Source: Oscillospiraceae bacterium
Lineage (GTDB): Bacteria > Bacillota > Clostridia > Oscillospirales > Acutalibacteraceae
Length of the DNA stretch: 45,745 nt
Direction of reading: 5' to 3'
Assembly (NCBI GenBank): GCA_902780565.1
Contig: CACZGD010000012.1
Span: 1 to 45,745, forward strand
Part shown: in pieces, positions 1-45,745 of the stretch
Numbering within the stretch: position 1 is the first letter of the stretch
Layout of the letters: each line of letters opens with the position of its first letter
Notes under the pieces: generated by a model
Databases searched by the model: none
The model's input: only the letters and a program-made list of their open reading frames with translations
What the model was told of the DNA's origin: nothing
Position numbers and translations under genes: made by a program

Positions 1-672
1 GTCCGGGATCGTGATCGAGGTCAGGCTCGTGCAGTAGTCAAACGCGCATTCCCCGATGCTCGTCACGCTGTCCGGGATCGTGATTGAAGTCAGGCTCGTG
101 CAGCCACGAAACGCGAAAGACCCGATGCTCGTCACGCTGTCCGGGATCGTGATATTCTCGGCAAGTTCGCCGTTAATATAGAGATTGTGCGCGTAATAGA
201 GCGGCTGCGCGTCATTATCCGCAAACGAAATCCCGCACCACGCGGCAAGATCGGTAATGTAAACGCCGGTCAGTCTCTTGCAGTAGTCAAACGCGTATCT
301 CCCGATGCTCGTCACGCTGTCCGGGATCGTGACGGACACAAGGCTCGTGCAGTAGGAAAACGCGTAAGACCCGATGCTCGTCACGCCGGGTTCGATGACG
401 ACGGTTTTAATTCTGTCGCAATTAGCACCGGACCCTCCCCACGGCGCGGTGATATAAAAGGAATAAGCCGCCATCTTCCCCGTGCCGCTGATGGTGAGCA
501 GGCCGTCGGAATCGAGGGTCCACGTGAGGTTTGTGCCGTCGCCTTCGCCGCCGCAATAGCCGGAATCCACGATTTCTGCAGCTGAAACAGGCGAACCGAG
601 ATTCGGCATTGCTGCCAAAAGCATGCAGATACAAAGTGCCGAGAGCAGCAGGGTTTTGACCGTTCGTTTCAT
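1..672 (-). CDS. BspA-like leucine-rich repeat surface protein (3' part beyond window)
   Basis: The reading frame is open from an ATG at 672 to the window edge (224 codons), so the C-terminus is missing. It begins with a Sec signal peptide (MKRTVKTLLLS, hydrophobic core, cleavage near PVSA). A short beta domain follows with the motif LTWTLDSDGLLTISGTGKM, the usual opening of BspA-type proteins. Then come cysteine-containing type-5 leucine-rich repeats with the core TSIGSYAFSYCTSL and TIPDSV, about 23 residues each. An AGGAGGA ribosome site lies 5 bases before the start. Family members are secreted or wall-attached and are thought to mediate adhesion or protein binding; the ligand here is unknown. 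Identity of the repeat family is near certain. Confidence 0.9.
   Translation of the reverse strand, partial: MKRTVKTLLLSALCICMLLAAMPNLGSPVSAAEIVDSGYCGGEGDGTNLTWTLDSDGLLTISGTGKMAAYSFYITAPWGGSGANCDRIKTVVIEPGVTSIGSYAFSYCTSLVSVTIPDSVTSIGRYAFDYCKRLTGVYITDLAAWCGISFADNDAQPLYYAHNLYINGELAENITIPDSVTSIGSFAFRGCTSLTSITIPDSVTSIGECAFDYCTSLTSITIPD
52..402 (-). repeat. 69-bp DNA repeats encoding LRR units
   Basis: The segment CCCGATGCTCGTCACGC recurs at 52, 121, 301 and 370, with 69-bp spacing inside each pair. It encodes successive leucine-rich repeats of the BspA-like protein. Near-identity at DNA level means copy number can change by recombination. Confidence 0.85.
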
Positions 673-711
673 ATTCTTCCTCCTATGAATTGAATGCAGG
701 TATGTATAATC

Positions 712-741
712 ACAATACCACAAAAAATAAGCACATTTCAA
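712..741 (-). promoter_or_regulatory. Putative sigma-A promoter of the LRR gene
   Basis: On the minus strand, TTGAAA (741-736), an 18-base spacer and TATTGT (717-712) lie about 40 bases before the start codon. The region is AT-rich against a GC-rich background. Confidence 0.45.
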
Positions 742-796
742 CCAAGTGTGAACAAAAGCGCTTTTTTCAGGGATAAACGCAAAAAATGGAGCGGAT

Positions 797-832
797 AAAA
801 ACGAATCCACGCCCCGCGGTGGCGGGGCGTGG
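797..832 (-). terminator. Intrinsic terminator after the dockerin gene
   Basis: A perfect 11-bp stem (807-817 with 822-832, arm CCACGCCCCGC) with a 4-base loop is followed on the minus strand by ATTCGTTTTTA. It ends the minus-strand unit containing the dockerin and DUF2079 genes. Confidence 0.85.
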
Positions 833-953
833 GGCTTACATCGGAGATATACCGCAAGGGTCAGCGGGGGATTTTTGCAGGGGCTCCGCGCGGAGGGTCC
901 GCGCAGGGATTCACGGGGGCTTTCCGCCGTCGGACGAGCTGCGTTTTATGCGC

Positions 954-1823
954 TTATTTCTGCACGCCGGAGAGCATGAGGATCATGAACAGGTCCTCGG
1001 CGGAGTCGAGGGCCTCATAGGACGCGGGGACGGCGGTGCAGGCGGCGGGGACGGCGATGGAGAAGGCGGAGAAGGCGGCGTCCATCGTCACGTTTCCGGC
1101 GGCGTCGGTCTCCTTGAAGCCCCGGAGCTGGCGGCCCTTCATATAGATCAGCATGGTGCCGGAGGACTGCGGGAAGGCGTAGCACACGCAGCGTTCGCCG
1201 TGGAACAGCTCCTCGCTTCTGCCGGAGGCATAGGAGAGGGCGGGCATCTCGGAAAAATCGACGACCTCGTCAAAGAACTCGTCCAGATCCAGCCCGAACT
1301 CGTTGAAGGTCTGCTTGTCCGCATCCGTCACCTGCGCGTAGCAGGCGTGGGTCTCCTCCATGAGGTAGGTCTTGCCGCCGCGCTTGAGCATGGGCAGGGT
1401 CAGCTTCATGCCTTCCATCATCACGCTCGCCCTGAGATAGGTGGTATCCGCGGTGAAGGCAAGGGTCATTTCGCCCTCCATGCCCTCCTCGTTCATGGGC
1501 ATGACGGCATAGAAGTGCCCGCCGCGCAGGGCGGCGTAGGCGTCCGTGACGTAGGTCGGCGCGAGCAGATCCAGCCCCACGGAGACGCGCAGCGCGATGC
1601 GGGCGTCGGACGCTGTGACCTTGCCGTCCAGATCGATATCCGCGGATTCGCTTTGGGCGGCGGTGAGGGTATCCAGCCCCACGGCGGCGCGCAGGATAAG
1701 TCTGGCGTCGGCGGCGGTGAGGGCGGCGCCCGCCGTCAGCTTGCCGTTGGGCGCGGCAAGGGCAGGCACGGACAGCGTGAGAAGCAGCAGGGCAGAGAGA
1801 AGCAGAGCGGTGATTTTTTTCAT
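954..1823 (-). CDS. Secreted protein with N-terminal dockerin repeat
   Basis: A 289-residue secreted protein with a signal peptide (MKKITALLLSALLLL, cleavage near ALAAP). Residues about 26-85 form a dockerin type I region. The second repeat has a complete calcium loop (DIDLDGKVTASD) followed by the helix ARIALRVSVGLD. The first repeat keeps the helix (TAADARLILRAAVGLD) but has lost the acidic loop. The remaining roughly 200 residues are beta-rich (treated here as LolA/LppX-like by general appearance only) with no catalytic motif I recognise. An AGGAGG site precedes the ATG. The gene lies 43 bases downstream of the DUF2079 gene and is probably cotranscribed. Dockerins usually sit at C-termini of cellulosomal enzymes; the N-terminal position and absence of an enzyme domain point to a scaffold or cell-surface role that is unproven. 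Confidence 0.8.
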   Translation of the reverse strand: MKKITALLLSALLLLTLSVPALAAPNGKLTAGAALTAADARLILRAAVGLDTLTAAQSESADIDLDGKVTASDARIALRVSVGLDLLAPTYVTDAYAALRGGHFYAVMPMNEEGMEGEMTLAFTADTTYLRASVMMEGMKLTLPMLKRGGKTYLMEETHACYAQVTDADKQTFNEFGLDLDEFFDEVVDFSEMPALSYASGRSEELFHGERCVCYAFPQSSGTMLIYMKGRQLRGFKETDAAGNVTMDAAFSAFSIAVPAACTAVPASYEALDSAEDLFMILMLSGVQK

Positions 1824-1866
1824 AGGGACCTCCTTTGCGCCGGGCGGCGCGGATTCAAAATGCGGT

Positions 1867-3681
1867 TTATGCGGCGAGACGCAGCACGAGCAGGACCGGC
1901 CTGTCGCCGACGGTCACTTCCCTGTCGAGCGCGTAGCCCCAGTTCTCGTAAAGCAGCAAAAAGCGCTCGTAATCGCCGTAGCGGCAGTCAAGGATCAGCC
2001 AGTCGGTGCGGGTCTCGGTGGAAAGCTGATGGTAAAAGACCTCATACAGCGTCCGCCGGTCGGCAAGGCGCGGGATGAGCATGGTGGACGCCGTGACGCT
2101 GTCCCCGGCGGGAATGGCGGCAAGGGTCTCCTCGATCGCGGCGTTTTCGGCGCCGGAGGCTGCCGTGAGCCGGAGATAATCCCCCACGTTCGGGATCAGC
2201 ACGGACAGGGCGGTCAGCGCGCACAGCACGGCGGCGACGCGAAGCTGCAGCGCGGAGGCCTCCGGCGGGCGCTCCGAAACGTTCACGACCGAAAGATAGA
2301 CGAGGAACGCCATGCTGCCGAAGGTATACTGGAAGCCGAGATCATACTGATAGACGTAGACCGTGAGCAGATTCATCAGCAGAGCCGGGAACAGCAGCAT
2401 CAGACGCTTCGGGTGCTTTACCGTGAAGGGCAGCAGCCCCAGCGGGAGAAAGACCTGCAGCAGGAACGTCAGCTTTTTGAACGGCTGCCCCGCGTCGTCC
2501 CGGAAGATCTGCAGCAGCGCGTGACCGGGGTCCGTGAGCACGGTTTTGACCGCCATCAGCAGGCCCTCGTCCCCGACGAGGAAGTTCGCGTAGCGGTCCG
2601 TCATAACGCCCTGCCCGTGGGCGGAGAGCCACATAAACGCGCCGACAAAATAGAGCCCGGCGAACACGGCGAGCAGCGCGCCGACGAGATACTTCTTGCG
2701 GTCGAACAGGATATAGAGCCCGAAGAAGACGAGATAGATGAACGCGTCCTCCTTCACGAGCAGGGTGAGGAACGAGAAGAAGAACAGCCGTCCCCACGCG
2801 TCCTTTTCGTATGCCCAGAAGACCCAGAGCAGCAGCGGCAGCAGGAAGCAGTTTTCGTGGAAATCGTAGTTCGTGCCCATATAGGTCGCGGGCGCGAACA
2901 GCAGCAGAAAGCCGAGCAGCAGACTGCGGCGATAGGACAAGCCCCGCCCCCGGCAGATGAGCAGCAGCGGGATCACCGCGCTGCCGAGAGCCGCCGCCTG
3001 CCCGAGCTGCAGCGTGACGGGCGACGGGAACAGCACGAACACCGGCAGGAACAGATAAAAGATCGGGGAGAAATGCACCGCGAAGTGGGAAAGCGCCATA
3101 TCGCGCTCCACCGTGGTCACGGGCTGCAGGGTGCGCCGCATGGAATAAAAGCTTTGCACGAAGATGCCGAAGTCATAATTCGGGGCGCGGAAATTCACGA
3201 CCCGCAATACGCCGATGCCGCCGACGAGCAGCAGAAAGACAAGTCCCAGCGCCGCCGCGCAGAGCAGAAAGCTCCGTTTGCTTCGCAGCCGGACGGGGAG
3301 GAAATACCCCCGGCGGCGATACCACCAGATGAGCACCGCCCAAAGCGCCGTGAGAGGCAGGGCGTAATAAAAATCGCGGGTATAAAGCGCCGTCAGCGCG
3401 CTGTAAACGCTGAAGCAGACCGGCAGCCCGACGGGATGCGAGGGAAAGCCGAGCTTTGGCTTCAGAAGCATCCCTGCCAGCGTGAACAGCAGAAAGCTGC
3501 CGCCAAACAAGCACAGGAACAGCGCCGTCCCCTGCGCGCGATAAGCCGAAAGCTCGGACAGGCGTTTGCCCGCCAGCAAAAAGCCGACGGAGGCGGCAAA
3601 GCACCACGCGGCAAGCAGACGCAGGATGACCGGCTCCTTGTCGGCGTTCTTCAGTTGTTCGCGAATGGGCGGCAGGGTCAT
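1867..3681 (-). CDS. DUF2079 family polytopic membrane protein
   Basis: A 604-residue integral membrane protein with about 12 hydrophobic segments. The motif APNYDFGIFVQSFYSM near residue 168, followed by HFSPIFYLFLPVF, is typical of DUF2079, a family grouped with GT-C type glycosyltransferases that use lipid-linked sugar donors. The substrate cannot be read from the sequence. The start at 3681 is supported by GGAGGT about 7 bases upstream. It is the first gene of a two-gene unit with the dockerin protein, suggesting a cell-envelope or surface-glycosylation role (inference). Confidence 0.85.
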   Translation of the reverse strand: MTLPPIREQLKNADKEPVILRLLAAWCFAASVGFLLAGKRLSELSAYRAQGTALFLCLFGGSFLLFTLAGMLLKPKLGFPSHPVGLPVCFSVYSALTALYTRDFYYALPLTALWAVLIWWYRRRGYFLPVRLRSKRSFLLCAAALGLVFLLLVGGIGVLRVVNFRAPNYDFGIFVQSFYSMRRTLQPVTTVERDMALSHFAVHFSPIFYLFLPVFVLFPSPVTLQLGQAAALGSAVIPLLLICRGRGLSYRRSLLLGFLLLFAPATYMGTNYDFHENCFLLPLLLWVFWAYEKDAWGRLFFFSFLTLLVKEDAFIYLVFFGLYILFDRKKYLVGALLAVFAGLYFVGAFMWLSAHGQGVMTDRYANFLVGDEGLLMAVKTVLTDPGHALLQIFRDDAGQPFKKLTFLLQVFLPLGLLPFTVKHPKRLMLLFPALLMNLLTVYVYQYDLGFQYTFGSMAFLVYLSVVNVSERPPEASALQLRVAAVLCALTALSVLIPNVGDYLRLTAASGAENAAIEETLAAIPAGDSVTASTMLIPRLADRRTLYEVFYHQLSTETRTDWLILDCRYGDYERFLLLYENWGYALDREVTVGDRPVLLVLRLAA

Positions 3682-3701
3682 GCAGGCACCTCCGAGTCAA
3701 T

Positions 3702-3731
3702 AAAAAAGGGGGAGGGATCGCTCTCCTCCCC
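3702..3731 (-). terminator. Intrinsic terminator of the sigma/propeller operon
   Basis: On the minus strand GGGGAGG (3731-3725) pairs with CCTCCCC (3715-3709), followed by six T residues (3707-3702). It lies between the propeller gene and the DUF2079 gene, overlapping the transcription start predicted for the latter. Confidence 0.7.
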
Positions 3732-3733
3732 TT

Positions 3734-3762
3734 ATCATATACCAAACGGGTCAAGAATGCAA
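3734..3762 (-). promoter_or_regulatory. Promoter of DUF2079/dockerin unit
   Basis: TTGCAT (3762-3757), 17-base spacer, TATGAT (3739-3734) on the minus strand, about 50 bases upstream of the DUF2079 start. Confidence 0.6.
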
Positions 3763-3782
3763 GTGCAATTGTTGGGGCGGCC

Positions 3783-6011
3783 TTAGAGCGTCAGGCTGCC
3801 GAGCGCCTGCCCCGTGGCGAAATCATAGCCGGTCAGAATGAAGGCGTCGGGCGTCTCCGTGTATTCGTCCCCCTTCCATTCGCCCCGTCCCCAAACGTGG
3901 ACGTAGAAGTAGACGACGTCGCCGATATACAGCGCGCGGCAGGGGTCCGCGTCATCGATCTCGGCGGAGGCGACCTCGACCAGCTTTCCGTCGGCGACCT
4001 TGACGTAGCTCCAGCCGCCGTGCTGCTTGGCCGTTTCCTCCGGCAGCTCCTCGGTTTCGGGCGCTTCGTAGAGATAGGAGTTATACAGCACGAGGAAGCC
4101 GTCCTCCCCCACCGGGACGAACGCCTTATGCTCCGTCATGAACCACGTATCCGGGCGGACGACGGAATCGAGCTCTTTGGGATTTTCGGGGTCCGACACG
4201 TCGAACAGGCTGAGCTTGGCGGAGCCGTCGACGCCGGTTTCCGTGCCGCCGTAGCCCACGCCCACCATATAGCCCGCCACCGGGTGCAGATAGGCGGAAT
4301 AGCCGGGCAGCTTGACCTCGCCCCGGATCACGGGCTGCGCGGGGTCGGACAGGTCCACCGCGAACAGCGGGTCGGTATTCCGGAACGTGACGACGTAGAG
4401 CATATCCCCGTCGTAGCGCACGCTGCGGATATCCTCATCCTCGCCGAAGGGCTCGCTGCGGCCGCATTCGGTCATATCGGGATTCAGCACGACCGCCACG
4501 TTTTTGCGGTCCGTCCAGTCCTTTTGGAAATGCAGGGCAAGGCGCAGATACCCGTTATACTCGTTCAGGGCGTAATCGGTCAGCACCGACGCGTTCTCGA
4601 ACGAGGCCTTGCCGACGTAGAGGGGCGTGCTGCCGCTGATATCGAGCTTGTGCACGTCCAGGATCTCGGTCCAGTCGGCGGAGAACATACGGTAGCGGGA
4701 ATGCCCGCCGTAGACGTAAACCGCGTTTTTGGCGCAGTAGAGCTTCCACGCGCGGCCGAGCACCGAAGCGCTCTGCGGGACGGCGGACACATCCGAAAGG
4801 TCCAGCAGGGAGACGGTGACGAACGCCCCGGCATCCTCGGCGGAGCTGTCGACGGTGATGTTTTCGGCGGGGACCAGCTCGTCCCTGTCGCCTGCGCAGG
4901 GGATGAAGGTGGTCGCGTCGTCATAGACCACGGTTTCGGGATAGGGCGCCCACTGCGAGACGGCGAGAAGGCGTCCGCCCGTGATGCGGGTCTCGAGCAG
5001 CTCGCCGTCGAAATACAGGTCGCGCACGAGCGCGGGGGCGCTTTTATCCGTCAGGTCATAGATCGAAATCAGAGCGGTGCGCTCGGTCTTCACGTCGCCG
5101 TAGAAATCCCAGTACTGCCCCTCCTCGTCATAGCGCATGCCGCCGGAGGTGAAGGCGGTCTCGCTGCCCGTGAGGATCGCGTAGTCGCCCCAGAGATAGA
5201 AGCCGTCGTAGCCGCGCTCCCGCAGGATCTCGGTCGCGTTTTCCTCCGTCAGCGTCAGGCGCAGGGAGGACAGCAGGGCGGGGCTGCCGCCGTTCGGGTC
5301 CACGATCGAGAAGGTCTGGGCGCGGGTGCCGGTTTCCGCCGCCATATCCCACGCGCCGTAAAAGCCGCAATAATACGGGGATGGCGCGGCGTCCTTCAGC
5401 ACGTAGATATAGCTGCCGTCCGTGCGGATCACGTCCGCCTCGTCCACGTCCTTTTCCACGGTGTTCAGCTCCGAATAGCCCTTTTCGCCGCCGGCAGCGC
5501 CGGTGATGGCGGGCGCGGCGGGCGTGTCGGATTCGGCGTTCGCCACGGCGCTGTCCGCCGCTTTCTCATCGACCAAAAGGTAGCTATCGCTCTCCCAGCC
5601 GCTGAAGAAATCGTCAATGGCGTTGATGACGTCGGAGCGCGTTTTATTGCGTTTGAGCACCCTTGCCACGGCGGAATAATCCGCCGGCGCGGCCTTGCCC
5701 TCGGTCTCGCCGCCGGTCAGGGTGGGCGCGGCGCGGTCCGTATCCGCCGGTTTATTGCGGGTCACGCGGGGCAGCAGCCCCACCAGCAGCGCCACAGCCG
5801 CCGCGACCGCCACAAGGGGCAGCAGGCGGCGGATCACGCCTTTCTTCGGTTTGGTTTCCGGTTCGTTGGTCCCGGTTCCCTCCGGGGCCTCGCTGTTTTC
5901 GGCGGTCTCCTCCCGCAGGCGGCGGACGACCTCGTCCGGCTGCAGGGAAGCCGGCAGCGCCGCCGGGGCCTCCTCCAGCTTCTTTTTCACATACTCAAAA
6001 TCGGATTTCAT
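3783..6011 (-). CDS. Membrane-anchored beta-propeller protein, probable partner of ECF sigma factor
   Basis: A 742-residue protein starting at MKSDFEYV (ATG 6011). Residues 1-60 are charged and presumably cytoplasmic, residues about 62-82 form one membrane helix (LLPLVAVAAAVALLVGLL), and the rest is an extracellular beta-propeller domain of the PF09826 type (for example NTVEKDVDEADVIRTDGSYI). The ATG overlaps the sigma-factor stop in an ATGA junction, so translation is coupled. AGGAG lies 7 bases upstream. In this family the gene commonly follows an ECF sigma gene; by position and topology the N-terminal segment may act as the anti-sigma domain, with the propeller sensing an envelope signal (inference). 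No zinc anti-sigma HxxxCxxC motif is visible. An in-frame extension upstream runs through the sigma gene and is not credible. Confidence 0.85.
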   Translation of the reverse strand: MKSDFEYVKKKLEEAPAALPASLQPDEVVRRLREETAENSEAPEGTGTNEPETKPKKGVIRRLLPLVAVAAAVALLVGLLPRVTRNKPADTDRAAPTLTGGETEGKAAPADYSAVARVLKRNKTRSDVINAIDDFFSGWESDSYLLVDEKAADSAVANAESDTPAAPAITGAAGGEKGYSELNTVEKDVDEADVIRTDGSYIYVLKDAAPSPYYCGFYGAWDMAAETGTRAQTFSIVDPNGGSPALLSSLRLTLTEENATEILRERGYDGFYLWGDYAILTGSETAFTSGGMRYDEEGQYWDFYGDVKTERTALISIYDLTDKSAPALVRDLYFDGELLETRITGGRLLAVSQWAPYPETVVYDDATTFIPCAGDRDELVPAENITVDSSAEDAGAFVTVSLLDLSDVSAVPQSASVLGRAWKLYCAKNAVYVYGGHSRYRMFSADWTEILDVHKLDISGSTPLYVGKASFENASVLTDYALNEYNGYLRLALHFQKDWTDRKNVAVVLNPDMTECGRSEPFGEDEDIRSVRYDGDMLYVVTFRNTDPLFAVDLSDPAQPVIRGEVKLPGYSAYLHPVAGYMVGVGYGGTETGVDGSAKLSLFDVSDPENPKELDSVVRPDTWFMTEHKAFVPVGEDGFLVLYNSYLYEAPETEELPEETAKQHGGWSYVKVADGKLVEVASAEIDDADPCRALYIGDVVYFYVHVWGRGEWKGDEYTETPDAFILTGYDFATGQALGSLTL

Positions 6012-6526
6012 GCTGTCTCCTCCCATTCCTGTCTGCATTTTTTCAGGGCGCGGGCAAGGCGCGACCGGACCGTGGAGGGCTTCATGCCGAGCATTTCCCC
6101 GATCTCTTCCCCGGTGTAGTCGCCAAGCACCGAAAGCGTGACGATCTGCCGGTCGGTCTCGTTCAGCACGTCCAGCAGCGTGCCCGCGTCCGCGTCGAAG
6201 GGCGCGTCCGAAGCAGGTCCCAGCGCCCCGTCGTCCGGATCGACGGGGGTCACGCGCGACCTTTGGCGCAGGATATCCCGGCAGCGGTTCGCGGTGATCG
6301 CAAACAGCCAGCTTTGAAAGGACGTCCCCTTTCTGAGGCTCCCGCGGTTGCGGAAGGCGGACAAACACGCCTCCTGGACCGCATCCTCAGCGTCCGCCGC
6401 CTGCCCGAGGTAGGACAGCGCAAAGCGATAGAGCGGCACGGCCAGCTCTGCGTACAGCGCGCCGAACGCCGCGGCGTCCCCCGCCTGCATACGAAGCGCC
6501 AGCGCGCTTCTTTCTTCCTCGGTCAT
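6008..6526 (-). CDS. ECF-type RNA polymerase sigma factor
   Basis: A 172-residue sigma-70 family ECF factor. Region 2 spans about residues 15-85 (LYRFALSYLGQAADAEDAVQEACLSAF, then SFQSWLFAITANRCRD). Region 4 spans about 110-168 with the helix-turn-helix YTGEEIGEMLGMKPSTVRSR. It would redirect RNA polymerase to a small regulon. Its stop overlaps the ATG of the propeller gene. A sequence upstream resembles an ECF promoter, suggesting autoregulation. The signal is unknown. Confidence 0.93.
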   Translation of the reverse strand: MTEEERSALALRMQAGDAAAFGALYAELAVPLYRFALSYLGQAADAEDAVQEACLSAFRNRGSLRKGTSFQSWLFAITANRCRDILRQRSRVTPVDPDDGALGPASDAPFDADAGTLLDVLNETDRQIVTLSVLGDYTGEEIGEMLGMKPSTVRSRLARALKKCRQEWEETA

Positions 6527-6551
6527 ACGATCACCTGCCCTTCATTTGTTA

Positions 6552-6580
6552 GACGGTCGAAAACAGCTTTTTGCTGCAAA
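6552..6580 (-). promoter_or_regulatory. Possible ECF-type autoregulatory promoter
   Basis: On the minus strand TTTGCAGC (6580-6573) and CGTC (6555-6552) are separated by 17 bases, resembling the -35 (GCAAC-like) and -10 (CGTC) elements of ECF promoters. It lies 26 bases before the sigma start. No sigma-A promoter is obvious here. Weak evidence. Confidence 0.3.
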
Positions 6581-6597
6581 GAAAAAACAAAAAAACC

Positions 6598-6628
6598 AAA
6601 AAGGGACCCACTTCGCACAGCGGGTCCC
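6598..6628 (-). terminator. Intrinsic terminator of the 180-aa membrane protein gene
   Basis: GGGACCC (6628-6622) pairs with GGGTCCC (6609-6603) on the minus strand, followed by TTTTT. It lies 15 bases after the stop codon. Confidence 0.8.
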
Positions 6629-6643
6629 GGGTCCACAGGGGAT

Positions 6644-7186
6644 TCAGCGGATAACGCCCTTGTCCACGACCTCTTCCTCATAGGTCCAGCAGGGGGCGAG
6701 CACCTGATATTTCTTATCGTAATAGATGATACCGTCGCCGGGCAGGACGTACCGCTCCGCGGTGACCTCGTTGCCTTCGACAAAGCATTCGGTGCCGCGC
6801 TCGATGCCTGCGAGTCTGGCGGCGCGCACAAGCACCTTCGCCACGTCGCGATAGCGCCAACTCTCGTCCTTATCCCAACGCAGATAATCGCCGAAGCGCT
6901 TCTCGAACAGCTCTTTATAGCCGCTGCCGTTATCCTTGCTTTCGCGGATGGCCTTATACCAGCGGGACACGGTCTCGCGCTGCTTGTCGGTCTTGCCTTC
7001 GGCGACCGTTTCCAGCGACTCGAACATGCCGTAGAAATCCTCGATATTATCGGAAATCCCCTTTGCCAGCGTGCGCACGCGGGCTCTGCGGATCGCGCGG
7101 ATGATAAAATAACACGCCAGAACGACTGCCGCGCCGATGACGGCGTAAAGGAAGATCTTCAGCGGTAAGGGCATGAATAAAAACAT
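6644..7186 (-). CDS. Small single-pass membrane protein, unknown function
   Basis: Start chosen at ATG 7186 (MFLFMPLPLK) because AGGAGA lies 6 bases upstream; an in-frame ATG at 7225 has no ribosome site. The 180-residue product has one N-terminal membrane helix (about residues 6-27), a basic stop-transfer stretch (RAIRRARVR), then a soluble helical region. I recognise no catalytic motif or named family. It has its own consensus promoter and terminator, so it is monocistronic. Confidence 0.75.
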   Translation of the reverse strand: MFLFMPLPLKIFLYAVIGAAVVLACYFIIRAIRRARVRTLAKGISDNIEDFYGMFESLETVAEGKTDKQRETVSRWYKAIRESKDNGSGYKELFEKRFGDYLRWDKDESWRYRDVAKVLVRAARLAGIERGTECFVEGNEVTAERYVLPGDGIIYYDKKYQVLAPCWTYEEEVVDKGVIR

Positions 7187-7245
7187 ATGCAGTCTCCTCA
7201 CTGTGCGCGCCGGGAAAGGGCGCACTTTTCAATATTCATATATTC

Positions 7246-7274
7246 ATTATAGAGAATCCGCGGGATTTTGTCAA
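7246..7274 (-). promoter_or_regulatory. Consensus sigma-A promoter
   Basis: Exact TTGACA (7274-7269), 17-base spacer, exact TATAAT (7251-7246) on the minus strand. The -35 starts 16 bases after the U32 stop codon. The leader contains a GTGCGC/GCGCAC hairpin (about 7202-7235). Confidence 0.9.
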
Positions 7275-7289
7275 TATTTTAGTGAAAAT

Positions 7290-8483
7290 TTACATTCTTT
7301 TTCGCAGAATATCCCCGGGGGCGAGCGCAACGGGACAAACGATCTCCACCGGCTCCTGCACAAGGTCCGCTTTTTCCTTCGGGCTGCCGTCCGAACCGCG
7401 GATGGAGGTCACGACAAAGGACGCGCCCACGCTCCCGGGAGACAGGATCTCGAGCGTATCCCCGACGGCGAAGGCGTTGCGCATTTCGACGACGTAGGTC
7501 TCCGCTCCCGTTCGTTCACGCACCACGCCCGTAAAGCGGCAGGTCTGGCGATAGCGCCCGTCGTTGTTCGGGTCCGTTTTGCACGCGCCGAAGTAAAAGC
7601 CCGTGGAATAGGGGCGGTGCGAGGCGGCGTCCAGCTCCCGCTGACAGACCTCGAGCGGGGCCGTGCCGTCCATGCGGCGGCGGTAGGCGTTCACGACGGT
7701 GGCGACGTAATACGGGGACTTCATGCGGCCCTCGATCTTGAACGAGGCGATCCCGGCGTCCGTCAGCCGGTCGAGAAAGGAGATGCAGTTCAGATCCGTG
7801 GACGAAAGGATGGCGCTTTCGCCCTCCGCCTCCACGATCGGGATCAGGGTGTTGGCGCGCTGCTTTTCCACCAGATAATACTCCCACCGGCAGGGCTGCG
7901 TGCACGCGCCCCGGTTGCCCGAGCGGTTGTTGAAATAGGAGGACAGCAGGCAGCGGCCCGAATACGCCATGCACATGGCGCCGTGGACGAAGGTCTCCAG
8001 TTCCGTTGCCGGGTCGATCCGCCCCCGCAGCGCTTCGATCCCTTCCAGCGTCATTTCGCGCCCCAGCACCACACGGGTACAGCCCATTTTTGCGTAGCAG
8101 TTGATTGTGGCGTAATTCAGAGCGTTGGCCTGGGTGGAAACGTGGACCGGCAGGTCCGGGCATACCTCCCGGATTTCGGCGATGAGCCCGAGGTCCGATA
8201 CGATCACGGCGTCAACGCCGATAGCGGACAGCTCCTTCGCGTAGGGGCCCGCCTGTTCGATCTCGCCGTTTCCGGCGAAGCAGTTCACGGTGACGTAAAG
8301 CTTTTTGCCGACGGCGTGGGTCAGGCGGACCGCTTCGGCAAGCGCCTCCATCGAAAAGCCCGCCTTTTCGGCGCGAAGCTGCAGAAAAGGCCCCCCGACG
8401 TAGACCGCGTCCGCCCCGAAATACAGGGCGGTGCGCAGGGTCTCAAGGTCGCCCGCCGGGGCCAGCAGTTCCGGTTTTTTCAT
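7290..8483 (-). CDS. U32 family peptidase
   Basis: A 397-residue protein of the collagenase-like U32 family. It opens with KKPELLAPAGDLETLRTALYFGADAVYVGG, shows VHVSTQANALN mid-protein, and contains the signature region HGAMCMAYSGRCLLSS and NRGACTQPCRWEY with conserved cysteines. Better-studied relatives act in 23S rRNA hydroxylation (RlhA) or ubiquinone hydroxylation, so proteolysis should not be assumed. It begins one base after the dipeptidase stop and is last in the TetR-dipeptidase-U32 operon. Confidence 0.93.
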   Translation of the reverse strand: MKKPELLAPAGDLETLRTALYFGADAVYVGGPFLQLRAEKAGFSMEALAEAVRLTHAVGKKLYVTVNCFAGNGEIEQAGPYAKELSAIGVDAVIVSDLGLIAEIREVCPDLPVHVSTQANALNYATINCYAKMGCTRVVLGREMTLEGIEALRGRIDPATELETFVHGAMCMAYSGRCLLSSYFNNRSGNRGACTQPCRWEYYLVEKQRANTLIPIVEAEGESAILSSTDLNCISFLDRLTDAGIASFKIEGRMKSPYYVATVVNAYRRRMDGTAPLEVCQRELDAASHRPYSTGFYFGACKTDPNNDGRYRQTCRFTGVVRERTGAETYVVEMRNAFAVGDTLEILSPGSVGASFVVTSIRGSDGSPKEKADLVQEPVEIVCPVALAPGDILRKRM

Positions 8484-8484
8484 A

Positions 8485-9879
8485 TCAGTAGCAAAGCCGC
8501 GCGATCACGTCGGCATACATTTTCGCGGTGAGCAGCATTTCGTCCACGTCGGCGTATTCGTCCGCGCCGTGGATGCGGTAATCCCTGCCCGGGAACTCCA
8601 CGCCGAAGGCGACGCCGCCCGGGATCTCGTGCACGTAGGTGCCGCCGCCGATGGCAAGGCACTCGCCCTTTTCGCCGGTGTGGTCCTCATAGACGGCAAG
8701 GCAGGTCTTCACAAGGTTGGACGTGGGCGGCACGTAGTGGACCGGGCGCATTTCGGGGTCGCCCTCATACCGGAAGCCGACGGACGCCAGCTTTTCGGCG
8801 ATCGGGTCCTTCACGTTATCCTCCGTCGCGGCGAGGGGCAGGCGCAAGTCCATGCCGCCGGTGAAGGTCTCGCCGTCGTAGGAGAGCACGCCGAAATTCA
8901 GGGTCAGCGCGCCGCTTTCCTCGTCGCGCATCTCCACGCCCAGCGCCTCGCCCTTCGTATCCCCGTGCGGGATCAGGCGGGAAAGCCCCTCCAGCGTCTC
9001 GCGCACCGCGTCGGTTTTCAGCGGCAGGGCAAGCAGGATGCGGATCAGCGCGGTCTGCGCGTTGACGCCCAGCTCCGGCTGGCTGGCGTGGGCGGTGACG
9101 CCCTTGACGAGGATGAACAGGTCCTCTCCCCGGTTTTCCAGACGGACCTCCACCCCGAGGCGGGCGGCCGTCTCGCCGACGAGCTTCGCCACGTTTTCGG
9201 CGTTCAGGTGCGAGACCAGCGCGGTGGCCTTGCCGGGCACGATGTTCTGCGTGGCGCCGCCGTCGATGCGCAGCACGCGGATGAACGCGTCCGAAACGGC
9301 GTGTTTGCGGAAGACCGGCGCGAAGCGCCCTTTTTCCAGATTGATCAGCGGGAAGGACGCGTCCGGCGACAGCGTATAGCGCAGGGCGGGACGGCGGGCG
9401 AAATAGTGGTCCATATCCTCGCTGCCGGTCTCCTCCCCGCTGCCGAGCACCAGACGCACGCCGGTTTTCGGCGCGCCCAGCACCGCCCTGCAGGCGTCCA
9501 TGGCAAGCAGCGCCGCCACGGCGGGGCCCTTGTCGTCCGTGGTCCCGCGCCCGTAAACGAGATTCCCTTCCTCGGTCATCGCATAGGGGTCATAGGTCCA
9601 GTCGTCTCCCTCCGGCACCACGTCCAGATGCGCCAGCAGCAGCATATCCGGCGCGGGACCGAGGTCCGCCTCCAGCGCGTAATTTTCATAATTGACGGGC
9701 GCGTAGCCGTGCTCCGTGAGGATTTTTTCCGCTTCGGCAAGGGCTTTCGCGCCGCCTTCGCCGAACGGCATGCTGGGGGCGGCCGACGTGCGCACGCTGT
9801 TGATCTCCACAAGCCGCCTGAGGTCAGACAGGAACAGCCCGCGCTTGCCATCGATATAATCGTTCAGGGCCTTGTTCAT
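8485..9879 (-). CDS. pepV: Sapep/PepV-type metal-dependent dipeptidase
   Basis: A 464-residue M20-family dipeptidase close to PepV/Sapep. Metal-site motifs are LLAHLDVVPEGDDW, YGRGTTDDKGP and SGEETGSEDMDHY; a late conserved His lies in GGGTYVHEIPGGVAFG. The enzyme removes N-terminal residues from dipeptides in the cytoplasm. The AAGGAG ribosome site lies inside the 3' end of the TetR gene. Middle gene of a three-gene operon. Confidence 0.92.
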   Translation of the reverse strand: MNKALNDYIDGKRGLFLSDLRRLVEINSVRTSAAPSMPFGEGGAKALAEAEKILTEHGYAPVNYENYALEADLGPAPDMLLLAHLDVVPEGDDWTYDPYAMTEEGNLVYGRGTTDDKGPAVAALLAMDACRAVLGAPKTGVRLVLGSGEETGSEDMDHYFARRPALRYTLSPDASFPLINLEKGRFAPVFRKHAVSDAFIRVLRIDGGATQNIVPGKATALVSHLNAENVAKLVGETAARLGVEVRLENRGEDLFILVKGVTAHASQPELGVNAQTALIRILLALPLKTDAVRETLEGLSRLIPHGDTKGEALGVEMRDEESGALTLNFGVLSYDGETFTGGMDLRLPLAATEDNVKDPIAEKLASVGFRYEGDPEMRPVHYVPPTSNLVKTCLAVYEDHTGEKGECLAIGGGTYVHEIPGGVAFGVEFPGRDYRIHGADEYADVDEMLLTAKMYADVIARLCY

Positions 9880-9880
9880 A

Positions 9881-10477
9881 TCACAGTTCTCCTTTTCTGC
9901 CGCTGAGGATGTAGCGGCTGCCGTAAAAATAGATATTCGTCAGAAAGACCGCCATTTCATCCGGCGGGATGATCATTCCCTCGTACATCCACGCGAGGAT
10001 CAGCTCCCAGAAGCCCGCGATGGCATAGTCGGTCAGATAGCGCTTCGGGTCCTTTTCGGAGAAGATCCGCGTTGTATCCGGGATCGCCTTCAGCAGCGCC
10101 GCCTTGATACGCTTGGCAAGGTTGTTTTTCGGGTCGTTGGACATGACGAATTTGCAGATCTTTTCGTTATCCTTGCAGAAGCGCAGATAGCGCGTCAGGT
10201 ACTGCACAAAGTCCGCGGCCGTGCCGAAGGACTCCGCGGTCATGATCACGTCCCGCTCGAACACGGAATAGATCTCATCCTGGATCTGCATGATCATATC
10301 GTCGATATCCTTATAGTAGAAATAGAACGTGGAGCGGTTGATATCCGCCATGGAGGTCAGCTCCTTCACGGTGATCTCATCCGCCGATTTCGTTTCCAGC
10401 AGCCGGAAGAGACAGTCCCGCAGCGCCTTCTTCGTGCGCTTGACGCGTCTGTCCTCGGTCTTTCGGACCTCTGTCAT
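9881..10477 (-). CDS. TetR/AcrR family transcriptional regulator
   Basis: A 198-residue regulator. Residues 10-58 form the TetR DNA-binding domain (TKKALRDCLFRLLETKSADEITVKELT, then INRSTFYFYYKDIDD). The C-terminal half resembles the DhaS/TetR_C_8 group (ILAWMYEGMIIPPDEM, VFLTNIYFYG). GGGGGAG precedes the ATG. As first gene of the operon it probably regulates itself and the two peptidase genes. Ligand unknown. Confidence 0.9.
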   Translation of the reverse strand: MTEVRKTEDRRVKRTKKALRDCLFRLLETKSADEITVKELTSMADINRSTFYFYYKDIDDMIMQIQDEIYSVFERDVIMTAESFGTAADFVQYLTRYLRFCKDNEKICKFVMSNDPKNNLAKRIKAALLKAIPDTTRIFSEKDPKRYLTDYAIAGFWELILAWMYEGMIIPPDEMAVFLTNIYFYGSRYILSGRKGEL

Positions 10478-10516
10478 ACGTGCTCCCCCTTAATACCCCG
10501 CAGGGCGCTTTTTTGT

Positions 10517-10545
10517 ATTATATCATACACAAGACGGATAAACAA
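10517..10545 (-). promoter_or_regulatory. Promoter of TetR-pepV-U32 operon
   Basis: TTGTTT (10545-10540), 17-base spacer, TATAAT (10522-10517). The overlapping GTGTATGATATAATACA is partly symmetric and could be the TetR operator (inference). Confidence 0.7.
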
Positions 10546-10636
10546 CTGTTTTTTTAAATATTCACAATGCTTTCGGCGCGCTGCAAACGGACCGGCGTTT
10601 TCCGTCGTTTTTTGCGCGACATCTTATATTTTCAAT

Positions 10637-10677
10637 AAAAAAGCAGGGACGGCAGGCGCTTGCGCCCACTGTCCCCT
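10637..10677 (-). terminator. Intrinsic terminator of the 175-aa secreted protein gene
   Basis: An interrupted stem (GTCCC 10675-10671 with GGGAC 10650-10646, plus an inner GGGCGC/GCGCC part) is followed on the minus strand by a run of T residues (10642-10637). Confidence 0.75.
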
Positions 10678-10708
10678 TCGCTTTTGTTTATGTCGGAAAA
10701 ACGACCGG

Positions 10709-11236
10709 TCAATAGCTGATCGTTATGGTAGGATAGCCGTATTCCTTCGCCCAATGGGAATCGCTAAAGCCGTAATAATTGTTTTCCCCGTAGCTTTCCT
10801 TCAGCTCAAAGGGGCTGAGCGTCATGTGCCCCTTCCGGAGATAGGACTCCACCGTCGTCGACGCTCTCCAGAACCACGCCTTTATGGTATAGGTCTTGCC
10901 CTTGACCGCGTGGAAGGTGATCGATCCGGTTTTGGAATCATAAATGTCCTTATGCGTCAGCAGGTTGCCGGCGTCGTCATAGATCTTCAATTCATACGCG
11001 CCATATACGCTTTTGTGCGTATACATCCCCGTATAAAGCTTTCCCTTCGTACAGGTCGTTTTGATTGTTTTGCTGCCGGTTTTTGTCGCCGTCCATTTGA
11101 CGGTTGCGCCGTAAGTCCCACCGTATTTGTTGCCGGAATGAAGCTTCGTTGACGCTGCCGACGCCATAACGCCGAAGCAGGAGAAAACCACCGCGACAAG
11201 ACAAAAAACGGCGACCACCTTTTTGATCGTTTTCAT
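10709..11236 (-). CDS. Small secreted protein, unknown function
   Basis: Start at ATG 11236 (MKTIKKVVAVF), supported by AAGGAAGGA upstream. The 175-residue product has a signal peptide ending near VMASAAS. The mature part is short, basic and rich in Thr, Lys, Tyr and Gly, with a predicted beta character (for example TGSITFHAVKGKTYTIKAWFW). It resembles a small beta-sandwich secreted domain, but I cannot name a family. Monocistronic, with its own consensus promoter and terminator. Confidence 0.75.
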   Translation of the reverse strand: MKTIKKVVAVFCLVAVVFSCFGVMASAASTKLHSGNKYGGTYGATVKWTATKTGSKTIKTTCTKGKLYTGMYTHKSVYGAYELKIYDDAGNLLTHKDIYDSKTGSITFHAVKGKTYTIKAWFWRASTTVESYLRKGHMTLSPFELKESYGENNYYGFSDSHWAKEYGYPTITISY

Positions 11237-11273
11237 TGTGATAATCCTTCCTTTCTTAAAACGTGACAAAGCA

Positions 11274-11302
11274 ATTATATCTGGACGCAGCACCCTTGTC
11301 AA
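11274..11302 (-). promoter_or_regulatory. Consensus sigma-A promoter
   Basis: Exact TTGACA (11302-11297), 17-base spacer, exact TATAAT (11279-11274), about 38 bases upstream of the secreted protein start. Confidence 0.9.
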
Positions 11303-11374
11303 CGGCTCAGACCGCAAACGGCTTGTTTTCGGAATATTCGGCGAACGCGGCGGCACAGACGGAAAAACGTGAAA

Positions 11375-11408
11375 AAAGAAGCGCCTCCGGCAAAAAAGCC
11401 GGAAGCGC
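11375..11408 (-). terminator. Intrinsic terminator of the HEYGH protein gene
   Basis: GCGC-A-TCCGGC type stem with one mismatch (11408-11398 with 11391-11381), loop of T residues, followed on the minus strand by TTCTTTTTTC. Confidence 0.75.
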
Positions 11409-11442
11409 CTGCGCGTATGATGAGAACATATCTGCGTCGCCC

Positions 11443-11922
11443 TCACGGGTCGTTGCGGCGCTTGAGGTTGCTCCACTTTTCGCCCCACCTGTTCGCCCAG
11501 CTTTCGCAGTAGAGCTTATAATAGGAGACGTTGTTCCTCCGGCGGTAGCCCTCGAAGAAATTGCACCAGACGGCGGAGGGGATCGCAATGACGAGCCAGT
11601 ACAGCGGCCCCAGCAGCAGGCACTGGATGGTGTGCCCGTATTCGTGGATGCGGGTGTTATAGGTCCACTGCTTATTGCGGTCCTCGGCGATGAAGATGAA
11701 CAGCCCGAGGCTCAGCCCGCCCTGCTTCCACGGGATATAGGAAATATAGGCGTTGCCGAAATGCTCGTGCCGGCAGACGGGATAGAGCAGCAGGTACACA
11801 AGGCCCCCGATCACATTCACGGGCGCGCCCCACGTCCACTGCAGCAGATAAAACAGGTACTGGCCGAGTCCCCTGGCGGCGCGCGCCTTGGGACCCAAAA
11901 CCGCGACGGTCGTTTTTTTCAT
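11443..11922 (-). CDS. Zincin-like membrane protein with HEYGH motif
   Basis: Start at ATG 11922 (MKKTTVAVL) with GGGAGGG upstream; longer in-frame readings run through intergenic repeats. The 159-residue protein has hydrophobic segments at about 28-50, 68-79 and 104-122. H93-E-Y-G-H97 is an HExxH zinc motif and E140 (CESWANRWG) is a plausible third ligand. This matches a poorly described group of small membrane-associated zincins with HEYGH and a late (T/C)E..AN motif. Whether it is an active protease is unknown. It has its own promoter and terminator. Confidence 0.7.
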   Translation of the reverse strand: MKKTTVAVLGPKARAARGLGQYLFYLLQWTWGAPVNVIGGLVYLLLYPVCRHEHFGNAYISYIPWKQGGLSLGLFIFIAEDRNKQWTYNTRIHEYGHTIQCLLLGPLYWLVIAIPSAVWCNFFEGYRRRNNVSYYKLYCESWANRWGEKWSNLKRRNDP

Positions 11923-11953
11923 GATGATCCCTCCCTGATTTGATTCTGCTTTC

Positions 11954-11982
11954 AGTATAACCGATGCAAAGCCGGAATGCAA
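11954..11982 (-). promoter_or_regulatory. Promoter of the HEYGH protein gene
   Basis: TTGCAT (11982-11977), 17-base spacer, TATACT (11959-11954). Confidence 0.7.
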
Positions 11983-12290
11983 GCGCTTTTTTGCGCCGCG
12001 CGCGGCGGGGACGCGGATGCACGGGAATTCACGCAAAATGCGGAATGCAAAACACAAAATTTCGGGACCTGCGATTTTAATATAGCGACAGGCAGGAGCC
12101 TGTTGGGGGACGGAGCCGGGCGGCGGTTTTTTGTAGGGGGCGGCGTCCCCGACGCCCCGCGTGGAATACGGGACCGGGTCCCAATCCGCCGGTAGGGTCG
12201 CAGTGTCCCCGGCTCCTGCCCTCTGTGTCCCTGACCTCTGACCCCTGATCCCTGGCCCCTGGTCCCTGGCCCCTGGTCCCTGGCCCCTGG
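11983..12290 (-). other. Gene-free region with low-complexity DNA
   Basis: I see no credible gene here. The longer open frames are GC-biased artefacts without ribosome sites. The right end holds a CCTGG-rich repeat. Confidence 0.6.
12249..12290. repeat. Three tandem copies of a 14-bp repeat
   Basis: TCCCTGGCCCCTGG occurs exactly three times at 12249, 12263 and 12277, preceded by degenerate relatives (CCCTGACCTCTGACCCCTGA). It ends at the A-tract of the 5S terminator. Likely a slippage-prone microsatellite. Confidence 0.9.
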
Positions 12291-12320
12291 AAAAAAAACA
12301 GAGCACACTTCCGTGTGCTC
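12291..12320 (-). terminator. Intrinsic terminator following 5S rRNA remnant
   Basis: Perfect 8-bp stem GAGCACAC/GTGTGCTC with a 4-base loop, then TG and eight T residues on the minus strand. Its position just after the 5S 3' end is that of an rRNA operon terminator. Confidence 0.88.
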
Positions 12321-12326
12321 CTTTGT

Positions 12327-12422
12327 GTCGGCGACGACCTATCTTCCCGGGCAGCTGCCCGCCAAGTATTTTCGGCGCAGTTGAGCTTAACTACCGTGTT
12401 CGGGATGGGAACGGGTGGGACC
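12327..12422 (-). rRNA. rrf: 5S rRNA remnant lacking its 5' end
   Basis: On the minus strand the sequence from GGTCCCACCCGTTCCCATCC through ACACGGTAGTTAAGCTC, GCGCCGAAAATACTTGG and GGGAAGATAGGTCG to GTCGCCGACA is unmistakably 5S rRNA. About 96 nt are present. The first ~20 nt are missing: upstream of GGTCCC the sequence is AAAAAAAGGACTTA, which cannot pair with the 3' strand GGTCGTCGCCGACA (helix I) or with CTCAACTG (helix II). No 23S, 16S or rRNA promoter is present. It is therefore a truncated, probably non-functional copy or the scar of a lost rRNA operon. A misassembly cannot be excluded. Confidence 0.85.
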
Positions 12423-12518
12423 TAAGTCCTTTTTTTCGATTTTTCGCGTTTTTCGGCAAAAAAATCCGAAAAGAATTGAAAATCACGTTGTGAAATCCTT
12501 AAGAACCGTTTAATCTTC

Positions 12519-12547
12519 TTGTTTTTTTCAACCCGGCGTGATAGACT
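12519..12547 (+). promoter_or_regulatory. Promoter of the YdcF-family gene
   Basis: TTGTTT (12519-12524), 17-base spacer, TAGACT (12542-12547) preceded by an extended -10 TGA. About 30 bases upstream of the ATG. Confidence 0.5.
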
Positions 12548-12577
12548 GTGTTCATGCAACGTAAGGGGGAGAGAAAC

Positions 12578-13399
12578 ATGAAACGCGCATACATTTCCCG
12601 GCTGCTGCCGAAGGAACGGGGCAAACGGGTCCTGACGCTCCTGCTCCTGCTGCTGTTCGGCGCGTCGTGGTCCTGGTTCTTTTTGCCGGTGCCGATCTAC
12701 GGGGTGCTGAACATCGGCAACGGCGCGGGGATGCTGCTGTTCGGCGGGGCGTTCCTGGCGACGCTGTTCCAAACGCGCCTGAAGGTCCGCCTGAAGCAGG
12801 CGTGGGGCAAAAAAAGCGGGAAGCTGCTGCTCACCGCGTTTGCCGTGTGCCTGCTTTCGGGACTGACGCTTTCCGGCGTGCTGGTGGGCAAGGTCGTTTC
12901 CGCCGCCGCGAACACGCCGCCCGCCGCGGAAGAGCGCGTAACCGCCGTGCTGTTAGGCTGTCAGGTGCGGGAGGACGGGCAGCCGAGCCTGATGCTCTAT
13001 CGCCGTTTACAGGCGACGAAGGCTTATCTTGACGCGCACCCGAACGTCAAGGTGATCCTCTCCGGCGGGCAGGGGGACGACGAGCCGATCACGGAGGCCG
13101 CGTGCATGAAAACGTGGCTGACGGACGCGGGCGTGGACCCTGCGCGGCTGCTGACGGAGGATGCGGCGACCTCCACCTATGAAAACCTCAGGTTTTCGGC
13201 GGCGATCGTGGAGGCGCAGGGCCTGCCGGGGACGCTTGTGATCATTACGAACGAGTTCCATCAGTTCCGCGCCGCCATGCTGGCAAAGAACCTCGGCTAC
13301 GACTGCTACGCCGTGAACGGGCCCTCCCCCGTCGTGCTGCTGCCGACCTACGTGCTGCGCGAGGTGTTCGGCATCGTGTACGAAAAGCTGTTCCGGTAA
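12578..13399 (+). CDS. YdcF/SanA family membrane protein (DUF218)
   Basis: Start at ATG 12578 (MKRAYISRLL) with AAGGGGGAGAG upstream. The 273-residue protein has two or three N-terminal membrane helices (about 20-40, 45-62, 85-105) and a DUF218 domain from residue ~125. Motifs are VLLGCQVREDGQPS, LSGGQGDDEPITEA, EDAATSTYENLRFSA and IITNEFHQFRAAML. Relatives (ElyC, SanA, YdcF) act in envelope and peptidoglycan homeostasis; the exact activity is unsettled. It converges on the VanY-like gene across a shared terminator. Confidence 0.9.
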   Translation: MKRAYISRLLPKERGKRVLTLLLLLLFGASWSWFFLPVPIYGVLNIGNGAGMLLFGGAFLATLFQTRLKVRLKQAWGKKSGKLLLTAFAVCLLSGLTLSGVLVGKVVSAAANTPPAAEERVTAVLLGCQVREDGQPSLMLYRRLQATKAYLDAHPNVKVILSGGQGDDEPITEAACMKTWLTDAGVDPARLLTEDAATSTYENLRFSAAIVEAQGLPGTLVIITNEFHQFRAAMLAKNLGYDCYAVNGPSPVVLLPTYVLREVFGIVYEKLFR

Positions 13400-13418
13400 G
13401 CCTTCACAGACAGGTCAA

Positions 13419-13453
13419 AACGCCCCCCGGGAGCCGGAGGGCGTTGCTTTTTT
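13419..13453. terminator. Bidirectional intrinsic terminator
   Basis: AACGCCC (13419-13425) pairs with GGGCGTT (13439-13445), with further inner pairing. GCTTTTTT follows on the plus strand; on the minus strand TTTTGACC follows. It separates convergent genes. Confidence 0.8.
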
Positions 13454-13455
13454 GC

Positions 13456-14289
13456 TCAGTCCGCGTAGACGGAGGTGACGCCGAAAAATTCCTCGAGGCA
13501 CAGGCCGCTGGCGTGGACCTCGGCGGCGAGGCCCTTGCCGAGGTAGCGGATGTGCCACGGCTCATACATATAGCCGGTGATATCCTGCTTATCCTGCGCG
13601 TAGCGGATGACGAAGCCGTATTCGTGCGCGTGGGCCGCCAGCCACTGCCCCTCGGGCGTGAAGGCAAAGTCGTACTCCAAGGAATTCACGTCGATGGCAA
13701 GGCCGGTCTGGTGCTCGGAATGCCCCGGCCGCGCGGAATAGGTATCCGCCGCGGCGACGCCGTCCTGGGCGCAGTAGCGGGCGTAAAGCCCCTGCTGCGT
13801 GGAATAGGACCGGTAGCCCGACACGATCCAGAGCGAAAGCCCCTCGGCGGCGGCAGCCGCCTTCAGCTCGTCATACGCCGCGTCGCATTCCGGGGTCAGC
13901 CCGCCGGGACCGTAGTCCTCCGGCAGCGTATAGGTCTTGTTCGCAAGGATCACGTCCCCGTACTGTGTTTCAACGTAGGTCACGCCGTCGCGCACGAAGA
14001 TGGGATAGCCCTTTGCGGTCGTGCCCTGATACACACGCCCATCCGTGGGCGCGGCGGTGGTGGGCTCGGTGGTCGGCGCGGTGGTGGCTTCGGTTGTGGG
14101 GACCGTGGTAGGCGCATCGGTGGTGGGCGCGGCGCTTGCGGGCGCGGCAACGTCCGTGACGGCGGCGCCGCCCATGGCAGGCGAAAGCGTTAAGGTATCG
14201 ATCTCGGCGTTCAGCCCGCGGAACATGGTGCAGCCGCACAGCGACGTGACGGCAAGCCCCGCGGCGACGATCCCGATCCATTTTTTCAT
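13456..14289 (-). CDS. vanY: VanY-type D-alanyl-D-alanine carboxypeptidase lipoprotein
   Basis: Start at ATG 14289 (MKKWIGIVAAG), AAGGAAGG upstream. The 277-residue product has a lipoprotein signal (VTSLCGCTMF), a Thr/Pro/Ala-rich linker (about residues 50-75), and a C-terminal M15B/VanY peptidase domain. Zinc motif SxHxxGLAIDV appears as HSEHQTGLAIDV, plus the later EPWHIRYLG; WIVSGYRSYSTQQ is also typical. It trims the terminal D-Ala of peptidoglycan stem peptides outside the membrane. No VanRS or ligase genes lie nearby, so this is cell-wall maintenance rather than a vancomycin cluster. Confidence 0.92.
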   Translation of the reverse strand: MKKWIGIVAAGLAVTSLCGCTMFRGLNAEIDTLTLSPAMGGAAVTDVAAPASAAPTTDAPTTVPTTEATTAPTTEPTTAAPTDGRVYQGTTAKGYPIFVRDGVTYVETQYGDVILANKTYTLPEDYGPGGLTPECDAAYDELKAAAAAEGLSLWIVSGYRSYSTQQGLYARYCAQDGVAAADTYSARPGHSEHQTGLAIDVNSLEYDFAFTPEGQWLAAHAHEYGFVIRYAQDKQDITGYMYEPWHIRYLGKGLAAEVHASGLCLEEFFGVTSVYAD

Positions 14290-14351
14290 AGTATCAGCCT
14301 TCCTTGTGAAACGATCGGCGCGGCTCTCTTCCCAAAGCCGGACCAAAGCTC

Positions 14352-14381
14352 ATTATACCGCGAAGACGCGCGCTTTGTCAA
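14352..14381 (-). promoter_or_regulatory. Promoter of the VanY-like gene
   Basis: Exact TTGACA (14381-14376), 18-base spacer, exact TATAAT (14357-14352). Confidence 0.8.
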
Positions 14382-14386
14382 GGGGA

Positions 14387-14438
14387 CGAACCGAATTTTC
14401 GGCGTTCTTCGTCCGAACCGAATTTTCGGCGTTCTTCG
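14387..14438. repeat. 27-bp tandem duplication with internal palindrome
   Basis: A 25-base segment at 14387-14411 recurs at 14414-14438 (period 27). Each copy contains CCGAATTTTCGG, a small inverted repeat. It lies just upstream of the -35 of the VanY-like gene and could be a paired operator or a chance duplication. Confidence 0.7.
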
Positions 14439-14453
14439 CGGGGAACGGCAAAG

Positions 14454-14493
14454 AAAAACCGCCGGGGCCGCGTCGCGTTGCGGAGCCCCGGCG
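14454..14493 (-). terminator. Intrinsic terminator of the LCAT-like gene
   Basis: Long GC stem on the minus strand (CCGCCGGGGC...GCCCCGGCGG with inner CCGC/GCGG) followed by TTTTT (14458-14454). Confidence 0.85.
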
Positions 14494-14581
14494 GCTGTGC
14501 GTCGGAAGGGATCGCCGTCCGCTCCCGGGTCCCCGGTCGGCAAGGCGGCGGGCGGGTCGGGCAAACGGACGGATCGGCCGT

Positions 14582-16282
14582 TTATTTCCGAAAGAGCTTG
14601 TCGAACAGGGCGCGCAGCCAGCCGAACCATGCCTTGATCGCCTTGATCACCTTCTGGAAGGGGTTGGCGTTTTTGGCGCTGTCGTCCGCCTCCCAGTTCT
14701 CGGTATCGCAGTTATCGGGCGTCATGGCTTCGATCTCGCCGTCGCTGTCCTCATCGGGGTTCGTGTAGGAATACACCACGAAGCGGGACGGCCAGCAGGA
14801 ATCCTTCACGGTGAGCTGCTCCTTGGAGGAGGCGATATCGTACAGCAGGCGCAGCTCCCAGTCGGACCAGTTGGAGTGGCTGGAGCCCTTGATGAACCAG
14901 GTGCTTTCGGGGAACAGGCAGGTGGAAGCGTCGATCTGCCCGTCGGGGGAGAGATAGTCGCCGAAGCCCGCTTCTCTGCGCGCGGCGAGATACTCGTCGG
15001 ACAGGTCCTCGTAGATCGTGCCGGTGGTCGCGCCGAAGGAGGAACGGCCGACGGACGCGAACTGGTCGGAGATCAGATAGTTCGTCTCACAGATGGGCAG
15101 GGTCTGGAAGCCGTATTTCGAGATCACGCCGAAATGCACGCCGCTCTCGACGGCGCCGGTGAGGATCTCGGGGACGTGCTGGCGCACGACGGTATTATAA
15201 TTTTCGATCTTTGCGATCAGCCCGGCGTATTCGGTCCGCTTTTCGCTGTCCTCCGGCCCGAAGACGTATTCCATGGCGGTATCGTAATCCTCGGGGGAGA
15301 CGCACGCCCAGTAGCTCGGCCAGGTATAGAAGGTGGACAGCGCGAGCGCGGAGGTCGCGCCCTTGACGATGCGGTAATACACCAGTTTTTTCGGAATGGC
15401 GAGCATATTGTCCAGAAGCCCCGTGTCGGCGACCATATCGAGCGTGACGTTCACGAATTCATCCACGTTGAACATGCCGATGGCGTTGCAGTCCCGCAGC
15501 GCCCGGTTGATGGCGGCCGCGTCGATATTGAATTTGCCGCTGATAGCTTCGCTGAGCATTTCGGCGCCCATGGTCACGCTGCCGTCGTAGGCGACGCCGC
15601 GGACGTGCGCCGCCGCGTGCTCGGGATACACGGCAAGATATGCCGTGACCACGTTCGTGCCGAGGCAGCTTGCGATGATGCCCACCTGCTCGCAGCCGGT
15701 GGAGGCGAGGATGTCGTCAATGTAGGCTTTGAGTTCGGCAGCGGACTCGAGGGGATCCAGCCGCCAGTCGTAGTAGAACCAATATCTGTCCTGCACGTAG
15801 TACTTCACGCCGTCCGGGGTCCTCCAAGCCTGATCGTGATGGCGCACATTCTCCATCTTTTCGATCCGCTCGGGGCGCAGCCCGGTGCCGTACTGCGGGT
15901 TGCCGTTCTTATCCAGCAGGGAATGCTCGAACAGCTCACCGATCTCCTTCTGCAGGTTCTCGTAATACGGGTCCCAATTGTTGAACATCAGCCCCTGGAT
16001 CAGGAAGGGCTTCAGGATGTTGGCGATGGAACGGTACGTCTCCTTGTCGTCGCCGTCGTCATCGTCGTTCTTGAACACGGACCCGATATCCTTGTAATGG
16101 AACACCTTGTTGCCGTCCTCGTCGATCAGCTTTTCACCGTCGCCGGAGATTCTTATGATCGGGATATCGCTGAGACTCTGCGAGATCCACTCGGTCGGCT
16201 TCGCGATCGCGGGCAGGCAAAGAGCGCCCACCAGCAGGACCGTGAGAAGCAGCGCCGTGATTTTTTTGAAGGATTTTTTCAT
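14582..16282 (-). CDS. Secreted LCAT-like alpha/beta hydrolase with Cys at nucleophile position
   Basis: A 566-residue secreted protein: signal peptide (KKITALLLTVLLVGALCLPAIA), Asp-rich segment near 73-80, then an alpha/beta-hydrolase fold like lecithin:cholesterol acyltransferases (FYYDWRLDPLESAAELKAYI). The nucleophile elbow reads I-I-A-S-C206-L-G-T-N; aligned to G-x-S-x-G, Cys206 occupies the serine position. Near the C-terminus SPDGQIDAS and FIKGSSHSNW supply the expected Asp and His. The C-terminal tail ends with basic amphipathic helices. Substrate unknown; an extracellular lipid or ester is likely for the fold. AGGAGG lies 6 bases before the ATG; monocistronic. Confidence 0.8.
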   Translation of the reverse strand: MKKSFKKITALLLTVLLVGALCLPAIAKPTEWISQSLSDIPIIRISGDGEKLIDEDGNKVFHYKDIGSVFKNDDDDGDDKETYRSIANILKPFLIQGLMFNNWDPYYENLQKEIGELFEHSLLDKNGNPQYGTGLRPERIEKMENVRHHDQAWRTPDGVKYYVQDRYWFYYDWRLDPLESAAELKAYIDDILASTGCEQVGIIASCLGTNVVTAYLAVYPEHAAAHVRGVAYDGSVTMGAEMLSEAISGKFNIDAAAINRALRDCNAIGMFNVDEFVNVTLDMVADTGLLDNMLAIPKKLVYYRIVKGATSALALSTFYTWPSYWACVSPEDYDTAMEYVFGPEDSEKRTEYAGLIAKIENYNTVVRQHVPEILTGAVESGVHFGVISKYGFQTLPICETNYLISDQFASVGRSSFGATTGTIYEDLSDEYLAARREAGFGDYLSPDGQIDASTCLFPESTWFIKGSSHSNWSDWELRLLYDIASSKEQLTVKDSCWPSRFVVYSYTNPDEDSDGEIEAMTPDNCDTENWEADDSAKNANPFQKVIKAIKAWFGWLRALFDKLFRK

Positions 16283-16315
16283 AACAGCCTCCTGTTACTA
16301 AAGATTATACTCCTC

Positions 16316-16344
16316 ATTATACAGGACTCCGCCCCGTTTTACAA
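16316..16344 (-). promoter_or_regulatory. Promoter of the LCAT-like gene
   Basis: TTGTAA (16344-16339), 17-base spacer, exact TATAAT (16321-16316). Confidence 0.8.
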
Positions 16345-16379
16345 GCGCGAAAGCGGTTTTTTGAATTATTTTTTATTTT

Positions 16380-17588
16380 TTATTCTCTGCCAAAGGGAAC
16401 CGGCAGCGTCCCGTCGGTCCTTGACGCCGACGCGCCGACGAAGGAAAGCCGTCCCCCGAACGCGGGGTGCGGGACCAGCGCCTCGGGCGGCAGGTCGCCG
16501 GACGCGAAGCGGAGAAGGCCCTGCGTCTCGTTCAGGTGGGTGACGAACAGGGCGGCGGTGCCGTCCCAAGGCCCGAGATCGGCCAGGATCGGCGCCGCCA
16601 GCCCCGCAGGGGAAGTGTGCCTTGCATAGCGCAGCCGCCCCTGCCACGGATTTTCGCGGTTCGTTTCATCCGGCGAAAGCGCGCCGAGCGCCGAAGGCGC
16701 GGTCTCCCCGGGCAGGGGACCCGCCCCGTGTCGGGTCAGGTAGGACCGCACGACGTACAAAGCGAGATCGAGGGACCGCCCCGCCGCGCGGCAGAGCCGC
16801 AGCGGATTCGTCAGCCCCGTGCGCGACGCGGTGACGTGCGGCGCGTTCGTCTTGTTTTCGGCGTCCAGCAGCAGCCCCTGCGCCCCCTCGAAGATCACGG
16901 TTTGCCGGGGTTGCAGGAACGCGTCGGGGTCCGGGACAAGCCGGACCGCCTCCAGCCCCCGGAGGACCCCCTCCGCATAGCGCGCCGGGACGTTGGGGTC
17001 CGTGAGCAGCGTTCCGTATTCGCCCGCCGTTTCGGGCGTAAGCCCAAAGGAAGAAAGCCTCGGCAGCGCGTAGTCCCGCCGGATGCGGGAAAGCAGCGCG
17101 GTGAGGGACGCGGCGGTCATGCCGGAAATCATGCCGAGCGTGACCCGGAACCCGGCCCTGCCGCGTTCGTTCGCCTCGTTGATTCCCATGCCGCAGCTCC
17201 CGTGCCGGTTTTCGCCCCGCGAGGTCTCCAGCGCCATGTTCAGCAGCACGTCGTCGACCAGCGTGATCCCGGCGGCGGGATCGGCAAACACGCGCGGCGA
17301 AAAGCCCGCTGTGGCGCGAAAATCCGCAAGCTCCTCCGGCAGCTTATAAAGATCGGGCAGGAAGGACCCTGCCCAAAAGGTATCCGCCCCGCGAAAGGAC
17401 CCGGCGGACAGCTGATGAAAGACGAAGCGCCTTGCCCCGTCCCCCACCGTGTGCCCCGCCTGCGCGCCGCCGTTATGCCGCACGACCAGCGCCCCGGGCG
17501 CCCGGCGGCAGAGCAGGTCCGTCGCCAGCCCCTTGCCCTCGTCCCCGAAGGCGGCGCCGATCACCGCGGCGATGAAGGGCGCGGTCAA
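16380..17588 (-). CDS. Divergent adenylosuccinate-synthetase-like protein
   Basis: A 402-residue PurA-fold protein. Conserved elements are the GTP/phosphate loop FGDEGKG (residues 14-20), NGGAQAGHT (39-47, equivalent to the catalytic-His segment), FEGAQGLLLD, and APHVTASRTG. It differs from housekeeping PurA at the IMP-contacting loops: GSCGMGINEANERGRAGFR replaces the usual TTGRGIGP...RRG, and TNRENPWQGRLRYA lies where PurA has the arginine-rich aspartate loop. The start is TTG at 17588, inside the VWA stop codon (TTGA overlap), with GAGGTGA 5 bases upstream; GTG at V9 is an alternative. It probably ligates an amino acid to a purine-like 6-oxo group (inference). Last of three genes. Confidence 0.8.
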   Translation of the reverse strand: MTAPFIAAVIGAAFGDEGKGLATDLLCRRAPGALVVRHNGGAQAGHTVGDGARRFVFHQLSAGSFRGADTFWAGSFLPDLYKLPEELADFRATAGFSPRVFADPAAGITLVDDVLLNMALETSRGENRHGSCGMGINEANERGRAGFRVTLGMISGMTAASLTALLSRIRRDYALPRLSSFGLTPETAGEYGTLLTDPNVPARYAEGVLRGLEAVRLVPDPDAFLQPRQTVIFEGAQGLLLDAENKTNAPHVTASRTGLTNPLRLCRAAGRSLDLALYVVRSYLTRHGAGPLPGETAPSALGALSPDETNRENPWQGRLRYARHTSPAGLAAPILADLGPWDGTAALFVTHLNETQGLLRFASGDLPPEALVPHPAFGGRLSFVGASASRTDGTLPVPFGRE

Positions 17589-18481
17589 AGGCTCACCTCG
17601 CCGTCCGTTTCGATCACAAGATAGTCCAGCGCGCGGCGCACGACCAGCGCGGCGGGCTCGGACCAGGCGATCTCCACCCGTTCGCGCGGCACGCCCGCGA
17701 CCAGCATCATCACGCTGACGATCAGCTCCGGCAGATACTGGATCCGCCGCTTTTCGATGGGCAGCACGCGCCCGGGCAGCATGGCGCTCAGCTTGCGCGG
17801 CAGGGGCTCGTTCGGCTTCTCCTGAATATGGATGTGGAAAACGTGGAACTTTTCGCCCGCCGCCTCCGCCAGCGCAGCGCTTTTCAGCTTGGGCGATTTT
17901 TCGTTGAAGATCGAGAAGATATCGCTCCGGGAAAGGCTCGTGTGGCAGTCGGCGTCCCCGATCGTGAACAGAAAGCCTTTTCTGCCGTGCTTTTCCCACG
18001 CGTCGGCTGACGTGTGGAACGCCGCGAAATACCAGAGCAGCTCGTAATCCTCCGCGTCGTCGCCGCCGTTGCCCTCCAGCCACAGGCGCAGAAGCTGCTG
18101 CGCGATACGGATATCGGACTCGAACTGCGTGACCTGCAGCGGCGCGTTATCCGTGCAGTCGCCCACCGCCGCGAACAGGATCTGCGGGTCCGGGACCGGC
18201 TTTTCGGAGAACAGCTTCATCATCGTTTCGTGAAGCCCTTTTCTGGCGATCTCTGCCGCGAGATAGCCCATGGAGCCGGTCACGTCCAGCCCCAGAATGA
18301 TCGGGGTGGAGGCAGGGTGCTGCTCCGAATCCCGCGATTGGCGCATGGCGATGAAGCGGGGGTCGAATTCCGGCTCCAGCTTATGCGCCTTGAACAGATT
18401 TTTTTCGTGCGACGTGCTCGTGATCCCCTTGCTCGCCGCCAGCCGCGCCCAGTCGGCGCTGGTGTAACTGCCGTGTCCCAT
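17585..18481 (-). CDS. VWA-domain protein of kinase/PurA-linked cassette
   Basis: A 298-residue cytoplasmic protein with a von Willebrand A domain. The MIDAS motif is LDVTGSMG (D66-V-T-G-S70); later conserved parts are FAAVGDCTDNAPLQVTQFESD, EGNGGDDAEDYELLWYF, and GRKGFLFTIGDAD. The N-terminal region (residues 1-55, including RQSRDSEQHP) is a conserved lead-in of this VWA subgroup. No transmembrane helix is present, so it likely binds Mg2+ and a protein partner in the cytoplasm. GGGAGGG precedes the ATG. It lies 13 bases after the zinc-ribbon gene and overlaps the PurA-like start by four bases. Confidence 0.88.
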   Translation of the reverse strand: MGHGSYTSADWARLAASKGITSTSHEKNLFKAHKLEPEFDPRFIAMRQSRDSEQHPASTPIILGLDVTGSMGYLAAEIARKGLHETMMKLFSEKPVPDPQILFAAVGDCTDNAPLQVTQFESDIRIAQQLLRLWLEGNGGDDAEDYELLWYFAAFHTSADAWEKHGRKGFLFTIGDADCHTSLSRSDIFSIFNEKSPKLKSAALAEAAGEKFHVFHIHIQEKPNEPLPRKLSAMLPGRVLPIEKRRIQYLPELIVSVMMLVAGVPRERVEIAWSEPAALVVRRALDYLVIETDGEVSL

Positions 18482-18494
18482 AGGTTCCCTCCCG

Positions 18495-19397
18495 TTATTG
18501 ATCCGTTTTAAGCTGTGAAAGGTCGAGCGTCCGGAAGCGCCTGCCGCCGAAGCCCTGCTCGATCACCCTGTCCCATGCCGCGAAATCGGCGTAGGCGTCC
18601 GCCTTCGGCGGCCCGTTTATGAAATCCCGGAACGCGGCAGGGGCGTCCGGCAGGGTCTCGCCCATCACCCGCGCCGCCGTTTTGCGCAAGGCAAGCAGAT
18701 CCGTCTTGCCGCCGCCGGACGCAGACCGCGCGTTCCACCAGCCGCCGAGCAGAAACGCCTCGTGCGTGGCGGCGTCGATGAACGCCGATTCCGTGCCGAT
18801 CCCGCCGTGGCAAAGATCGCTGAACGCCAGCGCGCAGCACAGGTTTTCGAGCCGCGAGACGATCCACGCCGCGTGCGCCGGGGGCAGGCTGCCGAACGCC
18901 GACAGCGGAAACACGCCCTCGGCCTTGGCCACGGACAGCGCCGTGCGCCCGTCCGCAAGCTCAAACCGCCCTGTGACCGTGGGGAAATACGCCGCCAGCC
19001 CCTGCACGTCCGCCGCCGGGAAGCGGAGGGACGAGGCCGTTTCGAGAAACCGGTCCGCCCCCTCCGGGGGCAGCACGAACACCGCGCTCCGCCGCGCCGT
19101 GTAGATCTCAACGCCGTCCTGCGTCCCGTGGAACAGATAGCGGATCTTCACCGGCCCGCCGGTCCTTCGCGGCAGGGATACGGCTTCGGCGCCGTCCCAC
19201 AGGCGGTCCAGCCGTCGCCGCGATTCGTCGTTCGCCGCCTGCCCGAGGGAGAGCAGCATCGCCTCGCGGAACGCCCCGTATTCCCGCATTTCCCGGTCGG
19301 AAATATACGATCTCGTGCCGCAGTAGACGCACGTCAGCGTCCCCGCGCCGCCGGGGCGCAGCTCGCCCCCGCAGTTGGGGCAGGTAAAGGTCTTCAT
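18495..19397 (-). CDS. Zinc-ribbon protein with kinase-like C-lobe (probable pseudokinase)
   Basis: Start at ATG 19397 (MKTFTCPNCGGE) with AAGGAG about 11 bases upstream; 300 residues. A zinc ribbon (CPNC and CVYC, residues 6-26) is followed by a helical region and a domain like a protein-kinase lobe. WIVSRLENLCCALAFSDL precedes CHGGIGTESAFID, resembling the catalytic loop HGDL..N, and THEAFLLGGWWNA follows where DFG would lie. The catalytic Asp, Asn and DFG are not intact, so it may be a pseudokinase. First gene of the kinase-like/VWA/PurA-like operon. The kinase relation is inferred from motif pattern. Confidence 0.7.
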   Translation of the reverse strand: MKTFTCPNCGGELRPGGAGTLTCVYCGTRSYISDREMREYGAFREAMLLSLGQAANDESRRRLDRLWDGAEAVSLPRRTGGPVKIRYLFHGTQDGVEIYTARRSAVFVLPPEGADRFLETASSLRFPAADVQGLAAYFPTVTGRFELADGRTALSVAKAEGVFPLSAFGSLPPAHAAWIVSRLENLCCALAFSDLCHGGIGTESAFIDAATHEAFLLGGWWNARSASGGGKTDLLALRKTAARVMGETLPDAPAAFRDFINGPPKADAYADFAAWDRVIEQGFGGRRFRTLDLSQLKTDQ

Positions 19398-19451
19398 GGA
19401 TCGCCGCTCTCCTTTTTCCCGCACAGGCGGGTTTTTGTTTTATCTTAAATG

Positions 19452-19480
19452 ATTATAGCACGGCAATCCCGCCGACGCAA
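19452..19480 (-). promoter_or_regulatory. Promoter of the kinase-like/VWA/PurA-like operon
   Basis: TTGCGT (19480-19475), 17-base spacer, exact TATAAT (19457-19452). The leader carries a CCCGC/GCGGG hairpin just before the ribosome site. Confidence 0.75.
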
Positions 19481-19594
19481 CCGCAATCGAAGGATTTTCG
19501 GAATAAACGGAGAAATCGCCGGCCCGGCGAAAGAAAAGCTCCCCCTCCGGGCGCACCCGGGACCGAGAAATTTTGAAAAAAGTAAAATTCCCTC

Positions 19595-19623
19595 TTGACG
19601 AATCAAAAATCGGGTAGTATAAT
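19595..19623 (+). promoter_or_regulatory. tRNA-Val promoter
   Basis: TTGACG (19595-19600), 17-base spacer, exact TATAAT (19618-19623), 13 bases before the tRNA. Confidence 0.92.
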
Positions 19624-19636
19624 GGAGTCACTGTTC

Positions 19637-19713
<77 letters not shown>

Positions 19714-19715
19714 TC

Positions 19716-19743
19716 AAAAAAACCGCCGTATGGCGGTTTTTTT
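19716..19743 (+). terminator. Intrinsic terminator of tRNA-Val
   Basis: AAAACCGCC-GTAT-GGCGGTTTT stem-loop followed by more T residues, directly after the CCA end. Confidence 0.92.
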
Positions 19744-19750
19744 AATGGTG

Positions 19751-19924
19751 GAATGAAGTCGCCCCTTGCGGGGCTGATGAAGGAATGAAGTCGCTGCGCT
19801 GATGAAGAAATGAAAATGAGAGAGTCCGGGAAGGGGCGGCTTCGCTTCATCAGGCGCTGCCTGCGGCGCCGTCTTCATAAACGAGCAAAGCGAGTGTCTT
19901 CATCAGGGCGAAGCCCGTCTTCAT
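19751..19924. repeat. Cluster of five small hairpin repeats (TGAAGTC...TGATGAAG type)
   Basis: Two units on the plus strand (19751-19782, 19783-19807) share GAATGAAGTCGC at the left and GCTGATGAAG at the right, around variable GC hairpins. Three inverted units (19845-19878, 19873-19903, 19898-19924) share CTTCAT borders and different palindromic cores such as GGGCGAAGCCC. Borders are constant and cores variable, a pattern of short interspersed hairpin repeats. They fill the gap between the tRNA terminator and the next gene. Confidence 0.75.
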
Positions 19925-19944
19925 GAAAACAAGGAGGGTCCACG

Positions 19945-20598
19945 ATGGTAAAACGGTTTGAGGAAGCGTTCGGAAAGTACCTGGCGCTTGTGCCGGGGCA
20001 GACGGCGTTTGCCTTTTCGCACACGGACACGAACGATTTTTACGATCCGCCGCAGTGGGCGGACCGCGGCGGCTACCCGGGCTCCGCGCTGCGCTTTCAC
20101 GAGCTGGCGACCGGGCGGGTGTTTTTGCCCTTTCCGAAAACGCGGGACGTGATGTTCGGCGACCCGATGTGGAGCGAGGGCCGCTTCTGGTTCCTGCGCG
20201 GGGACTTCGCCGCCGGGACCGTGACGCTGTTTGGCTATACGCCGGGCGAAACGCCGGAGCCCGTGCGCGTGTTCCCGGTCGGGGAGCTGGAATTATACAA
20301 CCTGCGGCTGCTGGGCGAAACGCCGCACGTGGTGAGCTGCCGCGAGCGATTCCACTGCTATTACCCCGCGCGGATCTCCTTTCCCGTGGACGGCAGGGAA
20401 ACGCCGACCCTTCTGACGGCGGACCGGATCTTTTTGGAATCCTGGGTGGAGGAGGGCTGGGACGACGAGCACGACCGCGCCGGGGACGATTACGTCTATT
20501 ATAACGTGGTGCGGGTGCGGGACTTTGCCGGACGGCTGCTGCACGAAGAAAAGGGCTATCTGTTTCAGGGACCGGACGGCGGCTGGTACCTCGGCTGA
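19945..20598 (+). CDS. Conserved-looking hypothetical protein
   Basis: A 217-residue soluble protein with AAGGAGG upstream of the ATG. It is rich in aromatic and acidic residues (FSHTDTNDFYDPPQWADRGG, ESWVEEGWDDEHDRAGDDY) and looks all-beta, without signal peptide or membrane helix. I do not recognise a family. Codon use matches its neighbours. It may be expressed from readthrough or an unseen promoter within the hairpin-repeat region. Confidence 0.75.
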   Translation: MVKRFEEAFGKYLALVPGQTAFAFSHTDTNDFYDPPQWADRGGYPGSALRFHELATGRVFLPFPKTRDVMFGDPMWSEGRFWFLRGDFAAGTVTLFGYTPGETPEPVRVFPVGELELYNLRLLGETPHVVSCRERFHCYYPARISFPVDGRETPTLLTADRIFLESWVEEGWDDEHDRAGDDYVYYNVVRVRDFAGRLLHEEKGYLFQGPDGGWYLG

Positions 20599-20605
20599 GC
20601 GGCTG

Positions 20606-20634
20606 TTGACTTTTTTCCCGACTTGTAATACGAT
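20606..20634 (+). promoter_or_regulatory. Promoter of the 70-aa membrane protein gene
   Basis: TTGACT (20606-20611), 17-base spacer, TACGAT (20629-20634), beginning just after the preceding stop codon. Confidence 0.7.
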
Positions 20635-20663
20635 AGAAACAGACATTTTTGGAGGGAAGCCAC

Positions 20664-20876
20664 ATGCACAAGAAACTGCTGCACGTATTTCTGATCATTC
20701 TGACGGCGGTGGGGGCGCTGCTCACCGCGGCGGCGGTCTGGTTCCTGTTCCGCATGGCGGACCCGGGGCGGGACTGGATCTTCCTCGCGCCGCCGCTGGT
20801 CCTGCTGCTGATCGGCGTTCTCGGGTTGCTGCTGACGCGAAACCGCCGCGGAACGGACGGGGAAGAGGACGCATAA
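20664..20876 (+). CDS. Small two-helix membrane protein
   Basis: Start at ATG 20664 (MHKKLLHVF), GGAGGG upstream. The 70-residue product has two hydrophobic helices (about 5-27 and 37-57) and a charged C-terminal tail (RNRRGTDGEEDA). Unknown function. Confidence 0.7.
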   Translation: MHKKLLHVFLIILTAVGALLTAAAVWFLFRMADPGRDWIFLAPPLVLLLIGVLGLLLTRNRRGTDGEEDA

Positions 20877-20933
20877 TGCGCGTTTCGCGCGCATAAACCT
20901 GAAGGAGACGCACACACGAAGGGGGCGCGGAGC

Positions 20934-21629
20934 ATGGACGGCGCAAACGGGATCCGGGCGATCCTGATCGATATTGACGACACGCTTTTGGATTTTGACA
21001 AATGCGCGGCCTTTTCCATCCGCCGCGCCGAGGACGCGACCGGGGTCCGGCTGCCGCCGGACGCGTTTTCCGTGTTCAAGCGGATCAACCGGCAGCTCTG
21101 GGACCGCCTGCAGGCGGGCGAATACGACCTTGCCTACCTGCGGACCATCCGCTGGAACACGATGTTCGCCGCCATGGGCGTGACCGCCGACGGGTTGGAT
21201 TTCGAATATCATTTCGAGCGGGCGCTGGAAATGAGCGCCGAGCCGGTGACGGGAGCGACGGAGCTATTACAGGCGCTGGCAGGGCGGTTCCCCGTTTACG
21301 CCGCGTCCAACGCCCCATCCGGCCAGCAGGAGGAGCGGCTGCGCCTTGCCGGGATGGACCGGTTTTTTGCGGACGTGTTCGTTTCGGGCGACCTCGGCTT
21401 TTCCAAGCCCGATCCGCGCTTTTTCGAGGCGGTGCTTGCCATGCTCCCCTACCCGCCCGAAACGCTTCTGATGATCGGGGATTCGGTCTCCGCCGACGTG
21501 GCGGGGGCGAAGCCCTTCGGCATCCGCACCCTGCTGTTCGACCCGCATTCTGCTTCAAAGGGAGACGAAGCCGACGCGACCGTGCGGGCGCTTTGCGAGA
21601 TCCCTGCCGTACTGGGACTGCGGGATTAA
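20934..21629 (+). CDS. HAD-superfamily phosphatase, YjjG-like
   Basis: A 231-residue HAD hydrolase. Motif I IDIDDTLLDFD (residues 12-22), motif II YAASNAPSGQQ, motif III FSKPDPRFF and motif IV MIGDSVSADVAGA are all intact. Subfamily resemblance is to YjjG/YfnB nucleotidases that remove phosphate from pyrimidine nucleotides, including non-canonical ones. Substrate assignment is an inference. Confidence 0.9.
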   Translation: MDGANGIRAILIDIDDTLLDFDKCAAFSIRRAEDATGVRLPPDAFSVFKRINRQLWDRLQAGEYDLAYLRTIRWNTMFAAMGVTADGLDFEYHFERALEMSAEPVTGATELLQALAGRFPVYAASNAPSGQQEERLRLAGMDRFFADVFVSGDLGFSKPDPRFFEAVLAMLPYPPETLLMIGDSVSADVAGAKPFGIRTLLFDPHSASKGDEADATVRALCEIPAVLGLRD

Positions 21630-21656
21630 GATTTTTTTAAGATCCGGCGGCGGCGG

Positions 21657-21686
21657 TTGACTTGATCCCCGCCGCTGTGTTACAGT
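21657..21686 (+). promoter_or_regulatory. Promoter of first lipoprotein gene
   Basis: TTGACT (21657-21662), 18-base spacer, TACAGT (21681-21686). Confidence 0.55.
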
Positions 21687-21717
21687 AAAGGTATCAAAGA
21701 AAAGGGAGGCGCAGTTC

Positions 21718-22221
21718 ATGAAGAAAACGCGCGTACTGCTTGCCGCCGTCCTGATGTTTGCCGTCCTTTTATCCCTGTCCGCCTGCAAAAAGCGGACGCC
21801 CGCAACGGTCAATCAGGTCCGGAATGAATTGATCGAGCGAGGCTTTGAAACGGAACCGATGAGACCGGAAGACTTCAGACGCATCCTTCCGGACCCAACG
21901 GCACAGGCTGTGTCCGACGGCGTCGTTTTCATCAAATATCAGGAAGGGACGGGGCGCCTGCTCGGGACGTTTGCGGTCTTTCAAACGGAGGACGACGCGT
22001 CACGCGCCTACGATTACACAAAGGCCGAAGCCGAAGCGGACGTGACGGGCGTGAAGACCCGCCTTGCGAACGAACTGCCGCACTATGAATTCCTGCGCGT
22101 TTCGGCCAAGACGGTACAGTACACCGTGATCCGCGTGGAAAATACGCTGTTGTATCTGGACGCGGGCCCCGCGTTCTTTGACGAGGCCGACGAGATCGCA
22201 CAGAACCTCGGCTACAAATAA
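21718..22221 (+). CDS. Lipoprotein paralogue 1, unknown function
   Basis: A 167-residue lipoprotein with lipobox LSAC (about residues 20-23) and the mature start KKRTPATVNQVRNELIERGFE. It is clearly paralogous to the next gene: shared PATV.Q..NE..ERG, NTLLYL.A and the terminal LGYK. GGGAGG lies upstream. Anchored outside the membrane; no enzyme motif seen. Confidence 0.85.
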   Translation: MKKTRVLLAAVLMFAVLLSLSACKKRTPATVNQVRNELIERGFETEPMRPEDFRRILPDPTAQAVSDGVVFIKYQEGTGRLLGTFAVFQTEDDASRAYDYTKAEAEADVTGVKTRLANELPHYEFLRVSAKTVQYTVIRVENTLLYLDAGPAFFDEADEIAQNLGYK

Positions 22222-22291
22222 GCCGAACAGGACGGCGCCCCGCATTCCCGCGGAAAAACCGCCGCGTTCCGACAAGAAACGGGATCTTCCC

Positions 22292-22321
22292 TTGACAAAG
22301 AATCCGGATCTATGTTATATT
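22292..22321 (+). promoter_or_regulatory. Promoter of second lipoprotein gene
   Basis: Exact TTGACA (22292-22297), 18-base spacer, TATATT (22316-22321). Confidence 0.75.
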
Positions 22322-22352
22322 GAAATCACCAATTTCGGAAAGGATGACGTTT

Positions 22353-22844
22353 ATGAAGAAAACCAGACTGCTTGTCGCACTGCTGCTGATCGCGGCGCTT
22401 GCGCTCTCCCTTGCCGCCTGCTCCAAAAAGACCCCCGCAACCGTGGAGCAGTTCCAGAATGAGATGAAGGAACGCGGCTATGAAGAGATCGAGATCGATA
22501 TGAGCACCACGGACGCGCAAACGCAGGCCGCCGTGGAGAAGGTCAAGGCCGCCGTGAAGATGGACGGGGACAACCCCTCCTGCGTTGTGCGGTTCTACGT
22601 TGCGAAGAGTGAAACGAATGCGCAGCAACTGTTCGCAGGCACCAAGCCCCTTGCGGAGGAAACCGCCGCGGGCACCAAGACCCAGGTCGAAACGAACCTC
22701 GGCAACCACAGCTATTACCGTGTGAAGGGCGACAGCATGATCTGCGTGCTGGCCCGGATCGACAATACTCTGCTTTACCTGCAGGCCGACAACGCGCTGG
22801 AGGACGAAGTGGACGACATCGTGAAGACCCTCGGTTACAAATAA
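22353..22844 (+). CDS. Lipoprotein paralogue 2, unknown function
   Basis: Start at ATG 22353 (MKKTRLLVAL), AAAGGA upstream; 163 residues. Lipobox LAAC, then SKKTPATVEQFQNEMKERGYE. Tandem duplicate of the preceding gene, each with its own promoter, which suggests divergence in expression rather than a simple operon. Confidence 0.85.
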   Translation: MKKTRLLVALLLIAALALSLAACSKKTPATVEQFQNEMKERGYEEIEIDMSTTDAQTQAAVEKVKAAVKMDGDNPSCVVRFYVAKSETNAQQLFAGTKPLAEETAAGTKTQVETNLGNHSYYRVKGDSMICVLARIDNTLLYLQADNALEDEVDDIVKTLGYK

Positions 22845-22870
22845 GCCGACAAAACACAACGTCAAAAAAA

Positions 22871-22905
22871 GACCGGAGATCCGATAACGGGTCTCCGGTT
22901 TTTTA
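22871..22905. terminator. Bidirectional intrinsic terminator
   Basis: ACCGGAGA (22872-22879) pairs with TCTCCGGT (22892-22899). T runs follow on both strands, serving the plus lipoprotein gene and the minus GH30 operon. Confidence 0.9.
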
Positions 22906-22918
22906 TCTGTTCTTTGCC

Positions 22919-24466
22919 TCAGCGCAGCACGAAGGTGGTGACGGAATTCACAGGGAGCTTCGTTTTCAGGGGGATGATCCCGCTGTGGACGCGCTGCATA
23001 TAGCCGCCGGTTTCCGTGGACTGCCAGATCTCCGCCTTGACCTTGCCGAAGGCGGTGACGGTGAAGTTCCGTTCGTTGCCCTTGTTGATCACCACGACCA
23101 CGATCCTGCCGTCCGGCGTCTGATACGCGGAGGCGGTGTAGCCGAGCTGAAAGTCATAGATCACGTGGTCGTCGTCCTTCTGATAGTCGACGTCCTTCAC
23201 GTCCGGGTTCGGGTCCACGCGCACGCTGCCCGCCGGAATGAACGCGGAAAAATGCTGCAGCGCGTAATACCGCGTCGCCACGCGCACCTCCGCCGCGTCG
23301 TCCGTCATGGCAAGGGGCCCGTCGCTCCACCAGGTGCCGTCCTCCCGGATCCCGGCGTTGTTCACGCCGACCCAGGCGGACCAGCCGTTCACGCCCGTGA
23401 GGGTGAGATCGTGCTGGATGACCTCCGCCATGCGCAGGAAGGAATCGTAGGACGTGATATCATGCTCCAGCGGCAGCTCGCACCACTCCGTCATTTCGAC
23501 GTTCACGGGGTAGTTCTTTTCCGCAAGCGCCTTGCCGAACTGATATTTGTTCCAGAGCTGCCCGTCCGCCCAATAGGAGTGATAGGCAAGGCTGCCCAGC
23601 GCCTCACGGATCTCGGGGTCGGCGACCAGCCGGTCAAAGTAGTCGAGCGTGACGTCGCCGAGCTGCCCGCTTTCGGGCGCCATGAGCTTCAGGTCCAGCC
23701 CCGACGCCTTGATCGCGCGCGCGAACACGCGCATGACGGCAACGACCTCGTCCGGCTCGTAATGGCAGCCCTCCTGCCCGACCCAGTCGCCGCCCCAGGA
23801 CCACTGCGGCTCGTTGATGGGGGACAGGTACTTCACGGGCACGCCTTTGGACAGGAAATACCTCGCCGCCTCGATGCAGTAGTCCGCGAACGCCTGATAG
23901 TTTTCGGGCGGCAGGTTCGAGAAATTCTCCGTCTGCCCGCCGGTGGCCTGCCCCGTGCGGGTCAGGGAATAATGCGGGGAGTTCGCGAACAGCACCACGG
24001 TATCGATATTGCCGTAGGCCATGCATTTTTCGAGCATTTTCTGCGCGGCGGCGTCCCGGCTGAAGTCATAGACCCACTCGCCCGCGTCATTCTGCACCAG
24101 AAAGCTCTCGGTGGCGCGGTTGCCCCGGATGCGGGAGTTCGGATTTTCCTTTTCGCCGCCGCCGAGGTTATAGCGATAGACGTTCAGCGCCAGCCCCTCG
24201 TCCGAATACAGCAGCCGCGCGACCTCGTCCGCGTTTTCGCTGTTCCCGATATCCTGCGCCCACCAGCAGGCGGACACGCCGAAGCCGGTGAGAGTCTGAT
24301 ACTTTTTGAGGGCGTTGACGTTCAGCGAAACGTCCGCCGTCTGCACGTAGTTCAGCGACCCGGTGCGGATGAAATTCAGCGGGTTCTTGCTGCCGATGTT
24401 CATGATGGAAAAAATGCTGATGGCGGAAACAAGCAGGGAAATGAGACGCTTGAAAAGCAGGATCAT
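22919..24466 (-). CDS. GH30-family glycoside hydrolase
   Basis: Start at ATG 24466 (MILLFKRLISLL) because GAAAGGAC lies upstream; a TTG seven codons earlier would place the ribosome site inside the gene. The 515-residue product has an N-terminal hydrophobic export signal or anchor (residues 3-25), then a TIM barrel. Catalytic candidates are E219 (LSPINEPQW, acid/base) and E327 (NVEMTEWCE, nucleophile). A C-terminal beta domain (residues ~400-515) is typical of GH30. Members cleave beta-glucosidic, beta-fucosidic or xylan bonds; specificity cannot be called. Last gene of a four-gene operon. Confidence 0.9.
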   Translation of the reverse strand: MILLFKRLISLLVSAISIFSIMNIGSKNPLNFIRTGSLNYVQTADVSLNVNALKKYQTLTGFGVSACWWAQDIGNSENADEVARLLYSDEGLALNVYRYNLGGGEKENPNSRIRGNRATESFLVQNDAGEWVYDFSRDAAAQKMLEKCMAYGNIDTVVLFANSPHYSLTRTGQATGGQTENFSNLPPENYQAFADYCIEAARYFLSKGVPVKYLSPINEPQWSWGGDWVGQEGCHYEPDEVVAVMRVFARAIKASGLDLKLMAPESGQLGDVTLDYFDRLVADPEIREALGSLAYHSYWADGQLWNKYQFGKALAEKNYPVNVEMTEWCELPLEHDITSYDSFLRMAEVIQHDLTLTGVNGWSAWVGVNNAGIREDGTWWSDGPLAMTDDAAEVRVATRYYALQHFSAFIPAGSVRVDPNPDVKDVDYQKDDDHVIYDFQLGYTASAYQTPDGRIVVVVINKGNERNFTVTAFGKVKAEIWQSTETGGYMQRVHSGIIPLKTKLPVNSVTTFVLR

Positions 24467-24520
24467 AAAATCAGGTCCTTTCAACAAACAGAATCAGAGA
24501 GCATCGGCACCCAACGTCCG

Positions 24521-25486
24521 TTAAAACCACCAGGCTTCGCCGGTGCTTTCGGTGATCAGGCAGCGCCTCAGCATTTCGACCGCCTTCGTGAGGCCTTCGT
24601 TCTGGCTCATGAGCGAATCCTCATGCTCGATGGACAGCACGTGGTCGTAACCGACCAGACGCAGGTTCGAGATCATGTCCTTCCAATACAGCTCGTCGTT
24701 GCCGTAGCCGACGGAGCGGAAGACCCAGGAGCGGTGCAGCACGTCGCCGTAGGACTTGGTATCCAGCACGCCGGTGCGGGCGATGTTCGCCTTATCGAGA
24801 CGGGTATCCTTGGCGTGGACGTGGAAGATCGCGTCGCCGAGCGCCCGGATGACCGTGACGGGGTCCATGCCCTGCCAGATGAGATGCGAGGGATCGAAGT
24901 TCGCGCCCATTTCGGGACCGACCGCCTCACGCAGACGCAGCATGGTATCCGTATTATACACGCAGAAGCCGGGGTGCAGCTCCAGACCGATCTTGTTGAC
25001 GCCGTGGTCCTTCGCAAAGACGACGAGGTCCTTCCAATACGGGATCAGCACCTCGTTCCACTGCCAGTTCAGGATCTCCGTGAAGTCGTCCGGCCAGGGG
25101 CAGGTGACCCAGTTCGGGTACTTGGCGCCCTCGTGGTCGCCGGGACAGCCGGAGAAGGTGTTGATCTGATCGATGCCCAGCTTTTCGGCAAGCAGGATCG
25201 TTTTGCGGATGGTCTCGTCCGCCGCGCGCGCGATCTCCCTGTTCGGATGCACGGGGTTCGAGTGGCAGGACAGCGCCGAAATGCCGACGTCATATTCCTT
25301 GATCAGCGCCTTGAAATCCGCCAGCGCCTTGTCGTCGTGCAGCAGCACGTCCGGATTCGCGTGGGCGTTGCCGGGGTAGCCGCCGCAGCCGATCTCGACC
25401 ATTTCGATGCCGAGGGACTTGAAATATTTGAGCGCCGTTTCAAACGGCACGTTTGAAAGCAACGTGGTGAATACGCCGAGTTTCAT
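24521..25486 (-). CDS. Sugar phosphate isomerase/epimerase family protein
   Basis: A 321-residue TIM barrel of the IolE / xylose-isomerase-like family. It opens KLGVFTTLL, has MVEIGCGGYPGN, the metal-site elements GLELHPGF and NFDPSHLIWQG, and FHVHAKDT. It likely isomerises, epimerises or eliminates a keto-sugar in the cytoplasm. AGGAGG precedes the start. Third gene of the operon. Confidence 0.9.
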   Translation of the reverse strand: MKLGVFTTLLSNVPFETALKYFKSLGIEMVEIGCGGYPGNAHANPDVLLHDDKALADFKALIKEYDVGISALSCHSNPVHPNREIARAADETIRKTILLAEKLGIDQINTFSGCPGDHEGAKYPNWVTCPWPDDFTEILNWQWNEVLIPYWKDLVVFAKDHGVNKIGLELHPGFCVYNTDTMLRLREAVGPEMGANFDPSHLIWQGMDPVTVIRALGDAIFHVHAKDTRLDKANIARTGVLDTKSYGDVLHRSWVFRSVGYGNDELYWKDMISNLRLVGYDHVLSIEHEDSLMSQNEGLTKAVEMLRRCLITESTGEAWWF

Positions 25487-25510
25487 AGATGCGTTCCTCC
25501 TTTGAATGCG

Positions 25511-26245
25511 TTATCTCGCGTTGGCCTGCAGCCAGACCATGCTTCTGCCGATATCGGACAGGCCGTCCGGCACCGGGTCGTCGTTTTCGAGGATGAGCCA
25601 TTTGAGGCCGATCTCCTTTGCCGCCGCAACGATCGCGGGCAGGTCGTTTTCGCCCTCGCCCAGCGCCATGGGGGTGTGCCCCACGCCGTCCTTGATGTGG
25701 ATATGCACAAGGTGGTCGCGGTTTTCGCGGATGAGCGCCGCGTTATCCTGCCCCGCGACGAAGGACCAGTAAGCGTCCAGCTCCATCGCCATGTTCGCCT
25801 TCAGGCGGTCGAAGACCGTGCCGGGCGCTTCGGCGAAATAGGGGCGCTTGAACTCCTCCGTATGGTTATGGAAATACACGCGCATACCGCGTTTTTTGGC
25901 TTCCGCGTCCGCCGCGCCGAGAATGCGGATGGTTTCGGCAAGCTCGGTCTCGGTGCCGGTGGGCGCGCCGCCCACGCCGACGCAGGGCGCACCGAGGGTC
26001 TGCATATAGGTCAGGGTCTCGTCCAGCTTTTCGGGCAGGAAGTCGTCGCGCCCGATGTGCGCGCCGACGCAGACAAGCCCCGCGTCGTCCAGCCCTTTCT
26101 TCAGGTCTTCGGCGGACAGGCCGTAAAAGCCTGCGAATTCCACGCCGTCAAAGCCCAGCGCCTTGATCTTCGGCAGGATGTTCAAAAGGTCCTCGCCCGA
26201 GTGGATCAGATCCCGCACGGAATAGACCTGCACTGCAAATTTCAT
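25511..26245 (-). CDS. Sugar phosphate isomerase/epimerase family protein (smaller)
   Basis: Start at ATG 26245 (MKFAVQVYSVRD), GGGAGG upstream; 244 residues. Same superfamily as its neighbour but distantly related: FDGVEFAGFYG, YFHNHTEEF, MELDAYW, and LVHIHIKDG. Two different barrels in one operon suggest successive steps on one substrate. Second gene of the operon. Confidence 0.9.
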   Translation of the reverse strand: MKFAVQVYSVRDLIHSGEDLLNILPKIKALGFDGVEFAGFYGLSAEDLKKGLDDAGLVCVGAHIGRDDFLPEKLDETLTYMQTLGAPCVGVGGAPTGTETELAETIRILGAADAEAKKRGMRVYFHNHTEEFKRPYFAEAPGTVFDRLKANMAMELDAYWSFVAGQDNAALIRENRDHLVHIHIKDGVGHTPMALGEGENDLPAIVAAAKEIGLKWLILENDDPVPDGLSDIGRSMVWLQANAR

Positions 26246-26261
26246 GTTTGTTTCCTCCCGT

Positions 26262-27344
26262 TCAGTCAAAATATACCGGCTCGCCGGTCTTGGCGGAGGT
26301 GTAGATCGCCTCCAGAATCCGCGTGACGCAAAGCGCCTGCTCGGGCTTCACGCACGGGTCGGTATCGGTATCGATCGCGCGGATCCACTGCGCCATATCG
26401 AGCACCGAGTTGTCGGACGAATGCCCTTCATAGAACGCCGCGCCGCCCGCGTCCAGATTCACAGTCTCCATGACCTGCCGCCCGTGGCGCACGGCGTTGA
26501 TCTGCAGGTCGTCCACGTTGTCGATGCCCGCCTTCGTGCCGCAGAGAATATAGGTGGACTCGCGGGGCTTGGCGTAGTTGAGCGCCCAGCTCGATTCCAG
26601 CGTGACCACCGCGCCGTTCTTCATAACGATATAGCCGAAGGCGGCGTCCTCCACCGTGAATTTTTCGGGGTCCCAGTCGCCCCAGGCGTTGCCGGGATGC
26701 TTTTGATCCGCAAGCTTGCGGAATGTGTTGCCCACAACCATTTTCGGCTCGTAGTTATTCATGAGCCAGAGCGTGAGGTCCAGCGCGTGGGTGCCGATAT
26801 CGATCAGCGGACCGCCGCCCTGCTCATACTCGTTCAGGAACACGCCCCAGGTGGGCACCGCGCGGCGGCGGATGGCAAGGGCCTTGGCGAAGTAGATCTC
26901 GCCCAGCTCCCCGTTTTCGCACACGGCTTTGGCATACTGATTTTCGGCAAGCTGCCGGTTCTGATAGCCGATGGTCAGCTTTTTGCCGGTACGCTTCGCG
27001 GCCTCCAGCATGGCGACGGCGTCGGCGTAGGTCTTGGCCATGGGCTTTTCGCACATCACGTGCTTGCCCGCCTCCAGCGCGTCCACCGTGATAAAGGAAT
27101 GGGAGCGGTTCGGGGTGCAGACGTGCACGATATCGATGCTGTCGTCGAGCAGCAGCTCCTTATAGTCGGTATAGGCCTTCGCGTCCGGCGTGCCGTATTC
27201 CCTGCAGGCCTTCACGGCGCGCTCCTCCACAATGTCGCAGAACGCGACCATTTCCACGTTTTTGATCTGCTTCAGGCTCGGCATATGCTTGGCGTTGGCG
27301 ATCCCGCCGCAGCCGATAATCCCGATGCGATGCTTTTCAGCCAT
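26262..27344 (-). CDS. Gfo/Idh/MocA family oxidoreductase
   Basis: Start at ATG 27344 (MAEKHRIGIIGCGGIA), CGGAGGA upstream; 360 residues. The N-terminal Rossmann fold binds NAD(P) (IGIIGCGGIANAKHMPS), followed by the family motif CEKPMAKTYADA and a C-terminal alpha/beta domain (GGGPLIDIGTHALD with the catalytic His/Asp region). It would oxidise or reduce a sugar hydroxyl. First gene of the operon, 16 bases before the small isomerase. Confidence 0.93.
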   Translation of the reverse strand: MAEKHRIGIIGCGGIANAKHMPSLKQIKNVEMVAFCDIVEERAVKACREYGTPDAKAYTDYKELLLDDSIDIVHVCTPNRSHSFITVDALEAGKHVMCEKPMAKTYADAVAMLEAAKRTGKKLTIGYQNRQLAENQYAKAVCENGELGEIYFAKALAIRRRAVPTWGVFLNEYEQGGGPLIDIGTHALDLTLWLMNNYEPKMVVGNTFRKLADQKHPGNAWGDWDPEKFTVEDAAFGYIVMKNGAVVTLESSWALNYAKPRESTYILCGTKAGIDNVDDLQINAVRHGRQVMETVNLDAGGAAFYEGHSSDNSVLDMAQWIRAIDTDTDPCVKPEQALCVTRILEAIYTSAKTGEPVYFD

Positions 27345-27401
27345 AGCTTCCTCCGGGGCGGACAAGATTCCGGGGCTTCCCGTATACGCCCTCTGTATAT
27401 C

Positions 27402-27430
27402 ATAATATAAAAAAAATATGACCTTTGCAA
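27402..27430 (-). promoter_or_regulatory. Promoter of the sugar operon
   Basis: TTGCAA (27430-27425), 17-base AT-rich spacer, TATTAT (27407-27402), about 57 bases upstream of the oxidoreductase start. Confidence 0.75.
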
Positions 27431-27496
27431 GACGGCGGGTCGTACAAAATCGACCGTCTTTTTTGGTCATAATCACGAAGCCGGGCGCAGCCCGGC

Positions 27497-28501
27497 TCAG
27501 ATCGTCCCGCGCCTGATCTCGGTCCCGGGGTAAAAGTGCGCCACGATCTCCTGCCACGAATACCCCTGCCGGGCGAGATAGTCCGCGCCGTACTGGCTCA
27601 TGCCGACGCCGTGCCCGTAGCCGCGCACGCTGAGGACGAAGTCCCCGTCCGCATAATCGATGGAGACCGCGGCGGAGCGCAGCCCCAGCTTTTGCCGCAG
27701 GGAAAGCCCCGTGAAGGGGGTCCCGCAGATCTCGACCGAGCGCAGATAGCCCGCCTCCGAATACACGGCGTTTCGGACGGCGGAAGCCGGGTCCTCCGGC
27801 GGCGTGAGCCCCAGCTTTTGGAAGAACTCCGCCGCGGGCAGGGTCTCTTCGCTGCGGAAGCCCGCGCTCAGACGGTCCCCGGAGGAGTCCACCCGCGTGA
27901 GATAGGGGTAGTCCCCGCCCCAGACGTTGGCGGCGCTTTCGGTCTCCCCCGCCGAGATCGCGTGGAACACGGCGAGGATCGGCTCCCCGGCGTAGGTGAT
28001 CGTCACGTCCGAAACGGCGTCCACCGCCGCGCGGATGACGCCGACGTTTGCTTCATATTTTTCGCCCCAAAGCGAGCGCAGCGCCGCCTCCCCCAGATAC
28101 GCCTGATGCCGCCGATAGTCCGAGCTGATCACCGCGCCGCCGAGGTCCGCCTTCGCCCCGCTTTTCTGCATATACCGCGCCAGCGTCAGGCTCACCGCCG
28201 CCTGCGCCTTCAGCGCCTCCGGCGCATAGGAGACGGGCATTTCCGCCGCGACCACGCCCACGACGTAATCCAGCAGGTCCAGCTCCTCCACCCGGTCCGT
28301 TTCCGCCATGAACACGCTGATGGTGTCCCCGTAGGGGTCCGTTTCCGACGGCGTTTCCGACGCGCCGCTTTCGTCCGTTTGCGCCGCCGGGTCCGTTTCC
28401 GACGGCGCCGCCGCCCGCCCGGTATGGAGCGCATAGATCCCCGTCGGCACCCCGAGCGTGGTGATCAGACAAAAAATAAAGATAACCGCCGTCCGCTTCA
28501 T
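27497..28501 (-). CDS. spoIID: Stage II sporulation protein D-like (SpoIID)
   Basis: Start at ATG 28501 (MKRTAVIFIF), AAAGGA upstream; 334 residues. An N-terminal membrane anchor is followed by a Ser/Thr/Asp/Glu-rich linker and the SpoIID domain. Motifs are DYVVGVVAAEMPVSYAPEALKAQAAV, FHAISAGETESA, and the C-terminal GYGHGVGMSQYGA. SpoIID is a lytic transglycosylase that trims peptidoglycan during engulfment with SpoIIM and SpoIIP, which are not in this window. Supports a spore-forming lineage. Confidence 0.93.
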   Translation of the reverse strand: MKRTAVIFIFCLITTLGVPTGIYALHTGRAAAPSETDPAAQTDESGASETPSETDPYGDTISVFMAETDRVEELDLLDYVVGVVAAEMPVSYAPEALKAQAAVSLTLARYMQKSGAKADLGGAVISSDYRRHQAYLGEAALRSLWGEKYEANVGVIRAAVDAVSDVTITYAGEPILAVFHAISAGETESAANVWGGDYPYLTRVDSSGDRLSAGFRSEETLPAAEFFQKLGLTPPEDPASAVRNAVYSEAGYLRSVEICGTPFTGLSLRQKLGLRSAAVSIDYADGDFVLSVRGYGHGVGMSQYGADYLARQGYSWQEIVAHFYPGTEIRRGTI

Positions 28502-28565
28502 GCCCGTCCCGTCCTTTCGTTCCTGCTGACAGGATATGCCGGACGCGCCCAAAATATGCAGCCAT

Positions 28566-28612
28566 AAAAAAAGAAGACCCCTGCGCCGTCTCCGCGCACA
28601 GGATCCTCCTCT
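28566..28612 (-). terminator. Probable intrinsic terminator of the GDPD gene
   Basis: An imperfect hairpin (TGCGC/GCGCA core with flanking GATCC/GGGTC-type pairs) is followed by seven T residues (28572-28566) on the minus strand. Confidence 0.55.
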
Positions 28613-28682
28613 GTTCCTGTTTCAATCCCCGGGTCAGCCCTATTTTAAATTGCCGCCCGCAGGTCCCGAAACATTTCTTTTT

Positions 28683-29357
28683 TTATTTTTTCATTTCCGT
28701 GTCCCGCGCACCCGCCGGGCAAAGCCCGGCTTCCACCCGCAAAATCATATCCGGGTGGCGCGAGGTGACGTTATCCACGTCGAGGGCAAGGACGCGGCGG
28801 GCGTCGGCTTCCTCATTGACAGTCCAGACCGAAAGCTCCAGCCCCCGCTTGTGCAGGGCGCGGGCAAGCGTGGGGGTGGCGTTTGAGAAGTGGCAGTTGA
28901 GCCCCACGGCGCCGAGGGCGCGGACCCTCCCCGCCAGCAGGGCGCAGGCGACGGCGTTGCCGCGCAGCTTTTCCGGCAGACCGGCGTTCAGGTAATACGG
29001 CAGCTCCGAATGGCGGCGCACGGCGGGGACCCAGCGCTGCCCCACCCCGGTGAAAAAGGCGCGGTCGAACAGACCGAACAGGCGAAGCATACGGTCCACG
29101 GCGGGGAGATTGCGCACGGACTTGAGGTCCAGATTCATGCGAAGCGAGGGTGACTCCGCGATCAGCTCCAGCGCGGAGGAGAGATAGATCCCCTCGTCGT
29201 CGGCGGGGCTGCCCTTATGGATCAGCACGGGCGTGCCGTCCGGGCGGAAGGTGACGTCCATTTCGAGGATCCCGCAGCCCGCGTCCAGCACGCGGCGGAT
29301 GTATTCAAGAGAGTTATCGGGCGTGTCGAACGCCCCGGAATGTGCGGTTACGGTCAT
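28683..29357 (-). CDS. Glycerophosphodiester phosphodiesterase family protein, variant active site
   Basis: A 224-residue GDPD-domain protein without signal peptide. The usual HRG...PEN opening reads AHSGAFDTPDNS, so His6 is kept but the Arg is Ser. The metal pair E-x-D is present (ILEMDVTFRPDG) and the second His is in VLIHKG, where HD is usual. Later barrel elements fit the fold (MNLDLKSV, LSVWTVNEEADAR). It may hydrolyse a different diester or have lost activity. AAAGGA upstream; 19 bases after the TRIC-like gene. Confidence 0.8.
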   Translation of the reverse strand: MTVTAHSGAFDTPDNSLEYIRRVLDAGCGILEMDVTFRPDGTPVLIHKGSPADDEGIYLSSALELIAESPSLRMNLDLKSVRNLPAVDRMLRLFGLFDRAFFTGVGQRWVPAVRRHSELPYYLNAGLPEKLRGNAVACALLAGRVRALGAVGLNCHFSNATPTLARALHKRGLELSVWTVNEEADARRVLALDVDNVTSRHPDMILRVEAGLCPAGARDTEMKK

Positions 29358-29376
29358 TTGCCTGTCCTTTCTGAAA

Positions 29377-30015
29377 TCAGAACGCCTTCGGCAGGTCCCA
29401 GCGGAACACGGAGGCGAGAATGCGCAGGGTGAAGATCAGCAGCACGGCGATCACCACGCACAGCAGCTGCGGGAGCGAGAGCACGACAAACATGACGTAA
29501 TACGCCACGCCGCCGACCAGCGACGCCACGGCATACACGCGCTTGGAGAAAATAAGCGGTACGACGCTGAGCATGGCGTCCCGCAGCACGCCGCCGCCCA
29601 CGCCCGTGATGAGCCCGAGAAAGACGACGAAAAACGCGTTATCCGCATAGCCGACGTTGACGCCCGTGTTGATGCCCATGACCGTGAACAGCCCGAGGCC
29701 CATCGCGTCCACAATGTTGTTGATGCGGTCGATGGACGCCATGCTGTCGCTGAACTTCTTTTTCAGCACACGCGCGGTGATGAACGTGACCGCGCTGACC
29801 GCCGCCGCGGTGATCAGATACGCGTATTCCTTGAACATCACGGGCGGCAGATTGCCGCACATCACGTCCCGGATGATCCCGCCGCCGAGCGCCGTGGTGA
29901 CAGAGCAGACCAGCACGCCGAAAATATCCAGATGCTTTTCGATCGCCGCCAGCGCCCCCGATACCGAGAACGCCGCGATCCCCATCAGCTCCAGCGCGAG
30001 CATGATCTTCTCCAT
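29377..30015 (-). CDS. TRIC/UPF0126 family cation channel protein
   Basis: Start at ATG 30015 (MEKIMLALELMG), AAAGGGGA upstream; 212 residues. Seven predicted membrane segments and two copies of the family repeat (TTALGGGIIRDVMCG and TGVGGGVLRDAMLS). Bacterial TRIC homologues form trimeric monovalent-cation channels. Probably cotranscribed with the GDPD gene. Confidence 0.92.
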   Translation of the reverse strand: MEKIMLALELMGIAAFSVSGALAAIEKHLDIFGVLVCSVTTALGGGIIRDVMCGNLPPVMFKEYAYLITAAAVSAVTFITARVLKKKFSDSMASIDRINNIVDAMGLGLFTVMGINTGVNVGYADNAFFVVFLGLITGVGGGVLRDAMLSVVPLIFSKRVYAVASLVGGVAYYVMFVVLSLPQLLCVVIAVLLIFTLRILASVFRWDLPKAF

Positions 30016-30037
30016 GTCCGCATCCCCTTTCTCCGCT

Positions 30038-30065
30038 ATTGTAGCACGCCGGGAAAAAAATGCAA
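30038..30065 (-). promoter_or_regulatory. Promoter of the TRIC-GDPD unit
   Basis: TTGCAT (30065-30060), 16-base spacer, TACAAT (30043-30038) on the minus strand, back to back with the MATE promoter. Confidence 0.6.
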
Positions 30066-30124
30066 GCGGTTTTTTTGAAAATTCATCCCACATCGCCGGG
30101 CTTCGCACGGCAGCAAATCCCCCC

Positions 30125-30153
30125 TTGACGAAAACCCGCCCGCGCGGTATACT
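30125..30153 (+). promoter_or_regulatory. Strong promoter abutting the MATE start codon
   Basis: TTGACG (30125-30130), 17-base spacer, TATACT (30148-30153). The expected transcription start (about 30160-30161) coincides with the ATG at 30161. Confidence 0.88.
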
Positions 30154-30160
30154 AAAAAGT

Positions 30161-31558
30161 ATGAATACACAAAGAAAACGGCTCCTGCCGTGGCATCTGC
30201 TGCCGTCCGTGTGGACGCTGGCGTGGCCGACCATGCTGGAGGAGCTTTGCGAGACAGCAGTACAATACGTAGACACCGCCATGGTGGGCAGGCTGGGGAC
30301 CGAGGCGACCGCCGCGGTGGGCGCGACCGTGACGGTGAACTGGATGATCGGCAGCACGATCCACGCCCTTGGGATCGGCTTTTTGGCGTTTATTTCACAG
30401 GCGCTGGGCGCCGGACGGGAAAAGGACGCCAGGCGCGCCGCCGGGCAGAGCGTGCTGGCGGTGCTGACCGTTGGGCTGTTTTTCACCGCCCTGACCGTGG
30501 CGCTGAGCCCCTTTGTGCCGACGTGGATGCAGGTGGACGCGCCGCTCAGGCCCACCGCCTCCCGCTATTTCCTGATCCTGTACGCGCCCATGCTGTTCCG
30601 CACCGCGTCCATTCTGTTCGGCACGCTGCTGCGCGCCGCGGGCGACACCAAAACGCCCATGCGCGTGGGGCTGCTGATGAACGCGGTGAACGTGATCCTG
30701 AACTTTTTCCTGATCTATCCCACGCGCAGCGTAACGCTGTGGAGGGCGACCTTTCCCATGATCGGGGCAGGGCTCGGCGTGACAGGGGCAGCGCTGGCGT
30801 CCGCCGCCTCCATTGTGACGGGCGGCGTGCTGATGACCGCGGCGCTGCTGAAAAACCCCGCCGTTTCCCCGAAGGGGCAGCGCATCCGCCCCGATAAGAC
30901 CGTGCTGGCGCCGTGCCTGAAAATCGCCATGCCAAACGCGATGCAGCGCTTTGCCACCTCCCTTGGGTACGTGGTGTTCGCAACGCTTGTGAACAGCCTC
31001 GGCACCCTTGCCACCGCCGCGCACACCGTGGCGAACACCGTGGAATCCGCCTTTTACGTGCCCGGTTACGGTATGCAGACCGCGGCGGCGACCCTTGCGG
31101 GCAACGCCTGGGGCGCGAAGGACCTGAAAAAGCTCAGCGAGCTGCCGCGCATGCTGCTGGCGCTGGAGATCACGCTGATGGTGCTTTCCGGCGGGCTGCT
31201 GTTTGCTTTCGCCCCGCAGCTCCTTTCCCTGTTCTCGAAGGACCCGGACGTGATTGCGCTTGGCAGCGTGGTGCTGCGCATGGTGGCGGTCAGCGAGCCC
31301 TTCTACGGCGTTTCCATCATTGTGGAGGGTATGCTGCAGGGGCTCGGCAAGACCGGCGTTCCCTTTATCGTGAACGTGATCGGCATGTGGGGCGTGCGCA
31401 TTCTGCTCACCTTCCTGCTCACCCGCTTTTTCGGCGGCACCCTTGTGACCGCCTGGGCCTGCATGATCGGACACAATATGCTGCTGTTCGGCGTGTTTTG
31501 CGCCTACTTCGGCGGCCTGCTGCGGCGCTGGAAGCGCGACAAACGCCCCGCAGCCTGA
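30161..31558 (+). CDS. MATE family multidrug/cation exporter
   Basis: A 465-residue MATE transporter with 12 membrane segments. The opening WTLAWPTMLEELCETAVQYVDTAMVGRLG is the classic first-helix region, and the second repeat starts near LKIAMPNAMQRFATSLGY. It exports organic cations using a Na+ or H+ gradient. The start at 30161 has no Shine-Dalgarno and lies at the predicted transcription start, so the mRNA looks leaderless; the next ATG (30233) would cut into helix 1. Followed after 27 bases by the exonuclease/AlkD gene. Confidence 0.92.
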   Translation: MNTQRKRLLPWHLLPSVWTLAWPTMLEELCETAVQYVDTAMVGRLGTEATAAVGATVTVNWMIGSTIHALGIGFLAFISQALGAGREKDARRAAGQSVLAVLTVGLFFTALTVALSPFVPTWMQVDAPLRPTASRYFLILYAPMLFRTASILFGTLLRAAGDTKTPMRVGLLMNAVNVILNFFLIYPTRSVTLWRATFPMIGAGLGVTGAALASAASIVTGGVLMTAALLKNPAVSPKGQRIRPDKTVLAPCLKIAMPNAMQRFATSLGYVVFATLVNSLGTLATAAHTVANTVESAFYVPGYGMQTAAATLAGNAWGAKDLKKLSELPRMLLALEITLMVLSGGLLFAFAPQLLSLFSKDPDVIALGSVVLRMVAVSEPFYGVSIIVEGMLQGLGKTGVPFIVNVIGMWGVRILLTFLLTRFFGGTLVTAWACMIGHNMLLFGVFCAYFGGLLRRWKRDKRPAA

Positions 31559-31585
31559 ACCAAGATATCATTCGGAGGTCAAACC

Positions 31586-32815
31586 ATGCTGCCACCCCGT
31601 GTTACGGTATTCGACTTCGAGATGCCGAATTCCCATTATAACGCCGTTTCCTCGGTCGGGCTGACCGTGATCGAAAACGGCAAGCTGACCCAGACGTTCT
31701 ATTCCCTTGTGGACCCGCAATGCCCCTTCGATCCCTTTACGGTCAACCTGACGGGCATCAGCGCCGAGACCGTGCAGGGCGCGCCGACCTTCGCCGCGCT
31801 GTGGGAGACGCTGCGCCCGTTTTTTGAGAATACCGTGCTGTGCGCGCACGCCGCGCCCGGGGACCTGCACGTGCTTTCCACCGTGCTCAGGCGCTACCAC
31901 ATCCACTGGGCGACGCAGGTACAGTACCTTTGCACGCTGGAGCTGGCAAAGCAGTTTTACCCCGATTCGGAGCGCTATTCCCTCGATTTTCTTGCCGCGA
32001 AGCACGGCATTCAGCTGACGCACCACGTGTCCCTTTCGGACGCGGAGGCCGCCGCGCAGCTTTTGCTGCGGTTCGCGGAGCGGACCGAGACGCTGGAGCC
32101 CTTTATCAAGGTGTTCGACATGGACACCGGCCACCCCTACCGCGAGACGGACCGCGAACGGATGATGAACAACATCTGTTCGCGCCTGCAGGCGCAGCGC
32201 GACCCCGTGTTCGCCAAGGCCCGCCGAAAGCAGCTTGGCACCGACGCGGTGCTGGGCGTGCGTCCCAAGGAGATCCGCCGCATTGCCGTGAGCATATCGG
32301 AGCGGACCGACGCGCAGTTCTTTTTGGAGGACCTGCCGCACAAGTGGGCGGAGGAGGACATTCTGCACGCCTATCTGCTGAACCGCAAAAAGCGCTTTCG
32401 CACCGCCCTGAACGGCGTGAACAGATTCCTGCCCTATATCACGAACGACGAGGTGCTCTCCATTCTGTCCCCCGGGGTGCTTGCGGTGAACCGTCCCGCC
32501 CTGCTGGAGGCGATCGACCGCTGGCTGACGGACCCCGCCCCCTACGCCCCCGCGCTGGCGCTGCGGATGCTTGGCAGGTTCTTCACGGACCGACACCGCT
32601 TTTCGCCGGAGATCGCGGACCGGGTGATCCGCGCCGACCGCAGCCTGCCCGCCGCCGAGGCCGCCGCCGTCTACTTTTTCAGCCGCGCCTTCGACGCCGC
32701 TCCCGAGGCCGCCGAGGCCTACGCCGAAGCGTTGGAGCCGCAGCCGGACTGCCTCGCGCGCGGCCGCGCCATCGCGCGGAAGCACAACGAAGAAACAGAA
32801 GAATCACAGGCATAA
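31586..32815 (+). CDS. DEDDh exonuclease fused to AlkD-like DNA-alkylation-repair domain
   Basis: A 409-residue fusion, GGAGGT upstream. Residues 1-175 form a DnaQ-like 3'-5' exonuclease: D10-F-E12 (ExoI), HAAPGDLHVL (ExoII region), and HHVSLSDAEAAAQL (ExoIII, H-x4-D). Residues ~195-409 resemble the AlkD/PF08713 HEAT-like domain: VLGVRPKEIRRIA, FFLEDLPHKWAEEDILHAYLL, and RFLPYITNDEVL. In AlkD-type proteins the last motif reads FLPYIDNWxxCD; here Trp and the following Asp are absent, so glycosylase activity is doubtful. Role in damaged-DNA processing is inferred. Confidence 0.82.
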   Translation: MLPPRVTVFDFEMPNSHYNAVSSVGLTVIENGKLTQTFYSLVDPQCPFDPFTVNLTGISAETVQGAPTFAALWETLRPFFENTVLCAHAAPGDLHVLSTVLRRYHIHWATQVQYLCTLELAKQFYPDSERYSLDFLAAKHGIQLTHHVSLSDAEAAAQLLLRFAERTETLEPFIKVFDMDTGHPYRETDRERMMNNICSRLQAQRDPVFAKARRKQLGTDAVLGVRPKEIRRIAVSISERTDAQFFLEDLPHKWAEEDILHAYLLNRKKRFRTALNGVNRFLPYITNDEVLSILSPGVLAVNRPALLEAIDRWLTDPAPYAPALALRMLGRFFTDRHRFSPEIADRVIRADRSLPAAEAAAVYFFSRAFDAAPEAAEAYAEALEPQPDCLARGRAIARKHNEETEESQA

Positions 32816-32818
32816 GCA

Positions 32819-32850
32819 AAAGGTCTTCCGCGAACCGGAAGACCTTTTTT
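32819..32850. terminator. Intrinsic terminator after the exonuclease/AlkD gene
   Basis: Perfect 11-bp stem AAGGTCTTCCG/CGGAAGACCTT with a 5-base loop and trailing TTTT. It also serves the convergent minus gene weakly. Confidence 0.9.
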
Positions 32851-32876
32851 GGCGTTTGGGGTAAAGCTTTTCTTTT

Positions 32877-34013
32877 TTATTCTGTCTCCGCGCCCCCGCG
32901 ACGCCGCGCCTCGCTTTTTTCGTCGCAGGCAGTCCCGACCGCGTCCAGAAACAGGGCGAACTCCGCGGGCGTGCAGACGGTGAGCCCATACACGCGCATG
33001 ATGTGGTCCAGCAGCCGCAGATAGGCGCGGTAGGTCAACAGGTCCGCCCTTGAAAAGCCGCCGCGCCCGTTCCTGCGACGCAGCTCCTTCAGCGCCCGGA
33101 CGCAGGCGCGCGTCATGAGCGGAAAGCGCTGCGGCGCGTGGCACCAGCAATAGCGGGACGCCAGCTCATAGCCGCCCAGCGCCCCGTGCCCGCGCAGCCA
33201 CTCCACCGCCGTTTCGTCCCCGACCCGGAGCGCTTCGTCCATCACGTCCCCGTGCCCGGCGATCCACAGCGCGAGCTCCCGCGCGCGGGTCACGTGCATC
33301 CCGTAGCCCTGCGTAAGGAACGTCAGCTTTTGCAGCACGCGGTCGGAATCGTTATTGCGCGGGCTGTCGAACAGGAACAGCGTTTCCCTGCTGCCGTCCA
33401 GCGCCGCGTACATGGGGTCCAACCGCAGCCGCGCAAGATAGAGCAGCACGCTTTCATCCGTGGGGAACGGGATCCGCACCCGCCAGCTTTCGTTCGGGTC
33501 CGCCGCGCGCGCCCTTGTCTCAATCTCCAACAGAAGGGCGGGGTCCGGCGCGTCCAGCGCGGAGAGGAAGGGAGACGTCCATCCGGCTGCCCGGCGCGGC
33601 GCGGGAGCCGGTTCCGGCGCGGTTGCGGGTTCGGTTTCGGGCTCCCCTGCGGGTTCGGGAAGAAGCTCGGCTTCGGGCTCCGGCGCGGGAACGGGTTCGG
33701 GCTCCGGCGCGGGTTCCGTCCGGTCCCGTTCCGGCTCCGCCGGGGACTGCCCCGCCCGTGCGCCGCGTCTTGCCTCGGCGCGGACAAACGCCGCCCACGC
33801 GTCCCCTGCCGCGAGCGCGATCTCGAGCGGGACGGCAAACGCCGCGCGGTTTTCGGAGATGAAGGCGGCGCGTGCGCGCGGCGCGCGCGACAGCCGGTCC
33901 CGGTTTTCACCCGCGAGCAGGTCCAGCGTTTCAGCCGCCGGAACGCTGAGCCCGCACAAAAACGCCCCGTACCCAAGGGACAGGAAAAACGCGCGGAATG
34001 CCTGTTGATCCAT
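32877..34013 (-). CDS. Hypothetical protein with Pro/Glu-rich linker
   Basis: A 378-residue protein, AAAGGCGG upstream. Residues 1-90 are a helical Ala-rich domain; about 95-140 is a low-complexity linker of Glu-Pro-Ala repeats; 150-378 is a second, mainly helical domain (ESWRVRIPFPTDESVLLYLAR, HAPQRFPLMTRACVRALKEL). There is no signal peptide or membrane helix and no recognisable family. The very GC-rich linker DNA is repetitive and could vary in length. Confidence 0.7.
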   Translation of the reverse strand: MDQQAFRAFFLSLGYGAFLCGLSVPAAETLDLLAGENRDRLSRAPRARAAFISENRAAFAVPLEIALAAGDAWAAFVRAEARRGARAGQSPAEPERDRTEPAPEPEPVPAPEPEAELLPEPAGEPETEPATAPEPAPAPRRAAGWTSPFLSALDAPDPALLLEIETRARAADPNESWRVRIPFPTDESVLLYLARLRLDPMYAALDGSRETLFLFDSPRNNDSDRVLQKLTFLTQGYGMHVTRARELALWIAGHGDVMDEALRVGDETAVEWLRGHGALGGYELASRYCWCHAPQRFPLMTRACVRALKELRRRNGRGGFSRADLLTYRAYLRLLDHIMRVYGLTVCTPAEFALFLDAVGTACDEKSEARRRGGAETE

Positions 34014-34052
34014 ACTTTGACCGCCTTTCTGACAGGGAACCCGGTTTTCAGG

Positions 34053-34088
34053 AAAAAAGCCCCTTGGGAACCGTTGTTCCCGGGGGCT
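34053..34088 (-). terminator. Intrinsic terminator of the CNNM gene
   Basis: On the minus strand AGCCCC and GGGAAC pair with GTTCCC and GGGGCT across a short loop, followed by TTTTTT (34058-34053). Confidence 0.88.
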
Positions 34089-34129
34089 GCTTGTTTCAGA
34101 CCGCAGGACGCAGCGCCCGGACGCAGGAC

Positions 34130-35455
34130 TCAGTCCTCTTCGGGCGCTTCGATCTGCTTTTTGGTGACTTCGGTCATTTCGATGCGGTGGTCCTCCACCT
34201 CCAGCACGCGGATCACGAGCAGATCGTCCTCCACGGTAAAGGTGGAGTGGTCCGCGGGGATCGCGCCGAGGATGCTGAGCACGTAGCCGCCGAAGGTATC
34301 GTAATCCTCATCGTCCAGCGTGAGATCCAGCTCCTCGTTCACGTCGTCGATTGACGCGCCGCCGGAGACCATCCACACGTTCTCGTCCTTTTTGACGATA
34401 TCGGGCTGGCCGTTGTTTTCGGCAAGGCTGTCCTCGTCGAATTCGCCCACGATGCACTCCAGAATATCCGTCAGCGTGACCACGCCCTCCATGCCGCCGT
34501 GCTCATCCAGCACGATGGCGAGCTGCTCGTGCCGCTTTTTGAGGTTCGCAAACAGGACGTCCGCCTTCACGGACTCCGGCACCAGATACGGCTTTTTGAT
34601 GATGGAGGTCAGGCGCGTTCTGTCCCCGCGCAGGGCAAAGAAATCCTTCGCGTTGACCACGCCGATGATCTCGTCCGCCGTTTCGTGGCAGACCGGGAAA
34701 ATGGTATGGCGGGAGTCGATGATGGTCTGCTCCCAGTCCTCCGGCTCCTCGATCCACAGGATCGCCACATCCGTGCGGTGCGTCGCGATCTCGCCCGCAG
34801 TCAGGTCGTCGAACTCAAACACGTTCTGCAGCAGCTCCTTCTCCTCCTCGTCGATGGTGCCCTTTTCGCTGCCGGCGTCGATCATCATGCGGATCTCCTC
34901 CTCCGTGACGGTCTCGTCCGTGTCGTTCGGGTCGATGCCGAACAGCCGCAGCACGCCGTTGGTGGAAACGGAAAGCAGCCACACGATGGGCGCGAAGAGC
35001 TTGGAAATGAAGCCCAGCAGCCCCGAGATGCCGAGCGCCAGCGGCTCCGCCTTTTTCATGGCGATGCGCTTGGGCACCAGCTCGCCGAACACGAGCGTGA
35101 GGAACGAGAGCACCAGCGTGATCAGGATCACGCAGACGGTGCGCAGCGCGCTGTCGCTGATGCCGATATTCGTTTTTTTGATCAGGTCCACCAGCCGGTC
35201 CGCGAAGTTATCCGCCGCGAACGCCGAGCCCAGAAAGCCCGACAGCGTGATGGCGACCTGAATGGTTGCCAGAAACTTTGCCGGGGAGGCGACGAGCTTC
35301 GACAGGCGTTTTGCCCGCTTGTTGCCGTTCGCGGTGAGCGCGGACAGCCGCACGTCGTTCATGGAGATCACGGCGATCTCCGCCGCGGCGAAGACGGCGT
35401 TCAGGGCGATGAGCGCGAGCTGGACCAGAATGACCAGCCAGATCTTATCTTTCAT
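34130..35455 (-). CDS. CNNM/CorC (HlyC-type) transporter with CBS pair
   Basis: A 441-residue membrane protein. The N-terminal DUF21/CNNM domain has about four hydrophobic segments (AEIAVISMNDVRLSAL, TIQVAITLSGFLGSAFA, FGELVPKRIAM). A CBS pair follows (EIATHRTDVAILWIEEP ... VFDEHGG-type VLDEHGGMEGVVTL), then a C-terminal CorC_HlyC domain (DYDTFGGYVLSILGAIP). Studied family members transport or export Mg2+ (MpfA, CorC, CNNM). AAGGAG is 12 bases from the ATG. Immediately upstream lies a leader ORF with terminator that probably controls it. Confidence 0.92.
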   Translation of the reverse strand: MKDKIWLVILVQLALIALNAVFAAAEIAVISMNDVRLSALTANGNKRAKRLSKLVASPAKFLATIQVAITLSGFLGSAFAADNFADRLVDLIKKTNIGISDSALRTVCVILITLVLSFLTLVFGELVPKRIAMKKAEPLALGISGLLGFISKLFAPIVWLLSVSTNGVLRLFGIDPNDTDETVTEEEIRMMIDAGSEKGTIDEEEKELLQNVFEFDDLTAGEIATHRTDVAILWIEEPEDWEQTIIDSRHTIFPVCHETADEIIGVVNAKDFFALRGDRTRLTSIIKKPYLVPESVKADVLFANLKKRHEQLAIVLDEHGGMEGVVTLTDILECIVGEFDEDSLAENNGQPDIVKKDENVWMVSGGASIDDVNEELDLTLDDEDYDTFGGYVLSILGAIPADHSTFTVEDDLLVIRVLEVEDHRIEMTEVTKKQIEAPEED

Positions 35456-35494
35456 GGAACGAAAATACTCCTTCGGAAAATAGGATAGAAACGC

Positions 35495-35528
35495 AAAAAA
35501 ACACAGCCTGCCGCCGGTCGGCGCAAGC
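35495..35528 (-). terminator. Leader terminator (attenuator) upstream of the CNNM gene
   Basis: GCTTGCGCC (35528-35520) pairs with GGCGGCAGGC (35515-35506), one bulge, loop GACC; then TGTG and seven T residues (35501-35495). It ends 40 bases before the CNNM ATG. The 3' arm can alternatively pair with the leader ORF end. Confidence 0.82.
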
Positions 35529-35549
35529 TATGCGGGATTTCAGGCTATG
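35502..35549 (-). promoter_or_regulatory. Competing antiterminator pairing
   Basis: On the minus strand CATAGCCTG (35549-35541, spanning the last codons and stop of the leader ORF) is complementary over 9 bp (one G-U) to CAGGCTGTG (35510-35502), which includes the terminator 3' arm. The two structures exclude each other. A translating ribosome at the leader stop would mask 35549-35541 and favour termination. GGCATTATG at the leader start (35602-35594) can also pair with CATAGCC with a bulge. Confidence 0.6.
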
Positions 35550-35596
35550 AAGTTCAGGGGATCAAACGCGGGACTGGGGTCCGGGTCGGTTTCCAT
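35540..35596 (-). CDS. 18-aa acidic/proline leader peptide, MgtL-like
   Basis: ATG 35596 to TGA 35542-35540 encodes METDPDPSPAFDPLNFIA. AAAGGA lies 8 bases upstream, an ideal ribosome site. A near-consensus promoter precedes it and an intrinsic terminator follows 12 bases after the stop. The first nine residues hold three Pro and three acidic residues in alternation, like enterobacterial MgtL (MEPDPTP...), whose acidic/Pro codons destabilise ribosomes at low Mg2+. Here the downstream gene is a CNNM-type transporter. A leader-peptide attenuator is the best reading; a free small peptide or sRNA is the alternative. Confidence 0.72.
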   Translation of the reverse strand: METDPDPSPAFDPLNFIA

Positions 35597-35625
35597 AATG
35601 CCATTCCTTTCACAGATTGCTTTAT

Positions 35626-35654
35626 ATCATATCATACGGCGTCGGCTTTGTCAA
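35626..35654 (-). promoter_or_regulatory. Promoter of the leader/CNNM transcript
   Basis: Exact TTGACA (35654-35649), 17-base spacer, TATGAT (35631-35626). The -35 lies inside the last codons of the MATE gene and the -10 just after its stop. Predicted start near 35619 gives a leader of about 23 bases before the small ORF. Confidence 0.88.
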
Positions 35655-36999
35655 GTGCCATTTTGCGGCGCAGCAGCACCACGAAGACCAGCGCCTCCAC
35701 TGCGAAGGTGACGATCCACGAAATGGGATAGGACAGATACAGAACGTCGAGCGTATGGTGCGCGGGGACGTGGAAATAGCTGAAGATCCACACGATGCGG
35801 AAGCCGCACACGCCCGCGACCGAGATGATCATGGGCATCAGCGACGCGCCCATGCCGCGCAGCGCGCCGGTCATCACGTCCATGATCCCGCAAAGGGCGT
35901 AGGGCAGGCAGATCAGGGACATGCGCGTGACGCCGACCTCGATGGCGGCGGCGGAGTCCGTGATATAGATCGAAAGGAGCTGCCGGGAGAAGAGATAGCC
36001 CGACACGCCCATCAGGAGCCCGACCGCCGTGACGCAGACAAGGCAGATGCCGGTGATTTTGCCGATGCGCTTATATTTCCGCGCCCCGTAATTCTGCCCC
36101 ACGAAGTTGACCGCGGTTTGCTGCAGGGAGTTCATGGCGACGTAGACGAAGCCCTCGATATTGCCCGCGGCGGCGTTGCCGGACATGGCGACCGAGCCGA
36201 AGGAATTGACGGAGGACTGGATGATCACGTTCGAGATCGAGAACAGGGAGCCCTGCAGCCCCGCGGGCAGGCCGATGGCAAGCATACGCAGCAGGACGCG
36301 GCCGTAAAGCCGCACCTCCCGCAGGTACAGACGGCAGGCGTCCTCCCGATGGCGGAGGGTGAGCAGCACCAGCGCGGCGGACAGCGCCTGCGACAGCACC
36401 GTTGCCAGCGCCACGCCGGCGACGTCCATGTGGAAGAGCATAACGAACACCACGTTCAGGATCACGTTCAGCACCCCGGCGGCGGTGAGGAAATACAGCG
36501 GGCTTTCGATATCCCCGGCGGCGCGTAGGATGGACGCGCCGAAGTTATAGAGCATGTTGGCGGTCATGCCCGCGAAATAGATGCGCATATAGGTCGCGGC
36601 GCCGTCGATCACGTCCGGCTGCGTGCCCATGAGGGTGAGCAGCGGGCGCGCCAGCGCAATGCCGACGGCGGACAGCGCCAGCCCGCCGATGACGGCAGCC
36701 GGAATGGCGGTGTGGACCGTGCGCCGCACGTTTTCGGCGTCCCCGGCGCCGATGCCCTGCGCCACCATGACGCCCGCCCCGATGGACAGCCCGATGAACA
36801 GGTTGACGATCAGGTTCGTGACGCTGCCGGTCGCGCCGACCGCGGCAACGCTGAGGCTCCCCGAGAACTGCCCCACGATCACAAGATCGGCAGCGTTGAA
36901 CAGCAGTTGGAGCATTCCGGTCAGGATGATCGGGATCGTATAAAAGATGATTTTTTTCAGCAGCGGACCCTCGGTCATAAACGCCGCGCCTTTATTCAT
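35632..36999 (-). CDS. MATE family efflux transporter
   Basis: Start at ATG 36999 (MNKGAAFMTEGPLLKK), GGAG 9 bases upstream; 455 residues. The opening LKKIIFYTIPIILTGMLQLLFNAADLVIVGQFSG is typical of the NorM/DinF branch, with 12 membrane segments and the second-half repeat near LLRMLAIGLPAGLQGSLFSISN. Only distantly similar to the other MATE in this window. It exports drugs or metabolites using an ion gradient. Divergent from the MBL-fold gene. Confidence 0.93.
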   Translation of the reverse strand: MNKGAAFMTEGPLLKKIIFYTIPIILTGMLQLLFNAADLVIVGQFSGSLSVAAVGATGSVTNLIVNLFIGLSIGAGVMVAQGIGAGDAENVRRTVHTAIPAAVIGGLALSAVGIALARPLLTLMGTQPDVIDGAATYMRIYFAGMTANMLYNFGASILRAAGDIESPLYFLTAAGVLNVILNVVFVMLFHMDVAGVALATVLSQALSAALVLLTLRHREDACRLYLREVRLYGRVLLRMLAIGLPAGLQGSLFSISNVIIQSSVNSFGSVAMSGNAAAGNIEGFVYVAMNSLQQTAVNFVGQNYGARKYKRIGKITGICLVCVTAVGLLMGVSGYLFSRQLLSIYITDSAAAIEVGVTRMSLICLPYALCGIMDVMTGALRGMGASLMPMIISVAGVCGFRIVWIFSYFHVPAHHTLDVLYLSYPISWIVTFAVEALVFVVLLRRKMALDKADAV

Positions 37000-37035
37000 A
37001 AGCGGTTTCTCCGTTTTTCTGTTTTTTCGACAAAA

Positions 37036-37064
37036 AGTATATGCTCCGCTCCTCCGTTTGTCAA
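37036..37064 (-). promoter_or_regulatory. Promoter of the MATE gene
   Basis: Exact TTGACA (37064-37059), 17-base spacer, TATACT (37041-37036). Confidence 0.88.
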
Positions 37065-37086
37065 TGGACAAAAGGACGATTCTCTC

Positions 37087-37115
37087 TTGCGTCCGGCGCT
37101 CAAATATGGTAGAAT
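37087..37115 (+). promoter_or_regulatory. Promoter of the MBL-corA unit
   Basis: TTGCGT (37087-37092), 17-base spacer, TAGAAT (37110-37115), divergent from the MATE promoter. Confidence 0.65.
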
Positions 37116-37158
37116 TTATGGGTAAACCGCAATCTTCTTCCGAAAGGGACACAGAACC

Positions 37159-38433
37159 ATGACGATTTCCGAATTTGACAAGCTGATTCCCGTTTGCACC
37201 CACGGGACCTATGTGCAGGAGGTTTTTCCCATCGGCGCGGGCAAGCTGGACGACGGCGCGGGCGAAACGCCCGATACCGGCTTTATGCGGATCGTGAACG
37301 GCGTTTCGGAATTTGACTTTCTGAGCTACTGTGAAACGCTGGCGAACGCCGATTTCACCTGCTTGTTTCAGCGCGACGCCGCCGAGGGGCTTTACCGCGA
37401 ATACACCCACGGCGACACGCTGCTTTACGCGTATTTCATCGCCGCGGAGGAGCGCGTCCGCCTGATATTGGACCGGGCGAGCGTGCCGCTGACGGCGTTC
37501 ATTGCCGAAGACCCGGCGCCGGAGCGCTTTCCGAACACCGCGCTGATGCAGTATTCCCTGCACTATGACAAAATGATCAAGGGCTATTCCTGCGACTGCG
37601 GCATGCTTTACGCCCTGCGCCTCAGGTCCGGCGAGCTGATCCTGGTGGACGGCGGCGAGCGCGAACAGGCGACCGACGCCGCGGTGAACGACTGCATAAA
37701 AAAGCTGACCCGCCTGTGCGGCAGCGAGACCCTGACGGTGGCAGCGTGGTACTGCACCCACCCGCACGACGACCACATGGACTTTTTCATGAAGCTGCTG
37801 CGCGTGCTGGGCGACAGGCTGATCCTGAAGCGCGTGATGTTCAACTTCCCGGCGAACACCCTGTGGAAACTGGACCCCTGCGTGGCGGCCCTGAAGGAAC
37901 GGCTGGCAAAATACCAGCCGGACGCCCTGTTTTTGCAGCTCCACTGCGGCATGCGCTTTCCGCTTGGCAGCGCCGAGATCGAGGTGCTGCACACGCACGA
38001 GGACGCGCTGAAGCCCGAAGGTTATGACGACGGCCGCCTTTACGACGGGACGAACGAGACCTGCGCCGTGGTGCGCCTCCACTTTGAGGGTCAGAGCCTG
38101 CTGCTGCTCGGGGACGCGGGCGACGTGAACGCCGACGTGATGCTGGCGCGGTACGGCAAGCTCTCCTGCACCTATCTGCAGGCGTCGCACCACTGCATCA
38201 ACCGCCTGCCGCGGCTTTATGCCAACACGAAGGCTAAATACGTGCTGATCCCGCAGGGGACGTGGAACCTGACGCGCGGCTGCAGGCGCAACTACCGGCT
38301 GCTGCAGCTCATTTACGGACCGAAAAAGCTGTTGAACGGCGACGAGACCCGCGTCTTTTTCGACGCCCCCACCTCCCGCAGCGCCGTCGCCTACCCGCAC
38401 GTGGGCAGCGTGTTCGACGGCAGCGAATTCTGA
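37159..38433 (+). CDS. Metallo-beta-lactamase-fold hydrolase
   Basis: A 424-residue protein, AAAGGGA upstream. Residues 1-130 form an N-terminal domain of unknown type. The MBL fold starts near 145 (GMLYALRLRSGELILVDGG), with metal motif H201-P-H203-D-D205-H206, later LLLLGDAGDVNADV (Asp ligand) and LQASHHCINRLP (His ligand). Substrate unknown; the arrangement resembles ComEC-like or generic cytoplasmic MBL hydrolases. It is 14 bases upstream of corA and likely cotranscribed. Confidence 0.85.
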   Translation: MTISEFDKLIPVCTHGTYVQEVFPIGAGKLDDGAGETPDTGFMRIVNGVSEFDFLSYCETLANADFTCLFQRDAAEGLYREYTHGDTLLYAYFIAAEERVRLILDRASVPLTAFIAEDPAPERFPNTALMQYSLHYDKMIKGYSCDCGMLYALRLRSGELILVDGGEREQATDAAVNDCIKKLTRLCGSETLTVAAWYCTHPHDDHMDFFMKLLRVLGDRLILKRVMFNFPANTLWKLDPCVAALKERLAKYQPDALFLQLHCGMRFPLGSAEIEVLHTHEDALKPEGYDDGRLYDGTNETCAVVRLHFEGQSLLLLGDAGDVNADVMLARYGKLSCTYLQASHHCINRLPRLYANTKAKYVLIPQGTWNLTRGCRRNYRLLQLIYGPKKLLNGDETRVFFDAPTSRSAVAYPHVGSVFDGSEF

Positions 38434-38447
38434 GAAAAGGAGCGCCT

Positions 38448-39386
38448 ATGTTTTATCAGATCGGCAGCGAGAAGCGCGAGATCGCTTTCTCCGATTATGA
38501 CCCCGCCGTTTTCACCGCGGGCTATGTGACCGTGCCGGAGCTTCGGGACCTTGCGCCCGCGCTCGGCTTTGCCGTGGGCACCGTGGAGGCCTGCGGCACC
38601 GCGAACCGCTACTTCCGCTCCGGGGTGGAGGTCTATGACGACTACACCTTCACGGAGCTGCGCATCAGCCAGTTTTCGGAGGAGGAGAAGACCCCGCCGG
38701 ACTGCGTGGCGCTCTATTTCAAAAAGAACCTCTTCCTCGTCGTGGACGTGGAGGACCACGACGGCTCCACAAAGGCGAAGTTCCTGTCCGCCGTGAGCCG
38801 CTACGCCGCCTCCTCCGCCACGCCCGAAAAGGTGGTGTGCGCGTTTCTGGACGCGCTGCTGGCAGGGGACGTGAAATTTTTGGAGCGCACGGGGCTGGAG
38901 ATCTCGGAGCTGGAGACGGACGTGGTGAACGTCGTCGCCGACAAGGACTTTTCCATTGACATTCTGGAGATCAAAAAGGAGCTGCTGATCGTACACAACT
39001 ACTACGAGCAGCTCCTCGACATCACCGAAGCGCTGGAGGAGAACGACAACGATATCTTCCTGACCGACGACCTGCACTACGTCGCCAACGTCGCCGCCAA
39101 GATCCGCCGCCTGCGCGAGGACGCGGACTCGCTGTATAACTCCGCCGTCCACCTGCAGGACGCCTATCAGGCGTCGCTGGACCTGAAGCTGAACAACTCC
39201 ATGAAGTTCTTCACGGTGCTGACCACGATCTTCTTCCCGCTCACCATCATCGTGGGCTGGTACGGCATGAACTTTATCAATATGCCGGAGCTCCAATGGA
39301 AATACGGCTACGTCTACGTCATCCTCCTGTCCCTCGCCGTCAGCGGCCTGCTGACCCTTATCGCAAAAAAACGCAAGTGGTTCTGA
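38448..39386 (+). CDS. corA: CorA family Mg2+/Co2+ channel
   Basis: Start at ATG 38448 (MFYQIGSEKRE), AAAAGGAG upstream; 312 residues. A large cytoplasmic alpha/beta and helical funnel precedes two C-terminal membrane helices, with the signature GMN motif (IVGWYGMNF) after helix 1 and a basic C-terminus (KKRKWF). CorA forms pentameric, Mg2+-gated import channels. Its position 3 kb from the CNNM gene makes this a small Mg2+-related neighbourhood. Confidence 0.95.
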   Translation: MFYQIGSEKREIAFSDYDPAVFTAGYVTVPELRDLAPALGFAVGTVEACGTANRYFRSGVEVYDDYTFTELRISQFSEEEKTPPDCVALYFKKNLFLVVDVEDHDGSTKAKFLSAVSRYAASSATPEKVVCAFLDALLAGDVKFLERTGLEISELETDVVNVVADKDFSIDILEIKKELLIVHNYYEQLLDITEALEENDNDIFLTDDLHYVANVAAKIRRLREDADSLYNSAVHLQDAYQASLDLKLNNSMKFFTVLTTIFFPLTIIVGWYGMNFINMPELQWKYGYVYVILLSLAVSGLLTLIAKKRKWF

Positions 39387-39403
39387 GGCTTCGCGCATAA
39401 GCC

Positions 39404-39432
39404 TTGACAAAGCGGGAAAAATGTAATACAAT
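39404..39432 (+). promoter_or_regulatory. Toxin-antitoxin promoter
   Basis: Exact TTGACA (39404-39409), 17-base spacer, TACAAT (39427-39432), overlapped by a perfect operator-like palindrome. Confidence 0.85.
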
Positions 39433-39440
39433 GTATTACA
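39422..39440. promoter_or_regulatory. Operator palindrome of the toxin-antitoxin pair
   Basis: TGTAATACA-A-TGTATTACA, a perfect 9-bp inverted repeat around one base, covering the -10. The likely binding site of the antitoxin or the complex, for autorepression. Confidence 0.75.
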
Positions 39441-39457
39441 GAAGGGAGGCGAGCCGC

Positions 39458-39679
39458 ATGACCGTATCGCTCAGACTCAACGACCGGGACGCGGATCTCA
39501 TCAAACGCTACGCCGCGATCAACGGCACGACCGTTTCGGAGCTGTTCCGCAGGACGATGCTGGAAAAAATCGAGGATGAATACGACCTCACGCTCCTGCA
39601 AAAGGCGGAGGAGGCCTTTGAAAAGGACCCCGCGACCTATACGCTGGACGAGGTGGAACAGGAGCTTGGGCTTCGATGA
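39458..39679 (+). CDS. Ribbon-helix-helix antitoxin (RelB/DUF6290 type)
   Basis: Start at ATG 39458, GGGAGG upstream; 73 residues. The N-terminal TVSLRLNDRDADLIKRYAAINGTTVSELFRR fits a ribbon-helix-helix DNA-binding domain; the acidic C-terminal half (EEAFEKDPATYTLDEVEQEL) would wrap the toxin. Its stop overlaps the toxin start (ATGA). Confidence 0.9.
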   Translation: MTVSLRLNDRDADLIKRYAAINGTTVSELFRRTMLEKIEDEYDLTLLQKAEEAFEKDPATYTLDEVEQELGLR

Positions 39680-39942
39680 AATACGCGGTCGAGTTTTCAA
39701 AGGAAGCGCTGAAGGACCTGAAAAAACTGGATAAACCCACCGCCGCGCTGATCCTCGGGTGGGTCCGCAAAAATCTGGAGGGGACGGACGACCCGCGCCG
39801 CCACGGCAAAGCCCTGACCGGGAATCTCAGCGGGCGCTGGCGCTACCGGGTCGGCGACTACCGGCTGCTGGCAAGGATCGACGACGGCAGAGTCCTGATC
39901 CTTGTGCTCCACGTCGGGCACCGGAGAGAGATCTACGAATAA
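39676..39942 (+). CDS. RelE/ParE family toxin
   Basis: An 88-residue RelE-like mRNA interferase: KYAVEFSKEALKDLKKLDKPTAALI, then LSGRWRYRVGDYRLLARID and VLHVGHRREIYE, which contain the usual basic and aromatic active-site residues. Coupled by a 4-base overlap to the antitoxin. Confidence 0.93.
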   Translation: MKYAVEFSKEALKDLKKLDKPTAALILGWVRKNLEGTDDPRRHGKALTGNLSGRWRYRVGDYRLLARIDDGRVLILVLHVGHRREIYE

Positions 39943-40028
39943 ACAAAAAGGCTGCCCAAATGCTAAGGCCAGATAAGGCAGTAATTCAGAGCACCATAGA
40001 AAAGGCGTAGCAAAAGCAAAAGAAGATG

Positions 40029-40061
40029 CGAGATCAGCGTTTGTTGGTCTCGTTTCTCTTT
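40029..40061 (+). terminator. Probable terminator of the toxin-antitoxin operon
   Basis: CGAGATCA (40029-40036) pairs with TGGTCTCG (40045-40052) with one G-U, followed by TTTCTCTTT. Confidence 0.6.
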
Positions 40062-40110
40062 AGCAACGCATATTGAAAATCATAATCATATATTATTCAA
40101 ATTCGCACAT

Positions 40111-40139
40111 TCGACAGACCTCCGGTTCTTTGGTATGAT
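40111..40139 (+). promoter_or_regulatory. Promoter of the TnpV unit
   Basis: TCGACA (40111-40116), 17-base spacer, TATGAT (40134-40139). The left arm of a long inverted repeat fills the spacer. Confidence 0.65.
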
Positions 40140-40162
40140 GGAATCAACAAAGAACCGGAGGT
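40118..40162. promoter_or_regulatory. Perfect 15-bp inverted repeat spanning the promoter and ribosome site
   Basis: ACCTCCGGTTCTTTG (40118-40132) and CAAAGAACCGGAGGT (40148-40162) are exact reverse complements around a 15-base centre holding the -10. The right arm contains the GGAGGT ribosome site of the 53-aa ORF. It could be an operator, or in readthrough transcripts a stem that hides the ribosome site. Confidence 0.8.
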
Positions 40163-40169
40163 TTTCATT

Positions 40170-40331
40170 ATGAAAGAAAAGAAAGTCAAAATGAAGTTTA
40201 CGGGCTTTGAGTGCAACTTGCTGATCAACGGCATCAACGAATGGAGAAACCAGCTTCTTGAAGCAGACTATCCAACCGAGGACGTTGACGCGCTGTTGTT
40301 CAAAATCATCGACAAAGCGGAGGGTAAGTAA
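40170..40331 (+). CDS. 53-aa mobile-element-associated small protein
   Basis: ATG 40170 to TAA 40331; GGAGGT lies 7 bases upstream. The product starts MKEKKVKMKFTGFECNLL and contains WRNQLLEADYPTEDVDALL. It ends one base before the TnpV ATG, so the two are translationally linked. Small ORFs of this kind occur upstream of tnpV in clostridial elements, from general knowledge; function unknown. Confidence 0.75.
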   Translation: MKEKKVKMKFTGFECNLLINGINEWRNQLLEADYPTEDVDALLFKIIDKAEGK

Positions 40332-40332
40332 A

Positions 40333-40755
40333 ATGGAGAGATGTATCATCGACGAGCGTACCGGTTGGGAATATGAGCTAAACGATGAACAGTATTACCC
40401 GACAGGACGGGTTGAAAAAAACGGTGTAATGACACCTGATATTGTTCTGGAAGATAACGAGCCGGGAAAGGAAATCCCCATCGACATATGGGGCAAGCGG
40501 CACTCGGTATTTTTGAAAAAGCATCAACGCCGCGTATACAATGAGCTCTTCTGCTATGGCAAGCTGAATGCCTATCTCACTCAAATAGATCGCGACGCAC
40601 AGGAGATGTTCGACCTGCTCGTCCGTCAGCTCGCCGAACAGGAAGGCGTGACCGAATTGCTTAAGGAAGTAAACCAAATGGAATGGATTTCAAAGATGAA
40701 TTCCATTCGTGACCGTGCAGCCGAAATCGTAAACCATGAACTGATATTCGTATAA
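40333..40755 (+). CDS. tnpV: TnpV family transposon-encoded protein
   Basis: Start at ATG 40333 (MERCIIDERTGWEYEL), GGAGGG upstream; 140 residues. Family features are LPTGRV-like YPTGRVEKNGVMTPDI, IDIWGKRHSVFLKKH, and NQMEWISKMNSIRDRAAEIVN. TnpV is carried by Tn4451-like and other clostridial mobile elements; its role is not settled. No recombinase or transposase accompanies it here, so this is a remnant. The segment is visibly more AT-rich than its surroundings. Confidence 0.9.
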   Translation: MERCIIDERTGWEYELNDEQYYPTGRVEKNGVMTPDIVLEDNEPGKEIPIDIWGKRHSVFLKKHQRRVYNELFCYGKLNAYLTQIDRDAQEMFDLLVRQLAEQEGVTELLKEVNQMEWISKMNSIRDRAAEIVNHELIFV

Positions 40756-40855
40756 ACTGATAACCCTCGTATTTATTATAGATGTTTTTGACAAAACCTC
40801 CTGAATGGCGTTGAATTGTCCGCAAAAAGTCCGCTCAGATTCCACTGAAGACGAA

Positions 40856-40881
40856 AAACACACCCCCGGAAGGGCGTGTTT
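40856..40881 (-). terminator. Intrinsic terminator of the YihX-type HAD gene
   Basis: AAACACGCCC and GGGTGTGTTT pair on the minus strand (one mismatch), followed by TTTTT. It is also near the end of the convergent TnpV unit. Confidence 0.7.
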
Positions 40882-40958
40882 AACGGAAGATCCGGTTTTA
40901 TCTGTCAGAAAGGGACAGACTCAAGGCCGATTCCGCAATGCGGCAGACAAAAAAACCG

Positions 40959-41567
40959 TTACCCGAGCTTTATATAACTGCTCAAAGACCGTACGTCGCC
41001 GTTGAACAGATATGTCTGCAGCCCGATTTTTTTTGCCGCAAGATTGTTTTTTTCGTTGTCATCGATAAACAAGGTGGTTTTCGGTTCCAGCGAATAGTGG
41101 TCAAGCAGATACCTGAAAATGGCGAGGTCCGGTTTTGCAAGATGAACCGTACCCGAAAACACAAAACCGTCAAACAGAGATAATACTTCGTTGATCTGCG
41201 GGACGGTCTTGTACGTTTTCGCAAAGCCTTCGCTGATATTGGACAGCAAATAGACTCCCGCTCCCGTTTGTTTGATTTTTCGGATCAGCGCCTCCATGCC
41301 TTCGATCGGGATCAGGTTTTCGATCCAGTGATCGTAGATCCGGTCGGCCGCTGCATGCAGCCGGCCGGGAAGCCTTGTACGCACTTTCGCCTTGAGCGTT
41401 TCATCGCTGATTTCTCCTCTGTCGAGAAGATCCCAGTATTTTCGGTCAAACACAACGTCTTCCAGCAGTTTGCGATCCTGCTCGTCCGCAACATACAGCC
41501 GCGTCATATACGCCGTATCATAGCGGAACAGCACCATTCCCAGATCAAATACATAATTGCGAATCAT
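40959..41567 (-). CDS. HAD-family phosphatase, YihX-like
   Basis: Start at the second of two ATGs (41567), which has AAAGG at the better distance; 202 residues. Motif I NYVFDLGMVLFRYD shows the DLG variant seen in YihX-type enzymes; motif II YLLSNISEGF, III HLAKPDLAIF and IV TLFIDDNEKNN are present. YihX removes phosphate from alpha-D-glucose-1-phosphate, which would fit a glucose-1-phosphate-producing GH94 phosphorylase upstream (inference). 35 bases after the lipoprotein gene. Confidence 0.9.
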   Translation of the reverse strand: MIRNYVFDLGMVLFRYDTAYMTRLYVADEQDRKLLEDVVFDRKYWDLLDRGEISDETLKAKVRTRLPGRLHAAADRIYDHWIENLIPIEGMEALIRKIKQTGAGVYLLSNISEGFAKTYKTVPQINEVLSLFDGFVFSGTVHLAKPDLAIFRYLLDHYSLEPKTTLFIDDNEKNNLAAKKIGLQTYLFNGDVRSLSSYIKLG

Positions 41568-41602
41568 CATAAACCTTTTCTCGGTGCAGAATTCTTTCCG
41601 TG

Positions 41603-42334
41603 TCAGCGCGACAGCAGGGCGGAAGTCTGGTCGGCGGAAAAGGTATGGGTGCTCAATGCGAAATCCGCGCTGCCGTTATTGCCGACGAAGGAGAGAACAA
41701 GCTGTCCGCCGTTGATTGCCGCTGTGGATTTATCCGTCAACTCCGCATTCTTGATCGCTTTCGCCGCAAGCTTTGCAAGACCGGACAGAGAATTTGCGGT
41801 CTCGTCCGAACAGTTCATGACCATTTTCGTATTGGACAGAGAAATACTGCCACCGTTGACGGCATAGTTTCCCGTCGTTCTGATCTCGATCGGCAGAGGG
41901 TTCTTGATCCCTACGTTTGACAGATCCATATTGTATACGCCCTCGTGGGTAAAGGTGCCGTCGGCGTTCAGCGTCAGCGTAAAGCCGTTGTTTTCGTTGA
42001 CGAGCGGGAACGTGACCGTGGGGGCGGGGGCGGCGGTAGTGGACGGCGCGGCTGCCTGTGTCTCAGACGTCGCGGTTGTTTCTGCGACGGATTGCGTTGC
42101 CTGTGGCTCTGAAGGCTGTGCGGTTTCCTGCGTCGTTGTTACTTCTGTCGCAGGGACGACCTCTGACTGCACAGCCGTTGCCGAAGGCTGCGAGACCTGC
42201 TTCCCGCCAAAGCGAAGGTCGTTGCCTTCTTTATCCACAAATCTGACTTGTACTGTCGTAGCGCATCCGGCAAGGCAGAGCAAAAGGGCTGAAATAAGAA
42301 GCAGGGATAAAAACAGTTTAAAGGTTGTTTTCAT
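41603..42334 (-). CDS. Lipoprotein with Thr/Ala-rich linker
   Basis: A 243-residue lipoprotein, AAGGAGG upstream. Lipobox LAGC (residues ~21-24), then a Thr/Ser/Ala/Pro-rich linker (about 50-105), and a C-terminal beta domain (LTLNADGTFTHEGVYNMDL, MVMNCSDETANSL). It is surface-anchored with an extended stalk. Ligand unknown. Confidence 0.83.
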   Translation of the reverse strand: MKTTFKLFLSLLLISALLLCLAGCATTVQVRFVDKEGNDLRFGGKQVSQPSATAVQSEVVPATEVTTTQETAQPSEPQATQSVAETTATSETQAAAPSTTAAPAPTVTFPLVNENNGFTLTLNADGTFTHEGVYNMDLSNVGIKNPLPIEIRTTGNYAVNGGSISLSNTKMVMNCSDETANSLSGLAKLAAKAIKNAELTDKSTAAINGGQLVLSFVGNNGSADFALSTHTFSADQTSALLSR

Positions 42335-42384
42335 GGTAATCCTCCTTTTTTACAGATCTGAATATATGTCTTAACAAGCCTATT

Positions 42385-43500
42385 TCACATTCCGAGCAGT
42401 GAAAGGCCGTGGCTCTGTACGTCGCCGTTCACGGCAGAGAAGATCCAATCCGCAACGCTGACGCCGTCCTCCAGCTTATCAAAGACGTTGCTGGAAATGA
42501 TCGTGTGCTGCGTATTGTGGGTTTCCCCGTCTTCGGCATGCTTCCAGATATAGATCCCGACGTCCGGGATGTTTTTCTGCAGACTTCTGACCATTCCCGT
42601 AAGATTCTTCTGGAACAGGTCTCCGTTTTCTTCGCTCTTTTCCATAACGCCGGTGCGGATATACGCCTGATACTGCTGAAGCGTATCATCCCTGAAGGAG
42701 CAGTCGAACAGAATCTTGACCGTGTCGCCGCGCTTCTCATACAGCGCCGTCAGGCTGTCGAGCACAAGATTGTCCGTCGTCAGCCGATCGGAAATGCTCT
42801 TCGGGGCTTGCCAGAGGTTCACAGCCGTGTCGTGCCATCCGTCATAGAGCAGCAGCGAGCTGTCTACACAGACTGTGATGTTTTTCGCGCTTGGAAAACG
42901 GTCGATCACGTCGTCCGCCAGAAGCGACGCTGCAAATCCGCCGGCGGAGAAGCCGGTGATCAGCAGGGTATCCGGTTCGCCAACGTAGGGCTTGATTTGC
43001 TCAACAAAAGCGGCGTAATTGCTGTAACCGGTGTGGTGGACCGTCTTTTTTCCTTCATAGACGCCTGTTCCCGCATGGAAGTCGCCGGTGGCGTAGGGAA
43101 TCACAAGGAAGCTCCAATCCTTGAAGGGATTGATGTCTGCGTTGCTGCCGATCCCGCCCTCCGCGACAAAATCCTGCGCCAGCATGTTTGTCGCGTAAAA
43201 CTGCTTCCCGCCTTCCGAGGTCTCGGGCGTAATGCTCACACCGCCGCCGAAGAAATAAACGACGACCTTGTTCTCCGTCCCCTTTTTGAAAATACCGTGC
43301 CATTCGCTGCCGTCCGAAGACTGCGCGCCGTCAACTTCGACTTCATACCACTTCCCGGTCTCGTGTTCACCCTTCAGCTTCGGGAAGGTCTTCAGAAAAG
43401 TCATTTTCATAAAAGCGAAGACCCCGACCGCTAAAATGACGATGACGCAGGCGAGAACAAGCAGGATTATTTTTGCCTTTTTGTGTTTCTTCTTTTCCAT
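42385..43500 (-). CDS. Pectin-acetylesterase-like (PAE/NOTUM family) membrane-anchored hydrolase
   Basis: Start at ATG 43500 (MEKKKHKKAK), AAAGGAG upstream; 371 residues. One N-terminal membrane helix (about 11-33) anchors an extracellular alpha/beta-hydrolase domain. VVVYFFGGGVSI forms the oxyanion region, S185 in TGFSAGGFA is the nucleophile, and HNTQHTIIS near the C-terminus supplies the His. Family members deacetylate pectin or other acyl esters. Located 13 bases after the GH94 gene in one operon. Confidence 0.85.
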   Translation of the reverse strand: MEKKKHKKAKIILLVLACVIVILAVGVFAFMKMTFLKTFPKLKGEHETGKWYEVEVDGAQSSDGSEWHGIFKKGTENKVVVYFFGGGVSITPETSEGGKQFYATNMLAQDFVAEGGIGSNADINPFKDWSFLVIPYATGDFHAGTGVYEGKKTVHHTGYSNYAAFVEQIKPYVGEPDTLLITGFSAGGFAASLLADDVIDRFPSAKNITVCVDSSLLLYDGWHDTAVNLWQAPKSISDRLTTDNLVLDSLTALYEKRGDTVKILFDCSFRDDTLQQYQAYIRTGVMEKSEENGDLFQKNLTGMVRSLQKNIPDVGIYIWKHAEDGETHNTQHTIISSNVFDKLEDGVSVADWIFSAVNGDVQSHGLSLLGM

Positions 43501-43513
43501 CTGTTTTTCTCCT

Positions 43514-45745
43514 TTACGCACCCATGGTTACCTGAACGTTTGCTTCTGACAGGCCGTTCAGAATTGTTTCTGTCAGAAGCGGCACGTTCACCCGATCGAT
43601 CCTTTCCCCGTTGATCCGTATTTCTTTGACCCCGTGCATGACGTGCTCCGGGTTTTCCACGCAGATGTGGAGCCTTTTCCCGCGGTAAGTGCGTTCTACG
43701 GTAAAGCCGTCCCATTCGGCGGGGATCGAGGGATCGATCAGCAGGCCTTTTAACGTGGGGCGGATGCCCAATAGATACTGTGTTGCCGCTACGTCCATCC
43801 ACGCCGCCGTGCCGGTGACCTGAGAAACACAGCCCCTGCCGAACTTCTCGTTGTCTTTGCCGAGGAGCGTGGAACAGTAGGCGTAGCTTTCCGCGTGATA
43901 GCGCTCTAAGCCAACCTTGCGGATCACGGTATCCGGCATGAGCTGCTTATAATATTTCCATGCCCGGTCGCCGCGCCCGAGGAGGGCCTCGGCGATGATC
44001 GCCCAGCAGTTTGCCTGACAGAAAACGCCGCCGTTTTCAGAATAGCCTGCCGGGAGTCCGTTGACCATGGCGGCGTCTCTGCTCGGCCAGCCGGGATACC
44101 CGGGGGCGTTGAGCAGCAGCCCCATGCCGGTATCCAGTTCCCGCGCCGCGCTGTCCATGGCCTCGGTCTGACGCCCCTTGCAGGCGTTTGCGATCACCAT
44201 CCAGCTTTGGGCATTGAGCCAGATCCGGGCGTGCTCCTGCGTGTGGGTGCCGATGGGCTGCGCCTCGTCGTCTAAGCCCCGCAAAAACCACTCGCCGTCC
44301 CAGGCGTATTTCTCCAGCGCCTTTTCCTGTTTTTTAATAAGAAGCCGGAACGGCTCTGCGCTTTCGCCCCGCATTTCCGCCAGTTCGGAAAGCTGCCTCA
44401 GGGCGAGAATATGCTGCTGGGAGACCATGACGCTCTCGCCCTTGCCCTTACGGCCGAAGGGACCGAGATGGTCGTTCCAGTCGGAGAAGAGGATCAGCGG
44501 CAGACCGTGTTCACCCAAGTGCTTTTCGGTGAAGTCCACACCGCGCAGAAGATGCTCCCAGAGCGTAACGGAACCGGCAGGCGTCACCAGATCCGTCCCG
44601 AGGAACGGGATCTCCCTGTCCAGAAAGCGAAGGTCGCCGGTCTCGGCGGCGATGGCATAGGCCAGATACACCATCCAGATGTGGTCGTCCGAGCGGGTGA
44701 TATCCTGCGGCGGGCGGTTTTCTTCGGGCCAGGCGGTGTGGACGGCGTGGCCGTCCTCGAGCTGCTGGGAGGCAAGATAAAAAAGCATTTCCTTCGCCCA
44801 TTCCGGCTTGCGGTAAGCCTCGGCCAGCATATCCTGCGCCGTATCGCGGAAGCCGACGCCGCGCACGCCGGAGGCGTCCGAGCTGACAGACCGCGAGTAT
44901 CGGGCGGTCTGTACGCACTGCAGCGGGTTCCACGTGTTGATCATCCGCATGGCGTCTTCATCGGGAATGCCGCACTGATAAACGTCCAGATGCTCGTTCC
45001 ACCAGTCTTGCAGCTTTTCAAACTGCCGGTCCGCCGCGCCGGTTTCGCGCAGCGCGGTCAACGAAGCCTTTGCCGCGGAGATGGCCTTATCGTAGTCGGA
45101 CAGCGCGCCTTTGGCGACGCCGAGGAAGAAGCGGATTTTCTTTTCCGCCCCCGCAGGCAGGGCGACTTGCGTGTGCAGCGCGCCGCAGGGCTCGCCGCCC
45201 TGTAAATCGGTATCGGACAGGCGGCCGTTCTGAACCTCAACGGGCGCCCTCTCATCCCGGTAATTGCCGCAGAAGACGTCCCTGTCGCAGCAGTAAGAAG
45301 AGATCTCCGCGTCCGAACCGAAATAGACCAAGGGAGCGTCGTCTTTTCTCGGGTGCATCCACGCGGTGTAGGCGTAGGTGATCGCCTGCAGGTCGTTATC
45401 GAACACGGCGCGGGTGTTCCATTTGAGGTAATAGCCGAGAATATTTTCTTCCCGCGCCAGAAACTGGCTGAGCTCCACGTAGGCAAAGACGTCGCAGGAG
45501 ATCTCCGCCCCGCTTTCGTTTGCAAGGCGCAGATCCCACACCAGTGCGTCAACGTCCTGCGCCATGAAGAGCTTCAGGGTGGCGGTCAAGCCGCCCTTTT
45601 TCGCCGTGAACGTGGAGTAGCCCGGGGCGTGGACCGCTTCCCGGAGATCCACCGGCGTTTCGCTCGGGCGGAACGTCGGGGACCAGACCGTGCCGTCTGC
45701 CATGCGGATGTAAACGTAAAAGCCCGGCGAGTCGACGGGCATATT
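43514..45745 (-). CDS. GH94 cellobiose-phosphorylase-type enzyme (5' end beyond window)
   Basis: The frame is open to the window edge. An ATG at 45742 is probably internal because GH94 proteins are about 800 residues and start before the PGFYVYIR segment. Visible parts are the N-terminal beta domain and the (alpha/alpha)6 barrel, with the general acid in ILFSDWNDHLGPFG, GVRGVGFRDTAQDMLAEAY and the phosphate-binding GESVMVSQQH region; C-terminal TGTAAWMDVAATQYLLGIRP is diagnostic. It splits a beta-glucoside (probably cellobiose-like) with phosphate to alpha-glucose-1-phosphate in the cytoplasm. Acceptor specificity is uncertain. Confidence 0.93.
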   Translation of the reverse strand, partial: NMPVDSPGFYVYIRMADGTVWSPTFRPSETPVDLREAVHAPGYSTFTAKKGGLTATLKLFMAQDVDALVWDLRLANESGAEISCDVFAYVELSQFLAREENILGYYLKWNTRAVFDNDLQAITYAYTAWMHPRKDDAPLVYFGSDAEISSYCCDRDVFCGNYRDERAPVEVQNGRLSDTDLQGGEPCGALHTQVALPAGAEKKIRFFLGVAKGALSDYDKAISAAKASLTALRETGAADRQFEKLQDWWNEHLDVYQCGIPDEDAMRMINTWNPLQCVQTARYSRSVSSDASGVRGVGFRDTAQDMLAEAYRKPEWAKEMLFYLASQQLEDGHAVHTAWPEENRPPQDITRSDDHIWMVYLAYAIAAETGDLRFLDREIPFLGTDLVTPAGSVTLWEHLLRGVDFTEKHLGEHGLPLILFSDWNDHLGPFGRKGKGESVMVSQQHILALRQLSELAEMRGESAEPFRLLIKKQEKALEKYAWDGEWFLRGLDDEAQPIGTHTQEHARIWLNAQSWMVIANACKGRQTEAMDSAARELDTGMGLLLNAPGYPGWPSRDAAMVNGLPAGYSENGGVFCQANCWAIIAEALLGRGDRAWKYYKQLMPDTVIRKVGLERYHAESYAYCSTLLGKDNEKFGRGCVSQVTGTAAWMDVAATQYLLGIRPTLKGLLIDPSIPAEWDGFTVERTYRGKRLHICVENPEHVMHGVKEIRINGERIDRVNVPLLTETILNGLSEANVQVTMGA

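Follow-up and report, generated by a model that had tools for sequence, protein, structure and literature searches.

Why should the gene for a CNNM-type transporter in a member of the Clostridia be preceded by a short reading frame rich in acidic residues and proline, with a transcription terminator at its end? The locus was analysed in a stretch of 45,745 nucleotides, here called the window, which comprises positions 1-45,745 of the forward strand of contig CACZGD010000012.1 of Oscillospiraceae bacterium (GCA_902780565.1; GTDB lineage Bacteria; Bacillota; Clostridia; Oscillospirales; Acutalibacteraceae). A preliminary description of the sequence had proposed an MgtL-like acidic and proline-rich leader with an attenuator before the CNNM gene. 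That proposal was borne out by conservation in the genus, but the sign that it had given to the switch was not. We propose instead, with a probability of roughly two in three, that the element is a transcription attenuator gated by translation of the leader, which would hold a Mg2+ exporter off at low Mg2+.

The promoter, AAAGGA sequence, 18-codon reading frame and terminator hairpin with seven T residues that had been described were all located in the window (Table 1). The promoter matched the consensus at 11 of 12 positions, with a 17-nt spacer, and its -35 hexamer lay inside the 3' end of MatE, the gene upstream of the leader (stop codon at 35634-35632, minus strand). As a bare consensus it was not beyond chance, two such sites being found in 4 kb compared with a mean of 1.0 in shuffled sequence. 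The acidic and proline-rich stretch comprised residues 2-9 of the leader peptide, and the 5' arm of the terminator started 6 nt past the leader stop codon. The hairpin was present in the minimum-free-energy fold of the leader RNA; the stability of the whole leader RNA was not unusual (z = -0.71), and a simple terminator scan of the window did not list the hairpin at 35533-35502. From the end of the T7 tract to the ATG of the CNNM gene there were 39 nt, including the Shine-Dalgarno sequence of that gene (GAAGGAG, 35473-35467, minus strand), and no promoter-like site was found between the terminator and the gene in the window. The case for the window element was therefore made by its conservation, since neither the promoter nor the RNA stability stood out alone. 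A nearby CorA gene had also been remarked upon, and a gene with the Pfam CorA domain was indeed present at 38448-39386 on the plus strand, approximately 3 kb from the CNNM gene; its start lay 14 bases past the end of the preceding ORF.

Table 1. Coordinates of the features of the window locus and of the overlapping leaders found at other loci.
Feature	Position	Strand	Remarks
Sigma70-type promoter, TTGACA-17-TATGAT	35626..35654	-	-35 TTGACA 35654-35649, TATGAT 35631-35626
Leader Shine-Dalgarno sequence, AAAGGA	35605..35610	-	Sequence reading
Leader ORF, METDPDPSPAFDPLNFIA	35540..35596	-	ATG 35596, 18 codons, TGA 35542-35540; acidic leader conserved in the genus and in other Clostridia
Intrinsic terminator	35495..35533	-	Hairpin 35533-35502 and T7 35501-35495; fold, covariation
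Alternative 9-bp pairing	35502..35549	-	35549-35541 with 35510-35502; in the window, not conserved
CNNM/CorB-CBS-CorC_HlyC transporter gene, 441 aa	34130..35455	-	Pfam domains; likely Mg2+ exporter
Overlapping leaders	L214:315-392, L245:303-386, L253:306-392	Oriented with CNNM	Sequence reading

A search with the CNNM protein gave matches in 25 of the 26 genomes of the genus, and reading of the upstream regions revealed an acidic leader and terminator in 19 of the 26. A DNA search with the window leader gave matches in eight, including the window's own genome, one of which (L008) was not a leader. The leaders of the genus started with METDPDP.., MDADPDP.., MEPDPDGSP.., METDPDSGP.., MESDADSTGP.. 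or MESDDGSPVP.., and GTG-started leaders such as MDSTDGDETGNSP also occurred. Genomes without the leader were G003, G004, G005 and G008, with CNNM proteins 39-40% identical, and G007 (27-32%); also counted as lacking it were G024, whose contig ends there, and G021, which gave no CNNM match. One contig of G007 (C38), with no CNNM gene of the leader type, carried two adjacent distant CNNM genes, L037 and L038, and an ORF start there read MDDAIPRSLY. In G009, G012 and G022 the leader had a divergent tRNA-Val gene beside it, so the element goes with the CNNM gene and does not serve to terminate a gene upstream; because the leader is kept with CNNM and not with the upstream neighbour, the device appears to be tied to the gene.

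The terminator stem showed covariation. Using the pairs of the window fold and an alignment of 16 of the 19 genus terminators (G018, G020 and G025 were left out), 96.3% of the cells of the outer 10 pairs were paired and 19 cells carried two-sided changes, compared with 5.1 in shuffles. None of 500 shuffles reached the covariation score, and 10 of them reached the number of two-sided pairs. A pattern resembling MDxxDPDP gave four matches in three of 200 family genomes: the window, a CNNM protein start (L009), and L010 and L012, which by eye looked like chance matches.

Comparison of upstream regions, which had been suggested as a check for conserved acidic short ORFs, found them both in the genus and in other Clostridia. 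Among the best 80 of 529 confirmed CNNM candidates from a GTDB scan (the named set), the same plan recurred under the record names Oscillospiraceae, Lachnospiraceae, Emergencia and Anaerotignum, among others. Cultured relatives that carry the leader include Scatolibacter rhodanostii (L072) and Anaerotignum sp. MSJ-24 (L097). Leaders beyond the genus included MDDGDSNPENPP.., MDAGDSSPDPSR.., MDEGDSDSTN.. and MESDADSDSEAN.., and similar starts there were MDDGDS.. and MDAGDS... A mechanical criterion was applied that required a Shine-Dalgarno sequence, an ATG or GTG start, 9-50 codons, at least three acidic residues at positions 2-9 and a stop codon at most 12 nt ahead of a terminator. In 78 of the 80 named loci, including five apparent genus members (L039-L043), it detected a leader with terminator at 33 of 78 CNNM genes, compared with 1 of the 192 other genes that these loci contain (p = 1e-19, a value that treats related genomes as independent). 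Outside the genus (the 19 genus leaders being left out), a promoter matching at least 9 of 12 consensus positions lay within 75 nt upstream of 47 of 60 leaders, compared with 163 of 1200 base shuffles.

In total, 79 leaders were curated by eye, 19 from the genus, 43 from the named loci and 17 from class and family loci, some of the last having weak terminators or no more than two acidic residues early in the peptide. An acidic residue (D or E) occupied position 2 in 70 of the 75 distinct leaders, and many leaders carried glycine and serine rather than proline, being rich in D, G and S compared with the DPDP of the window. Three related loci (L147, L153 and L158) had identical or nearly identical leaders, MDDGPSCRQC(T/N)ALVICRLHGRLNL, with neither a T-tract terminator nor an overlap with CNNM; lacking the T-tract, they were dropped wherever one was required, which reduced the count from 79 to 76. 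Leaders before other genes were sought with two DNA patterns. An MDDGDS-like pattern gave two matches in 2 of 101 phylum genomes and an MD[DAE]GDS-like pattern 17 matches in 16 of 126 class genomes; none was credible by eye, the matches having no Shine-Dalgarno sequence, lying within or forming part of a longer ORF, or having no gene after them. The class search says little, because none of the leaders known from the class sample matches its pattern. Nothing relevant matched in Rfam at gathering or relaxed thresholds, and an M-box covariance model that gave control matches in B. subtilis and L. lactis gave none in the window's genome (97% complete). The preliminary description had named no earlier report of such a leader for clostridial CNNM genes; none was found in the open-access literature, and a conserved attenuator before CNNM genes seems to be undescribed there.

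The acidic stretch was also encountered as the start of the CNNM protein itself. With an acidic start defined as at least three D/E/P and at least two D/E among residues 2-7, and with start codons predicted by Shine-Dalgarno strength, it was present in 60 of 90 family loci, compared with 3 of 165 controls, two of these three coming from loci L037 and L038, which hold the distant CNNM genes of a single genome; among other genes of the named loci the figure was 5 of 192. Family CNNM proteins started, for example, with MDDPDPAGN.., MDDPGPAN.., MDPDPSGN.. or MSPEPDG... Across family loci L185-L275 (such as L216, L223 and L230) an Asp/Pro stretch very often opened the protein. Outside the class the acidic start was rare (3 of 27 CNNM genes of the phylum), and no acidic leader was found at the 29 CNNM genes read in the phylum sample (29 of the sample's 33 rows other than the window were read, and two of these came from a genome of the same class). 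Neither device was scored in 22 of 74, 43 of 65 and 23 of 90 CNNM genes of the named, class and family samples, respectively. For the class, 66 of 68 rows besides the window were read (G289 and G307 were out) and 65 counted; for the family, 91 of 94 were read (the window, G015 and the incomplete gene of G071 were out) and 90 counted.

A third arrangement was found at L214 (MDDPYPADFM..), L245 (MDDPYPAERM..) and L253 (MDDPYPADTS..), where no convincing terminator was present and the leader stop fell within the first CNNM codons, with an overlap of approximately 10 nt with the CNNM start. Because of this overlap, a finishing ribosome would reach the exporter start, and these loci are possibly a translational-coupling version of the switch. 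At L268 a similar sequence, MDDPYPAAQM, was the CNNM protein start. In the same way MDDGDSN was a leader with terminator at six loci (L050, L067, L069, L099, L106 and L113) and a protein start at L084.

Leader and acidic start were seldom found together. By the mechanical criterion they co-occurred in 1 of 47 genes with a leader, compared with acidic starts in 78 of 182 without one; after curation the figures were 0 of 62 and 79 of 167, the 62 including the three overlapping leaders without terminator. The leader of L186 was not curated and L126 was not counted as a leader, although L126 seems to carry a GTG-started leader plus an acidic protein start and is a likely exception to exclusivity. 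A tree of 138 proteins (64 with a leader, 34 with an acidic start and 40 with neither) requires a minimum of 23 changes in the leader state and of 16 in the acidic start. Independent pairs on the tree numbered 0 in the same direction and 3-6 in the opposite direction (median p = 0.125); exclusivity was thus not significant after correction for descent, because too few pairs differ. Predicted TTG starts of CNNM behind a strong Shine-Dalgarno sequence (L044-L275) were seen in 26 of 62 genes with a leader, 12 of 79 with an acidic start and 32 of 88 with neither, and are perhaps a further restraint on translation.

The sign of the switch depends in part on what the CNNM protein does. The window ORF had Pfam CNNM, CBS and CorC_HlyC domains, all above gathering scores, and its nearest solved relatives were CorB chains 7m1t and 7m1u. 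E125, P128 and K129 were invariant in a six-member CNNM alignment and aligned with the GE..PK of CorB; by our own matching of positions, they appear to correspond to the turn of TtCorB in which the mutations E118A, P121G and K122A are reported to reduce Mg2+ transport (PMC8242095). Mg2+ efflux is the activity most often reported for CNNM/CorB proteins (PMC12421838, PMC8242095); the second source also states that there was no consensus on mechanism and that influx has been reported. High Mg2+ is reported to induce Salmonella corC and mgpA (PMC12421838). The window protein is likely a Mg2+ exporter.

The position of the leader stop relative to the terminator provided the evidence on polarity. 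In the 79 curated leaders the stop lay 0-9 nt before the hairpin in 11, in the 5' arm in 30, in the loop in 11, in the 3' arm in 14 and beyond the hairpin in 13, some arms, including that of the window (true gap 6 nt), being over-extended by the algorithm. A stop no more than 9 nt before, inside or past the hairpin was thus found in 79 of 79 leaders, in 77 of 79 with a strict arm and in 75 of 76 when a T-tract was required. The other two frames from the same start fell short in 99 of 158 cases (106 of 158 strict); ORFs of fewer than nine codons were excluded, a limit that biases the stop-position count towards leaders of sufficient length. Bare RNA folded into the terminator with a mean pair probability above 0.5 in 68 of 76 leaders. 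A ribosome with the stop codon in its A site covered at least three of the six pairs by the T-tract, or the ORF ran past, in only 56 of 76; among the other 20, no T-tract-side pairs were covered in G018 and L125, and some stopped in the loop or 3' arm. In the window two of these six pairs were covered by the A-site count, and the outer three pairs were lost in a constrained fold. Leader ORFs at L045, L052, L056, L058, L092, L109, L198 and L209 ran through the whole terminator and past it, as described for pyrBI. In E. coli, one study reports, moving a stop codon to 5 bp before a terminator reduced termination from approximately 90% to less than 10%, ribosomes within approximately 27 nt of a terminator suffice to hinder termination, and terminators less than 100 bp into an ORF are usually spared ribosomal repression unless RNA polymerase pauses (PMC4824070). 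B. subtilis RNA polymerase is reported to outrun ribosomes (PMC9226507). Since the leader stop is close to or inside the terminator, a finishing ribosome should hinder termination; ribosome-RNA polymerase coupling over approximately 100 nt may not be a given in Firmicutes.

Ribosomes need Mg2+ to hold together. Early acidic residues are reported to abort translation, and Mg2+ to suppress the abortion (PMC9718836, PMC11282234). With ample Mg2+, the first ribosome would clear the acidic and proline-rich stretch, reach the stop codon and occupy the 5' arm of the terminator, so that RNA polymerase would continue into CNNM and the exporter would be made. With little Mg2+ the ribosome would drop off or lag at the stretch, the bare RNA would fold into the terminator and the exporter would be off. 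This sign is proposed for the attenuator because bare RNA folds the terminator and the leaders end where a ribosome interferes. In the protein-start form, failure at the stretch would necessarily mean less exporter, so that translation itself would carry the same sign; in the overlapping form it would most likely mean the same, and that form favours the same sign. If termination follows failure, the attenuator would share the sign of the other two forms. We infer that Mg2+ is the signal from the identity of the gene, the reports of CNNM/CorC efflux, the induction of corC and mgpA, and the reports on IRD sequences. Judged from these sequences, the exporter is in many Clostridia probably made only when ribosomes get through an acidic peptide. 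The broader idea has about even odds in our estimation: that ribosome fragility is the Mg2+ sensor of Clostridia for CNNM export, as an acidic and proline-rich entry test passed only with sufficient Mg2+, in three repeatedly swapped forms (ORF start, overlapping leader, and leader with terminator) that would be a class-wide inverted counterpart of MgtL.

The preliminary description had assigned the opposite sign, by which a ribosome reaching the stop at normal Mg2+ would let the terminator form and drop-off at low Mg2+ would release a 9-bp antiterminator and turn CNNM on. MgtL is reported to act with this sign on mgtA (PMC11282234), the 9-bp pairing does exist in the window, and complementarity between leader and terminator 3' arm showed a slight mean excess. 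That excess over shuffles was small (mean z = -0.44 for the 79 leaders, with no more than 5 of 100 shuffles as strong in only 7 of 79), and no conserved switch emerged from a search of the 79 leaders against their terminator 3' arms. The pairing itself occurred in none of the 18 other genus leaders; in the two closest of these the longest helix had five pairs (G014) or seven, elsewhere (G023), and some others, G001, G002, G010, G013 and G015 among them, had longer helices of 8-11 pairs that were rich in G-U, several of them involving the T-tract. When forced in the window, it gave -30.1 kcal/mol compared with -37.4 kcal/mol for the terminator fold, a penalty of 7.3 kcal/mol. Bare RNA folds into the terminator in 68 of 76 leaders, and the stops lie near or in the terminator, with 13 of 79 leaders extending past it. 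Induction of CNNM at low Mg2+ would, in addition, be the wrong sign, because CNNM/CorB proteins are mostly reported as exporters. This account is regarded as very improbable.

Other accounts keep part of the proposed attenuator and change its signal or its gene product. The sign may be right and the signal a general state of translation or energy (an EttA-like ABC-F protein, EF-P, ATP or aminoacyl-tRNA) in place of Mg2+. EttA is reported to relieve pausing and drop-off at early acidic residues, those of MgtL included (PMC11282234), and the common leaders rich in D, G and S are unlike the DPDP of the window; the device nevertheless sits on a likely Mg2+ exporter gene and before only 1 of 192 other genes, and we consider this account unlikely. 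Alternatively, the CNNM protein could export polyamines, as PaeA does, with the leader reading the total of ribosome-stabilising cations. PaeA was the best NCBIfam match of the window protein, at 230 bits, which is far below the cut-off of 500, whereas its best solved relatives are CorB structures and the invariant residues match the Mg2+-transport turn of TtCorB, which makes polyamine export quite improbable. Acidic protein starts might also reflect membrane topology, an outside N-terminus avoiding K and R, with the leaders incidental. Many acidic starts do lie immediately before the first membrane segment, but an acidic start is seldom seen in CNNM proteins from other classes of the phylum, which presumably have the same topology, and topology gives no account of a leader peptide that has a promoter and a terminator of its own; it is scarcely credible as the explanation.

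The Mg2+-gated attenuator that we favour resembles several known systems in part. Like MgtL of mgtA in E. coli and Salmonella, it has a short leader with an early acidic and proline-containing stretch (EPDP in MgtL) before a Mg2+ transport gene, and its signal, as reported for MgtL, would presumably be failure to finish the leader (PMC11282234). Drop-off on MgtL, however, is reported to turn an importer on through loss of Rho-dependent termination, whereas the clostridial leader precedes a likely exporter, has an intrinsic terminator with a covarying stem at or overlapping its end, and is predicted to turn the gene off by drop-off. The stop positions and the lack of a conserved antiterminator speak, by anatomy only, against failure turning the gene on. 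The leader was thus not filed as a member of the MgtL family, because its sign is opposite by anatomy and its gene is likely an exporter; it appears to be an MgtL-like presumed sensor with inverted sign.

The leaders also have the sequence character of an IRD, namely D/E, or D/E with P, in the first residues. The IRD start of E. coli CorC (YbeX) is similarly reported to abort translation, in a Mg2+ efflux protein with CBS/CorC domains that is expected to be on at high Mg2+ (PMC12421838, citing Chadani 2021); in CorC the stretch belongs to the protein itself, whereas in the CNNM leader it is split off with an attenuator. As in pyrBI (PyrL), where a ribosome close behind RNA polymerase is reported to block an intrinsic terminator inside the leader ORF (PMC4824070), the terminator was found at or inside the end of the leader ORF; pyrBI responds to UTP and is helped by RNA polymerase pausing, whereas here the variable would be ribosome processivity. 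The vmlR leader of B. subtilis is likewise a case of uORF-dependent transcription attenuation in a Firmicute, but is reported to use antibiotic stalling and an antiterminator/anti-antiterminator system (PMC9226507). Classical amino-acid attenuators are reported to have more than 20 bp between stop and terminator (PMC4824070); neither such a gap nor a conserved competing antiterminator was found here.

If the proposed attenuator operates as described, the ribosome would be a two-sided Mg2+ gauge, in that drop-off at acidic codons would activate an importer in enterobacteria and silence an exporter in Clostridia. Many CNNM genes would gain a testable control mechanism, and their leaders would form a natural series of peptides showing what destabilises the ribosomes of Clostridia. 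It would also mean that ribosome-coupled attenuation occurs in Firmicutes, although RNA polymerase is reported to outrun ribosomes in B. subtilis (PMC9226507).
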